46,647 bases of DNA from a virus. The DNA lies in IMG/VR virus record IMGVR_UViG_3300045927_000031, positions 1-46,647 of that record; one strand, 5' to 3'. Below, in pieces: positions 1-46,647 of the stretch (positions within the stretch are counted from its first letter, which is position 1; each line of letters begins with the position of its first letter). The translations under genes were made by a program, and so were the position numbers. Under the pieces are notes generated by a model. That model saw only the letters and a list, made by a program, of their open reading frames with translations, was not told the origin of the DNA and made no database searches.

Positions 1-140
1 CGCAGCGTGCCAAACTTACTCTGCTGCTCGCGCCAGCAGTTTTCGGGGTCGCCTATCTATATTATTACCGCTTCGATTGCGGCCAGCCGTATATCGAAAC
101 TTCTGGAACATTTTCTCACGAGTCCGTTCCCTTTCGGGAC
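1..140. repeat. terminal direct repeat, left copy
   Basis: Bases 1-140 match 46508-46647 with one difference (T at 127, C at 46634). The repeat shows that the sequence is a closed circle or circularly permuted. P22-like headful packaging, expected from the gene content, would give this. A true fixed terminal repeat cannot be excluded. The single mismatch changes Val to Ala in the gene that spans it and looks like strain variation or an assembly-end error. Confidence 0.95.
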
Positions 141-236
141 TGGCAAGGCAAATGTTATCGGCGCTCTACGCATAAACGAAACGGCATTGTTGTCGGAGTA
201 TGGGTCTTTCCGAAGGGAGAAAAGCCGCGCCCTTAA
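1..236 (+). CDS. junction-spanning small membrane protein, 3' part
   Basis: This is the 3' part of a gene that starts at 46504 and crosses the circle junction; the codon frame begins at base 3 and ends at TAA 234-236. The joined product is 79 residues: a short basic start, one hydrophobic segment (about residues 7-24), then a soluble tail with two cysteines and a basic C-terminus. The topology suggests a signal-anchored protein with its tail outside the membrane. I do not recognise the family. It ends one base before the stop of the convergent gene at 237. Confidence 0.7.
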   Translation, partial: QRAKLTLLLAPAVFGVAYLYYYRFDCGQPYIETSGTFSHESVPFRDWQGKCYRRSTHKRNGIVVGVWVFPKGEKPRP

Positions 237-671
237 CTACTCAACTTCAGGAAGATCACACCCCATCATATTTAGGAGAGTAGGATTGTAACTACTACTT
301 CCACCGAAGGTCCCCCAAGCATTACTAGCCGTTTTAGTTGCCTGGGCAACTAATCCATAATCATTGTAAATTTTTACTTGTAGTGTCGCGCCCGCGTAAG
401 ATCCTTCGGCTTGACTAAAAGTTGTTCGCGTACAACATGTGCAGTTGTTTAGCGAATGAAACAAATTAAGCGCTGCGTAACCTGGTCCTGGATCAAATGT
501 TATTGACGCTGAGGCACTACCTGTTCCAACTTCAACCCAATTTGCGGCAATACATCCGTATGGGTCATCTTCTCCGATGCTTCCATTGGCGCGGCATTCA
601 TAAATTTCTGCGGCGGCAACATTCAAAACCACAACGAACAGCAGAGACAGAGCAAACAATAGTTTCTTCAT
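237..671 (-). CDS. secreted cysteine-rich hypothetical protein
   Basis: The product is 144 residues, starting MKKLLF with a hydrophobic core and an A-A-A-E cleavage site near residue 21, which is a clear Sec signal peptide. The mature part has paired cysteines, including an N-C-T-C-C motif near the middle, and is Ser/Thr/Gly rich. An alternative start lies three codons upstream (ATG, 680). No family is recognised. It is convergent with the late transcript and sits downstream of the recombination operon, separated from it by a hairpin at 753-785. It may be expressed separately and act in the host envelope, which is inference. Confidence 0.6.
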   Translation of the reverse strand: MKKLLFALSLLFVVVLNVAAAEIYECRANGSIGEDDPYGCIAANWVEVGTGSASASITFDPGPGYAALNLFHSLNNCTCCTRTTFSQAEGSYAGATLQVKIYNDYGLVAQATKTASNAWGTFGGSSSYNPTLLNMMGCDLPEVE

Positions 672-752
672 TGTGAACATTTGCTTTCTGGTTAAGCGAA
701 AGCCCACAATTCGGTCACGGCTGACTCGCGGGCAATCGCGGGTTATGCAACA

Positions 753-785
753 GGTCCGGTTGGTGTTAGTCGCACCGACCGGGCC
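753..785 (+). other. 13-bp hairpin between 237 and 789 genes
   Basis: Arms 753-765 and 773-785 pair over 13 positions around the loop TTAGTCG. Two of the pairs are G-U in the plus-strand RNA and would be A-C mismatches in minus-strand RNA. The structure therefore fits a plus-strand transcript better, although both flanking genes are on the minus strand. No T-run follows on either side. It may still help end the recombination operon or the late read-through transcript. Confidence 0.5.
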
Positions 786-788
786 GCT

Positions 789-1403
789 TCAGGCAGACAG
801 TCTTTTCTTCAGGCTCCAGAAATCGCGGACTATGGTCCATTCCGCCTCGTCCGTCATGGTTATTGCCTCAAACTTCGGAGCTTTGAATCTTTTTGTCAGG
901 TGAATGAGCATTCCGCCCTCTGCCTTCTTATCGAGATCCAGATAGGCGGCGACCTGAAGGCGATGTGACGGCAGCAAATCATAGGTGCATTTGACATCAA
1001 AGATCGCGCCATCAATATGGAGATCCACGGCACCTGCAATCTCTCCGTCGTGGACAATTCTTTGTGATGAGACATCCTTAAACCCCTGCTTATCCCACCA
1101 GTCCGCAAACTTCTCAAAGAGTGACTTAATCTCGTCTTCCATGCTCACGGGAATTCCCGCAGGAATAACAAGCGGCTGGCCCGTGACGTATGCCGAGACA
1201 AGCGCATCGACCGCTGTACCGCGCTCTCTAGCATTCTCCACGCGATCTTCAATACCGGGCGGATACGTCGGCGGCAGGACATCGCGCATGACGCGACTGA
1301 CGGATGTGCGCTCGGTGCCGCCGATCCAATAACGGTGATGTTCGCTACAGAGGTGAATCGTCTCGGAGACGACATCGCAGGTGCAGCTATCTTGGTCGGC
1401 CAT
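789..1403 (-). CDS. PD-(D/E)XK nuclease, phage recombination exonuclease type
   Basis: The product is 204 residues. It has the RecB/lambda-exonuclease-like layout: RGTAVD near 61-66, Glu121, Asp127, D-V-K at 136-138 and Q-x-x-A-Y at 150-154. In this superfamily these residues bind metal and cut DNA. It follows a RecT/Red-beta-like annealing protein in the same operon, so the likely role is 5' end resection for single-strand annealing recombination. The start was chosen for the AGAAAGG upstream; it lies inside the preceding HNH gene (17-bp overlap). N-terminal cysteines (C7, C9, C19) could bind a metal. A Cas4-like or restriction-like nuclease is a less likely alternative. Confidence 0.8.
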   Translation of the reverse strand: MADQDSCTCDVVSETIHLCSEHHRYWIGGTERTSVSRVMRDVLPPTYPPGIEDRVENARERGTAVDALVSAYVTGQPLVIPAGIPVSMEDEIKSLFEKFADWWDKQGFKDVSSQRIVHDGEIAGAVDLHIDGAIFDVKCTYDLLPSHRLQVAAYLDLDKKAEGGMLIHLTKRFKAPKFEAITMTDEAEWTIVRDFWSLKKRLSA

Positions 1404-1899
1404 AATTTTCAGCCTTTCTGCACGTCTTGCAGGATGGATGATGCCCACTCCAGTCTTGGCGATTCCGGTCGAATGCAATTAGCGGCTTAAGGACCCCACA
1501 CTTACAGCATATTTTTTGATTGCCAGGATCGCCCCCGGCGTCAATAACACGCTGCCTCGCATGTAGTAGGCGATGGTATTTTTCATTCTCGCAAATCACT
1601 AAATTGCAATTTCGATTGTCGGATTTGATTCCATTTACATGGTGGACTACGGCTCCGGAAGGTAGTGGCCTACCTAGGGCCTTTTCAGCAATGAATCTAT
1701 GCTCCGGTGGAGCCTTATGGAGAGCAGACAGCATCCTTGAAGAGTGCAAATATTTCGGATAGCCCTTCCATCGCTTATGGTTCAGGCCGCGATGCCATGA
1801 CCAATAGCACTCATGGGAACAGAAGCGTTTAGGTTTGGTCAATTCCCGCGACCTAAATTCACTTCGACAGTACCCGCAGGTTACTGCGATGCCGCCCAT
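1387..1899 (-). CDS. HNH endonuclease, free-standing
   Basis: The product is 170 residues. The N-terminus has a CxYC...C-H-E-C zinc-ribbon (C8, C11, C27, C31 region). The centre has the HNH core H-H-V-N-G-I-K-S-D-N-R-N...N-L with a closing H-R-L-L-H, and the C-terminus has a second C-C-x-C-G...C-x-x-C cluster. The family cuts DNA with one metal ion; free-standing copies in phages act as homing enzymes. It sits exactly at the seam between the annealing protein and the nuclease, overlapping both (19 and 17 bp), as expected for a late arrival that did not break the operon. Confidence 0.85.
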   Translation of the reverse strand: MGGIAVTCGYCRSEFRSRELTKPKRFCSHECYWSWHRGLNHKRWKGYPKYLHSSRMLSALHKAPPEHRFIAEKALGRPLPSGAVVHHVNGIKSDNRNCNLVICENEKYHRLLHARQRVIDAGGDPGNQKICCKCGVLKPLIAFDRNRQDWSGHHPSCKTCRKAENYGRPR

Positions 1900-2822
1900 T
1901 TACACGCCTGCGCTTTCCACTTATTGAATTCCTGTTTTGGAATCGACTCCGATGATGGGTTCCCATTCTTGTCCATGAAAAATTGTTCAGCCAGCCACTT
2001 GTGCCTTAATTCGTCCTGAATTGGCTGTTTCTGTAAATGCTTTGGCAGCGCCTCCCTGAACGACTTGGCGAAATTTGCAATCATGCCCGGATCATCCGCG
2101 ATGGTCTTTAGTGTGATGCTCTTCTCTAGGGCATCAATCAGCGCGTCCGGCGGTTCATCGTCTTCCCCTGGCTGACGCTCCCGCATTGGAGGGGTCGGAG
2201 CCCCGGCAGAGACGCCCCCCTCCTGCGGTTTATCCGCAACCTTCTCCGGGTTAGCCTGCCCTTTACTAGTGCCGCCTTCCGGAGCCGCCACCATGGCGGG
2301 GTTGCGAGATATCGGAATTGGCGCGGTTGTACGCTGGATGTCCTGACGCGCCGATGGAATCGTTTCAATTTCCATTTCGTCGAGCATCCCGAGGCCGCAG
2401 GCTGACAGCGTGACGCGCCGCTTGGCCTTGGTCTCGCACTTCATCATCGCGTTGGCGCGGTTTTCGCCCTTCAGGTTCTCGATAGGCACGGCGCCAATGC
2501 TCTCGTCCACGCGACCGCTCGGGAATGATGCCTGAGCCGTGACGACATAGCAGCCCTCCACGACTTCGCGGCCAACAATCCGGACGCTGACTTGGTGGAT
2601 GTTTCGCAGTTGATCGGTTGCATCCTTGCGAGCGTACAGCGTGAGTTTGCCGTTTAGTGTGATGTATTCAAAAGGCTTCGTCAGGGGGTTGAGCCCTACG
2701 GACTCACAGACGAGCCGGTAATAATTGACGCGCTCTTCAGGATTGAGACGGGCGAGATCCCCCTGAATGACAACGCGCTCGATAGCTTCAGCCTTTGGAT
2801 TAACCGTTAATGCGGTACTCAT
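1881..2822 (-). CDS. single-strand annealing recombinase, RecT/Red-beta superfamily
   Basis: The product is 313 residues. The N-terminal half has Y-Y-R-L-V-C-E-S-V-G-L-N-P-L-T-K-P-F-E-Y (34-53), then L-Y-A-R-K-D-A-T-D-Q-L (62-72). Near 129-151 it has E-T-K-A-K-R-R-V-T-L-S-A-C-G-L-G-M-L-D-E. These match the GLNP region and the KA...R...G...D-E signature of Red-beta/RecT proteins. The last third (about 170-250) is Pro/Gly rich and disordered, with a helical tail. It anneals complementary DNA ends together with the nuclease downstream. The start at 2822 has GAGGAG upstream and overlaps the previous stop by 4 bp. Confidence 0.75.
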   Translation of the reverse strand: MSTALTVNPKAEAIERVVIQGDLARLNPEERVNYYRLVCESVGLNPLTKPFEYITLNGKLTLYARKDATDQLRNIHQVSVRIVGREVVEGCYVVTAQASFPSGRVDESIGAVPIENLKGENRANAMMKCETKAKRRVTLSACGLGMLDEMEIETIPSARQDIQRTTAPIPISRNPAMVAAPEGGTSKGQANPEKVADKPQEGGVSAGAPTPPMRERQPGEDDEPPDALIDALEKSITLKTIADDPGMIANFAKSFREALPKHLQKQPIQDELRHKWLAEQFFMDKNGNPSSESIPKQEFNKWKAQACKWAASQ

Positions 2823-3001
2823 TTCCAATACTCCTCTCTCAAGTCGGCGGCAATTTGCTGCCATTTCAGGATCTCGGCATTCAGGTACGCGATGTCCAAG
2901 TCCTGCTCGGCGATCCTGCGCTTCAAAGCTTCGATGCGGTCCTGCTGGTAGTCGGTGAAGTTTGGCAGGTCTCGGTTCTCGACTTCACGCAGCGGGGTCA
3001 T
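2819..3001 (-). CDS. small coiled-coil hypothetical protein
   Basis: The product is 60 residues, highly charged and probably helical, with a heptad-like stretch from about residue 18 to the end. GGAGAAATC precedes the ATG at 3001. Its end overlaps the annealing-protein start as ATGA, so the two are translationally coupled. It may assist the recombinase, which is a guess from position only. Confidence 0.75.
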   Translation of the reverse strand: MTPLREVENRDLPNFTDYQQDRIEALKRRIAEQDLDIAYLNAEILKWQQIAADLREEYWK

Positions 3002-3270
3002 GATTTCTCCTTCAGCCCGCAAGCCTCAAGCAGGCGGCGGCGGATGGCGGGATCATGGCCCTCGTCATTGTCAGCAGCGGCGAAGAGCTTTCTTCGATGG
3101 TGCAGCATTTCGAGAGTTACTAAATCGTGCCGCCTGACTCCAATTAGTCCGCTCACGAAAAGAAACGGACAGTCTTCGCCTTTGCAGACAATCTCCCCTC
3201 TGTCTGTGAGCGTCCACTTTGTCTTCGGCAGCAACTTCAAAAACTCGCCAAACGTCATCCGTCGTCTCAC
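2998..3270 (-). CDS. hypothetical phage protein, GTG start
   Basis: The product is 90 residues. GTG at 3270 was chosen because GGGAGG lies at proper spacing and because it overlaps the previous stop as GTGA; the ATG at 3258 has no good ribosome site. The sequence has W-T-L-T-D-R-G-E-I-V-C-K-G and a basic, helical C-terminal half. It resembles small winged-helix-like phage proteins but I cannot name a family. Confidence 0.7.
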   Translation of the reverse strand: MRRRMTFGEFLKLLPKTKWTLTDRGEIVCKGEDCPFLFVSGLIGVRRHDLVTLEMLHHRRKLFAAADNDEGHDPAIRRRLLEACGLKEKS

Positions 3271-3434
3271 AGGGCCTCCCGATTCAAATATTCCGTGCAT
3301 CGCTTGCACATCAAAACGCGAGAATGCGGCGTCTCGACAATTTCGCACTCTGTCTCGGCGCGGCATTCGCAGCACCACACTTCAAGGATGACGGGGTGCC
3401 CGGCGTGGTCGATGTCCTGGTTGTGGAAGATCAT
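3267..3434 (-). CDS. 55-residue zinc-ribbon protein
   Basis: The product starts MIFHNQ and carries C-C-E-C (21-24) and C-K-R-C (43-46), which would form one zinc ribbon. Both its start (ATGA with the upstream gene) and its stop (GTGA with the downstream gene) overlap neighbours by 4 bp. It is therefore a true link of the operon despite its size. The partner (nucleic acid or protein) cannot be told from the sequence. Confidence 0.75.
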   Translation of the reverse strand: MIFHNQDIDHAGHPVILEVWCCECRAETECEIVETPHSRVLMCKRCTEYLNREAL

Positions 3435-3742
3435 GCGGCACCCGTCGCTTTGGCGATTGCCTTCAATAACCGCTGAATCTCAGGCGATGTTTCGTAAGCC
3501 TCACGCGCTGCTTTTTGATGCTCATGCGGGAGTCCGATTGAGTTCCACGCCCTTAGTGACTCTAGGGCAACCTCGCATGCCTCCAGCAGTTCCGGAGCGG
3601 CGGCGATCAGGCGGGCGTTGGCGGCTTGTTCTTTATGATTTACGTCGTCGTAATCCACCTGAACGGCCGGGCCATCAATTTCAATCCACTTATCGGCTCC
3701 GCTGTATGGCCACACCTTCCACGGACCTTTCGTGTAACTCAT
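3431..3742 (-). CDS. conserved phage hypothetical (GPW...ANARLIAAAPELLEA type)
   Basis: The product is 103 residues, starting MSYTKGPWKV. It holds E-Q-A-A-N-A-R-L-I-A-A-A-P-E-L-L-E-A in the middle, a signature of a small protein found in very many phages, of unknown function. The N-terminal half is beta-rich and the C-terminal half helical. The start at 3742 overlaps the upstream stop as ATGA. Confidence 0.85.
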   Translation of the reverse strand: MSYTKGPWKVWPYSGADKWIEIDGPAVQVDYDDVNHKEQAANARLIAAAPELLEACEVALESLRAWNSIGLPHEHQKAAREAYETSPEIQRLLKAIAKATGAA

Positions 3743-3945
3743 GCTCTTATCCTTTCTAAGCACGTCGGGCACACGTCGATTTCGCCGCGATACCCGACCG
3801 TCGCGTCAGCATCCTCAACTGTGGTCAGCGAATCGCAGCGGTCCCCGCAGTACTCACAGGTCAGGTAGTCTTCGGGGCATCGCCCGCGCCCGCCGAAACG
3901 GCACAGGCACGAGAGCACGCTTTCGCGGTCTACAAGGGGGCGCAT
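3739..3945 (-). CDS. zinc-finger-like small protein, first gene of recombination operon
   Basis: The product is 68 residues with C-L-C (13-15), C23, C-E-Y-C-G-D-R-C (30-37) and a late C-P-T-C, so it probably binds one or two zinc ions. GGAGGAAAGCA precedes the ATG. It is the promoter-proximal gene of the leftward operon; the control region lies at 3946-4119. Confidence 0.75.
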   Translation of the reverse strand: MRPLVDRESVLSCLCRFGGRGRCPEDYLTCEYCGDRCDSLTTVEDADATVGYRGEIDVCPTCLERIRA

Positions 3946-4075
3946 TGCTTTCCTCCATGGTCAGGTTTTCTGCCTTCGGACTAACGTCTTTCGACCGCCG
4001 ACTTTCGCCGCTGCGAGCGTTGCGGCTACTTCGAGGCCAGAACCCAACCACCACTTTCTTTATTCCATTTTGCCT

Positions 4076-4090
4076 GTTTCCGTGGGAAAC
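4076..4090. promoter_or_regulatory. perfect 15-bp dyad in the divergent control region
   Basis: GTTTCC-GTG-GGAAAC is a perfect inverted repeat. It lies between a weak -35-like TTGCCT (4070-4075) and a -10-like CAGAAT (4095-4100) for the repressor gene, in the gap between the divergent recombination operon and the repressor. It is a natural operator candidate for the protein encoded at 4120. The promoter boxes themselves are weak. Confidence 0.45.
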
Positions 4091-4100
4091 TAGTCAGAAT

Positions 4101-4116
4101 GTAGGAAGGATTCTAC
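4101..4116. promoter_or_regulatory. GTAG-N8-CTAC element just before the repressor start
   Basis: GTAG (4101-4104) and CTAC (4113-4116) flank the AGGAAGG that serves as ribosome site for the ATG at 4120. A related element sits in the same place before the HTH gene at 4851 (GGTAG-GATG-CTACC). It could be a DNA operator or an RNA hairpin that exposes or hides the ribosome site. Confidence 0.45.
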
Positions 4117-4119
4117 CGG

Positions 4120-4569
4120 ATGCTGAAGTCTATGACAAGGACAAAATTTATCGAATTGTACGAGAATCTCGCGGCCATGGTAGACGAGAAGTTACGGCAG
4201 TTCGTTGCTCGTGAGGTCAAGCACATGCGGATCATCTACTCGGAGACGCATGGCGGCTTGAGTCAGGAGAAATTTGCGGATAAGGTAGGAATCGCCTGGA
4301 AGACCATTAGTAACATTGAAAAGGGCGAGCAGGTTCCCGGCGTCGATACGCTGAACCAGATCGTGACAGCCTGTGATTCTAATTTGGCTGAATTTTTCTC
4401 TAATGTCATTACGCGCACCGAATTAGCGTCGATCAAACTAACTGACAAGGACGAAACACGCTGGATCGAGTCCCTTATTCGTGGATTGTCGAATCCGAAG
4501 ACTCGGCGGATCGTTCAGAATTCCGCTGAGAGTGTTTCCGAATTCCTCGCGCTCCTCGAAGCTCAATAG
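4120..4569 (+). CDS. CI-like transcriptional repressor, XRE HTH
   Basis: The product is 149 residues. The HTH lies at about 42-85: L-S-Q-E-K-F-A-D-K-V-G-I-A-W-K-T-I-S-N-I-E-K-G, then the V-P-G-V-D-T-L...I-V-T-A-C typical of HTH_3 proteins. The C-terminal third is helical, with no LexA/CI peptidase motifs, so RecA-driven self-cleavage is not indicated. It is divergent from the recombination operon and followed by a second HTH gene, as in a lysogeny switch. A second possible start is the ATG at 4132. Confidence 0.8.
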   Translation: MLKSMTRTKFIELYENLAAMVDEKLRQFVAREVKHMRIIYSETHGGLSQEKFADKVGIAWKTISNIEKGEQVPGVDTLNQIVTACDSNLAEFFSNVITRTELASIKLTDKDETRWIESLIRGLSNPKTRRIVQNSAESVSEFLALLEAQ

Positions 4570-4678
4570 TTTCGCGCACGAATTCCATATAAGCATGGAC
4601 CCGCTGTAAATCTTCAGGAGATCCCTGCGCCTGAATTACCTTCAGGTCAGCCAACACCATCATCGCCAGTTTCCGCAT
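4475..4678 (-). CDS. possible small helical protein antisense to repressor 3' end
   Basis: The product would be 67 residues with a helical, protein-like N-terminal half and GAGGGGCAGG just before its ATG. It overlaps the last 95 bp of the repressor gene on the other strand and fills the 4570-4680 gap. If real, it would be transcribed against the repressor. The tail is basic and of low complexity, as expected for a shadow, so the call is weak. Confidence 0.3.
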   Translation of the reverse strand: MRKLAMMVLADLKVIQAQGSPEDLQRVHAYMEFVRETIELRGARGIRKHSQRNSERSAESSDSTIHE

Positions 4679-4745
4679 CCTGCCCCTCAAATCTTAAAAC
4701 GATTTAATGTGGCGCATCATACACCGATATAGGACCCCCGTCACC

Positions 4746-4759
4746 GTACGTTAGCGTAC
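4746..4759. promoter_or_regulatory. GTACG-TTAG-CGTAC dyad
   Basis: This is a perfect 5-bp inverted repeat about 90 bp upstream of the Cro-like gene. It is a possible operator or promoter-proximal site. No convincing -35/-10 pair is visible around it. Confidence 0.3.
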
Positions 4760-4823
4760 AAAAGGTCATTGTCCGAAGGTGCCCCCTAAAACCGACTCGG
4801 GAATTTTCTTATGGACGAATAGT

Positions 4824-4846
4824 TCCTACTTCGGTAGGATGCTACC
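4824..4846 (+). promoter_or_regulatory. three-segment leader with two exclusive hairpins before HTH gene
   Basis: TCCTAC (4824-4829), a TTCG loop and GTAGGA (4834-4839) form a six-pair hairpin with a C(UUCG)G tetraloop that would bury the ribosome-site bases AGGA. GGTAG (4833-4837) can instead pair with CTACC (4842-4846). Only one of the two can form. The ATG follows at 4851. This could be a translational switch or a set of three operator half-sites (CTAC/GTAG/CTAC). Confidence 0.5.
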
Positions 4847-4850
4847 TGAC

Positions 4851-5054
4851 ATGAAGACGCCGAGCCAAGAAATTGACAGCCTTCGCCGTAAGATGGAGCG
4901 CCAGAAATTGAGCGTTCCGCAACTGGCGAGGTTTTCCGGAGTTCACAAGACTTCTATCTATGACATGTTCGCTGGCCTGCACTCTCCTACCCTCCGCACG
5001 ATTGACCGCCTGAAGGAAGGACTGAGCAGAGCCGCCGAATCCAAAATCGCCTGA
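4851..5054 (+). CDS. Cro-like HTH DNA-binding protein
   Basis: The product is 67 residues, almost only an XRE-type HTH: L-S-V-P-Q-L-A-R-F-S-G-V-H-K-T-S-I-Y-D-M-F-A-G (about 23-45), then a P-T-L-R-T-I-D-R-L helix. It follows the CI-like repressor, so a Cro/anti-repressor role is likely. The ATG at 4851 was chosen because the upstream extension in the frame has no ribosome site and the leader element ends right before it. Confidence 0.75.
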   Translation: MKTPSQEIDSLRRKMERQKLSVPQLARFSGVHKTSIYDMFAGLHSPTLRTIDRLKEGLSRAAESKIA

Positions 5055-5068
5055 GACTGGAGGCTGAA

Positions 5069-5299
5069 ATGTCTGAACACTTCTTTGACCGCGCTCAAGC
5101 CCGCGTCGAGTGTTTTTGTTCCTTTGTCGGCGCGTCGGTCTTCGGTGCCGGATTCCTCATCTTCTCCTATTGGGCGCTAACCACGCCCGACCTGCTTGTC
5201 GAGTTCTTCTTCGTGCTCGGGGCGCTGTCGTGCGCCATGGGCGGGCGCTACCTGCTGCGCGAGGCAATGAGCCTGGTACGGCTACTGAGGGCGCGGTGA
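5069..5299 (+). CDS. small protein with two membrane segments
   Basis: The product is 76 residues with hydrophobic stretches at about 18-38 and 44-60 and a basic C-terminus. TGGAGG lies ahead of the ATG. It overlaps the next gene by 4 bp (GTGA). The family is unknown. It may be a superinfection or host-membrane factor, inferred from its place next to the regulators. Confidence 0.7.
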   Translation: MSEHFFDRAQARVECFCSFVGASVFGAGFLIFSYWALTTPDLLVEFFFVLGALSCAMGGRYLLREAMSLVRLLRAR

Positions 5300-5577
5300 G
5301 CGATTCAGGGCAGGGGAGCGGGGAAGGGAAGCCAGTCTTCCTGAACGCCAAGCAGGTTGCGGAACGCTACGGGGTCAGCCGACAGTGGCCTTATCACGAC
5401 GCTTCCATGCAGAAACTCCGCATCAAAATCGGCGGGCGCGTCATGTGGAAGCTGTCCGACCTTGAAGCGTTCGAGGAAGCCAGCAAGGACTGGATGGATC
5501 GGCCCTGGGTGCTTCAGTGGTTCAAGCGACGGGCCGACGACGAACGGGCGAAGAAACTCAAATTCTACATCGTGTAA
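5296..5577 (+). CDS. MerR/excisionase-type HTH protein
   Basis: The product is 93 residues from a GTG start with GAGGG upstream. F-L-N-A-K-Q-V-A-E-R-Y-G-V-S-R-Q (about 16-31), then K-I-G-G-R-V-M-W-K-L-S-D-L-E-A-F-E, is the helix_turn_helix_17 pattern of excisionases and AlpA-like regulators. No integrase is seen in the genome, so it may be a transcription regulator rather than an excisionase. Confidence 0.75.
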   Translation: MSDSGQGSGEGKPVFLNAKQVAERYGVSRQWPYHDASMQKLRIKIGGRVMWKLSDLEAFEEASKDWMDRPWVLQWFKRRADDERAKKLKFYIV

Positions 5578-5619
5578 CCGTGTAATGCGTTATGCGACAT
5601 TCCTACACTCGGAGGCGGT

Positions 5620-6255
5620 ATGGGACTGCAGACTGAACTAACTGATACGAATAGCAGAATTAACGGCTTGGATGGCGGACAGAGTGAGCATAATGCATCT
5701 TTGACGACCTTCGACACGAATAAGCACTGCAACATAAAACCAAATGCGCCGAAACAGATCCCTCCCATGTCGGAGTCCGACATTGACAGGTTCTTGTTCT
5801 ATGTCGATGTCCGCGAGCCTGATGAGTGCTGGCTGTGGAGGGGCGGCACCAATGGTAAGGAGATCAAATATCGGTACGGCAGTTTTAAGATCGGCAAGCA
5901 GACCGTTTATCCCCATCGCGTTGCCTACGCATTAAAACACGGCAGCATCCCGGCGGGAATGACTATCGACCATTCCAAGGCGAAGGGTTGCACCTCCAAG
6001 CTTTGCTGTAATCCACGGCATTTGGACGCAGTTACCCACGAAGAGAACCTTCGACGCACACGTAGTCCTTACTGTCGGCGCGGCCACCTGAAAACCGGGA
6101 AAGGCCGCAATTGCCTCGAATGCAGCCGCGTGTGGGTTGAGCGATTCCGCCAGAAGCATGGTCTTGCCGAACTCCAACGCTCTCAAATTGACCGCCTTGC
6201 GTTTGGGGTGAATACCGCGATGGAGCCTGGGCTGGAGTCGGGGGAGTACCAGTGA
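5620..6255 (+). CDS. HNH endonuclease with AP2/HNH_3-like core
   Basis: The product is 211 residues. C-W-L-W-R-G-G (70-76), Y-G-S-F-K-I-G...Y-P-H-R-V-A-Y, then I-D-H-S-K...C-C-N-P-R-H-L and V-T-H-E-E-N form the phage HNH_3 nuclease. A later C-R-R-G-H...C-L-E-C is a zinc cluster. GGAGG lies before the ATG. The first 45 residues look like an unstructured lead. It is probably a free-standing homing endonuclease, the second of its kind here. Confidence 0.85.
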   Translation: MGLQTELTDTNSRINGLDGGQSEHNASLTTFDTNKHCNIKPNAPKQIPPMSESDIDRFLFYVDVREPDECWLWRGGTNGKEIKYRYGSFKIGKQTVYPHRVAYALKHGSIPAGMTIDHSKAKGCTSKLCCNPRHLDAVTHEENLRRTRSPYCRRGHLKTGKGRNCLECSRVWVERFRQKHGLAELQRSQIDRLAFGVNTAMEPGLESGEYQ

Positions 6256-6575
6256 TTCCCGATCCCCGCCTGCCATGGATTAAGGCGCTGAAAGTTGGCG
6301 ACGTGGTGAGAACTCCTAGCGGTTTACTCCGGATTGTCCGTAGTGCCAATCATGGACCACAGCGAAGCTATTTCTGTTTCACGATCAAGCACTGTTCGTG
6401 GACTACCCGCTGTTACACGGTTTACACCTCGACCGACTTGAAAGTGATGGGCTGGAGGCCGACCGGGAAGCGCGTGCGACTCCGGGGCCACTTGGATTAT
6501 GAAATCGAGCAGAACATAGGGCTTTCACTGAAGGACTCCACCTTAAATTGCTGCAATGTCGAGGGCGTGTCATGA
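6252..6575 (+). CDS. hypothetical protein, GTG start
   Basis: The product is 107 residues with a beta-rich core that begins V-G-D-V-V-R-T-P-S-G-L-L-R-I-V-R, an SH3- or Tudor-like strand pattern. It overlaps the HNH gene by 4 bp (GTGA) and the next gene by 4 bp. It contains C and W residues near 42-58. No family is recognised. Confidence 0.65.
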   Translation: MIPDPRLPWIKALKVGDVVRTPSGLLRIVRSANHGPQRSYFCFTIKHCSWTTRCYTVYTSTDLKVMGWRPTGKRVRLRGHLDYEIEQNIGLSLKDSTLNCCNVEGVS

Positions 6576-6820
6576 AGCGAACAAACCACTGGCGAAACCA
6601 GCAGCGTCGGGCGGCGGATCGCTGGCACGCGTGCGAAGTCTGCGGGGATGTCTATGGCTGCGATGAATGTTCTGAAGCCCTAACGAAAAGCCTGCGGCGA
6701 GTCGTCTCCGGGCGGAATCGCAGCGATGGAAGCGACAGTATCGCGCTCTATTCGCGGTCAGGGTGGGTTCATCCGTTTCTGTGTGACCAATGCCGGAAAA
6801 AGCGAAAGAGGTCGGCATGA
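6572..6820 (+). CDS. zinc-ribbon hypothetical protein
   Basis: The product is 82 residues with C-E-V-C-G (21-25), C-D-E-C (30-33) and C-D-Q-C (71-74), enough for one or two zinc sites, and a Lys/Arg-rich C-terminus. It is joined to both neighbours by ATGA overlaps. The nucleic-acid binding role is only a guess from its charge. Confidence 0.7.
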   Translation: MKRTNHWRNQQRRAADRWHACEVCGDVYGCDECSEALTKSLRRVVSGRNRSDGSDSIALYSRSGWVHPFLCDQCRKKRKRSA

Positions 6821-6897
6821 CCTCGCGCATTCTGCGCCTCGTCAACGGCTTACTTGCGCTGTACGGCATTGCTTGGGGGTTCCGGGAGTTACTGTGA
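6817..6897 (+). CDS. 26-residue membrane micro-protein upstream of methyltransferase
   Basis: The ORF is MTSRILRLVN..., with one hydrophobic helix and R-E-L-L at the end. AGAGG lies five bases ahead. Its start overlaps the upstream stop (ATGA) and its stop overlaps the GTG of the methyltransferase (GTGA). It therefore tiles the operon exactly and may serve as a coupling ORF or as a functional membrane peptide. Confidence 0.55.
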   Translation: MTSRILRLVNGLLALYGIAWGFRELL

Positions 6898-7616
6898 GGC
6901 CGCTCGCCATTGATCTCTTCTGTGGCCTTGGCGGCTGGACTGAAGGATTACTTGCAGAGGGTTATGACGTGGTTGGCTTCGATATTGAGCGGCGTCCGTA
7001 TCCGGCGCAGTTAGTGCTCCAGGATGTTTTAACGCTGCACGGCTCGCAGTTCAAAGACGCGGCGCTGATTGTGGCGAGTCCGCCGTGCCAGTTCTTCAGC
7101 TACATCGCGATGCCGTGGACCAGGGCGAAGCTGTTGGGCGCCGTTACGCGGCTGTGTCCCTTGCGGATTGCCAAGGAGCTCGAACTCTTCAAAGCGTGCT
7201 TCCGGATTCAGCGCGAAGCCTCGGAGGCGGCGGGGCATCACATTCCGTTGGTTCTCGAGAATGTGCGCGGGGCTCAACCGTGGGTCGGGCCAGCGAAGTG
7301 GAATTACGGATCATTCTATTTGTGGGGGGACGTGCCAGCATTGATGCCGACGACGTTTAAAGGCTTAAAGGTCCCCGGCTTCCGGTTCGACGGTTCGGGA
7401 GGCAGTTTTCAGACGGCTTCGGTGGAGTTAGTTGGAATTAAGGGGTCCGTAGGGTCTGAGCGGAGGCATCCGAACGCCCTGGGTTGGAAGATCCCGAGCA
7501 CGTCATCGCATTCACCCGCCCGCAAGCAAGCATCCGCAGAAATCGCGAAGATTCCATTCCCGCTCGCCAGGCACATTGCGTCGGTTTACAGGGAACAATA
7601 CGAAAGGAGTTTATGA
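6894..7616 (+). CDS. DNA (cytosine-5) methyltransferase
   Basis: The product is 240 residues. Motif I is D-L-F-C-G-L-G-G-W (7-15), the SAM site. Motif IV is S-P-P-C-Q (62-66), with Cys65 as the nucleophile. Motif VI is L-E-N-V-R-G (121-126). The protein is shorter than typical 300-400-residue enzymes, so the target-recognition part is small. No endonuclease partner lies beside it, so it most likely protects phage DNA from host restriction. GTG was chosen for the GGGAG ahead and the coupled upstream stop. Confidence 0.9.
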   Translation: MRPLAIDLFCGLGGWTEGLLAEGYDVVGFDIERRPYPAQLVLQDVLTLHGSQFKDAALIVASPPCQFFSYIAMPWTRAKLLGAVTRLCPLRIAKELELFKACFRIQREASEAAGHHIPLVLENVRGAQPWVGPAKWNYGSFYLWGDVPALMPTTFKGLKVPGFRFDGSGGSFQTASVELVGIKGSVGSERRHPNALGWKIPSTSSHSPARKQASAEIAKIPFPLARHIASVYREQYERSL

Positions 7617-7999
7617 GAAACGAGACTTTACGCAACGCCAAGGCCGAACTCCGCAAATGGTTCGCATCACAGGACAGCGCCTACCTGACCCGCGTCATCG
7701 ACGAGTGCAGGGCGGGCACGTTTGGGTTTATCGATAGCTGCCATTGCATTGTCGGCCTTTTACCGGACAAACCGCACTACGGATTCTATTCGGACTGGAA
7801 GCGTCAGCACGGGTACGCAGGCAATGAAGTATGTCCGGCGGAACTCGGCTTAATGCGAGTCGGATTCATGGCTGATGGCGGGGAAAGTGCCCAAGAACTT
7901 CGACGGCGCAACTTCACGCTCCCCCTCGTCTTAGCCGAGATCCGGCGCCGCACCAAGGCCGCGCAGCACGACCGTGTTGAGGTGGTGAAGGGGTTCTGA
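7613..7999 (+). CDS. hypothetical phage protein
   Basis: The product is 128 residues, starting MRNETLRNAKAELRKWF. AAAGGAG lies ahead and the start overlaps the methyltransferase stop (ATGA). A middle part with C-H-C-I-V-G-L-L-P resembles hypothetical proteins common in environmental phages. The function is unknown. Confidence 0.7.
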   Translation: MRNETLRNAKAELRKWFASQDSAYLTRVIDECRAGTFGFIDSCHCIVGLLPDKPHYGFYSDWKRQHGYAGNEVCPAELGLMRVGFMADGGESAQELRRRNFTLPLVLAEIRRRTKAAQHDRVEVVKGF

Positions 8000-8002
8000 G
8001 TT

Positions 8003-8437
8003 ATGACGTTTGCGGAATGGTGGGCTCAACTTCCTCAAGCCATGCGGCGTGGCGACAAGGCCCGCGCTAGGACCCGCTACGACGCGATCCAGAAGCGCGG
8101 CGAGGGCAAACTACTGACGCTCGCCTACGATGCCTATATTGCCGACTGTAGGGCGAATCCCTGGCGCGGCTACCTGTACGCTTCGACCTTCCTCGGGCGA
8201 TGGGAGGAGTACATTCCCGTGGCCTCTGGCACTGGGAATGGTGAGCACGCACTGGGGCCCGGTGAGCATATTTGCCGTGTTTGCGCCCCGCAGCATTTCT
8301 GGAAGCACGTAGGCAACTGCGATCTCGCCTGTTTAGGAGAAACTTACTTTACCTGTCCGGAGCAACGCGAGGCCATGCGGAGGGCAATTAAGGCCGAAAC
8401 GCGGCAGGCGAAAGCAGGCGGGCTTTTCAGTGAATAG
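8003..8437 (+). CDS. hypothetical protein with W-x3-LP...GRWE region
   Basis: The product is 144 residues. The first half (F-A-E-W-W-A-Q-L-P...A-R-T-R-Y...Y-A-S-T-F-L-G-R-W-E-E-Y) resembles the C-terminal tail of phage replication initiators, where W, P and the final GRW are conserved. The second half has H-I-C-R-V-C and C-D-L-A-C-like cysteines. It could assist replication, but there is no initiator domain. Confidence in the function is low. Confidence 0.65.
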   Translation: MTFAEWWAQLPQAMRRGDKARARTRYDAIQKRGEGKLLTLAYDAYIADCRANPWRGYLYASTFLGRWEEYIPVASGTGNGEHALGPGEHICRVCAPQHFWKHVGNCDLACLGETYFTCPEQREAMRRAIKAETRQAKAGGLFSE

Positions 8438-8449
8438 TTCTTTGAATCG

Positions 8450-8935
8450 ACGCGGTAGTTTGTGCTATAAACGAAATGCGGTTGGCTCACTTGATTTTGC
8501 GCGTAAGCCTGAGTCGAGGACAGCCTTCCAGTCGGGTGCCAGCCGCACGCTAACTCAGGGCTGGGGCGTGGATTCTGACTGGAAGACTGCGACTGCATCC
8601 TTCCTGCTGAATTTCCAAACACGTTTCACCAACCGAGTAATCGGCGTCTATGTGGGTAGAGGTTGTCAGGGTGAAAGAGACAGCGATAATCCAGCAAACC
8701 GGAACAGCCACCGAGGGGATCAACAGCCAAGCCCGTCGAGTGAGAGCCACGGAGTTTTTAGTCGCGCTCGACCTTTTGCCGAACCTTCGACGGGCAGGAC
8801 GTTAAAAGTTGTTGACCCGCGTTTATTTGGAAACGTTGTAACCGTTCGAGAAGCTGACCCAGAAACAATTCTGGCTCCATACCGGGCAGTATTTTCTGGA
8901 GACCGAAGGGTAGGTCTCCGTGTGTCCACTTCACC
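8450..8935 (+). ncRNA. candidate large structured non-coding RNA or origin
   Basis: The 522-bp gap 8438-8959 holds no convincing gene but many perfect inverted repeats. These are 8525-8533 with 8577-8585 (9 bp, enclosing CCAGCC/GGCTGG at 8539-8544/8559-8564), 8633-8644 (CCGA-GTAA-TCGG, a GNRA loop), 8731-8739 with 8787-8795 (9 bp), 8820-8835 (CGTTT/AAACG), 8859-8874 (CCAGAA-ACAA-TTCTGG) and 8898-8919 (GGAGACC/GGTCTCC). CCTGAGT 8508-8514 can also pair with ACTCAGG 8553-8559, giving a pseudoknot or alternative fold. The gap lies inside a plus-strand operon just before RNase H. A replication origin with hairpins is the main alternative. Confidence 0.45.
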
Positions 8936-8959
8936 ACCCAAACAGTAGGGGGTTAGAGG

Positions 8960-9418
8960 GTGCTTCAAATCTACTTCGACGGTGCCTGTGGTCCGGTAAA
9001 CCCTGGAGGGAAAGCGGGATGGGGATGGATTGCCTACCGGGATGGGAAGGTTGTTAGTCAGGAATACGGATACGTGGGCGAAGGGCCGGAAATGTCCAAC
9101 AATGTGGCCGAATATTCCGCAATATTAGCCGCTCTAATTTGGGCCAAGTCCTTCGATGAACCTGTCGAGTTTCGCGGCGATTCCATGCTTGTCATTCGCC
9201 AGATGTCCGGTCAATGGAAAATAAAACGGGGGCTCTATGAAAAATACGCTCGTGATGCGTGGCGTTTCCGGAGATCCAATCATCGGTATACGTGGATACC
9301 TCGGGAACTGAACTCCGTCGCTGATGAATTGTCCAATCTCGGCATGAATTGCGAGGGCGAAAAATTCGGCGTCGATAAGGAATACCAGGATCGCATGGTG
9401 AGGGAGTATGGCGCTTAA
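8960..9418 (+). CDS. ribonuclease H (RNase HI type)
   Basis: The product is 152 residues from GTG. The catalytic acids are visible: Asp7 in I-Y-F-D-G-A, Glu51 in N-N-V-A-E-Y-S-A, Asp74 in F-R-G-D-S-M-L-V and Asp122 in N-S-V-A-D-E-L. The length is that of the single-domain enzyme. It removes RNA from RNA-DNA hybrids such as primers or R-loops, which suits phage replication on host polymerase. A long tail after residue 130 is extra. Confidence 0.9.
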   Translation: MLQIYFDGACGPVNPGGKAGWGWIAYRDGKVVSQEYGYVGEGPEMSNNVAEYSAILAALIWAKSFDEPVEFRGDSMLVIRQMSGQWKIKRGLYEKYARDAWRFRRSNHRYTWIPRELNSVADELSNLGMNCEGEKFGVDKEYQDRMVREYGA

Positions 9419-9725
9419 GCGTTGGGACTACTGCGCGGCGGATCGCTGTATTGTGCGCTTTGAGACGGGGCACGGGAAGCGGTTTTGTTCGACGGCATGT
9501 AAGTTGGCACAGGGGAGAGCCATGAAGGGAAGGGCAGAAGAGGGGGAAGAAGTGAAGACGGTTAAGGCGTGGGCGATTCAATGGGTATTGAGCAAGAAAG
9601 TTTACCGCGTGGCACTGGACGAGAACTTCAGGGACCTCCGTAACCAATACGACCCGGTGTATTGGAATATCGTCCGCGTCGAGATTCGCCCGGTGGCCAG
9701 GAAGCGCGGAAAGGCGCGGCGATGA
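9408..9725 (+). CDS. small protein with C-terminal beta part and zinc-type N-terminus
   Basis: The product is 105 residues. C9, C14 and C-S-T-A-C-K (27-32) form a zinc-knuckle like that of recombination endonuclease or FLZ-type proteins. The rest is a basic domain with W and Y residues. It overlaps the RNase H end by 11 bp. The function is unknown. Confidence 0.65.
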   Translation: MALKRWDYCAADRCIVRFETGHGKRFCSTACKLAQGRAMKGRAEEGEEVKTVKAWAIQWVLSKKVYRVALDENFRDLRNQYDPVYWNIVRVEIRPVARKRGKARR

Positions 9726-10090
9726 CGCTGAACGAGAAAATTAGCAACTGGTTTGAGCCGAAGCCGACGTGGATTAAGACGTGTAGTGGCGGCATCGAAT
9801 TGATTCTTTCTATTGGTGGTGCTTGGCTTTGTCCTGAACGCTGTATAACTGCGACCGGAGAGTCTGATTCGTGCGTCCAACACATTGCCGTCGGTTGGGA
9901 CACCGACGAGGCGGCGAATGCGATGTTGTTGGAGGCTATGCCCGAGCCATCTATGTATCGCTCGACAGGGAAGTTGTGGCGCGTTCGGCCGGATGGTGGC
10001 AAGGACGATTCATTGAAGGCCGAACATCTTGACCGCAAGATCGCAATTCGGTTGGCGTTCACGAAATGGGCGGAGATTGAAAAGATTTAG
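9722..10090 (+). CDS. hypothetical protein, phage ABA-sandwich-like
   Basis: The product is 122 residues, starting MTLNEKISNWF. E-A-A-N-A-M-L-L-E-A-M-P, then L-D-R-K-I-A-I-R-L-A-F-T-K-W, follow the pattern of small alpha/beta phage proteins that are widespread but uncharacterised. ATGA overlap with the gene before it. It ends just upstream of the palindromic element at 10112. Confidence 0.7.
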   Translation: MTLNEKISNWFEPKPTWIKTCSGGIELILSIGGAWLCPERCITATGESDSCVQHIAVGWDTDEAANAMLLEAMPEPSMYRSTGKLWRVRPDGGKDDSLKAEHLDRKIAIRLAFTKWAEIEKI

Positions 10091-10111
10091 TTATGTCAAA
10101 TAGTCGGTAAA

Positions 10112-10193
10112 TTGTAGCAGTCCTGCGATGGCGTTGGCCGTGACGCCCCAAGGGGCCACCGGAAGAAACCGGATAAACAAATCGCTGCTACAA
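10112..10193 (+). ncRNA. 82-nt structured RNA candidate in intergenic gap
   Basis: TTGTAGCAG (10112-10120) and CTGCTACAA (10185-10193) are perfect 9-bp inverted arms. Between them lie GGCGT/ACGCC (10130-10134/10143-10147), TGGCC/GGCCA (10135-10139/10154-10158) and CCGG-AAGAAA-CCGG (10159-10172). The first two pairs interlock like a pseudoknot. The element fills most of the 129-bp gap before the gene at 10220. It lacks tRNA features. It could be a riboregulator of the next gene, a small RNA or a DNA recombination site. Confidence 0.5.
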
Positions 10194-10219
10194 ACACGGC
10201 CATTATTAGGAGTAAAGCC

Positions 10220-10546
10220 ATGACCGACCAACCCACTTTTGAAACGCTGCTAGACCGTTACGGACAGGCCGAGTTTGAGTGCGGGCATTATGACGATGCG
10301 TCTCGGAAGCCCGCAAGAGAAGCCAAAGCCGCCCTCGTCGCCCACATCAACACGAAGGACGAGGAGATTGCGCGGCTAGAGCAGCAGAACGCCGCGCTCC
10401 GGGATGTGTTGAGCCATCTTATCGTGGAGATCGGGTCATGCCGTTGCCATGAGGCTTTCACAAGTCGGCGGCTTGAGGACCCTGCGTGTCAGTTTCATCT
10501 ATATAGTCACATCCTCACGGAGCAACTGAAAGCGGCCCTGAAGTGA
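10220..10546 (+). CDS. coiled-coil hypothetical protein
   Basis: The product is 108 residues. The middle (about 45-72) is a clear coiled coil, D-E-E-I-A-R-L-E-Q-Q-N-A-A-L, followed by C-R-C-H and C-x-F-H residues that might bind metal. AGGAG precedes the ATG. Proteins of this type are common in phage early regions. The role is unknown. Confidence 0.7.
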   Translation: MTDQPTFETLLDRYGQAEFECGHYDDASRKPAREAKAALVAHINTKDEEIARLEQQNAALRDVLSHLIVEIGSCRCHEAFTSRRLEDPACQFHLYSHILTEQLKAALK

Positions 10547-10701
10547 AACTTCGTAACCGTCAGGCGGACATGAAGCGGCGGCTTAAGACTCGCGTCGGGC
10601 TATGCCTGAAGTGTGGCGAGCGTGCGAAGGGGCCGTTTTGCCCGAAGTGTATACGGCGGATCGCGAGCGCGGAAAGGGTATGGTGGAGGGGGATTGAGTA
10701 A
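10543..10701 (+). CDS. 52-residue zinc-ribbon protein
   Basis: GTG start in a GTGA overlap. The product is very basic, with C-L-K-C-G (21-25) and C-P-K-C (33-36), a tight zinc ribbon between arginine-rich flanks. It probably binds nucleic acid (inference). It overlaps the DUF1064 gene by 8 bp. Confidence 0.7.
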   Translation: MKLRNRQADMKRRLKTRVGLCLKCGERAKGPFCPKCIRRIASAERVWWRGIE

Positions 10702-11005
10702 GTATCGGGCGGTACGTACCGAGGTCGAGGGGCACGTTTTTGCTTCAAAGCGCGAAGCATTCCGCTACCAGGAACTCCGCATCCTGGAGCGTAGTGGATA
10801 CATCACGGAACTGACCTTACAGCAGAAGTTTCCGCTAGTCGTCAATGGCGTGAAGGTTTGCACGTATATTGCGGACTTCTGCTACCTGGATATGCAGGGG
10901 CGGGCAATTGTGGAGGATTCCAAGGGGATGAAAACGCCCGTGTATCGGCTGAAGAACAAGCTTTTCCATGTGCTTTACCCGAATCTAAGGATCTCTGAGG
11001 TATGA
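10694..11005 (+). CDS. DUF1064 phage nuclease-like protein
   Basis: The product is 103 residues from TTG, chosen because GGAGGGGGA stands just before it. S-K-Y-R-A...F-A-S-K-R-E-A-F-R-Y-Q-E-L (about 2-31), Q-Q-K-F-P-L, Y-I-A-D-F-C-Y and V-E-D-S-K-G (with the D...E-D-x-K pattern) are the DUF1064 signatures, related to VSR/PD-(D/E)XK nucleases. It may resolve or nick phage DNA. The enzymatic role of the family is only predicted. Confidence 0.85.
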   Translation: MSKYRAVRTEVEGHVFASKREAFRYQELRILERSGYITELTLQQKFPLVVNGVKVCTYIADFCYLDMQGRAIVEDSKGMKTPVYRLKNKLFHVLYPNLRISEV

Positions 11006-11008
11006 GTA

Positions 11009-11158
11009 GTGACGAGACGGGTTCAAATGTTGCTATTTTTATGCGTCCTCGGGGCTATCGCGTTCGGCGTTTGGCAAGGCTCCATAGGTGCCACTGTCTT
11101 TATGTTTGTGGTTCTCCTGTTTGTCGTTGAGTTCCTGTATATGGAGCGCCAAAAGTGA
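11009..11158 (+). CDS. 49-residue protein with two membrane helices
   Basis: GTG start with TGAGG ahead. Hydrophobic segments lie at about 7-20 and 25-42 with a short turn between, and the end is charged. It sits just after the DUF1064 gene and overlaps the next by 4 bp. The competing ATG frame at 11002 gives a Cys/Arg-rich, less likely 43-residue product. Confidence 0.6.
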   Translation: MTRRVQMLLFLCVLGAIAFGVWQGSIGATVFMFVVLLFVVEFLYMERQK

Positions 11159-11274
11159 ACTCCGACCGCTTCAGTCTTTTAGACTGGCTACTGATACGTG
11201 AACTACGGGCTGAAATACGCCGGCTTGAAGCGATCCTAGACAGGATCAGGCCGGATTGGAGGCAACTTCTATGA
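11155..11274 (+). CDS. 39-residue helical protein
   Basis: GTG start with GGAG nine bases ahead and GTGA/ATGA overlaps on both sides. The sequence is an amphipathic helix rich in Leu, Arg and Glu. It is unrecognised but fits the tight operon. Confidence 0.55.
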   Translation: MNSDRFSLLDWLLIRELRAEIRRLEAILDRIRPDWRQLL

Positions 11275-11738
11275 GGATTGAAGCCACTTGCCCCGCCTGC
11301 GGTTTCGGCTTCTGTGATGCGGAATTGTTAAGCCTCCACAGAGGCGCACGGCATGTTCAGGTGAAGTCCCAACATCAACAGAATAAATGTGAGTGTGGCG
11401 GTATCAAGTCCTCGCAATCGACCAGGTGCCGATCGTGTTGGAATAAACTGAAGACGGGCAAGCCGAAGGGCTGGAAGGTAGGCGAAGGCGGACAGCGTAA
11501 GCAGCATGTTTGCGCGTGCGGCCGGCCGATGTCGAAGCAGGCGCAGAAGTGCGTAACATGCCGATGGGGGCAACCGGCGCCGGAGACCAGGCGATGCTGT
11601 GTTTGCCTTAAGGATAAGCCATTGAACGCGGTTCACTTTTACAGGAACGTGGCGCGAAAGTGGGGATACCGGAATGAATGCGCGGAGTGTATGCGAAGCG
11701 AGAGAAGGAAAACCCCCGAGGGTGAGTCGGGGGTTTGA
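11271..11738 (+). CDS. multi-zinc-ribbon protein
   Basis: The product is 155 residues. Four Cys pairs are visible: C-P-A-C-G (6-10), C-E-C-G...C-R-S-C, C-A-C-G...C-V-T-C and C-C-V-C...C-A-E-C. The last block, with H-F-Y-R-N...G-Y-R-N-E-C, is like the zinc part that precedes HNH nucleases in phages, but no HNH follows. It may be a remnant or a DNA/RNA-binding adaptor. It is the last plus-strand gene before the convergent terminator. Confidence 0.7.
   Translation: MRIEATCPACGFGFCDAELLSLHRGARHVQVKSQHQQNKCECGGIKSSQSTRCRSCWNKLKTGKPKGWKVGEGGQRKQHVCACGRPMSKQAQKCVTCRWGQPAPETRRCCVCLKDKPLNAVHFYRNVARKWGYRNECAECMRSERRKTPEGESGV
11710..11736. terminator. bidirectional terminator hairpin between convergent operons
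   Basis: A 10-bp stem, AAACCCCCGA / TCGGGGGTTT, with loop GGGTGAG. It overlaps the last codons of the zinc-ribbon gene. A TTT follows on the plus strand and TTTT on the minus strand, so it can serve both convergent transcripts. Confidence 0.75.
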
Positions 11739-11743
11739 GGGGG

Positions 11744-11968
11744 TTAGCGCCTGTATGCGGCGGAAATGATGTGATCCAGCCCGAGGCGTTCCGCGATCTT
11801 CCACGGCACCTTCTTTTGCATGTGATCCGGTAACCGAGAAAGCCGCATAGCTGCTTCGGTGGGCGTATCCTCACCGAAGAAACAATTCCAGTGTGCCGTA
11901 TGCCGTGAGGCATAGCGGACGTAATTATCCTGCGGTTCGATCATGTCTTTGCATTTACGGCAAGTCAT
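11744..11968 (-). CDS. small zinc-binding protein
   Basis: The product is 74 residues. C-R-K-C (3-6), H23, H26 and C29 would form a zinc site; the remainder is helical. AAGGAAGCAAA precedes the ATG, which overlaps the upstream stop (ATGA). It is the last gene of the second leftward operon. Confidence 0.65.
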   Translation of the reverse strand: MTCRKCKDMIEPQDNYVRYASRHTAHWNCFFGEDTPTEAAMRLSRLPDHMQKKVPWKIAERLGLDHIISAAYRR

Positions 11969-12162
11969 TTTGCTTCCTTTCTGTCCTTGCGGACCTGTGC
12001 TCTTCGTTTCAATTCAGCGGTACGCTCTTCGGGCGTCATGCCAGCCCAATAGGCGGAGACGGCATCGGACATCGCCTGAGAGCGTTCGGTTGCGGTCATA
12101 CGGGAGGCTTTGGCTTTGCCTCCCATGCGGCCCAGGTTCACGGCGTTGGGGTTTTTAGGCAT
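11965..12162 (-). CDS. small phage protein of the NLGRMGGKAKA type
   Basis: The product is 65 residues, starting MPKNPNAVNLGRMGGK, then A-S-R-M-T-A-T-E-R-S. It matches the short Gly-Gly-Lys, Thr-x-Glu-Arg, Ala/Lys-rich phage proteins of unknown role. The start lies inside the end of the upstream gene (8-bp overlap). Confidence 0.65.
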   Translation of the reverse strand: MPKNPNAVNLGRMGGKAKASRMTATERSQAMSDAVSAYWAGMTPEERTAELKRRAQVRKDRKEAK

Positions 12163-12448
12163 GGCGCACCGCGTCAAGCCTTGGCGTGTGTACAACATCA
12201 AGGCTGTCTTCCAGCACGTTGTACGTGCCAAATTGTGCCCACACATAGACATTGCCTGTCTTGGTACCGCCACGGATGAGCGTACCGCTCCAGCCAAGCT
12301 TCTTGCAGAGCGCGAGTGCAGCCACGTCGTGCGGCTCCCTGGCGTCATCGTGGTATGAAACGAAAATTGTTGTGTCGCCGTCTGTCGCGCTGATACGTGA
12401 ACCGCGAGTGTTTGTTGGTCCGTGATACTTCGTGCTGATAGCCTTCAT
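12155..12448 (-). CDS. conserved phage hypothetical protein
   Basis: The product is 97 residues, starting MKAISTKYHGPTNTRGSRI. The second ATG (12448) was chosen because GGAGG sits seven bases ahead of it; the first (12454) is too close. The fold looks beta-rich with a Trp-Gly centre. Many environmental phages carry a relative. The function is unknown. Confidence 0.75.
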   Translation of the reverse strand: MKAISTKYHGPTNTRGSRISATDGDTTIFVSYHDDAREPHDVAALALCKKLGWSGTLIRGGTKTGNVYVWAQFGTYNVLEDSLDVVHTPRLDAVRHA

Positions 12449-12465
12449 GTTCATGCCTCCGTTAG

Positions 12466-12726
12466 TTAGAATCGCTGTTCCTCAATCGTGCTGGTTTCGA
12501 GCCCGACCGCCTTAAGACAGCGGTCAAGTAGGCGACCGTTAAAATTGCTCACGATAGCCTTGCGGAGATCCATACCGGCGGCTAAGTCTTCGTCGACATT
12601 TGCCACGGCCTGAAGGTATTGCCCGAGTGCGTAGGGGTTATACCCACGCTTGCCGAATTGCTTACGGTCGTACTCCGTTACGGCGTGAGCGAGTTTGATA
12701 TGAACTGCGGTCATTATGTCTGTCAT
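12466..12726 (-). CDS. conserved phage hypothetical protein
   Basis: The product is 86 residues. The middle is N-P-Y-A-L-G-Q-Y-L-Q-A-V, and later N-F-N-G-R-L-L-D-R-C-L-K-A-V-G-L, a pattern met often in phage early genes. GGAGGCATCC precedes the ATG. This ribosome site lies directly outside the inserted cassette at 12745-13913 and would originally have followed the stop of the gene now at 13890. Confidence 0.75.
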   Translation of the reverse strand: MTDIMTAVHIKLAHAVTEYDRKQFGKRGYNPYALGQYLQAVANVDEDLAAGMDLRKAIVSNFNGRLLDRCLKAVGLETSTIEEQRF

Positions 12727-12744
12727 GGATGCCTCCGGTTAGTC

Positions 12745-12750
12745 TAAATT
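12745..12750. repeat. TAAATT target-site duplication, left
   Basis: TAAATT touches the left inverted repeat and is repeated at 13908-13913 in the same orientation. Confidence 0.75.
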
Positions 12751-12773
12751 GGGGATTTATATACATAACTCCC
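12751..12773 (+). repeat. left terminal inverted repeat of cassette
   Basis: Begins GGGG and ends ACTCCC. It contains the stop codon of the dpdA-like gene. It differs from the right copy at two positions (6 and 17). Confidence 0.75.
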
Positions 12774-13398
12774 TAATGAGTTTCGGTTCATGGGTTTGCC
12801 AGTCATTGACTAGATACTCCATTCGGCGAATTCTCTCGACCGTCCACAGTGGAAAACTGGAGTCAAGTGAATCCGCCTGAATGTTAATCGCCTGTTTGAT
12901 TTTCGTCTCCGTGCCAGCTCTGGCGAAATGGAACCGCTTACAGTGAATTGCAGCCACATTTCGCCAGTCCTGAGCGTCACGTTTGAAGGCGTCCGTTCCT
13001 CCAAGAAATAGACCGTCGAAGTGGTGAATAACTTCCTCAACTTCCCATACCTGCATCCCGTCTTGAAGCGCCAAATACCAGGGCCAACCAGTCGGCAACT
13101 TGTCCAGCCATCGCATTGAAAATTCCAATGACTCGCGCCCACGGCCGACCAAATCAGGCACAACGGCCATGTACGGCGGATACGGCTGATCCATTGCAAT
13201 GTCGAGCGCATCTCGATACCTCTTTTCGTCAAATGGTCTGCCGTTCACCCAATCCAGATATGCCCCATTGTCAAAGCCGCTACGATGAAAGTTCTCGCGT
13301 GGCTTCGAGTAGACATACATCTCACCCCAACCGTGCAAGTCGCAGATTCTTCTCACAGATCGGGCAGGACGTTCGCCTACGAGAACTCTGATTTTCAT
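12757..13398 (-). CDS. dpdA: DpdA-like tRNA-guanine-transglycosylase-fold DNA modification protein
   Basis: The product is 213 residues. It has D-N-G-A-Y-L-D-W (43-50), V-V-P-D-L-V-G (79-85), L-A-L-Q-D-G-M (109-115), G-L-F-L-G-G-T-D-A-F-K (129-139), F-H-F-A-R-A-G-T (157-164) and A-D-S-L-D-S-S (175-181). This is the motif order of the short phage TGT-like enzymes. The DpdA family exchanges guanine in DNA for a preQ0-type 7-deazaguanine, which blocks many restriction enzymes. A queD-like gene lies in the same cassette, supporting the pathway. Only about 213 residues are present, and no CxCxxC zinc site of true TGTs. An ATG two codons upstream (13404) is an alternative start. Confidence 0.75.
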   Translation of the reverse strand: MKIRVLVGERPARSVRRICDLHGWGEMYVYSKPRENFHRSGFDNGAYLDWVNGRPFDEKRYRDALDIAMDQPYPPYMAVVPDLVGRGRESLEFSMRWLDKLPTGWPWYLALQDGMQVWEVEEVIHHFDGLFLGGTDAFKRDAQDWRNVAAIHCKRFHFARAGTETKIKQAINIQADSLDSSFPLWTVERIRRMEYLVNDWQTHEPKLIRELCI

Positions 13399-13559
13399 TT
13401 CCATATCCCGAGTTTCCGATTTAGCCGCTTGTCTTCCAGCAAACCTTCCCGAAATTTAGCGTTGTACTCCGCGATTTGTCGGCGGCAGTGATCGCAGGTT
13501 TTCCTATCAGGAGGGCAACCGCGCCACTTACATCGCGAGCAAATCGGTGGCTCTTTCAT
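13395..13559 (-). CDS. 54-residue zinc protein between dpdA-like and queD-like genes
   Basis: Cysteines at C7-x2-C10, C15 and C22-x2-C25 make a compact zinc site; the tail is basic and helical. It is coupled on both sides by ATGA overlaps. Because the DpdA-like protein lacks the usual TGT zinc site, a helper role is conceivable, but that is inference. Confidence 0.7.
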   Translation of the reverse strand: MKEPPICSRCKWRGCPPDRKTCDHCRRQIAEYNAKFREGLLEDKRLNRKLGIWK

Positions 13560-13870
13560 TCCGTCTCCACCCAGCCGCCATCGCCGACTTCAACTCGAAC
13601 GGTTAAGGGTCGCCGTGAGAACTGGTCGCGGAACCATAAGGCCAAACGCTCGGCAGTGGCCGGTTCTCCGATCACTGTTTCAAGTTGGCGGTGATCGACT
13701 TTGTATGCAATACGCTCCAATTCACGTCTTAGGTCCTCGAACGGAATGGCTCGCCCGTCAACGCCCAAGAAAGACTCGGCAATGACTATCACGCGATACG
13801 TATGCCCATGCAGTTCTGTTCTCGGCAACTGATGGGCGCAGTTAATCGTCTGCGAAACGGAAACCTTCAT
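13556..13870 (-). CDS. queD: QueD / 6-pyruvoyl-tetrahydropterin synthase-like protein
   Basis: The product is 104 residues of T-fold type. A-H-Q-L-P (12-16) and L-H-G-H-T-Y (20-25) supply the three zinc histidines. Then come V-D-H-R-Q-L (60-65) with the Asp-His pair and E-P-A-T-A-E-R-L-A-x-W with the pterin-holding Glu. QueD makes carboxy-tetrahydropterin on the way to preQ0. The usual catalytic Cys four residues before HGH is replaced by Arg17, and the loop there is short; Cys11 is the only nearby cysteine. FolE, QueE and QueC are absent, so the host must supply the other steps. The start is 15 bp inside the right inverted repeat. Confidence 0.75.
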   Translation of the reverse strand: MKVSVSQTINCAHQLPRTELHGHTYRVIVIAESFLGVDGRAIPFEDLRRELERIAYKVDHRQLETVIGEPATAERLALWFRDQFSRRPLTVRVEVGDGGWVETE

Positions 13871-13884
13871 CGTCGGCCTTCACA

Positions 13885-13907
13885 GGGAGTCATGTATATA
13901 ATTCCCC
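13885..13907 (-). repeat. right terminal inverted repeat of cassette
   Basis: The inverted partner of 12751-12773 (21/23). It supplies a TGA stop (13890-13892) to the gene entering from 14093. Confidence 0.75.
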
Positions 13908-14093
13908 TAAATTGCGTTGATAGATCCGCGTTCCATCGAGACTGAGGTACGCTTCGGTAAAGCGAAAGGCCGACGTGTTCCATAGGTGGATGTATTCGGC
14001 TGCGATCTCGCGAGAGATCCGACCTTGGCGCAGGAGTTCATCGACGCGACCAAGGGAAATCTGCTTAAGGTCGTCAATTGTTAGGGTTTTCAC
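13890..14093 (-). CDS. small hypothetical protein whose 3' end was replaced by the cassette
   Basis: The product is 67 residues from a GTG with GGAGG eight bases ahead. R-V-D-E-L-L-R-Q-G-R-I-S is an HTH-like or helical stretch. The last four residues (G-E-L-Y-T after N-L minus one) come from the inserted inverted repeat. Before insertion the protein would have ended N-L-D after 63 residues. No family is recognised. Confidence 0.65.
   Translation of the reverse strand: MKTLTIDDLKQISLGRVDELLRQGRISREIAAEYIHLWNTSAFRFTEAYLSLDGTRIYQRNLGELYT
13908..13913. repeat. TAAATT target-site duplication, right
   Basis: Same orientation and sequence as 12745-12750, directly outside the right inverted repeat. 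Confidence 0.75.
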
Positions 14094-14094
14094 G

Positions 14095-14484
14095 TTATTT
14101 GCCTCCATTTGAGCAGACGTAAAGGATTGCGACATCGACGAGTTTTCCGCCGACAAGGAAAAGTGCAGACGAGGTAAAGGCGCGTCGTTTTTTCCCGTCA
14201 ATCGAAACCTGGCCTTCAAGGACATATCCCGATTCCCTTGGACGCGACATTGTGCGGAGTCCGTGAAGAATCGCAGTCGGATAGTATGGCGAGAAGTGGG
14301 TTTCATCTACCTCGGTGTACTCGACAGCCAAAGCAGTGTAGGAGACGGGAAGTTGCCATGGTCCGTAGGTTTTGAGTTTTCCGCGCAGTTCACCGGCAGC
14401 TACGGCGGATTCGGGGAAATGGTAGTCCGTTGACCATGCGGACTCAGGCCAAGTACGGCGGGCGATATGTTTTTCGGTTTTCAC
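14095..14484 (-). CDS. hypothetical protein, GTG start
   Basis: The product is 129 residues starting MKTEKHIARRTW. GGGAGG lies nine bases ahead of the GTG. The middle, V-S-Y-T-A-L-A-V-E-Y-T-E-V-D, and the end, V-D-V-A-I-L-Y-V-C, suggest a beta-rich fold. The next gene starts one base after its stop. The role is unknown. Confidence 0.65.
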   Translation of the reverse strand: MKTEKHIARRTWPESAWSTDYHFPESAVAAGELRGKLKTYGPWQLPVSYTALAVEYTEVDETHFSPYYPTAILHGLRTMSRPRESGYVLEGQVSIDGKKRRAFTSSALFLVGGKLVDVAILYVCSNGGK

Positions 14485-14488
14485 GTTG

Positions 14489-14770
14489 TTATTCCTCCCA
14501 AGTTTCGATGTTGACAAGAAGGAGATCGCCACCGGAAAAGATGAACTGTGCGGGATAGTCGCACACGTTGTCATTAAGCCATTCGATGGCCTCATCCTGC
14601 ACTTCGGGCTGGAATTCGTCATCATCCTGAAGAAGTGCCTTCCGCAATTCTTCCGACCCGTCGAATTCATGGATAAGGTCCGCTAGTTTGCGTGATGCGT
14701 GGTCACTGCCGTTTGCGCCATCGGCATAGCAGCCGAGGTCATTGATTCCAAGCTTGCCTTGACGTGTCAT
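14489..14770 (-). CDS. acidic hypothetical phage protein
   Basis: The product is 93 residues with G-C-Y-A-D-G-A-N-G-S-D-H-A-S-R-K-L-A near the start and many Asp/Glu. AGGAGG precedes the ATG. The charge pattern resembles DNA-mimic proteins, though no such assignment can be made from sequence alone. Confidence 0.7.
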   Translation of the reverse strand: MTRQGKLGINDLGCYADGANGSDHASRKLADLIHEFDGSEELRKALLQDDDEFQPEVQDEAIEWLNDNVCDYPAQFIFSGGDLLLVNIETWEE

Positions 14771-14784
14771 TTGCTTTCCTCCTG

Positions 14785-14970
14785 TTATCGGGTTGTCCAA
14801 TTTTTGATTAGCGATTCCACTGCAATCTGCTGGTTGCCAATGATGACCCACGCGGCATGGCGGTCTATGGCGTCAAGAATCAATTCTTCAAGGGTTAACG
14901 CTGGCCCGCCGAGAATGTTTCTGTAACGCGCTACATCTTCAGTCCAGTCGTAAAGGTAGTGTGGAACCAT
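14785..14970 (-). CDS. small hypothetical protein, first gene of second leftward operon
   Basis: The product is 61 residues, mostly helical, with A-W-V-I-I-G-N-Q-Q-I-A-V-E near the end. GGAGGCACCCT precedes the ATG. Its promoter should lie in the repeat-rich gap 14971-15180. Confidence 0.65.
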   Translation of the reverse strand: MVPHYLYDWTEDVARYRNILGGPALTLEELILDAIDRHAAWVIIGNQQIAVESLIKNWTTR

Positions 14971-15060
14971 AGGGTGCCTCCGGTAACAGACGTAGCACTA
15001 AGCATGCCAAACTATTTCCGGGTGGAATGAAGCACATACGGAACACGCGAAACCTGACTT

Positions 15061-15167
15061 TGTAAGGAAATCCGACACTCGCCGGCGAAAACCTCGCCTA
15101 AGTCTAATACTTACCGCTACGTAAGCGACCTGTAAGCCAGGCCGACACTTGTAAGGAAAGCCGACAT
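15061..15167. repeat. GTAAG-type repeats in divergent control region
   Basis: Three direct copies of a TGTAAGGAAAGCCGACAT-like unit begin at 15061, 15131 and 15150; the last two are 19 bp apart. A further GTAAG stands at 15121 and an inverted CTTAC at 15110, making the dyad CTTAC-CGCTAC-GTAAG. The cluster lies between the leftward operon and the rightward TATAAT at 15181. It is likely a regulator-binding array, or iterons of an origin. Confidence 0.55.
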
Positions 15168-15180
15168 TAGGCGCGTGCGG

Positions 15181-15186
15181 TATAAT
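15181..15186 (+). promoter_or_regulatory. TATAAT -10 box for GIY-YIG gene
   Basis: A perfect -10 hexamer. No good -35 exists at the usual distance; instead the third GTAAG-type repeat covers that place, which suggests an activator. The ATG at 15193 lies seven bases after the box, where transcription should begin, so the message may be leaderless. Confidence 0.5.
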
Positions 15187-15192
15187 TGGTCT

Positions 15193-15582
15193 ATGGACTA
15201 CATGGAAAGCCGCAAGTGTTTCACGTGGACTCGGGACCAATTGAATCGCGCTACCTCGCCATTGGTTTACATCTTTCGGGATCGGCAGGGAAAGCCGCTA
15301 TACATCGGCAGTAGTTATCACGGAATTGATCGGCCACTTGGGCGCGTACACCATCGTAGTGATGTCCGTGAGTCCTGCCATGAGATTGAATTCATTTGCT
15401 GCAGTTCTGAGGCCGACGCTAACACACTGGAGCGTAGACTTATCTATGAGTTAAAGCCTAAATACAATCGGACCGTCGTCAAGAAAACCGTGTCTATCCG
15501 CGCAACCAGACGCGTCTCCCGCGACGTAAACCTGTCTCTCATTCGCAAGATCATTGAACGGCACCAAAAAACCAAACCCTAG
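15193..15582 (+). CDS. GIY-YIG endonuclease, free-standing
   Basis: The product is 129 residues. V-Y-I-F-R-D...P-L-Y-I-G-S-S is the GIY-YIG core (about residues 25-43), followed by R...H-H-R, and the metal-binding Glu and Asn appear in L-E-R-R-L-I-Y-E-L-K-P-K-Y-N. The family nicks or cuts DNA; single-domain phage copies act as homing or repair nucleases. It stands alone between control regions and just before the packaging genes. A second ATG lies three codons later (15202). Confidence 0.8.
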   Translation: MDYMESRKCFTWTRDQLNRATSPLVYIFRDRQGKPLYIGSSYHGIDRPLGRVHHRSDVRESCHEIEFICCSSEADANTLERRLIYELKPKYNRTVVKKTVSIRATRRVSRDVNLSLIRKIIERHQKTKP

Positions 15583-15692
15583 CAAATACTTCCATGCCGT
15601 GCTACCCTCCATCCCGCAAGGACGCGGAACCCCGAGGAATGCGTTTTTTCTTTCCAAGCTTCCTTGCTGCCGCAGGCCAATTCTTCAATCAT

Positions 15693-15721
15693 TTGACAAT
15701 TCACGGCTACGTTTCAATAAT
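15693..15721 (+). promoter_or_regulatory. strong sigma70-type promoter before terminase genes
   Basis: TTGACA (15693-15698), a 17-bp spacer and AATAAT (15716-15721). This is the best promoter in the window and probably the late promoter. The terminase GTG at 15727 starts where RNA should begin. A T6 tract just upstream (about 15645-15650) has only a weak hairpin. Confidence 0.75.
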
Positions 15722-15726
15722 GAAGC

Positions 15727-16419
15727 GTGACCTACCGCGAAGCTCGCTACATTGCCGAACGCCTCAAGGGTTCCGGTATGGCAACCGCGATTCGCAAAGC
15801 GGGACTACCGAAATGGATGGAAACTCACGCAGGTGAGGCTATCGAACACGGCGAAGTTAAGCGCGTTCTTGAGGAACTGCAAGCGCGAGCCGTGAATCAC
15901 GCGCTCTCTGTCGGCCTCGCAGACGCTATCGAGCTCCACGAAGCAGCAACCGAACGATTACGCGGCGATGTTGCGGACCTGTATGACGAATCCGGCGAAC
16001 TGAAACCAATTCACGAGTGGCCGCTATGGGCTCGCCAAGGTGGCGTTGAGATTACGGACGCACCCAACATGGTGCCATCTAAGGATGGCGATAGCGCATC
16101 GTGGGATCAGGTCGGAAGGAAGAAGATCATCAAGACGCTGCCTCGCGAGAAAGCGTGGGAGATGTTAGGTAAGCTTAAGGCAGTCGATGCCTTCAAAGAG
16201 CAGCAAAAGCATGGGGACGTCAACATCACAGTCGTGACAGCCGAACGAGCACGCAAGGTGGATGCGGCATTGAAGAGAATGCAGCGCGTCATTCCGGCCC
16301 AAGCACAACCTGTAGTGGACCACAAGATGTTGGGGTCGGGCATACCTGAAGAGAGCGCGAGCGAGAAGGAAAGTGCACCACAAACGGGCGACGATCCAAC
16401 ATCCTGTAGTGGTTCGTAA
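15727..16419 (+). CDS. terS: terminase small subunit
   Basis: The product is 230 residues. The N-terminal helix pattern Y-I-A-E-R-L-K-G-S-G-M-A-T-A-I-R-K-A-G is the DNA-binding part of Terminase_2 proteins. L-Y-D-E-S-G-E-L-K-P-I-H-E-W-P (about 84-98) is typical of this family, followed by a helical oligomer region (K-A-W-E-M-L-G-K-L) and a disordered end. It recognises the packaging site and feeds DNA to the large subunit. GTG was chosen to keep the first helix; the ATG at 15778 with AAGGG ahead is an alternative. Confidence 0.8.
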   Translation: MTYREARYIAERLKGSGMATAIRKAGLPKWMETHAGEAIEHGEVKRVLEELQARAVNHALSVGLADAIELHEAATERLRGDVADLYDESGELKPIHEWPLWARQGGVEITDAPNMVPSKDGDSASWDQVGRKKIIKTLPREKAWEMLGKLKAVDAFKEQQKHGDVNITVVTAERARKVDAALKRMQRVIPAQAQPVVDHKMLGSGIPEESASEKESAPQTGDDPTSCSGS

Positions 16420-16614
16420 GTCTATAACATAAGACAAGTTATGCGACATTGAAGAGAAAAGCATGCTTACTTCCGGGGGTTTGATCCTGAAATCAGGAGG
16501 TAACGGGGAAATTGGCCGGCCTGGTACCGGCAATGGGTCCCATCCCCTTCATATATGTCAGTCAGATCCTGAAGTGTGATTTTCCCTATAAAATTTGGAA
16601 TTTCTGGAGGAAAG

Positions 16615-16791
16615 ATGGTTTACGAATATCGTGGTGAAACGCTGTTCAGTATCAATGGTGATGAGATTAAGTTTGAAGAGGGTGTGACTCGCGAGAAACT
16701 TGCGCGAGTTGTTGTGGATGCAAGCCTGCTCATGGAGGATCTTTTCGGGAAGATTCGTGAGGCGAGAGCGGAAACGCTGGCTCTGCTATAA
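16615..16791 (+). CDS. small hypothetical protein
   Basis: The product is 58 residues starting MVYEYRGETLF. GGAGGAAAG precedes the ATG. A beta-hairpin-like start and a helical end are seen. It lies 195 bp after the terminase small subunit; that gap holds two short hairpins (16485-16498 and 16512-16533) but no T-run and no gene. Confidence 0.6.
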   Translation: MVYEYRGETLFSINGDEIKFEEGVTREKLARVVVDASLLMEDLFGKIREARAETLALL

Positions 16792-16817
16792 AATTTTTGG
16801 AATTTTGGTAGAAAAAG

Positions 16818-16988
16818 GTGGCTCAATTTTTGGTACAGAAGTCGGCGGAGGTTGCTGAATTTCTCGCGCATAAGAAGTGGGTGTTGGGGCGGGAGAAGGC
16901 GGCAAAGATGACGGAGGCAGCGGCGCGGCGGTGTGTGGAGAAGTTAAAGGCGCGGGATGGCGGGAACCCGGTGGTGGTCCCTCTGTGA
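16818..16988 (+). CDS. small basic helical protein, GTG start
   Basis: The product is 56 residues starting MAQFLVQKSAEVAEFL, helical and Lys/Arg/Ala rich with one Cys. The ribosome site is weak. The stop overlaps the next GTG (GTGA). Confidence 0.5.
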   Translation: MAQFLVQKSAEVAEFLAHKKWVLGREKAAKMTEAAARRCVEKLKARDGGNPVVVPL

Positions 16989-17104
16989 CGGACAAGGAGT
17001 GGGCGGAATTAGCGAAAGAGTTTCGGGAGAAGGCGGAGGCTGCGGCGAGGGAGCAGCGGGAGCGGGAGAAAGAGCGAAAGTTGCAGGAGGTGACTCATGA
17101 GTGA
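16985..17104 (+). CDS. 39-residue charged helical protein
   Basis: GTG start in a GTGA overlap. It is almost entirely a charged helix (E, K, R, A) and could form a coiled coil. It overlaps the next gene by 8 bp. Confidence 0.5.
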   Translation: MTDKEWAELAKEFREKAEAAAREQREREKERKLQEVTHE

Positions 17105-17288
17105 ATCCGCATTACCTCCGGACGAGATTTGCCCGGAAGAGCCGTGGGAGATCGCCATGCCACTGGAGCGCGTGATTCCACAAGATGTCGTGGACTACGT
17201 GATGCCATCTGGAGAGATTTTCAGAATTAAGCAGCCACGGCGGATGGAAATAGAGCCCGACTCCCACCTGGGAGCGGTGGAGCCGTGA
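17097..17288 (+). CDS. small hypothetical protein
   Basis: The product is 63 residues, acidic and Pro rich. GGAGGTGACTC stands before the ATG, an excellent ribosome site. The ending overlaps the next GTG (GTGA). The family is unknown. Confidence 0.6.
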   Translation: MSESALPPDEICPEEPWEIAMPLERVIPQDVVDYVMPSGEIFRIKQPRRMEIEPDSHLGAVEP

Positions 17289-17446
17289 GTTACAAGGTTG
17301 AGGGCTACGTTGTGGACATCCCGCCGTATGAGGGTTTGGGCCACCTTATAGGTCCTTTCACGGAAAAGAAAGACGCGGAGGCCGAGGGATTGCTTTATAA
17401 GGGTGCCCGCATCATCGAAATTGTTTCAGGAAGCGAAAAAGCATGA
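17285..17446 (+). CDS. 53-residue hypothetical protein, GTG start
   Basis: MSYKVEGYVVDIPPY, then G-P-F-T-E-K-K-D-A-E-A-E-G-L, then R-I-I-E-I-V. This looks like a small ferredoxin-like alpha/beta unit. Both ends overlap neighbours by 4 bp, which supports it as real. Confidence 0.6.
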   Translation: MSYKVEGYVVDIPPYEGLGHLIGPFTEKKDAEAEGLLYKGARIIEIVSGSEKA

Positions 17447-17712
17447 CCTCACACGATAACCCGTTTGAGCCTGACGAGGAATATCGGCGCAAGATGGAGT
17501 GGAAAACGGCCTTTCCTGCGGTGATGGCTAAGTGTCCATGCGGAGCCAGACTTGAGGCTGATAGCGTTCTCGGTCTGGCTATGCATGAGCACTTCAATCA
17601 TTGCTGGAAGTTGAAGCAACTTCAGGCTGGCGAGGTGCCGTTTAATTGGGAATCCGATCAGCCCGACGACGCGGCCTTTCTCCGATCTTGCAACATTAAG
17701 GTGGACGGGTGA
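17443..17712 (+). CDS. zinc-finger-like hypothetical protein
   Basis: The product is 89 residues. C-P-C-G-A (31-35) and H-E-H-F-N-H-C (48-54) could hold one zinc. The rest is helical and acidic. ATGA and GTGA overlaps on both sides. Confidence 0.65.
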   Translation: MTSHDNPFEPDEEYRRKMEWKTAFPAVMAKCPCGARLEADSVLGLAMHEHFNHCWKLKQLQAGEVPFNWESDQPDDAAFLRSCNIKVDG

Positions 17713-17831
17713 GCGGCGATCCGTTTGACGCAAAGAGCAAGCATCGCCCGGATTGGTGGACTCCCATTATTCTCTATTTGGCGTTTATGCTTTTTATCCT
17801 ATTAATCGGCGTGGCCATAAAATCTCGCTGA
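17709..17831 (+). CDS. 40-residue single-pass membrane protein
   Basis: MSGDPFDAKSK, then one strong hydrophobic helix (about 18-37) and K-S-R at the end. It starts in a GTGA overlap. Its TGA is followed directly by the ATG of the large terminase (TGAATG), so it may couple translation of that gene, which lacks a clear ribosome site. Confidence 0.6.
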   Translation: MSGDPFDAKSKHRPDWWTPIILYLAFMLFILLIGVAIKSR

Positions 17832-19400
17832 ATGATAGAACGCTCTATACCGCCTGACGCCTTCTCTGGACCTGAGAAACTTCCTGCTTCATCGGGCCCT
17901 GACGACGAGCGACTCCTTCAAGCAATTGCCGAAAATAAGTGGTATCCCGAGCGCCTTGTCATGATTCTTTGGGAATGGGGCGAGGGCGAACTATCTGGCG
18001 TGGAGCAGCCTGACGAATGGCAATTGACCGAACTTCGCGAATTGGGCGAAGACATGCGGGCCTCGAACTTCAATGGCGTCGATTCGGTGAAAAAGATCCT
18101 GCGCGTTGTGGGATCAGGGCGCGGGATCGGCAAGAGCGCCGACGTGGGGATGACGGTCACAATCATGCTCGCGGCATGGCCTGACGCAAAAATTACCGTC
18201 ATGGCGAACTCCGGGGATCAGTTGGCGACGAAAACGTGGCCGGAGATCCGCAAGTGGATGCGCCGATCGGTCGTCGCGCACTGGTTTGAAGCGAATTCGA
18301 GCATCATCTACCGTCTTGGCGCCCGCGACTCGTGGTTTGCGGTGCCGATTACATGGAACCTGGAGAATCCGCAGGCATCCGCCGGTCAGCAGAACATCGG
18401 CTCCGTGAACATGATTATTTTCGATGAGTCCTCGGAGATCCCCGACAAGATTGCGGAGGTGGCGCTCTCGGGATTGACGACCGGCCTCCCGGTTGCGCTG
18501 GCACGCGGCAATGCGACGATGGCGACCGGGTTTTTCGCGGATGCCCTGTCGGGGAAGTATGCCTTTGGTCACTGGAAAGCAAAATCCATTGACTCCCGGA
18601 CCTGCCGATTTCCCAATAAAGAGGAACTCAGCGAGGCGATCAAGGAATACGGGATTGACTCCGACTACGTGCGCGTGTGGATTCTCGGCCTGCCCCCGAA
18701 ATCGAACGCGGCGCAGTACTTCGATGAGGATTTAATCCGGAAGTCTCAGACGGCAAAAAATAAGGGCCTTCCCGACGATGCCTTAATCGCCACGTGGGAT
18801 GCGGCCTGGGGCGGCGATGACTCAAACGTGGTGCGCTTCCGGCATGGACTGGATATGTGGTCGATCCCGCCGATTATCATACCGGGAGAGCAGACACGGG
18901 AACCCGAGTTCATGATTGCGAAGTTGGGCGAGATCATGACGAAGGATTACAAGCCGGCGGGAGCGAATAAGCCTGTTAAGGTTCAAATGCTGTTCACGGA
19001 TTCTTCGGGAATCTCGGCGCCCGTGTGTACCCGGTTGCGGTATTTAGGCATCAAGAACATCATTGAGGTCAACTGGAACGGGCATTCCATGAATCCCGCG
19101 AAGTGGAAGAACGTCAAGGCCATGATGATGGAGCGATTCCTTCAGTTGCTTCAGAATGGCGGCTCGATCGATGAGTCGAAGAAGCTCGCGATGGATATGC
19201 GGCATATCATGCCGAAGCGGTACATCCCGCTCCAGTTTGAAGAGAAGGCGGAAATGAAGAAGCGGCTCGGGCGGTCCACTGACGAACTGGATTCCCTGAT
19301 TATGAGCACCTACATGGAGGTGGTCCTGCCCGAAGTTGCCGCCAGAAGGCTTACTATGCAGCAGGAGCCCGGATACACACCCGCTTCGGCCTATTCCTGA
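17832..19400 (+). CDS. terL: terminase large subunit
   Basis: The product is 522 residues. Walker A is G-S-G-R-G-I-G-K-S (94-102). Walker B is M-I-I-F-D-E-S (194-200). The nuclease half opens with A-T-W-D-A-A-W-G-G-D-D (320-330), and a late D-E-L-D-S-L-I (near 500) closes the RNase H-like site. It pumps DNA into the head through the portal and cuts it. The length and order fit headful-type terminases. Translation is probably coupled to the preceding membrane protein. Confidence 0.92.
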   Translation: MIERSIPPDAFSGPEKLPASSGPDDERLLQAIAENKWYPERLVMILWEWGEGELSGVEQPDEWQLTELRELGEDMRASNFNGVDSVKKILRVVGSGRGIGKSADVGMTVTIMLAAWPDAKITVMANSGDQLATKTWPEIRKWMRRSVVAHWFEANSSIIYRLGARDSWFAVPITWNLENPQASAGQQNIGSVNMIIFDESSEIPDKIAEVALSGLTTGLPVALARGNATMATGFFADALSGKYAFGHWKAKSIDSRTCRFPNKEELSEAIKEYGIDSDYVRVWILGLPPKSNAAQYFDEDLIRKSQTAKNKGLPDDALIATWDAAWGGDDSNVVRFRHGLDMWSIPPIIIPGEQTREPEFMIAKLGEIMTKDYKPAGANKPVKVQMLFTDSSGISAPVCTRLRYLGIKNIIEVNWNGHSMNPAKWKNVKAMMMERFLQLLQNGGSIDESKKLAMDMRHIMPKRYIPLQFEEKAEMKKRLGRSTDELDSLIMSTYMEVVLPEVAARRLTMQQEPGYTPASAYS

Positions 19401-19468
19401 TCCATCGCATCCAGTTCGGGCCGTTAAACCTACCTCGACGACAGCACATTCTCAGCACCAATTTAAAA

Positions 19469-19490
19469 GGGCCGGATGCGACACCGGCCC
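19469..19490 (-). terminator. GC hairpin, better as minus-strand terminator
   Basis: GGGCCGG and CCGGCCC pair perfectly around an 8-nt loop. On the minus strand the stem is followed by TTTTAAATT; on the plus strand no T-run follows. It lies in the 190-bp gap after terL and may block antisense transcription or reduce read-through. Confidence 0.4.
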
Positions 19491-19590
19491 CCAGGGAGGT
19501 AATGGAGTTTTCGACTGATTCCCCCCTTTCTACCCCACTTCATAGAAATTAACTATCAAAAACTGCTTTGCATAGGTTATATCTATCGGC

Positions 19591-19803
19591 GTGAAAAGCA
19601 CTCTGCCCGCCAAAGGGGAGGACCCCATTGCCGCAAGCCTGGACGATGAAAAAATCCTTGAAGCGTATCGGGCGGCGAACCAGGAACTTGGCGAAGAGGT
19701 CATTGAAGCGCACCGCGAAAAATTCTCGTCCGTAATCTGGCCTTTTCACATCCGCCGTTACGGGTCCAATACTCACTACTCCGGGAAAGGACGAAAACCT
19801 TGA
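19591..19803 (+). CDS. small hypothetical protein, GTG start
   Basis: The product is 70 residues; the first part is acidic and helical and the end is R-R-Y-G-S-N-T-H-Y-S-G-K-G-R-K. It overlaps the next gene by 4 bp (TTGA). An AT-rich stretch with TATATC lies just upstream (19578-19583) and might be a weak -10. The function is unknown. Confidence 0.55.
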   Translation: MKSTLPAKGEDPIAASLDDEKILEAYRAANQELGEEVIEAHREKFSSVIWPFHIRRYGSNTHYSGKGRKP

Positions 19804-20021
19804 GGTTTCGTCCCAACATTTCCGGGTTTTGCCTTGACTGCTGGTGGCCTGTCGATATTGAGCGGCGCGACTCTGAAAATTTTGATTCCGATTTTGTGGT
19901 TATTTGCCGGAATGAAGCCTGCAAGCATTACGGCAAGCGTTTTGAATTCCCTGAAATTCAGCTTAAGGAGGCCCATGAAGAAAAAGGGCAAAAAGAAGGG
20001 CTGCTAATTGCCGAAGGGTGA
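19800..20021 (+). CDS. zinc-ribbon protein, TTG start
   Basis: The product is 73 residues. C-L-D-C (11-14) and C-R-N-E-A-C (36-41), with W-W-P-V between, form a typical zinc ribbon. AAAGGA lies ahead of the TTG. It overlaps the start of the portal gene by 14 bp, with a 10-codon ORF nested in its end. Confidence 0.6.
   Translation: MRFRPNISGFCLDCWWPVDIERRDSENFDSDFVVICRNEACKHYGKRFEFPEIQLKEAHEEKGQKEGLLIAEG
19975..20007 (+). CDS. 10-codon micro-ORF directly before portal start
   Basis: MKKKGKKKGC with TTAAGGAGG at ideal distance. Its TAA touches the TTG of the portal gene, so ribosomes ending here could restart on the portal message. The peptide is nearly all lysine and glycine. It lies out of frame inside the zinc-ribbon gene. 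Confidence 0.45.
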   Translation: MKKKGKKKGC

Positions 20022-22203
20022 AACCAATTCGATCTCGAACGAAGACGAGATCCTGAAGGAAATTCGCGAGTTCCGAGATTACGCCTGGAAGCGTTCTGAG
20101 AAGAACCGCCGTGAAGCGGATCTTGACATGATTGCGCTTTCCGTTGATGGCCCATGGCCGAAAGAGGAACTTGAAGCGCGTGGCAAGTACTCGAAGGTTG
20201 AGAACCCGCGCCCCTGCGGCCACACCGACATTATTTCCCCGTACAACAATCGCGTCGTGAACCAGGCGCGGATGAACCCTCGCGGCGTAGATGTCATCCC
20301 TAACGGCGAAGGCGCGGACAAGAAAACAGCGGAACGGCGCGAAGATCGCATTCGCGGGATCTCCTACGAGTCTCATGCGTCTCAGGCCCGGTTGACGGCG
20401 CTCCAGAACTCTGTGGATCGTGGTATCGGCTACTGGCGCGTGGATACGGAGTATGCCTCGCCGCGTTCGCGTAACCTGAAAATCGTCGTTAAGCGCATCC
20501 CGAATCCGAATTCCATCTTAGATGACCCCGATTGTCAGGAAGCGGATCGCAGCGACCGGAAGCAGTTACTCGCAACGCAGTGGATTACGAAATCCGAGGC
20601 AAAACGCCGCTGGAAGAACATGAAAGACCCGGATGTCGAGATTCAGGGGTTTTCCGCCGCTGAGTCCGTCTCCGTCACGGCATGGCTCCGGCCTGATTCC
20701 ATCATGTTTGCCGAATACTGGAAGGTGGAGGAGCAAAAGGAGCGCGTCCTGTTCTTTGGCGGGAATTCTGAAGGCTGCTTTGAGTCCGAACTTGAGTCAA
20801 AGGGACTCAAATTAGACGGCGACACCATTACCGACTCTCAGGGCCAGCAATTCCCGCTTGAAGACGAGCGCGAAGGCACATCTAAGAAGGTTTGCCAGTA
20901 TTTCACCAACGGGTTTCAGATTTTCGAGAAAAAGCCTTGGCCCGGATCAACGATTCCGTTTCCGACCTGTGTTGGGCGCGAGAAATACGAAGGTGACGAA
21001 CTCGTCATTGAGTCCCTGACGCGCAAACTTCGCGAGCCGAACCTGAATTTCGACGTTTCCGTTGCGGGCGAACTTGAACAGTTCGGCATGTCCACGAAAT
21101 CCAAGATCATGGTTTCCGATAAGGCCATCGAAGGCTACGAAACGCAATGGAAGCTGGCGCACCGGAACCCGCAAGCCTACCTGAAGTACCACGAGCGCGA
21201 TGAGCAGGGGAACCAGGTCCAGCAGCCGAAAGAGATTCTCTTTCAGGCGCAAATTGAAGGTTACGAGGTCGCCCGGAACAGTTTCATTCGCGATGCTCAA
21301 AACGCGGCGGGAATGACGGGTGTGGACCAAAAGCAGCGGCAGAGCGAGTCCGGCGTGGCGCAGGATAAGATTGACGCAGCGGCGGATACCAACAATTTCC
21401 ATTTCATCGACTCCTACCTCTCCGCGATTGAGTTCGAGGGCCGCATTGAGAATGAGTTGCTCGCGTACATCGAAGATTCCGAGCGCACGGTCGGATTTCA
21501 GACGAAAGACGGGAAGTACAAGAGCGAGAAGATTACGCCGTATCCGGATCAGCCGCATCCTTACGGCCCACCGGAAGGTCACAGCGTGACGATCTCCACG
21601 GGGCCGGATTCCGTCAGTCAGATGGTCGATGCTCAGAAGTTTGCGGAGTTACTGACGAAGAATCCGGAACTCCTGACCAATCCGCTTTCGCCACTCATCA
21701 TTCAATTGAAGAACCTGGGCCCCGTTGGCGACAAAATGATTAAGGTGGCGACGGCGCTTCAGCCGCCTCCGGTACAGGCCGCATATGCCGATCCCGAAGG
21801 CCAGCAGGAGCCGACTCCTCCGCACGCGGTTGCGGCAATTGAGCAGTTGAAGGGCATGGCGCAGGCGTTGAATGCTCACGGCGAAGAACTGCAACAGAAG
21901 GTCATCGAACTCGAAGACGAGAAGCAGGGGAAAGTTGTTGATAACCAAGGGAAAATGGCGCTCTTGGAGCGCGAGTACCAACTGAAGAAGATGCTTCAGG
22001 ACGATCAACAGGCGTTTGAAATGGCGATGATCGGCAAGCAAATGGAGTTAAAGAAACTCGAAATTCAAGAAAAGTTATTGATGCAGTCGAGGGATTTATC
22101 GCATAAAGGGGAGCAGGCTAGCGCCGACCGCCAGCATGCTTCGCAGGAAAGCGCAGCGGATCGAGAAGCCGCCGCCGCAAGCCAGAACGGGACTGGCGAG
22201 TAG
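20008..22203 (+). CDS. portal protein, P22 type
   Basis: The product is 731 residues from TTG, close to P22 gp1 in length. P-Y-N-N-R-V-V-N-Q-A-R-M-N-P-R-G (about 81-96), then S-Q-A-R-L-T-A-L-Q-N-S-V-D-R-G-I-G-Y-W (about 127-145), are P22-portal signatures. The last 130 residues are a charged helix rich in Gln, Glu and Lys, like the barrel helix of P22. Twelve copies form the DNA gate of the head. Confidence 0.88.
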   Translation: MPKGETNSISNEDEILKEIREFRDYAWKRSEKNRREADLDMIALSVDGPWPKEELEARGKYSKVENPRPCGHTDIISPYNNRVVNQARMNPRGVDVIPNGEGADKKTAERREDRIRGISYESHASQARLTALQNSVDRGIGYWRVDTEYASPRSRNLKIVVKRIPNPNSILDDPDCQEADRSDRKQLLATQWITKSEAKRRWKNMKDPDVEIQGFSAAESVSVTAWLRPDSIMFAEYWKVEEQKERVLFFGGNSEGCFESELESKGLKLDGDTITDSQGQQFPLEDEREGTSKKVCQYFTNGFQIFEKKPWPGSTIPFPTCVGREKYEGDELVIESLTRKLREPNLNFDVSVAGELEQFGMSTKSKIMVSDKAIEGYETQWKLAHRNPQAYLKYHERDEQGNQVQQPKEILFQAQIEGYEVARNSFIRDAQNAAGMTGVDQKQRQSESGVAQDKIDAAADTNNFHFIDSYLSAIEFEGRIENELLAYIEDSERTVGFQTKDGKYKSEKITPYPDQPHPYGPPEGHSVTISTGPDSVSQMVDAQKFAELLTKNPELLTNPLSPLIIQLKNLGPVGDKMIKVATALQPPPVQAAYADPEGQQEPTPPHAVAAIEQLKGMAQALNAHGEELQQKVIELEDEKQGKVVDNQGKMALLEREYQLKKMLQDDQQAFEMAMIGKQMELKKLEIQEKLLMQSRDLSHKGEQASADRQHASQESAADREAAAASQNGTGE

Positions 22204-22245
22204 AGTTTAAAACTTTCGTTGCCGGGGTTGCTCCCGCTGCAACAG

Positions 22246-22306
22246 CCAAAGAAAGACAAGGGTCCGCTCTCTGTGCACAGCGGAGGGCCGGACCCTTTTT
22301 CTTTGG
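22246..22306. terminator. strong intrinsic terminator inside the head operon
   Basis: GGGTCCG (22260-22266) pairs with CGGACCC (22289-22295), followed by T5. The stem extends outward with CCAAAGAAA / TTTCTTTGG after a small bulge and contains the inner palindrome CTGTGCACAG. The symmetrical A and T runs make it work on both strands. It would lower transcription from the portal into scaffold and coat unless another promoter exists. Confidence 0.8.
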
Positions 22307-22333
22307 CGCATCGAAGTCCGATAAGGAGAACGA

Positions 22334-23416
22334 ATGCCCGAAGACGTTATCACTGCGGAAAACGTCGCCGCACCTGAGCCTATCGCACCCGTTGAGCCCT
22401 CGTCTTTCGCGGAGGTCATGAATTCATGGACTCCCGAAGAGAGGTCACATTGGGACAAGACCGGCGAAGAACCGAAACCGAAAGAAGTCACGGCAACTCC
22501 CCCACCGGAGCCCGATACGCCACAAGAGCCTTTGCCCCAACAGGCAGAAGTTAAGCCGGAACAAGGCCCCGGCGAGGAAGAGGACCACGAACCGGAGTAT
22601 TACGGAACCCCCGAGCAGCAACGGAAACAGCGTCAGGCGTTTGCCCGAAAGACACGCCAAAACGCTGAACTCAAGGCCGAACTGAAACTCCTGCGCGAGC
22701 AATATGCGAGTAAACCTGCGGAGACCGCTCCCGCGCCCAAAGCAGAAGTTAAGGCACCGACAACGGCATTGCAGCGGCCCAAGCCGCCCAAAATGACCGG
22801 CCATGAGACCGCTGAAGAGTGGGACGCGAAGAATGAAGCCTATTCCGAGGCGCTTGCCGATTATTTCGAGCAGGTAGCCGAGTCGAAACTTCAAGCCTTC
22901 CGCGCCACATCCGAGGCTGACCGCGAAACGGCAAAATTTGAGGCCCGCGTTGAAGCGCGGAACATCAAATCCGCGCCGTACTTCTCGGAGGACTTTCCCG
23001 CATCCCTGGCGATGAACCACGTTATCCGGTATGACCCGGATGGGCTCGATTACGTGCCGAACCTCACAAAAGAGGCCGGCGAGCGGATTAAGGCCCTGAC
23101 CGACATTCCGAATTTCGACAAACTTTTGGTCGAGAACCGCGACCGTGCGCTTTACCTCTTAGGAGAAAAGCGGGCGACTGCCAAGTTTGAGATGCAAAAA
23201 CTCATCAAGCCTCCTGCCGCTCCGGCTCCGAATCCTAAACCGATAACCGTTACGGCTGCTCCCGCGCCTGGAACTCGCATCAGCGCGAATACCTCTGCCT
23301 CCGGCGACCCCTTGAAGGAAGCCTACGCGGCTTACGACCGCACAGGGGACCACAGGTACTTGACTGAAGCGATGCGTCTGGAAAATGAGCGCGAGCTTGC
23401 CGCTTTGAGGCGTTAG
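22334..23416 (+). CDS. scaffolding protein
   Basis: The product is 360 residues, rich in Pro, Glu, Lys and Gln, with a long helical middle (about 90-200) and a small basic helical C-terminal end (L-K-E-A-Y...R-L-E-N-E-R-E-L-A-A-L-R-R). That composition, and its place between portal and coat, match P22 gp8, which guides shell assembly by its C-terminal coat-binding helix and then leaves. AAGGAG precedes the ATG. Confidence 0.82.
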   Translation: MPEDVITAENVAAPEPIAPVEPSSFAEVMNSWTPEERSHWDKTGEEPKPKEVTATPPPEPDTPQEPLPQQAEVKPEQGPGEEEDHEPEYYGTPEQQRKQRQAFARKTRQNAELKAELKLLREQYASKPAETAPAPKAEVKAPTTALQRPKPPKMTGHETAEEWDAKNEAYSEALADYFEQVAESKLQAFRATSEADRETAKFEARVEARNIKSAPYFSEDFPASLAMNHVIRYDPDGLDYVPNLTKEAGERIKALTDIPNFDKLLVENRDRALYLLGEKRATAKFEMQKLIKPPAAPAPNPKPITVTAAPAPGTRISANTSASGDPLKEAYAAYDRTGDHRYLTEAMRLENERELAALRR

Positions 23417-23433
23417 GAGCCTCGGAGATTGCC

Positions 23434-24708
23434 ATGGCTACTCATGTTTATACCGACAAAGTGTCGGCCAAGATCGTCAGGCTTGTGAAAAACAACCTGA
23501 TGATTGCCGACAAAATGACCAAAAAGTTTGAGATGGAGTTCGAGGACAAAGCCGAACCCATCGGGCAAACACTTCGCGTCAAGAAGCCGCTTCGCGGCGC
23601 CGTCGTTGACGGTTCCCTGTGGACTGGCGCGAACATCGAACGCAAGTGGGCGACTGTTGGCCCCTTCCAGCATTTCCACATTCCGCTGCAAGCCGGCGTT
23701 GGTGAGCAAATGTTTGAAATGGAGCGCACGGACGAAGCGCGGGAAAAGAACCTCTTCGCGCCTCTTGCCGCGCAGCTCGCGCAGGAAATCGACCTGCGGG
23801 CGGCTCGCTTCATCGCCCTGAACACGACCATGCACGTCGGCGTTCTCGGCACCACGCCAACTTCGTTCGACACGTTCGGTTCGGCCACAACCCGCATCGA
23901 CGAGAAGGACGGAAAGAACGGGAAACTGCGAGCCGGAATGTACATTTCGCCCGAATCGCATCGTTCCATGGTGTCCGGTACGCCGAACGCCATCAACCTG
24001 TTCAACGCGGCGAATGGCGAGCGGATTTTTACGGAAGGCGTCATCGGGCGCTATTCCGGTTACGACATCGGCACAACCATGTCGCTCTACTCCCACACCA
24101 CGGGCGTCATTGCCACCGTTGCTTCCATCACGGTCAGCGTGTCCTCGGTGGACGGCGATACCAGCATCGTTCTCGGCTGCGCCACGGGCGACACGATCAA
24201 GGCTGGCGACTACATCACGGTCGCAAACTGCGAAGACGTGAACCCCTTCACGCGGGCCTCGCTCTTCCGCAGGCGTCACCTGACAGTTGCGGGCGATCCC
24301 GGTCAGACCTATACCGCTGCGGCGAACGTCGTGACGGTGCCCCTGGTTGAGCCGTTGTTTGGCCCCGGCAACCCCTATCAGAACATTTCCCGGCTTCCTG
24401 TTGCTCTGGACGCGGTGACCTTCAATGACGGGTACACGATGACCGACGCGACGGCGAAGAGCGGAAAGATGGGCGTCACGTTCACCAACGATGCGTTTGC
24501 CATCGTCGGCGCGAAAGTCCCGAGCCCGAAGAAAGGCAGCTTTGAAACGGTGTCCAGCTACATTGATCCCGACACCGGAATCAATATCGCCATCCTCGGC
24601 TGGTACGTGCCGGAAACACTCGAATGGCGGTGGAGAGCCGACTGCTGCATTGGCTTCGGCAAACTGCTCGGTGACACCTCTTCGGCTGTTACCGCAATCG
24701 GGGCGTAA
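23434..24708 (+). CDS. major capsid protein, P22 coat type
   Basis: The product is 424 residues (P22 gp5 has 430). The N-terminal P-I-G-Q-T-L-R-V-K-K-P, D-G-S-L-W-T-G-A-N-I-E, the D-L-R-A-A-R helix and the C-terminal Y-T-M-T-D-A...F-A-I-V-G-A-K-V-P and W-R-W-R-A-D-C-C-I-G-F-G fit the HK97-fold P22 coat family. A central part (about 210-260) corresponds to the inserted I-domain. Confidence 0.88.
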   Translation: MATHVYTDKVSAKIVRLVKNNLMIADKMTKKFEMEFEDKAEPIGQTLRVKKPLRGAVVDGSLWTGANIERKWATVGPFQHFHIPLQAGVGEQMFEMERTDEAREKNLFAPLAAQLAQEIDLRAARFIALNTTMHVGVLGTTPTSFDTFGSATTRIDEKDGKNGKLRAGMYISPESHRSMVSGTPNAINLFNAANGERIFTEGVIGRYSGYDIGTTMSLYSHTTGVIATVASITVSVSSVDGDTSIVLGCATGDTIKAGDYITVANCEDVNPFTRASLFRRRHLTVAGDPGQTYTAAANVVTVPLVEPLFGPGNPYQNISRLPVALDAVTFNDGYTMTDATAKSGKMGVTFTNDAFAIVGAKVPSPKKGSFETVSSYIDPDTGINIAILGWYVPETLEWRWRADCCIGFGKLLGDTSSAVTAIGA

Positions 24709-24719
24709 GGAGAAAAACC

Positions 24720-25676
24720 ATGAAAATGAAAACACTCTACACGCTTTTCTTCGTTCTGGCCGCGACCGTAACGGCCCACGCGCAATCGGCTCCCGTGCGA
24801 ACCACGCTTTCGGGAGCGATGGCAGCGGGCGCAACTACAATCACCGTTGCCAGTGCCACGGGTTTTGCGGCTACCGTCAACGGCACCAACGCTTATGTCC
24901 TGATTGAGAAGGACTATCGGCGCGTGACCGCCGTTTCGGGCACCACGATTACCCTTCAGGCGCAAGGGGGCGGGCCACTCGTGGCTCATCCTTCGGGCGC
25001 AACTGTGGTTTTCGGTCCTGGCGGTAATTGGGATGCAGGCACCGGACGTTCCTCGGGCGTATTCCTTCAGAGCCAGCCGACCGGAACCTGCACCCGTGCC
25101 ACTCAGGGCTATCAGCCGAACTTCGTCATTAGCGGCGGTCAGGCCGTGGCGATGGCGGACTGTCTCGGCGGTAAGTGGGTGGCAGGTACGTTGCCGGATG
25201 CGGTTCACCAGGAACCACGCGAGTGCAACTTTCACTTCACGCCCACAGTGGTTTCGACCACAGGTGGCGCGGGAACCGTCTACGTGTCCTCAATCGAGAT
25301 TCCCTACAGCCGTTGGGTGACAGGTCTCTCGGTCCTGAACGGAGCGACGGTCGGCACTTCGCTGACGTTGGTGACGCTGTACGACAACGCGGGAAGCCTG
25401 CTGGCGAATGCATCGACGGCGGGAATCTCCGGCGGCACAGCCTCAACGATGTGGGACATTTCCTTCACTTCAGCGAGGTTTATCACGGGGCCTGCTAGGT
25501 ACTTCGTCGGCGTCCAGAACACGGGCGCTACGGCGACGTTCGGCCTTGCGGGTTCGCTGATGTCCTACGGCGACATTGTAGGGAACGCGAGAGCGGGAAC
25601 CTTCGGAACTCTTCCGGCGATTACCGTTCCGTCCACGTTCACATCGGTCCAAACGCCGGTGATGTGCACCTTCTAA
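24720..25676 (+). CDS. late protein with signal peptide, virion-like domain
   Basis: The product is 318 residues. Residues 1-21 are a Sec signal (M-K-M-K-T-L-Y...A-H-A-Q). Next comes a domain common in phage structural proteins: G-A-T-T-I-T-V-A-S-A-T-G-F...V-T-A-V-S-G-T-T-I-T-L...A-H-P-S-G-A. The rest is a beta-rich, Gly/Thr-rich jelly-roll-like part. It stands in the slot of decoration proteins right after the coat, but a capsid protein should not be exported, which is the oddity. GGAG precedes the ATG. Confidence 0.75.
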   Translation: MKMKTLYTLFFVLAATVTAHAQSAPVRTTLSGAMAAGATTITVASATGFAATVNGTNAYVLIEKDYRRVTAVSGTTITLQAQGGGPLVAHPSGATVVFGPGGNWDAGTGRSSGVFLQSQPTGTCTRATQGYQPNFVISGGQAVAMADCLGGKWVAGTLPDAVHQEPRECNFHFTPTVVSTTGGAGTVYVSSIEIPYSRWVTGLSVLNGATVGTSLTLVTLYDNAGSLLANASTAGISGGTASTMWDISFTSARFITGPARYFVGVQNTGATATFGLAGSLMSYGDIVGNARAGTFGTLPAITVPSTFTSVQTPVMCTF

Positions 25677-25683
25677 CAATCCT

Positions 25684-25715
25684 TCCGGCCTGTCTTCGGA
25701 TGGGCCGGAGTTTTT
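25684..25715 (+). terminator. intrinsic terminator after the coat cluster
   Basis: TCCGGCC (25684-25690) pairs with GGCCGGA (25703-25709), followed by G and T5. The T-run ends just before CGGAGG, the ribosome site of the next gene. It would limit expression of the export/glycosyltransferase genes relative to the coat. Confidence 0.8.
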
Positions 25716-25725
25716 CGGAGGTCTC

Positions 25726-26166
25726 GTGAAACGTCTTTTTTCTGTAGTTCTCATTCTCGCATTCGGCGTCAGTCTTCTCTTCATCGCGCCGACTCCCGTA
25801 GTCGAAGCGCAGGCGGGTGTTTGTAGTCAGTCGGCAACCATTTCGTTGGCGAGCGGCAGTGCTGCTGTACTCGTCTCTGGATCTGCTGGCGGCTCAACCT
25901 TCGTTTGCGGCTTTGTCGTCTCAGCGGACACGCTGGCAACGACCGTGCAGTTTAGTCGTGGCACGGGCACGGCCTGCGGCACCGGCGGGGTAAACCTTGG
26001 CGGGGCGATGCGGTTGTGCGACGAGTGTAATATCTCGTTCGTCCACTACCTTCCGATTTGGCAGGTGACGCCGAATTACGCCACACCGAACGTCACGCCG
26101 GATTTCTGTATCACTACGGCCACGGGGGCGGTAACGGGATTCCTGATCTATGGCAGGAGTCAATGA
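25726..26166 (+). CDS. secreted small Cys-rich protein
   Basis: The product is 146 residues from GTG with CGGAGG ahead. The signal peptide (residues 1-28) ends V-E-A-Q-A. The mature part holds six or so cysteines (C-S-Q-S, V-C-G-F, T-A-C-G, L-C-D-E-C, F-C) and strand-like Ser/Thr/Val runs. It overlaps the GT-C gene by 4 bp (ATGA), so the two are co-translated and may be substrate and enzyme (inference). Confidence 0.7.
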   Translation: MKRLFSVVLILAFGVSLLFIAPTPVVEAQAGVCSQSATISLASGSAAVLVSGSAGGSTFVCGFVVSADTLATTVQFSRGTGTACGTGGVNLGGAMRLCDECNISFVHYLPIWQVTPNYATPNVTPDFCITTATGAVTGFLIYGRSQ

Positions 26167-27833
26167 AGTCAACCCTGCTGGCTATTGTTCTCGTCATTAC
26201 GGCGGCGGTCTATGCCAACTCGCTGACGGGAGCGTTTCAGTTCGATGACGTGGCGGTTCAAGGCTGGCTTGAAGGAACCATGACCGATTTCGTCGCGAAC
26301 GAAATGGGGATCGCGCATCGGCCTTTGCCGTACTTCACCTACTGGATTAATTACGTGATTGGCGGGGCGAATCCGTTCGGGTTTCACCTCGTCAATCTCT
26401 ACGTTCACCTTGTTTCAGTGGCGCTGGTGTTCTTCCTGGTTGACCACTTGTTAGGGGGTGATCCAATCTCTGCGGCCTTCGGGGCTCTCCTGTTCGCGGT
26501 TCATCCGTTCTTCTCGTCCTCGGTGGCCTACATTTACGCGCGTGGTTCCATGATGGCCGCGATGTTTGTCTTCGCTGCGGCGCTCGCGGCGCTGAAGTTG
26601 CCCGGAATCTGGAAATGGGTCGCGACTCCGGCCTTTCTCGCTCTCGGCGTCCTCTGCAAGGAAGAGGCGCTGATTGCGCCTGCGCTCTTTCTCGGCTATG
26701 CCATCATCAACGGGCATAAGACGGCGGCGAAAATACTCCTGTGTGCTGCCGCTCTCGGTCTCGTCGGGATCATGTTCACGGCCCCTTACGTTCAAACGAT
26801 TTTCAATACGCCGCTATCCAACGAAATCATGCCCGTGCCGGATCTCATCATGAATTACGGCGCGTGGCCGACCGTCAGTGAGCACTTGCGGGGCGTTCTG
26901 AATGGATACGCTTTTCATACTCTCGGAAATCTTTTGGTGCCACTGCATTTATCTCCTGATCCGGCGATGGTTTTCGGGCGGCAATGGATCGCGGCGGTGG
27001 CAATTATTCTCGCGATGGCGGCGCTGGCTCTATCCAAAAAGATACCCGTAGATATCCGAATGGCGCTATGGGCCCTGCTCTGCTGCCCGATTCTCGGCGC
27101 TTTGGTCATCCTTGTTGCCGAACCGCTCTTTGAATACCGCGCCTATGTTCTCGGTCTCGGGGTCGCGCTCATGGGTGGGGCTCTATGCCGACGCCTCCAA
27201 CGGCTACGACTAGCGCCTGTGCTCGCGGCCCTGACTATCGCGGCACTTGCGGCGGGCACTGTCCAGCGAAACCAGGCGTGGGCCACGGTGATCGACCTCT
27301 GGCAAGACGCGCACGATAAGGACCCGGCCAAGAAACGCGCCGTGTTGAACCTCTCGGCGGCTTTGATAAAGGCGAGGCGCCATGCTGATGCGGAATTACT
27401 GCTCCAGAAGACGCTCGACCGCTATCCGGCGTTCCGTGCGGCCCATGTGAACCTCGCAGCGGTCTATCTGGAAAACCAGAAGTGTGAAGCCGGGGAGTTC
27501 CACGCGCGCCGGGGCGTACCCGTACCGCTGGCTTACACATACATTGCGCTCTGCGAGACGCAGCGCGGCAATTTTGAAGGGGCATTGGCGAATGTGGACA
27601 TGACCATCAAGTTAGACCCCGAAATGATCTATGCCCGAGGGGTCCGCCTGAGTCTGTTGAAGGAAATGGGGCGCGATGCTGAAGAACTGACCGCACTTGA
27701 AACCCTTGTCGCGGAGCATCCAAAGGACCGCATGGCGCACACAACGCTGTCGATGGCGTACCGTATGGCGGGATACAAAGACTTCGCGGAGAAGCATTCA
27801 AAGATTTCCAAAGAACTCGCAAAGGAGAACTAA
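26163..27833 (+). CDS. TMTC-like membrane protein: GT-C O-mannosyltransferase-type plus TPR
   Basis: The product is 556 residues with about ten membrane helices in the first 370 and TPR helices from about 395 to the end (A-V-L-N-L-S-A-A-L-I-K-A-R-R-H-A-D-A-E, N-L-A-A-V-Y-L-E-N, then more). F-Q-F-D-D-V-A-V (25-32) gives the early Asp pair of GT-C enzymes. R-P-L-P-Y-F-T-Y-W, then H-P-F-F-S-S-S-V-A-Y-I-Y-A-R-G-S (114-129), match the bacterial/eukaryotic TMTC pattern (H-P...V...R). Such proteins move mannose from a lipid carrier onto Ser/Thr outside the cytoplasm. Finding one inside a phage head operon is highly unusual. Confidence 0.75.
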   Translation: MKSTLLAIVLVITAAVYANSLTGAFQFDDVAVQGWLEGTMTDFVANEMGIAHRPLPYFTYWINYVIGGANPFGFHLVNLYVHLVSVALVFFLVDHLLGGDPISAAFGALLFAVHPFFSSSVAYIYARGSMMAAMFVFAAALAALKLPGIWKWVATPAFLALGVLCKEEALIAPALFLGYAIINGHKTAAKILLCAAALGLVGIMFTAPYVQTIFNTPLSNEIMPVPDLIMNYGAWPTVSEHLRGVLNGYAFHTLGNLLVPLHLSPDPAMVFGRQWIAAVAIILAMAALALSKKIPVDIRMALWALLCCPILGALVILVAEPLFEYRAYVLGLGVALMGGALCRRLQRLRLAPVLAALTIAALAAGTVQRNQAWATVIDLWQDAHDKDPAKKRAVLNLSAALIKARRHADAELLLQKTLDRYPAFRAAHVNLAAVYLENQKCEAGEFHARRGVPVPLAYTYIALCETQRGNFEGALANVDMTIKLDPEMIYARGVRLSLLKEMGRDAEELTALETLVAEHPKDRMAHTTLSMAYRMAGYKDFAEKHSKISKELAKEN

Positions 27834-28009
27834 TGGGGAAAAAGCAAACGGCTGAAGAAACTGCCCGCGCTGTGGAGGAATACAAGAACTCGACGTCGGG
27901 GCCGAACTTCGCGACCGCTGAATCCGTTGCGGCCCTTGAATCGCAGTTACTAGATGCGATTTCGCGGATTGCGAAACTCGAAGCCGAAATCAAGAAGTGC
28001 CGGAGGTAG
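27833..28009 (+). CDS. 58-residue coiled-coil protein
   Basis: MGKKQTAEETARAV; the end A-A-L-E-S-Q-L-L-D-A-I-S-R-I-A-K-L-E-A-E-I-K-K is a heptad coiled coil. TAATG overlap with the GT-C gene and AAAGGAG ahead. The family is unknown. Confidence 0.6.
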   Translation: MGKKQTAEETARAVEEYKNSTSGPNFATAESVAALESQLLDAISRIAKLEAEIKKCRR

Positions 28010-28012
28010 GCA

Positions 28013-28774
28013 TTGCCCTCGCCGCAAGACATCATCATTAACGCGCTGCTCGACATCAACCGGATGGGAGCGGGCGAGTCTGCGCCGAACGCGGAAGATA
28101 ACGCGCTGGCCTTGAGCCACTACAACCGCATCGTTGATCGCTGGCGGGCTCTCGGGCGCATGAGTTATTTCGAGTTCTCGCAGTCGTTCCCATGGACTGT
28201 CAGCAAGGCGACAGGCTACACGCTCGGGCCGACCGGCAGCGGCGCGGACTTCATCATTACGGGCACGGGTACGGCGGTGCGGCCTCCAACCATCAATCGC
28301 GCCAAGCTCGTACTCTCGGGCGGCTATGAGATCGACCTGCCAATCATCTTTAAGCGCGAGTTTCAAACATGGTCGCTGCCGTCAACGGAAAGCGGTCAGC
28401 CGTTGCGGATCTACTACAACCCCGGCTTCCCGGTCGGCACGATCTACCCGCTGCCGTATCCAGTATCGCTGACGGACGAACTGAAGTTGTACTTCGGCTC
28501 GCAGTTGGAAACCATCACGATGGGCGGTGACACGCCGACGATTGCGGTCAACATCGACATGCCCCCCGCTCTTGAAGATGCGCTGACGTTTACGCTGGCC
28601 GAGCGCCTGTGTACGCCTTTCGGCAAGGCCGTGACTCAGGAATTGAAGATTCAGGCGCATGGCGCACGGCAGGTTTACAGCCAGTTGAATGATGCGGACC
28701 CCGCGTTCATCGGTACGGCACTTTATGGCCTTGAATGCGGCCCGAACTATGTGACGACTTACGACGGGAGATAA
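28013..28774 (+). CDS. P22 gp4-like tail accessory / head completion factor
   Basis: The product is 253 residues from TTG with CGGAGG ahead. I-N-A-L-L-D-I-N-R-M-G-A-G-E, Y-N-R-I-V-D-R-W-R-A-L-G (38-49), a T-L-G-P-T-G-S-G-A-D-F segment, R-P-P-T-I-N-R-A, and P-L-R-I-Y-Y-N-P-G-F-P-V-G-T-I-Y-P-L-P fit P22_Tail-4 proteins. It binds the portal and lengthens the channel. It is longer than P22 gp4 (166 residues), as in many relatives. Confidence 0.8.
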   Translation: MPSPQDIIINALLDINRMGAGESAPNAEDNALALSHYNRIVDRWRALGRMSYFEFSQSFPWTVSKATGYTLGPTGSGADFIITGTGTAVRPPTINRAKLVLSGGYEIDLPIIFKREFQTWSLPSTESGQPLRIYYNPGFPVGTIYPLPYPVSLTDELKLYFGSQLETITMGGDTPTIAVNIDMPPALEDALTFTLAERLCTPFGKAVTQELKIQAHGARQVYSQLNDADPAFIGTALYGLECGPNYVTTYDGR

Positions 28775-28776
28775 AA

Positions 28777-29376
28777 ATGTCAGTTAAAAGCTACCTCAAC
28801 CCTCAAAACCTTGCGATCCAGTTGGCGGACATTTTCACGCAGGAACTAGAGCTACTTGCTGAACTTGGAACGAATTGGAGCCTCTACCGAGTTGGTGGTG
28901 GGCTATTTTGCGCTATTCGCACCCTGACTCATGCCCAAATTGTGCCGCTGCGTACTACTGCCGTGGAAATTGCTCCCGCACCTGGCCCGCGTAAAATTAT
29001 CGTTCCGGTAAATGTCTTCATATCGACCAGCATAGCCACGGATTACACGGGCATTGATGCGGATGCTCGAATTGATTTTCTTGTAGGAACGAATACCCCA
29101 ATTTCTTCGGCCTATAACGATGCTGACGGCTCTGTGAGTGGTCTTTTGGCCCCGACCGCCAATTACGGCGAAACCGCTGCATTCGGCATCGGAGGAATCC
29201 AGTCTATTGCCGATGCGGCACACTCTTCGTCTTCTGGTATGTATGCCAATGGGCTTGCGAGCGCCATGATGAATGCGCCGTTTCGTGTAAAAGCGGCGAA
29301 TGATGCGGATTTTACGGCTGGAGCCGCCGCAAACACCATGACCGTGCGCGTGAATTTCACGGTGATAAGTGTTTAA
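28777..29376 (+). CDS. hypothetical structural protein
   Basis: The product is 199 residues starting MSVKSYLNPQNLAIQ. The N-terminus is helical and the body beta-rich (I-I-V-P-V-N-V-F-I-S-T), with A-A-A-N-T-M-T-V-R-V-N-F-T at the end. The position suggests a virion or decoration protein. GGGAG lies ahead. Confidence 0.6.
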   Translation: MSVKSYLNPQNLAIQLADIFTQELELLAELGTNWSLYRVGGGLFCAIRTLTHAQIVPLRTTAVEIAPAPGPRKIIVPVNVFISTSIATDYTGIDADARIDFLVGTNTPISSAYNDADGSVSGLLAPTANYGETAAFGIGGIQSIADAAHSSSSGMYANGLASAMMNAPFRVKAANDADFTAGAAANTMTVRVNFTVISV

Positions 29377-29379
29377 GCC

Positions 29380-29865
29380 ATGAAAGTCGCTCTTCTGGCT
29401 CTTCTTATTGTTCAGCAGCGGCCCGCAACCTGCACTCCCGGCGTGGCCTTTTGGGACACGCAGGTGAAGGTGCTCTATCGCTGCTCGGCGCCGAACGTAT
29501 GGACGCCATACTACGCGCCGAAGGGCGTGAATTTGCCGCCGATTCCTCCGGACCCGACACCGCAGCCCCCGGTGAATAAGCCGCCAACGCTGACGATGAC
29601 GTTCGATCCGGCACTACCTCCAGGCAACGTCATTGCGGTGAAGAACCAGAAGATTCTCCTGAAGATGACCGACGATGCGGGCGTGGTGTGGACCGAACTC
29701 TACCGCAACGCGCAGAAGGTTTGGGAGGGCGACGAGACGACACAGAAAACCTACACTTGGAACACGCAGCCCTACAAGAAAAAGGGCGCCGTGACATGGC
29801 GAGCGGTAACGCGGGACGCCGAAGGCTTGACGGCGACCGCTGAAAAAACGGTGACGGTGAAGTAA
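29380..29865 (+). CDS. exported-looking protein with Cys motif and Ig-like domain
   Basis: The product is 161 residues. A short hydrophobic start (MKVALLALLIVQQ) is followed by C-T-P-G-V-A-F-W-D-T...L-Y-R-C-S-A-P-N-V-W-T-P-Y-Y (18-45), the same motif as in the giant spike at about 34943-35095. A Pro-rich linker (51-67) leads to a bacterial Ig-like domain. It is probably a surface or fibre accessory (inference). Confidence 0.6.
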   Translation: MKVALLALLIVQQRPATCTPGVAFWDTQVKVLYRCSAPNVWTPYYAPKGVNLPPIPPDPTPQPPVNKPPTLTMTFDPALPPGNVIAVKNQKILLKMTDDAGVVWTELYRNAQKVWEGDETTQKTYTWNTQPYKKKGAVTWRAVTRDAEGLTATAEKTVTVK

Positions 29866-30050
29866 TGGAGGCGACTGCGCTTCAATGGCTGAACCTCGCG
29901 ATTAATGCCGTAGGTGTGGCGGCTCTCGTCATCGGCTCCGTGAGGGTCGGGCGAATTTTGGAGACATTGGAGGCGCATACCCGCGAACTGGAAGAGAACC
30001 GCGAGGAACATGGAGAGATTTGGAAACGTCTTTGGGAGTTTAGGCGATGA
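29865..30050 (+). CDS. small membrane protein, holin or antiholin candidate
   Basis: The product is 61 residues: one hydrophobic helix (about 7-28), then a charged coiled-coil tail. It overlaps the endolysin start by 4 bp (ATGA), the usual place for a lysis helper. XhlA-like proteins share this shape. The assignment rests on position and topology. Confidence 0.55.
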   Translation: MEATALQWLNLAINAVGVAALVIGSVRVGRILETLEAHTRELEENREEHGEIWKRLWEFRR

Positions 30051-30529
30051 ACCCATTTGATCGTGCAGTCGGCTTTGTTCTGGCCCATGAGGGCGGGTAT
30101 TCCAATGATGCCCATGACTCGGGCGGCGAGACCAAGTTCGGGATCTCGAAGAAGGCATATCCCGATGTGGATATTCCGAAACTCACGGTCGAGGACGCGA
30201 AGGGCATCTACTTCCGGGACTACTGGCAGCAATGCCAGTGCGGTTCTTTCCCGCAGCCGATTGGCTTCGTGCTGTTTGATTCGGCGGTAAACCAGGGGCC
30301 ACGGAAAGCCATCCGGATGCTGCAAGAGGCTCTGAAGGTTCAGCAGGACGGCATTATCGGCACCGAGACCTTGCAGGCGGCGCAGCGTGCGGATGTCGAG
30401 TACATCACGGCGCAGTTTGTAGCACGCCGCGCTTTCCAATATGCGCTTCACCCTTCGGTGATTCGCTACGGGCAAGGATGGTTTAACCGCTTAGCGGAAT
30501 GTCACCAGATGGCACTGAGAGAGAAGTGA
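30047..30529 (+). CDS. endolysin, GH108 N-acetylmuramidase
   Basis: The product is 160 residues. H-E-G-G-Y-S-N-D-A-H-D-S-G-G-E-T-K-F-G-I-S (14-34) is the GH108 signature with catalytic Glu15. The C-terminal half (F-D-S-A-V-N-Q-G...Q-D-G-I-I-G-T-E-T-L) is the PG_binding_3 part. It cuts the sugar backbone of peptidoglycan at the end of infection. It has no signal peptide, so it needs a holin. Confidence 0.9.
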   Translation: MNPFDRAVGFVLAHEGGYSNDAHDSGGETKFGISKKAYPDVDIPKLTVEDAKGIYFRDYWQQCQCGSFPQPIGFVLFDSAVNQGPRKAIRMLQEALKVQQDGIIGTETLQAAQRADVEYITAQFVARRAFQYALHPSVIRYGQGWFNRLAECHQMALREK

Positions 30530-30536
30530 GGACTGA

Positions 30537-30743
30537 ATGATTGAATGGATCAACTCTAACGGGATTCTCTGTCTGATTGGCTATTACGTGCTGATTTCGA
30601 CTCTCGGCACGATGCCGGAACTTCCACACGATGCCAGCTATATGCACAAGTGGGCATACGCAGCGGCCCACGCGCTTTGCGGCAACATGCAAAAGATGGT
30701 TTCTTCGCTGAAGCCAAACGGTAACGGAAAACCAAAGGAGTAA
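30537..30743 (+). CDS. small single-pass membrane protein in lysis cluster
   Basis: The product is 68 residues: a hydrophobic helix at about 9-25, then a soluble amphipathic part. GAGG precedes the ATG. It may be a holin or regulator; it is one of two membrane candidates flanking the endolysin. Confidence 0.5.
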   Translation: MIEWINSNGILCLIGYYVLISTLGTMPELPHDASYMHKWAYAAAHALCGNMQKMVSSLKPNGNGKPKE

Positions 30744-30748
30744 ATGTT

Positions 30749-30898
30749 ATGTGGCCTATCTTTTTGCTGCAATCCGCGCTGATGGCGGCGGCAAGCACGA
30801 TCAAGAATCCGAACAGTAAGAATGCGTTGCTTTTGAAGGCAACATTGAAGGCTCTCTTCGATCAAGCTAAGGCAGTTTGGCCGGACGACTTTAAATGA
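30749..30898 (+). CDS. 49-residue hypothetical protein
   Basis: MWPIFLLQSALMAAAS, then a basic helical middle and W-P-D-D-F-K at the end. AAAGGAG lies ahead. The stop overlaps the next start (ATGA). The hydrophobic start could anchor it in the membrane. Confidence 0.55.
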   Translation: MWPIFLLQSALMAAASTIKNPNSKNALLLKATLKALFDQAKAVWPDDFK

Positions 30899-31668
30899 AG
30901 CGATTTGTCCTCATTCTCGGGCTCGTGGCCTCGATCTCCAGCCCATTATGGGCACAAACGGGCGTCATGTTGCCATACGTCCAACAGGAGTTTTTCGGGG
31001 CCACAGGATTACCGTTGGCGAACGGCTTTGTCTGTACCTTCGCGGCAGGAACGACCACGCCGCAGGCCACATTCTCGAATGCCGCGCTGACGGTCGCGAA
31101 CACGAACCCGATACGGCTTAACGGCGCAGGGCGACCCGCGAACGGCGCAACCGAAGTGCAGATTTTCCTGTCGCCGGCGGCCTACAAGATCATCGTCTAT
31201 GGCCCCGGCACCGGAAACATTTGCAACGGGCAGGTTGTCGGTGCCGAAATCTCGGTTCGCGATGACATTACAGCTTGGAACGCGCAGTTTGCCTTTGGTC
31301 TGACAGTGGATGGCGACATTACCGCCACAGATCAACTGATTTCGACGGTGGCAACCGGAACCGCGCCTATCGAGGTGGAATCCACGACTCCTGTAGATAA
31401 CCTGACGGCGCATCCGGAGGCTTACAACAACTCAGGAACGCAAAAGACGGATGTCCGCCATGTTTATGGCACCGTGGCGCTTTCGGGAGGCACGGCGACG
31501 ATTACGCTCTCCGGTGGGGCGGCATTTACCAGCAATAGCACTTACGTCTGTTCGGCCAACGATGAAACGGCGGCGGCTGCGGTCAAGGTGACACGCACGT
31601 CGGGAACTTCTATCACGTTCACGGGGACTACGACGGATACCGTGGCTTATCACTGCATAGGAAATTAA
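30895..31668 (+). CDS. secreted protein with tailspike head-binding-like domain (paralog of spike C-terminus)
   Basis: The product is 257 residues: signal peptide (1-20, ending L-W-A-Q), then L-P-Y-V-Q-Q-E-F-F...G-F-V-C-T-F-A-A-G-T-T-T-P...N-P-I-R-L-N-G-A-G-R-P...Y-K-I-I-V-Y, the pattern of P22-like head-binding folds. Then T-T-P-V-D-N-L-T-A-H-P-E-A-Y and a beta-rich end with V-A-Y-H-C-I-G-N. By eye, more than half of it is identical to the last ~235 residues of the 1518-residue gene that follows. A duplication is evident. Confidence 0.75.
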   Translation: MKRFVLILGLVASISSPLWAQTGVMLPYVQQEFFGATGLPLANGFVCTFAAGTTTPQATFSNAALTVANTNPIRLNGAGRPANGATEVQIFLSPAAYKIIVYGPGTGNICNGQVVGAEISVRDDITAWNAQFAFGLTVDGDITATDQLISTVATGTAPIEVESTTPVDNLTAHPEAYNNSGTQKTDVRHVYGTVALSGGTATITLSGGAAFTSNSTYVCSANDETAAAAVKVTRTSGTSITFTGTTTDTVAYHCIGN

Positions 31669-34600
31669 TGAGACGACTTTTTTTGCCTGTCTTCCTTGTC
31701 CTGGCGATTACTTTGCCCCTACAGGCCATCGACCGCGTTGTTCCTACGGGCGCGAATGCTATCGACAATGGGAATAGCTTCCAGTCCGTTATCAACGCCT
31801 CAGCCTGCGGCGACAACATTATCCTGACGGCGGGCGCAACCTACGCCGCTCTTGGCGGATTCCAGTTTGGCGCAAAAACCGTTTGTGCCGGGACTTCTGC
31901 GGACACGATTACCGTAAGACCGGCCAGTATGACCGGATGCCCTGCGGCGGGAGAGCGGGTGAACCCGCCCGTCCACGTTGCGGCAATGCCGAAGTTGGTG
32001 GGTAATGGCCCGCCTACAATATCCGTTAACGTCAACGCGCATTGGTGGACATTCGTTTGCCTTGAGGTCACGAACAACACGACCGATATATCGACCGCGC
32101 TCATTCAGACTGCAAACAACGGCTCGAATGGCGGCAATGCGACATTCGCGGAACTCTACAATACGCAGGACATCACCTTCGACCGGATGTTTATTCATAA
32201 TCCCGAGGTCACGGCGAACAACCTTCACCCGCAGGTAGAGGAGATTTATGCGGGGCGCGGTATCGGCCTAGGTGGCGTGCGTCTCACGGTTAAGAACAGT
32301 TGGATTGGCAGCTTCGCGGGCTACTTTCCTGGCACCACAACGCTGTGGGACTCCTACGGAATCTTTGGCGGTCTCGGCAATGACATCCTGATTCAGAACA
32401 ACCGAATCGAGGCGTTCTTCAATAACATCTTTTGGGCGGCTTCTGCCGTCGATCCTTCGCACACGGCTACGATTTCTTCGCCCATGTCGGGCTCGGCAAC
32501 ACTCAGTAATGTGACGGGCATTACGGTCGGGACTGTGGTTGCGCTGGAAGTCCCGGCGGGCACTGACGACTGCCAGACGGATTTCAATAACCCGAAGTGC
32601 TATCAGGCTGTTGAGATCGATACCATCATGGGGAACGATGTCACGTTTTCTCCTTACGGCGTCGGCGGTCTCAGCGTTGTTCCTTCCAACGGCGGGAATG
32701 CTCAATGGGAAGGCACGCAGCCCGAAGACATCACGACCACGCTGAATTATCTCTACAAAAACCCGTGGTGGCAGGTGCGTTGGCCGGGAGGCGCAAAGGA
32801 CTATATCGAGGTCAAAACCTGCCTCAACTGCACCTATACGGCGAATACATTTGAAGGTGCATGTTCGGCGTCTATCGCGTTTGAGGTCGCGCAGACTGGC
32901 TCGAATGGTGGACATCCGTGGGATACCATCGCGAATAACACATTCCAGAACAACCTATTACTTGGAGACGCTAACGGCGTTTTTATCCCGCTGAATGGCG
33001 CACAGGCATCCGGCAATTTTACTACCAGCAATGTTCCCGGTCACGACATCATCATCACAAACAACCTGTGGCAAAACATCACGGCAACGTGCGGCACAGC
33101 AGGCGTAAGCGGCATCTTCCAGACGGCTGGCGGTGAAGATGTCACCATCACGCACAATACGATCCGCAACAACAACGCGGTCAATCCAGTCATCAATCTT
33201 GGCGGGGATGATACCGGACAGACGAACGTCACAATCAAGGACAACATTTTTAACTACGGTAACAGCGGGTTCAATTTCAACACTCCAGGGGGGTATACGG
33301 CAGCATGGCCTCCGGCTGGCATTGTCGAAGATAAAAACATCGTTGTCACGAGTGGCTCGCTGACAAATGATCCTGCGGGAGCAGGACAGGTTCCGAATTC
33401 TTTCCGTGTCGCTACAGATTCATTGGTAGGTTTTGTCAACTACCCGGACGCGGATGCGGGCGGCGACATTCGCGGCTATGCGCTTGCCGTGGGCTCCACC
33501 TATAAGGGCATGGGCACAGGTGGAACCGACCCCGGCGTCAACATGACGACTCTGCTGACGGCTCTCGGCGGACTTCCTCCGAGTAACGGGACCTTCGTTG
33601 CCACGAGTTGCTCTTATGCGGATGTGCTTGCGGCAAAAACGGCAGCAGAAGCCGATACGAACTCGACCATAACCCTATCCATTCCTTCGTGTCCTTCCGG
33701 TATGGGATGGGCTTCGCAAATGACCCTCACGGTGCCGACCACAGCCACAACTTTTGTTCTCAGGGGCGCGGGGACGGATGCCATTGTTGGCGGGAACAAC
33801 CAGACAGTTATCGTTGATAACTACTTCCCACAGCCGAGTAATCCGACCGCAATTGTCGGCCCGCTTTTTAGCATTACGCTAAATTCGAATCCCGCAGCCT
33901 CGTTCCGGATGTACGGGATCACATGGCAGGGCGGCACTCCGAGCAATTCCAACTACAAGCAGGCGCTTTTCCATGTGTTCGGAACCTCTACGGCGTTTCG
34001 CGTGGATCATGTCCGGTTCAACATGCTGTCATCCTTCTATCCGGCACTGAGTTTCAACGTGCCGACCGCCTTTGAAATGTTCGGCTACGTTCGTGGGGTC
34101 ATCGACCACGGGATTTACGACCTTCCGGGGCGCGGTCGCATCGTGACGCAGCACTTCATGGGTTATGACGCGGGCGGCGAAGGTGACGGGGCATGGGCAG
34201 CAGCAACCGGCCTTGGCGGGAGTGATTTCCTCTTCATTGAGGATAATGTCATCAACAACCAGGGTGCGGACGCCAGCGTTCAGGATTGCTTCCATGCCGG
34301 CAAGTTCGTGGTGCGGTTTAACACGATTCAGGGCGCTGGCACGCAGACGCATCCGACTGGTGGCTCCGGACGGGCCCGAGGTTGCCGAGCATGGGAAATC
34401 TATTCGAATAACTTCACTCTCGGAGCGAACGGCTCACCTCAATTCAACGGCTTCTTCGTGTCTTCCGGAACCGGCGTCATTTGGGGTAACAATGCGCCGG
34501 GAACGCTCTCGAACTTCGTTACCGCGCATTCGATGCGCCGGAATAACACGACCTACACGCAAACGGCTACTCCGAATGGCTGGGGCTTCTGCGGCACGTC

Positions 34601-36224
34601 CTTCAATGGCATTGGTTCCAATTGGGATCAGAACACAGTCACGAGCACAGGCAAGCGGTGCATCGATCAGCCCGGTAACGGCGTTGGAGACTTGCTCTCT
34701 GGAGCCTTCCCAAACGTCGTCAATGTCGCAACCGGGGTCGGTGTATCCAGTCCGAGCGCATGGCCTCGGCAAGCATTGGAGCCCATCTATGAATGGCTGA
34801 ATACGTTCACGACATGCCCCGGTTGCGGCGGTTCCCTGTGGGTCTCTTACGAACCAGACGTGATGGAGGCGAACTCGGAATACTACCTCTACACGGCGAG
34901 TTTTAACGGCACATCTGGAGTTGGTGCGGGCACGCTCGCGGCCCGTCCTGCCACCTGTACTACGGGCGTCTCTTATTGGGCGACCAATCAAGGTTCATGG
35001 AACGCGGGAACAAATCCCTTCTATACGGGGCAGGGTCAACTTTTCAAATGCACGGCGACGAATACGTGGACGCTGTTCTATGAGCCTTACGATTACCCGC
35101 ACCCGTTGGTTGGTGGTGTCGCTGTACCTCCGCAGATTCCTCCGGTGCCGACGCAACTGACGTTTACCTCACAGCCAACGGCCTCCGTTACGGAAACCGA
35201 AAACCTTGGAATCATCACGGTTGCAGTTCAAGACGAGGACAACGCGACGGTAACCACGTCGGTGAATGTGGTGACGGTGGAACTTTGCACGGGCTCTCCA
35301 TCCGGAACGCTCACGGGCATGTTAAGCGTGGCGGCAGTCGCCGGAATTGCGACCTTTGGCGACTTGAAAGTAGTCGATGGCACCGGCATGGACTTCTCGC
35401 TTTGCGTTTCTTCGCCATTCCTGACCGGGGATACCAGTGATGACTTTGATGTGACGGCGGCTCCGGTTGAACCCCCGATTCCGTCTCCGACGCCGGGAGG
35501 CGATCCGATTTCCGGGGCTCCATTGCCGTTTTCTCAGCAACAGTTCTTCAATGGTCCCGGCCTCGCGAATGTCAGCGGCTTTGTCTGCACCTATCAGGCA
35601 GGGACGACCATTCCGTTGCGGACTTATAGCGATGAGGCGCTGACTTCGGTGAACCAGAACCCAATACGCCTGGGCGTGGCGGGACGGCCTGCGGTTTCCG
35701 GCAGCGAAGTCTCCATCTTTATCGAGGCACGAGCCTACAAGATCGTGGTGTATGCCCGAGGGACGGGAAACACCTGCAATGGCGTTGCGGTGGGGCCTGT
35801 CGTCTCGACGAGGGATAACGTCACGGGCCCGAACCTTGCCACGGCGTCCAATATCCGAGTGGCGGGCTCCGTCACGGCTACGGGTCAGTTGATCTCTGAG
35901 GCTCCACAGGGAAGGGCCCCGATAGTGGTGCGCTCCACAACTCCAGTTGACAACCTAGTACTTCATCCGGAAGCCTACTCGAATACGGGCACACAGAAAA
36001 CGGACGTGAAGCACATCTTCGGGACCGGGACGCTTTCCGGAGGCGGCACGCTGACCGTCACGCTGAGTGGCGCGAGTACCTTCAGCGGGAGCACTTCGTA
36101 CATTTGCACGGCGGCGGACGAGACCACGGCGGCGCCCGTGAGGATTACGCGCACCTCGGGAACGTCCATCACGTTTACAGGCACGGCGGCAAGCGCCATC
36201 GCCTACGATTGCATTGGGAACTGA
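31668..36224 (+). CDS. giant secreted-type tailspike with two beta-helix parts
   Basis: The product is 1518 residues. In order: signal peptide (1-20); a right-handed beta-helix like pectate lyases (about 25-640, with repeated N-N-x-I-x-x-x strands); a second beta-helix (about 650-1080); a C-T-T-G-V-S-Y-W...N-T-W-T-L-F-Y motif (about 1093-1145); an Ig-like domain (about 1160-1265); a Pro linker; then the head-binding-like domain (1283-1518) shared with the previous gene. Spikes of this kind bind and cut host polysaccharide. The head-binding fold is at the C-terminus rather than the N-terminus, and a signal peptide is present, both unusual. Confidence 0.75.
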   Translation: MRRLFLPVFLVLAITLPLQAIDRVVPTGANAIDNGNSFQSVINASACGDNIILTAGATYAALGGFQFGAKTVCAGTSADTITVRPASMTGCPAAGERVNPPVHVAAMPKLVGNGPPTISVNVNAHWWTFVCLEVTNNTTDISTALIQTANNGSNGGNATFAELYNTQDITFDRMFIHNPEVTANNLHPQVEEIYAGRGIGLGGVRLTVKNSWIGSFAGYFPGTTTLWDSYGIFGGLGNDILIQNNRIEAFFNNIFWAASAVDPSHTATISSPMSGSATLSNVTGITVGTVVALEVPAGTDDCQTDFNNPKCYQAVEIDTIMGNDVTFSPYGVGGLSVVPSNGGNAQWEGTQPEDITTTLNYLYKNPWWQVRWPGGAKDYIEVKTCLNCTYTANTFEGACSASIAFEVAQTGSNGGHPWDTIANNTFQNNLLLGDANGVFIPLNGAQASGNFTTSNVPGHDIIITNNLWQNITATCGTAGVSGIFQTAGGEDVTITHNTIRNNNAVNPVINLGGDDTGQTNVTIKDNIFNYGNSGFNFNTPGGYTAAWPPAGIVEDKNIVVTSGSLTNDPAGAGQVPNSFRVATDSLVGFVNYPDADAGGDIRGYALAVGSTYKGMGTGGTDPGVNMTTLLTALGGLPPSNGTFVATSCSYADVLAAKTAAEADTNSTITLSIPSCPSGMGWASQMTLTVPTTATTFVLRGAGTDAIVGGNNQTVIVDNYFPQPSNPTAIVGPLFSITLNSNPAASFRMYGITWQGGTPSNSNYKQALFHVFGTSTAFRVDHVRFNMLSSFYPALSFNVPTAFEMFGYVRGVIDHGIYDLPGRGRIVTQHFMGYDAGGEGDGAWAAATGLGGSDFLFIEDNVINNQGADASVQDCFHAGKFVVRFNTIQGAGTQTHPTGGSGRARGCRAWEIYSNNFTLGANGSPQFNGFFVSSGTGVIWGNNAPGTLSNFVTAHSMRRNNTTYTQTATPNGWGFCGTSFNGIGSNWDQNTVTSTGKRCIDQPGNGVGDLLSGAFPNVVNVATGVGVSSPSAWPRQALEPIYEWLNTFTTCPGCGGSLWVSYEPDVMEANSEYYLYTASFNGTSGVGAGTLAARPATCTTGVSYWATNQGSWNAGTNPFYTGQGQLFKCTATNTWTLFYEPYDYPHPLVGGVAVPPQIPPVPTQLTFTSQPTASVTETENLGIITVAVQDEDNATVTTSVNVVTVELCTGSPSGTLTGMLSVAAVAGIATFGDLKVVDGTGMDFSLCVSSPFLTGDTSDDFDVTAAPVEPPIPSPTPGGDPISGAPLPFSQQQFFNGPGLANVSGFVCTYQAGTTIPLRTYSDEALTSVNQNPIRLGVAGRPAVSGSEVSIFIEARAYKIVVYARGTGNTCNGVAVGPVVSTRDNVTGPNLATASNIRVAGSVTATGQLISEAPQGRAPIVVRSTTPVDNLVLHPEAYSNTGTQKTDVKHIFGTGTLSGGGTLTVTLSGASTFSGSTSYICTAADETTAAPVRITRTSGTSITFTGTAASAIAYDCIGN

Positions 36225-36227
36225 AGA

Positions 36228-39158
36228 ATGAAGTTTGCTGAGTTTGTCGGGCCCTCTTATCGGACACCAAGCCCGAGGCTCGGCTGTGAGGAAACGATTA
36301 ACCTTTACCTCGAAGTCAATGAACGGCTTCGCCGCAAGCAGTTCTACCGCTCTCCCGGCCTCATGCGTGTATGGGACCCTGCCGACGAGTTTCCCGTGGT
36401 CGGCATGCTTCAGGTGTTTGCCCGTATCGAGGTCGAACCCGCCGACAGAAACCCGCGCATCTTCGCCATCATCGGGGATCAGATTTATGAATTCGACTTC
36501 GAGATTGATCCCCCCGTTCCCGGCTATGCACAGACGGCGCAGTTAGTCTCTCGCGGCTCGCAGGGGCCAGTAGCGAACAATGGCCGGCCCGCAACCATGA
36601 CCTCGGACCCGGCGGACACGCAGTTGGTGTTTGTCTCGGCGCAGCGTGCCTACCGCGTGTTCGAAGCGGCCCTGGCAGAACTGACATGGTTTGGCGTGGC
36701 GGTGACTCAGGTTCAACTGATTAACAACTACTTCCTGTTCCTGTCTTCTGAGGGTGACGGGTTCTTCTACTCGGAGCCTGGAGACGCAAGCGACGGCGAT
36801 CCGCTGAACTTCCGGTCGGTTGAGTCCGCAAATGACAACTTCATCGCGCTGATTGTTGACCGCAACGTCGATATTTGGGTCTTTGGGGCACAGACCACGC
36901 AAATCTTCTACAACGATCCCGGCGACCCGGACGAGCCGTTCAAGCCAAACCCTTCGGGAGCCATGCAAACGGGCATTGCCTCGCCCGATTGCGCCATTGC
37001 CTGCAATAACAGCGTGTTCTGGATCGACGAGCACTACATTTTCAGGCAGGCGGACGGCTACATTCCGAAAGTCATTCCTTTTTCTCAGATTATCAGCGCC
37101 GAACTCCGCACTTACGGCGACATTTCGGACTGCTACGTTTGGACGGTGACATGGAACGGGCACATCGTTATCCGCTGGACCTTCCCGACTGCCATTGTGG
37201 ACATCGGGAATGGCGCGATTACCGATGGCATGACGTGGCAGTACGACACGACCACGGGGGACTGGACACGGCAACTCGGCTACATCGAATCCACCGGAAC
37301 GTGGACCGCGCACCGTGGTCTTTCCACCTGTGACCCGATTAAAGGGCGGCAACTGGTAGGGGATCGCAGCAATGGGGCCATCTACATGATGACTCCGGAC
37401 GTGCAGACTGACGACTGTACTCGCGTGCCGTGGCTGCGGCGCTCTCCGATCATCAACGAAGAGGGCTATAACGTCAGCTATCCGCGCTTTGAATTGGGCA
37501 TGGAAACGGGCGTCGGGCGTCCCCTCGGGGATCTTGCGGACCCGACCTGCGCGGTGACTCCGGTGCTTCCGGTTCCGGATGAAGCCTGCGGTGCTCTGAC
37601 CGGCGACATTGAATTTGTATGGGAGCACAACTCCCGCGTTGGCCCCTTCATGGGAACTGAGCGCGGCGAAATCTTCTTCATCGGGCGCGACCCGAACGAT
37701 GAGAAACGCCTGGTTGTCGCCAAGACGACTAATTTCGGGGAAGAGTGGGCCCTTGTCGATGACGTATTTCCGGTATTGACGAATAACATCCTTAGTTTTG
37801 ATTGCCACGACAAGGACACCGAAAACGGCGACCTTGATTACATTCTTGTTGGCACTCAAGAGGCCGTAGGCTCTGGACGTGTAGCCTGCCACATTTTTAG
37901 CAAGATTACTTCGACCTGGACCTTGCTCGATTCTCAAGTTGTAGCTTCTGCTGCCATCATGGCTGGCGGGGCAAACGATAACGGCGGCTGCGTGAGTATG
38001 ACCGTACTCGCGAATGGCAACTTCGGCTGCATGTATGACACCGATCCCGAGGATGTCGGAGGCACGGATTACTTCCGGTATGGTTTCCGGATCTCTACTG
38101 ATAGCGGCGCGACGTGGAGCGCCGAAGAACAGGAAGAGCAGGCTGGCATTGCATGGCACTTCGTCTGTGCCCGCGCCATTGCCGACAACGACGGGCGCGT
38201 GCAGTTAGGCAGTGGCAACTCGGTCTCTCCTGGGTTTGGTCACTACACATTTCAGACCCGCAGGGCCGATGGGTCATATTCCGTTGTAACAGTTACATTT
38301 GAGGGCGGGGCGCTCTCTCAGGTGCAGCAGGGCCGCTGTATAGGCGACTACTGCACATGGGAAGAGGGTGGCAGTACCAAGATTGCCGTTCCGGGTCGCA
38401 CGCTGGAAGATGCCCGCTATGCGATTTTTACTTCCGTCGATGACATGATCCTGGAAGACGTGAACCAGGCCGTTACGGGAACAACCTTCATGGCCTCCGG
38501 GACCGCGCTCTATCCGCAAACCGCTATGTCCTTCGCGGGCGGTCTCCTACATATCATGGGGAACAAGTTCGACAATAGCGTTCCGACGTGGACATGGCAT
38601 AAATCCATCGAGTCGCCATATATGACTCCAACGCCAAGTGGGGCGGAAGAAGATCAGGCGGGGCCAATCTACAGCATTCTCGGAGAAGGTATCCCCGAGC
38701 AGGAATTAGCTGCGAAGGTGGTCGAAATGGACGGCGAAACCTACTTCGTCACCTTGCGCCGCTCCGGTACGGCGGGCCTGGGTCTCGTGTTCAACTGGAT
38801 TAAGACTTCACTGTTGCCGACCTCAGACGCTTTCACGATTGGCGAATGGTCGGAAGCCTGCCCTACGGCCAACGTGCCGGCGTCAGATCCTACGTCTGAA
38901 CTTCCGTGGGCCGACGACCTGACGCTTTCTCCGGAGTTCGACCCGCTCATCTACCTGAAGTACTCGAATGATTGGGGTAAGTCGTGGAGCAATGAACTCT
39001 ACCGTAGCATCGGCAAGTCGGGGCAGTATTCGAAACAGTTGATTTGGGACCGCTTAGGCTCAGGACGGCAGCGCGTATTTGAGATTGGCAGCAGCGCGGC
39101 GGTCCCGATTGCCATAGACGAAGCCTACATAGGCGAACCGGAGGCCTTGAAACGCTGA
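36228..39158 (+). CDS. P22 gp10-like DNA stabilisation protein with inserted BNR propeller
   Basis: The product is 976 residues, twice the usual length. Residues 1-440 (G-P-S-Y-R-T-P-S-P-R...T-I-N-L-Y-L-E-V, Y-R-S-P-G-L) and the end (Y-S-N-D-W-G-K-S-W-S...I-W-D-R-L-G-S-G-R-Q-R-V-F-E) are the Phage_stabilise family. Between them (about 460-880) lies an extra domain with Asp-box-like motifs: T-T-N-F-G-E-E-W and S-T-D-S-G-A-T-W-S, as in sialidase/BNR propellers. It closes the portal with gp4; the insert may bind sugars. Confidence 0.8.
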   Translation: MKFAEFVGPSYRTPSPRLGCEETINLYLEVNERLRRKQFYRSPGLMRVWDPADEFPVVGMLQVFARIEVEPADRNPRIFAIIGDQIYEFDFEIDPPVPGYAQTAQLVSRGSQGPVANNGRPATMTSDPADTQLVFVSAQRAYRVFEAALAELTWFGVAVTQVQLINNYFLFLSSEGDGFFYSEPGDASDGDPLNFRSVESANDNFIALIVDRNVDIWVFGAQTTQIFYNDPGDPDEPFKPNPSGAMQTGIASPDCAIACNNSVFWIDEHYIFRQADGYIPKVIPFSQIISAELRTYGDISDCYVWTVTWNGHIVIRWTFPTAIVDIGNGAITDGMTWQYDTTTGDWTRQLGYIESTGTWTAHRGLSTCDPIKGRQLVGDRSNGAIYMMTPDVQTDDCTRVPWLRRSPIINEEGYNVSYPRFELGMETGVGRPLGDLADPTCAVTPVLPVPDEACGALTGDIEFVWEHNSRVGPFMGTERGEIFFIGRDPNDEKRLVVAKTTNFGEEWALVDDVFPVLTNNILSFDCHDKDTENGDLDYILVGTQEAVGSGRVACHIFSKITSTWTLLDSQVVASAAIMAGGANDNGGCVSMTVLANGNFGCMYDTDPEDVGGTDYFRYGFRISTDSGATWSAEEQEEQAGIAWHFVCARAIADNDGRVQLGSGNSVSPGFGHYTFQTRRADGSYSVVTVTFEGGALSQVQQGRCIGDYCTWEEGGSTKIAVPGRTLEDARYAIFTSVDDMILEDVNQAVTGTTFMASGTALYPQTAMSFAGGLLHIMGNKFDNSVPTWTWHKSIESPYMTPTPSGAEEDQAGPIYSILGEGIPEQELAAKVVEMDGETYFVTLRRSGTAGLGLVFNWIKTSLLPTSDAFTIGEWSEACPTANVPASDPTSELPWADDLTLSPEFDPLIYLKYSNDWGKSWSNELYRSIGKSGQYSKQLIWDRLGSGRQRVFEIGSSAAVPIAIDEAYIGEPEALKR

Positions 39159-39526
39159 TGCCGCTGAAATTTCCAATCAACTGGAACAATGTGCTCATCG
39201 AGAACGACGGGCGAGCCTCGAAGTACCTCCAGCGCATCTTTGACATGCTGCTGGCGCAGTCGAGCAGCGATACGGATGCGAGCGCGGCGGCATTGTTCCC
39301 GTCTGAGCCCGTGACGCCCGCCGTCAATCCGGATCAGTTCATGGCCGACGTTGTTCTGCGCGGCTCTCTCATGATGACGCCTTCGCCTCAACGACCGCTG
39401 AAGCTCGATGAACTCCTTGCTTTTGGCTACTGGGTTCCGGTGACGGATGCAACTGATCCAATGGACCCGGCAATTGTCATTGATTCTTTCGGACAAATTG
39501 TAATGACCTTCGTACCGACACAATGA
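39158..39526 (+). CDS. hypothetical structural protein
   Basis: The product is 122 residues. L-Q-R-I-F-D-M-L-L-A-Q is helical and the rest beta. TGATG overlap with the gp10-like gene. It may form part of the tail tip. No family is recognised, and gp26 needle features (long coiled coil) are absent. Confidence 0.6.
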   Translation: MPLKFPINWNNVLIENDGRASKYLQRIFDMLLAQSSSDTDASAAALFPSEPVTPAVNPDQFMADVVLRGSLMMTPSPQRPLKLDELLAFGYWVPVTDATDPMDPAIVIDSFGQIVMTFVPTQ

Positions 39527-39535
39527 GAACGATAA

Positions 39536-40693
39536 ATGCCATATTCCAGAATTGAAGATCTCTTACTGGTAGGTGATCGCGCTTCGCAGCCTGCCGCAAA
39601 TACGGTTAGCGTCGGCACTCTTTATTCCGTCGATGATGAGGGGTTCCTGATTGAGCAAAGCGACGGCGCTTCGTGGAATCAATGGGGGCCATCAGGAGCG
39701 GTTGCCGTTGATGCAGCAGGTGCGCTCGACGGAGACGGTTCGATTGGTAGTCCGCTGGCAGTCCGGCCAGACGGTATAACCGTTCAAATCAACGGCAGCA
39801 ATGAACTTGAAGTTATTCCAGGCGGCGCAAATGTGCTCCCATTCATCAATAACTACCGCCTATCGGCAACGACCGCCGTCCCGGTGACAACCAGCGACGT
39901 GACAACTACATCCACGCTGTACTGGACTCCCTACAACGGCCTCCATTGTTCGCTCTATACCGGGGCGGCATGGAGCGACTACACAGGCGGCGAATTATCG
40001 CTCGCACTCTCTTCGCTGACCTCTGACAAGAACTATGACGTGTTTGTGGACTACAACGGCGGCACGGAGCAGTTGGTTTTGGTGGCATGGACCGATGACA
40101 CGACCCGCGCCACGGCACTGACTAAGCAGGATGGCGTTTATGTGCTGACGGCGGCGACCGATCATCGCTATGTCGGCACTATTCGCACCATCGCCACGAA
40201 TGCCACCTGTGACTTCGGCGGTGGATCTACGACTAATGTTGGCGGCAAGCGTTTCATTTGGAACTACTACAACCGTGTTGAGCGAGCACTAGCGGTTATT
40301 GAGACAGAAGACACTTGGGTTTATTCGACAGCAACCACGAGGCAGGCCCGAGCAATAGCTGGCAATAAAGTTGAAATGGTAGTCGGTGTTAGCGAAGAAC
40401 CGATTACAGCGTCTGTTCTCGCTTTAACTATTACTCAGTCGGGCGGCTCGGCCTATGTTGGTGTCGGGCTTGATACTACGTCGGCCTTTACTGGCCCGCG
40501 CTTCGCCAAGATTTCCTTTAACGATGCCCTTTTCACGATGGTTGTGGACAACACTTTTTATACGGGAATCGGCTATCACTATGTTTCATGGAATGAGCGC
40601 GGACAAGGCTCCGGAACGACAAACTGGTATGGCGATGCTGGCGAGACTGCCGGTCTCGTGCAATCAGGATTAAGGGTAGTGATTAGGGGATGA
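39536..40693 (+). CDS. tail fibre / host-contact protein
   Basis: The product is 385 residues. S-T-L-Y-W-T-P-Y-N-G...C-S-L-Y-T-G-A-A-W (about 126-147), Y-D-V-F-V-D-Y (about 165), Q-D-G-V-Y-V-L...H-R-Y-V-G-T-I-R-T and F-I-W-N-Y-Y-N-R-V are signatures of a fibre/receptor domain widely seen in environmental phages. The first 100 residues hold a G-S-L-Y-x-V-D-D-E-G type attachment region. Confidence 0.75.
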   Translation: MPYSRIEDLLLVGDRASQPAANTVSVGTLYSVDDEGFLIEQSDGASWNQWGPSGAVAVDAAGALDGDGSIGSPLAVRPDGITVQINGSNELEVIPGGANVLPFINNYRLSATTAVPVTTSDVTTTSTLYWTPYNGLHCSLYTGAAWSDYTGGELSLALSSLTSDKNYDVFVDYNGGTEQLVLVAWTDDTTRATALTKQDGVYVLTAATDHRYVGTIRTIATNATCDFGGGSTTNVGGKRFIWNYYNRVERALAVIETEDTWVYSTATTRQARAIAGNKVEMVVGVSEEPITASVLALTITQSGGSAYVGVGLDTTSAFTGPRFAKISFNDALFTMVVDNTFYTGIGYHYVSWNERGQGSGTTNWYGDAGETAGLVQSGLRVVIRG

Positions 40694-40796
40694 GATTCAA
40701 TGCCCCGGTCGGTGGATTAAGTAGAACGTAGATGAAACAGGCAGCGATGAAAATAACCATGAAGACAGCAAACGCTTCAATGAATGTGACCCGCAC
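40683..40796 (-). CDS. possible antisense single-pass membrane peptide
   Basis: On the minus strand, GTG at 40796 opens a 37-residue ORF (an ATG at 40760 gives 25) with one strong hydrophobic helix (F-M-V-I-F-I-A-A-C-F-I-Y-V-L-L) and N-P-P-T-G at the end. It fills the only gap (40694-40813) of this part of the late operon. No ribosome site is visible, so the call is weak. Confidence 0.3.
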   Translation of the reverse strand: MRVTFIEAFAVFMVIFIAACFIYVLLNPPTGALNLIP

Positions 40797-40813
40797 GAGG
40801 GAACTATAGCGCG

Positions 40814-41137
40814 ATGGCAACTCTCAAATCAAAGCAGTTCGTTCTCGGGGTCATCGGCGCGGGAGCCACAACCTACACTGTGCCTGCGAATGCCGTCGAT
40901 ACGATCCAGCAGTTTACGTTTCATAACACGAGCGCGGCCATCGTGACGGTGACGGCAACCTTGAACAGCGTACAAATCTTCGAGGCGCTATCGATCCCGG
41001 TGGGCGGTCAGCCGACGATAGTTTTCGGGATGCTCGGCGCTCGCATGACAGCAGCGCAAGTGTTGAGCATCACGGCGAGTACTCAGGATGTGATTACAGT
41101 TTCGGTAAGCGGGATAGAAGAAGTGAGTGGAGCTTAA
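40814..41137 (+). CDS. small beta-rich virion protein
   Basis: The product is 107 residues, all strand-like, with F-T-F-H-N-T-S-A-A-I-V-T-V-T-A-T-L as core. It resembles trimer or decoration modules of tails. The ribosome site is poor (GAGGG 13 bases ahead). The function is inferred only from its place. Confidence 0.6.
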   Translation: MATLKSKQFVLGVIGAGATTYTVPANAVDTIQQFTFHNTSAAIVTVTATLNSVQIFEALSIPVGGQPTIVFGMLGARMTAAQVLSITASTQDVITVSVSGIEEVSGA

Positions 41138-41139
41138 AA

Positions 41140-42471
41140 ATGCCTAGTCTCTCAGATCTCGGAAAACTTGCTCTCGACTACGGGCCTGCCCTCATCGGCC
41201 CGATTGCCGGGGGTCTCATCAACCGCAATGCCGCAGGCGATGCCACGCGCAAGCTGGACGAAGGCGCAGCACGGGCGGAGTCCGTCATTCAGCCGTACTC
41301 GGACGTGGGCGCTCAGGCACTCGCGAAGCTCCCGAACTTCGGCATTGAGGAAATGCTGAAGGACCCCGGCCTACAGTTCCGCATCAACGAAGGGGACAAA
41401 CTCTTTGCCCGCAAGCAGGCGTCTACGGGTTCGCTGAACAGCGGCGCCGCATGGAAAGCGCGGGAAATGTACCGAGGGAACTTGCTCAACCAGGAGTTTC
41501 AGAATGCCTGGAATCGCAACATGCAGCAGGTGGCGGTCGGTCAGGAAGGCTCACGGCAGTTGGTGGACCTGATGACGGCGCGGGCTTCGGCGCTCGCGGC
41601 GGGCGACATCGCGAAGGCGAACGCGCTCACAGACATGATTTCTGGCATTCAGGGCGGCATTGAAGGCGTGATGGACTTTAAGAAACTGCAAGAAATGATT
41701 AATGGCCCCAATGTCACGGCCCCCGATTCCGCTTACTCAAGAATTCCGATCCCTGACCCTTCAAGCGTGGGACCGATTACAAGCACCATTGCTGGACTCG
41801 GCGGGGCAGCGGCAGCGGGCACGGCTGCGGGCCTTGGAGGCGGGGCCGGAGTGACGGGAACAATTGGAGCCACGACATTCCCTAATGTTTTAGGCGCGGC
41901 GGGAGCGGTCGGTTCTGGCGGTGCAGCGGCGGCGCCAGGAGCCATCGGCGCCGCCGGGACTACGGGCAGCGGCGGACTCTTGGGCGCTATCGGCTCGACT
42001 GCCGGAAATGTCGGAACCAGCGTCGGCACTCTCGGCGGATTAGTGCCTCTGGCCGTGGGTATTCCCATCATCGGCGGGGCGATTGCAGCGGCGATTATCT
42101 TGCCGAAACTCTTTGGCAATGGTCCGGATCGCATGGCCGCGAACGAACTCACCGAATCCGGCGGACTCCACGATTACATTGTGGAGGGGATCAATAAGTT
42201 GAACGCCGACCAATCCCTGACTCCTGAGCAGAAAGCCGAGACGCAGGAGGCTATCGCCCGACAGGTTGAGGATTACCTTGTGGAGTTCTCCAAGATCGAC
42301 AAGCACCACTATTATCAGGCGAAACAAACGCTCATCGACATGCAATGGCTTGGCGTCAAGCCGCTGTTGGGCGATCCGGAAGCTGAGTTTAAAGCGATGA
42401 TTGCCAATTTGGGCGACAAACTTGCGCCGCTCGGGAACCGCCTACGCGAAGACTTGAGGAGGCTAATCTAA
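41140..42471 (+). CDS. DNA ejection protein, P22 gp7-like
   Basis: The product is 443 residues. D-P-G-L-Q-F-R-I-N-E-G-D-K...A-S-T-G-S-L-N-S-G-A-A (about 75-103), then N-Q-E-F-Q-N-A-W-N-R, are the signature of pilot proteins ejected with DNA. A long Gly/Ala region (about 215-315) contains a hydrophobic helix that could span the host membrane. The C-terminal helices are soluble. Confidence 0.78.
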   Translation: MPSLSDLGKLALDYGPALIGPIAGGLINRNAAGDATRKLDEGAARAESVIQPYSDVGAQALAKLPNFGIEEMLKDPGLQFRINEGDKLFARKQASTGSLNSGAAWKAREMYRGNLLNQEFQNAWNRNMQQVAVGQEGSRQLVDLMTARASALAAGDIAKANALTDMISGIQGGIEGVMDFKKLQEMINGPNVTAPDSAYSRIPIPDPSSVGPITSTIAGLGGAAAAGTAAGLGGGAGVTGTIGATTFPNVLGAAGAVGSGGAAAAPGAIGAAGTTGSGGLLGAIGSTAGNVGTSVGTLGGLVPLAVGIPIIGGAIAAAIILPKLFGNGPDRMAANELTESGGLHDYIVEGINKLNADQSLTPEQKAETQEAIARQVEDYLVEFSKIDKHHYYQAKQTLIDMQWLGVKPLLGDPEAEFKAMIANLGDKLAPLGNRLREDLRRLI

Positions 42472-43677
42472 ATGGCACTCGTCAATCCCGCATTCCAGTT
42501 GAGGCCGATACAGCCGCCGCAGTCACCCGTGGACCGCTTTGGCAAGATTGCGGAGATCCAGTCGATGCTGGAGGGCTCGGCCCTGAGACGGCAGGAACTT
42601 GAACTGCGGCAGCAGGCACTACAGGGTACGGCGGCGGAACAGCAGAGAAAGGCGCGAGCGGTTCAGCGAGTCCAGCAGATTATGGCGGACTCGCAGGGGG
42701 ATTACGAAAAAGCCCTAAGCCGCATGGCCGAAGATCCCGAATTGCTGACGCTCGTTCCTGAGTCCGTCAAATTCTTGCAGGACACGCTGGAGCGGCGGAA
42801 GCCTGCAACTCCGAAAACCTCTGTCATTGAAACGGTCAAGAATGGCAAGGCAGGCAGAACCGTCATCGATGAAGCGAAGTCCATCGGCAGCTTCTTTGAG
42901 TCGCCGCAGAAGGAAGCGACTCCAGCCGCCGAGCCGAACTCAGTGCGTGAATATCAGTTTTACGCGGAGCAGGAGACAAAAGCGGGCAGAACTCCTAAAC
43001 GTTTTGAGGATTGGGTTGCCAAGCCTGCGTCATCCAGTTCGCCAACATCGCAGATTCAGGAATACAACTTCTATGTCGATCAGGAGACAAAGGCCGGTCG
43101 CAATCCGCTCTCTTTCGATGCATGGCAAACGCAGGACGCGAACCGTAAACGTGTTGTGCCGCCTAGTGTGGTGATTCAAACTGTCAACGATAAGGGTGAA
43201 GATGTCACCAAGATCGTGCCGAAGATTCCCGGCTCCGAATTCGCCTCTGGCCGTACGGCGGACATGAAGAATAAGGACGCCAACAGAAACACGACGGCAC
43301 GCGCCATTGACGCTGCCCAAGAACTGTCTCGCAAGATTGTCCGACGTATTGGGCCAGCCCAACGCGCCGAAGCCATCAAGCGCGGAGCAGAGGCAGTTTT
43401 CGGCACAGATCCGGAATTCCGCACCTATCAGGATGCGCGTAAGTCGATTGCCGGAGCATTGGCTGTGGCTACTCAGGGGTCGCGACCGTCAGACGCTGAC
43501 ATTTTGCAAATCTGGCTCCCATTGGTGCCCGACGCCTACCGAGATACCAGCGAGAGCGCCGAAATGAAATGGAGAATGATCCGACAAAATGCTGGCCTGC
43601 CTGAATTCGGCTCAGGAGGAAATCCTGCCCTCAAGGATGTTTCCACCGACGAACTTCTAAAGAGGTTGATGAAGTGA
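42472..43677 (+). CDS. internal virion / ejection protein with tandem motif
   Basis: The product is 401 residues, charged and mostly helical. Two copies of a ~27-residue motif occur near 158-184 and 197-223: E-Y-Q-F-Y...Q-E-T-K-A-G-R-T-P, and E-Y-N-F-Y...Q-E-T-K-A-G-R-N-P, each ending F-x-x-W. Its place corresponds to P22 gp20. It is joined to the next gene by a GTGA overlap. Confidence 0.7.
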   Translation: MALVNPAFQLRPIQPPQSPVDRFGKIAEIQSMLEGSALRRQELELRQQALQGTAAEQQRKARAVQRVQQIMADSQGDYEKALSRMAEDPELLTLVPESVKFLQDTLERRKPATPKTSVIETVKNGKAGRTVIDEAKSIGSFFESPQKEATPAAEPNSVREYQFYAEQETKAGRTPKRFEDWVAKPASSSSPTSQIQEYNFYVDQETKAGRNPLSFDAWQTQDANRKRVVPPSVVIQTVNDKGEDVTKIVPKIPGSEFASGRTADMKNKDANRNTTARAIDAAQELSRKIVRRIGPAQRAEAIKRGAEAVFGTDPEFRTYQDARKSIAGALAVATQGSRPSDADILQIWLPLVPDAYRDTSESAEMKWRMIRQNAGLPEFGSGGNPALKDVSTDELLKRLMK

Positions 43678-45029
43678 GCGCAATAGACCCCGAGAAAAAG
43701 GCCATCGTTCAAGAGTTGCTGTCTCGTCGGGATACGTTGCCGCCTGAAAAGGCACAAATCGTTGACGAACTTGCGCTGCGTTTTGGATTGTCGGATGGCA
43801 TGCCAGTCGATGCCACTCCAGAAGCACAGCCGTGGTATTCGCGTATGTTCGCACCGGCGCATCGCGATGATCCGGCCTCCGACGTTGCACTGAAGCAGAC
43901 GGGCGCGATTCTCCGGACTCCTGTTGATATGTTCAAGGGATTGGTTGGCGCAGTTCCAGGCGCGATGTCCAGCGCGGTCGAATCGGTCAGCACTCCTGAG
44001 CAGGCGCTGAAGACTATCGCGACAGGTGGCCCACTGCGACCGCTAGCATCGAGTCTTGTTCAAGGCGCAGTCCATTCGGTAGCGCAGCCAGCAAGGCAAG
44101 TCGGGCGCGGCCTCGGTGAATTTATTGCGCCGAACACTCAGGGGCCGGAAGTATTGCCGGAATCTCCGGAATGGGCTCAGGCGGCGCAAAACGCCACGGT
44201 CAATGCGGCAGGTCTCGGTATGAGTAAGTTGGCTGCAGGCGGGCCGAAGACCGTTCTCCGTAGCCATGAAGGTGAAGCACTGCCGAAGGGTGCGGGTGTC
44301 TTCGAGAAAATAAAAGCCAAACTTCCGGCCAATATCACGGCTCCGAATCTCAATAAATGGATGGGCGTTTCCGCAGACGACATGATGCATGGGGCCGACC
44401 CTGGAGCGCAACTCATCAAAGAGGGACTGACTGGCGCATCAAAGGAAGCGACTATCGCCAAGGTCAAGCCTGCGCTGGAGCAAGCGGGCAAATCACTCGA
44501 AGCCAAACTACAGAAGGCGGGTGAGGCGGGCGTCATCGTGGACGCAGAGCCGACAGTCATGGATGCCCTGAATAATGCCACGAAGCGGATTGGGAAGCGC
44601 ACGGATCGGGCCTTCCAAGAATCGTTGACCAATATTCTCGATGACATCTTGGCCGAATATCCAAACCTGAAGAACCTGACGCCGGAACAAGCGCATGCAC
44701 TCAAGAGGCGCATTGGTGACAGTACGGCATGGAAGGGGAACCCATACGAAGCGGATCTCAACAGGGTCATGCTCGACATGTATGGCGGCTTGAATCAGGC
44801 CATTAAGAGCAAGGTTCCTGGTGCGGCAGCAGATCAACTTCGATGGGGTAATTTGTACCAAGCGCAGCGTGCGCTCACGCGTGGCGTTGTCAAGGATGCG
44901 GCTGGAATCGGTACGGGTAAAAATATTCCAACGCGGCTAAGAAAAGCCGGAAAAACATTGGCGAAAGGGGCCGCGATAGGCGCGGCTGGCACTCTCGGCG
45001 TCAAGGCGATGAGTGATCTCGCACAGTAA
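43674..45029 (+). CDS. internal virion / ejection protein, gp16 position
   Basis: The product is 451 residues from GTG. Helical, with an amphipathic end (A-A-I-G-A-A-G-T-L-G) and a central L-T-P-E-Q-A-H-A-L-K-R-R-I-G-D region seen in many phage internal proteins. It completes the set of three ejection proteins. No lytic motif is visible. Confidence 0.7.
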   Translation: MSAIDPEKKAIVQELLSRRDTLPPEKAQIVDELALRFGLSDGMPVDATPEAQPWYSRMFAPAHRDDPASDVALKQTGAILRTPVDMFKGLVGAVPGAMSSAVESVSTPEQALKTIATGGPLRPLASSLVQGAVHSVAQPARQVGRGLGEFIAPNTQGPEVLPESPEWAQAAQNATVNAAGLGMSKLAAGGPKTVLRSHEGEALPKGAGVFEKIKAKLPANITAPNLNKWMGVSADDMMHGADPGAQLIKEGLTGASKEATIAKVKPALEQAGKSLEAKLQKAGEAGVIVDAEPTVMDALNNATKRIGKRTDRAFQESLTNILDDILAEYPNLKNLTPEQAHALKRRIGDSTAWKGNPYEADLNRVMLDMYGGLNQAIKSKVPGAAADQLRWGNLYQAQRALTRGVVKDAAGIGTGKNIPTRLRKAGKTLAKGAAIGAAGTLGVKAMSDLAQ

Positions 45030-45052
45030 CTAAACCCAAGGAGGCGGCCTGA

Positions 45053-45079
45053 ATGGAACTGTTACCACTGTGGAATTAA
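45053..45079 (+). CDS. 8-codon micro-ORF at the only good ribosome site before the phosphoesterase
   Basis: AAGGAGG (45038-45044) lies eight bases ahead of ATG-GAA-CTG and the frame stops at 45077-45079 (MELLPLWN). The phosphoesterase GTG (45070) lies inside it in another frame, 25 bases from the ribosome site. It may act as a leader or restart site, or mark a frame error. Confidence 0.35.
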   Translation: MELLPLWN

Positions 45080-45894
45080 GAACCTTCCGCATCCCCAAGA
45101 ACCAGAAAGTCTTCACCGTTGCCGGTATTGGAGACATCCAATGGACCGGCAAGAATGGAATCACAGCCAACGATCAACTCTCGCGCTTCATTGACTACTC
45201 GGGCTCTATGGGGGCCTACTACATCGGTCTCGGTGATTACATCGACCCGCTCTCACCTTCCAATCGCCGGAAAATCGCAGCCTCCGGTATCTATGACACG
45301 GCCATGGAGGTACTTTGGAATAAGTGCCTCGAACTTAATGCCGAACTCTTCGAGAAGCATTTAAAGCATACGAAGGGCCGCTGGATAGCCCTTGGCGAAG
45401 GCCACCATTACAACGAATACGGCGGAAGGACCTCCGATCAGGAACTCTGCAAGCTGCTCGGCAGTGAAGACCTGTTCATCGGGACGACCGGACTCGCGCA
45501 CGTTCCGCAGGCGGCGGCGAGCTTCTTCCACCTGCACGGGAATGGCGGCGGCGTGCTTCCCGGCGCCGGACTGAACAAGCTTTACCACCTGTCGGCAGGC
45601 TTCCCCGGCTCCGAGGTTTACATGATGGGACATAACTGTAAGAACGCTGGCGCTCGACTGTCGCGCCCGTATCCCGTCTATAAGCGCATGAAACTTGAAC
45701 ACCGGGACGTGTTTTTAGTGAACTGTGCGGGCTTCTCGAAGTCCGCTGTGGTCGGGCATCGCGTTGCCGGAATTACTAGGGGCAACTATGCGGAGCAGGC
45801 CAGCTTGCCTCCGTCCGCCTGCAATTCGGCTGTGGTGCAAATCAATCTCGGGCTGGAGCAAGACCATCCCTTTCGGATCAGGGTGTCTGTATGA
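45070..45894 (+). CDS. calcineurin-like metallophosphoesterase
   Basis: The product is 274 residues. G-I-G-D-I-Q-W (19-25), G-L-G-D-Y-I-D (53-59) and L-G-E-G-H-H-Y-N-E-Y (about 107-116), then G-H-N and G-H-R, match the metal sites of this superfamily, though Gln stands for the His of G-D-x-H and G-E-G-H replaces G-N-H. Substrates may be nucleotides or nucleic acid. Similar proteins are seen near phage late genes. The start is uncertain (see the micro-ORF). Confidence 0.75.
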   Translation: MELRTFRIPKNQKVFTVAGIGDIQWTGKNGITANDQLSRFIDYSGSMGAYYIGLGDYIDPLSPSNRRKIAASGIYDTAMEVLWNKCLELNAELFEKHLKHTKGRWIALGEGHHYNEYGGRTSDQELCKLLGSEDLFIGTTGLAHVPQAAASFFHLHGNGGGVLPGAGLNKLYHLSAGFPGSEVYMMGHNCKNAGARLSRPYPVYKRMKLEHRDVFLVNCAGFSKSAVVGHRVAGITRGNYAEQASLPPSACNSAVVQINLGLEQDHPFRIRVSV

Positions 45895-46079
45895 AGGAAA
45901 AACAACCCAAGGATAAGGTTCTTCTGTCAGTCAACATGCTGATTAACCCGAAGACTCGGGCAATGCTGGCGGTGCTCGCCACAGTGAGAGGCGTTTCTAT
46001 CACTGGCGCGGCGGGCGATTTACTGGATGAGGTTGTAGCAACGCCAGAGTTTAAAAAGAAGATCGAAGATTACTTTTAG
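45891..46079 (+). CDS. small ribbon-helix-helix-like protein
   Basis: The product is 62 residues. S-V-N-M-L-I-N-P-K-T-R-A-M-L-A-V-L-A-T-V-R-G-V-S-I-T is a strand-helix-helix as in CopG/Arc repressors. It could be a late regulator. ATGA overlap with the phosphoesterase. Confidence 0.55.
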   Translation: MKEKQPKDKVLLSVNMLINPKTRAMLAVLATVRGVSITGAAGDLLDEVVATPEFKKKIEDYF

Positions 46080-46199
46080 CCTGAATTCCCGCTGACGACT
46101 CCTGCGGGATGCGGTCAACCAGAGCCGTGAGGGATGCGCCTATGTGGATCTCAACCGGCCTTTTTATTCTACTCAATGAAATTTTGGGCGTGGATAGCG

Positions 46200-46475
46200 A
46201 TGACGAAGAAACCGACGAGCGAACCCGATTACATCAGCATGGACTTCGAGGACGCTCGCCGGTTGAAGTGGCAGCGCGGCATCACGGAGCACCGAAACGG
46301 TAATGCGTCAGCGTCATTCAAGGGGGAGCCGTGCCGCGAACTCCACCAGGAAATGCTTGACGCTGCCAACTATCTTGAAGAAATTGAACGAACGACAGGG
46401 GCGAACCTTGCCATCGCCCGCGCCATGGTCAGGTTTATCGCCAGAAACGTCCAAGCCATCCACCTGAAGCACTGA
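46200..46475 (+). CDS. conserved phage hypothetical protein
   Basis: The product is 91 residues. F-K-G-E-P-C-R-E-L-H-Q-E-M-L-D-A-A-N-Y-L (about 44-63) is typical of a small family widespread in phages, function unknown. An ATG at 46176 in frame has no ribosome site. The stretch 46080-46199 holds no clear gene, only an overlapping 53-codon frame from 46142. Confidence 0.65.
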   Translation: MTKKPTSEPDYISMDFEDARRLKWQRGITEHRNGNASASFKGEPCRELHQEMLDAANYLEEIERTTGANLAIARAMVRFIARNVQAIHLKH

Positions 46476-46503
46476 AGGCCACCTATTGTGATAGGCTCCC
46501 CGA

Positions 46504-46647
46504 ATGTCGCAGCGTGCCAAACTTACTCTGCTGCTCGCGCCAGCAGTTTTCGGGGTCGCCTATCTATATTATTACCGCTTCGATTGCGGCCAGCCGTATA
46601 TCGAAACTTCTGGAACATTTTCTCACGAGTCCGCTCCCTTTCGGGAC
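46504..46647 (+). CDS. junction-spanning small membrane protein, 5' part
   Basis: These are the first 48 codons of the 79-residue protein completed at 1-236. A small hairpin, CCTAT-TGTG-ATAGG (46482-46495), precedes it and no strong ribosome site is seen (CTCCCCGA). The hydrophobic helix follows M-S-Q-R-A-K. Confidence 0.65.
   Translation, partial: MSQRAKLTLLLAPAVFGVAYLYYYRFDCGQPYIETSGTFSHESAPFRD
46508..46647. repeat. terminal direct repeat, right copy
   Basis: The second copy of 1-140 with one mismatch at 46634. It makes the circle redundant by 140 bases, so the unique genome is 46507 bp. Confidence 0.95.

Follow-up and report, generated by a model that had tools for sequence, protein, structure and literature searches.

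Gene content and organisation of the locus

The window, that is the whole 46,647-bp viral contig analysed here, carries at positions 12752–13906 an element of 1155 bp, the interior of which is filled by three ORFs, all on the minus strand, as the first-pass annotation had described. These encode a QueD-like protein of the PTPS family (P0002, 13556–13870, 104 aa; PF01242, E 5e-12), a small four-Cys protein (P0003, 13395–13559, 54 aa) and a DpdA-like protein with a predicted TGT fold (P0001, 12757–13404, 215 aa; phrog_15826). The element has 22-bp inverted ends (GGGANNTAYATACWTNASTCCC), with the left terminal repeat (GGGATTTATATACATAACTCCC) at 12752–12773 on the plus strand and the right terminal repeat (GGGAATTATATACATGACTCCC) at 13885–13906 on the minus strand, and is flanked by direct copies of CTAAATTG at 12744–12751 and 13907–13914.

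In a search for inverted pairs the repeats were detected as arms of 24 nt (12751–12774 and 13884–13907, 92% complementary, 1109 nt apart), for which zero chance matches were expected from the shuffled window. The first-pass annotation had drawn them at 12751–12773 and 13885–13907, with a 6-bp target duplication TAAATT, which indeed lies directly outside both arms as drawn there. The true ends start with GGGA (GGGA...TCCC) and the base just outside this differs among sister elements, which shows that the outermost drawn base belongs to the target; the repeats therefore measure 22 bp, and the 6-bp duplication was dropped in favour of the 8-bp CTAAATTG, of which TAAATT is the core. By itself, the end is imperfectly palindromic, with one arm scoring in both orientations.

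Upstream of the element lies a phage gene (13890–14306, minus strand, as listed; its true start is uncertain), of which P0005 is the C-terminal part, and downstream an 86 aa phage gene (P0004, 12466–12726, minus strand), relatives of which are found elsewhere without a cassette upstream. The insertion replaces the ...RNLD-stop ending of the upstream gene by ...RNLGELYT-stop inside the right repeat. An 8-codon leader ORF (ATG ACT CCC ... TGA, 13867–13893, minus strand) starts inside the same repeat. The leader and the upstream gene overlap by start and stop codon (ATGA), and the leader and the QueD-like gene overlap in turn, TGA with ATG. At the other side, the DpdA-like gene ends with ...RELCI-stop inside the left repeat. 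Judged from these stop/start overlaps, the insertion is predicted to be a workable operon insertion at this locus.

The first-pass annotation had also proposed a restorable empty site, and the predicted excision joint, CGC AAT TTA GAC TAA CC GGAGG CATCC ATG, can be read directly from the sequence. Searches of the viral collection with P0004 and P0005 found no actual empty site at this locus, this part of the proposal being borne out only for a sister element (see below). The only close relatives of P0004 and P0005 in that collection were those on the identical contig L024, more distant relatives of P0004 (46–51%) have unrelated upstream DNA, and no nucleotide match was found in cultured phages.

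Sister elements with the same ends

The first-pass annotation had suggested looking for other copies of the ends with different cargo, and these were found in many phages. A strict end pattern with 20 fixed bases matched 26 stretches in the viral contig collection, most of which contain a second, inverted copy at 0.3–2.5 kb and, as a rule, matching direct repeats outside the pair. A looser pattern in viral contigs and a similar pattern in bacterial genome contigs yielded further elements among the matches listed, and a complementary pattern variant gave 105 stretches. In a first catalogue, with the end set as GGGA...TCCC, 96 of 99 elements had a duplication of exactly 8 bp. Together, the searches identified at least 199 inverted end pairs within 5 kb, with an exact 8-bp direct repeat in 135 of the 199 pairs listed, as opposed to an identical 8-mer in only 8 of 15,006 pairings when left and right flanks were swapped between elements. 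The duplications are AT-rich and roughly palindromic, with C, A or T at position 1 and G, T or A at position 8.

At least 123 distinct elements had exact 8-bp duplications; 54 of these contain an IS1595 transposase and 69 contain cargo only (viral contigs: 31 with and 60 without transposase; bacterial contigs: 23 with and 9 without). As the ends served to collect the elements and the duplications to select them, these numbers count intact elements and are biased towards intact, recent insertions. Transposase-less, passenger-bearing derivatives that can be moved by a cognate transposase are known as mobile insertion cassettes (MICs; PMC3129680, PMC3913671), and we use this term for the cargo-only elements.

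Some contigs contain two different MICs (L110, 1658–2462 and 11961–12588; L345, 462–779 and 3749–4336), and the two on L110, one with a methyltransferase gene and one with a mom gene, have different target duplications. The element at L008:1437–2575, like those on L025 and L027, has good ends; in place of direct copies, its two flanks carry an inverted repeat (gcgaaaaaat / attttttcgc). In many contigs of two single genomes, Acidobacteria WH2.bin123 (L138, L140, L151, L156, L159, L162 and others) and Sphingopyxis indica DS15 (L160, L166, L172), the end pattern lies approximately 70–130 bp from the contig ends, which would fit a high-copy element at which the assembly broke.

About 90% of the ends carry an in-frame stop codon (TGA or TAA), most of them beside an ATG or TTG. 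With crude gene calls, 17 of 27 MIC insertion points were located between ORFs; among random points this share was 16%, and among AT-rich random points 32% (p = 0.0009 versus the latter). A general, orientation-selected operon joint was not supported, as the direction of the cargo was unbiased on the same crude gene calls (co-directional with co-directional neighbours in only 7 of 12 cases).

The associated transposase belongs to the IS1595 family

The transposase family using these ends, a search for which had likewise been suggested, turned out to be IS1595 (ISXO2-like). The transposases of the sister elements are about 305 aa in length, combine a PF12760 zinc ribbon with a PF12762 DDE_Tnp_IS1595 domain (E 2e-39 to 6e-47), and exceed the NCBIfam cut-off for IS1595 (NF033547). 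Members of this family usually generate 8-bp duplications and encode one transposase with an N-terminal zinc finger (PMC8101967), in agreement with the duplications and zinc-finger transposases of the sister elements. The transposases associated with these ends are diverse, and viral and bacterial sequences are mixed on the transposase tree with at least five well-supported changes, which rules out a virus-only lineage and indicates that the transposase passes between viruses and bacteria. The ends in the window may match the ISNwi1-type end. Matches to the IS1595 transposase in the phage collection were limited to three unannotated fecal phage contigs (34–37%).

The 46,647-bp contig encodes no transposase, as already noted in the first-pass annotation, and specifically none of the IS1595 family. 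Since the transposase is present in sister elements and absent from the window, the window element is non-autonomous, and its mobilisation would have to occur in trans. Two MIC-bearing contigs (L048 and L078) also encode an IS1595 transposase elsewhere on the contig.

At least 24 elements (for instance on L010, L021, L101 and L103) have, next to the transposase, a conserved Lys/Arg-rich ORF of about 45 aa (LDxIADxVLAYRPKPKSKxAKKRKRR). This ORF survives in the MICs on L009, L173 and L355, and possibly encodes an accessory transposition protein.

Evidence for movement

The near-identical phage contigs L109 and L015 (98.8% over 673 bp) differ by one MIC. Contig L015 contains two tandem MICs with one target copy between them (core TATATT), whereas L109 has only the second, and its joint at the position of the missing 605-bp first MIC is a clean empty site at which one target copy is kept. 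A full, transposase-bearing element is shared by L021 and L124 with 3 mismatches in 1563 bp (99.9%) at unrelated sites, where the duplications differ (CATACCAA and TAATATAT). Four pairs of MICs (L005/L323, L028/L083, L071/L197 and L127/L354) are 71–83% identical over the full length of the cassette, again with different duplications and unrelated flanks. Shared MICs at different sites, together with the empty site, show that cargo-only units move; how recently they did so, and with which enzyme, we infer.

Cargo of the cassettes

The MICs are compact (median 540 bp), and most hold one ORF whose start lies no farther than about 60 bp from one end and whose stop codon lies no farther than about 37 bp from the other, in some cases inside the end itself. 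DNA-modification genes are strongly over-represented. Among the 69 MICs, 44 have an ORF of ≥100 aa, and at least 21 of these carry such a gene, while at least one of 100 similar-size ORFs from neighbouring phage DNA belonged to a methyltransferase family among the 25 families listed, with 11 more families beyond these (Fisher p about 4e-12, or about 5e-9 if five control matches are assumed). Some of the 21 MICs are related to each other, and hence represent fewer independent captures. Their cargo comprises N6/N4 methyltransferases (L009, L039, L075, L110, L118, L119, L369 and L382), C5 methyltransferases (L066, L325, L360 and L366), Dam-type proteins (L127, L351 and L354, with L127 and L354 just below the Pfam cut-off), D12 adenine methyltransferases (L368 and L371), Mom (L003, the second MIC of L110, and L373, which is below the Pfam cut-off and strong in PHROGs), and the DpdA/QueD pair of the window. 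Some full elements also contain methyltransferase and HNH genes.

Four further MICs (L023, L072, L144 and L334), and also L008, carry PAPS-reductase-like genes, which have at most faint similarity to DndC and could function in sulfur-based modification of DNA or nucleotides. A small cargo protein (HYRNGREAKNGDKI...) recurs in the MICs of L059, L071, L197, L015 (1624–1911) and L357, and another (MSLGAWG...DGDID) in those of L005 and L323; both are candidate anti-restriction or counter-defence proteins. The window itself contains a C5-methyltransferase-like gene at 6726–7616 on the plus strand, with a weak match to TIGR00675, which lacks cassette ends and by eye is much like the cargo of the MICs on L066 and L325, suggesting that one type of gene circulates both inside and outside of cassettes.

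Predicted function of the window cargo

The first-pass annotation had described the element as a deazaguanine-modification cassette. As a statement on function this is weak. P0001 is supported as a DpdA-like protein by its sequence and predicted fold; it is 32% identical to mycobacteriophage proteins annotated as DpdA-like and retains the invariant D/PD/Q.G/GG/H/R/D positions of the DpdA family. A structural model of P0001, predicted with an alignment of 25 viral relatives (pLDDT 86.5), had TIM barrels as best PDB matches, mostly tRNA-guanine transglycosylases, so that the protein combines a predicted TGT-like fold with sequence relatives named DpdA-like. Pairs of neighbouring queD and dpdA genes also occur on L290, L301 and L307, where they lack these cassette ends, and none of the relatives L264–L314 has these ends nearby. 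As the pair exists outside of cassettes, it was probably captured by the window cassette.

The description fares less well for the other components. P0002 lacks the catalytic-Cys segment before HGH, which is present in the QueD neighbours on L290, L301 and L307, and falls below the NCBIfam QueD cut-off, while neither QueC nor FolE was found in the 46,647-bp contig. Of the preQ0 synthesis genes that accompany DpdA (FolE, QueD, QueE and QueC), FolE, QueD and QueC were covered here, and the window offers a Cys-less QueD-like protein only. Singleton DpdAs do exist, and the singleton-DpdA phage Orion is reported to lack such modification (PMC6884629). For these reasons deazaguanine modification by the window cargo is to be taken as a possibility. 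The more specific proposal that the cassette inserts a 7-deazaguanine (preQ0-type) base into phage DNA from a host-made precursor, and thereby defeats restriction, is compatible with a mobile cassette; the sequence and fold of P0001 and the queD-dpdA pairs speak for it, and with the Cys-less P0002, the missing QueC and FolE and the example of Orion on the other side we regard it as tentative, with the balance leaning slightly against it.

Interpretation and relation to known systems

We consider it very probable that the element at 12752–13906 is an IS1595-family mobile insertion cassette, consisting of cargo only and moved in trans, and the sister elements support the first-pass proposal of a transposed cassette with terminal repeats and a target duplication that lacks a transposase. 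The IS1595 transposase would come from the host, from a prophage or from a co-infecting phage with a full element, and the cassette would insert at AT-rich positions, duplicating 8 bp of the target in a staggered manner. Here it came to lie where a small phage gene ends, flanked by two genes of the same direction. The cargo may be retained as a protection of phage DNA against restriction.

An imperfect palindrome with start and stop codons useful at gene junctions is also what ordinary regulatory operators, bound by a dimer, or phage promoters around an operon might look like, in which case TAAATT would be coincidental. This has next to no probability, as inverted pairs have exact 8-bp duplications that differ by element at a frequency (135 of 199) far above that of swapped flanks, 54 of the 123 listed elements enclose a transposase, and a sister element has left a clean empty site; the duplications and the empty site refute it. 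Alternatively, the window element could be a dead relic, which lost its own transposase by internal deletion and is now immobile. The MIC on L009 still has a weak transposase-like trace and the Lys/Arg-rich ORF usually found behind the transposase, which indicates that some MICs arose from full elements through deletions. In the window, however, the ends are intact, the interval between them is taken up by the three cargo ORFs and no remains of a transposase were detected, and transposase-less MICs of the same kind occupy different sites, so that cargo-only forms do move; we therefore consider a relic unlikely. For a mobile cassette, a wider proposal has in our view an even chance of being correct: phages may draw on a common pool of one-gene cassettes, mobilised in trans and rich in modification genes, which move by their IS1595 ends in the way that integron cassettes move by attC sites. 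With stop and start codons (WTRA) contained in its ends, a cassette at a gene boundary would end the preceding gene and could couple translationally to it.

The window element shares with known MICs, such as MIC231 of Bacillus cereus and mic-qnrD, its paired inverted ends, the target duplication, passenger genes in place of a transposase and a cognate transposase encoded elsewhere, here in elements with common ends. Those MICs are found on bacterial chromosomes and plasmids and belong to other IS families, whereas the ones described here have IS1595-type ends, lie mostly on phage contigs and have modification-rich cargo. IS1595 insertion sequences (ISPna2, ISH4, IS1016, IS1595, ISSod11, ISNwi1 and ISNha5 groups) share the PF12762/PF12760 transposase of the sister elements, 8-bp duplications and ends beginning with GG, and differ from the window element by having a transposase. 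Integron gene cassettes, too, are compact mobile units of one gene each that come from a common pool, in their case by means of an attC site and an integrase; with paired terminal repeats and a DDE transposase on the side of the window, the likeness is a functional analogy only. The mycobacteriophage mobile elements MPME1/2 are also very small elements of phage genomes with short inverted repeats, and to our knowledge have no DNA-modification cargo. They measure about 439 bp with an unexplained 6-bp addition on one side (PMC3029335), in contrast to the 1155 bp and the 8-bp duplication on both sides in the window.

Neither phage-borne IS1595 MICs nor MICs with DNA-modification genes were found in the literature searched, with subscription papers and preprints outside that search. 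MICs and IS1595 are already known in bacteria, including mobilisation in trans, so the new mode of spread envisaged in the first-pass annotation is new for phage DNA-modification genes and not new altogether; as far as the searched literature goes, both the phage setting and this cargo are undescribed. Illegitimate or homologous recombination is the usual explanation for the gain of anti-restriction genes by phages. The cassettes provide such genes with a definable transposition route. Its ends and transposase family are known and its bias in cargo is clear, so that the exchange of modification genes among phages, prophages and bacteria becomes traceable site by site and testable. The ends of the cassettes are also a simple search handle for anti-restriction and possibly counter-defence genes among the uncharacterised cargo of the remaining cassettes.
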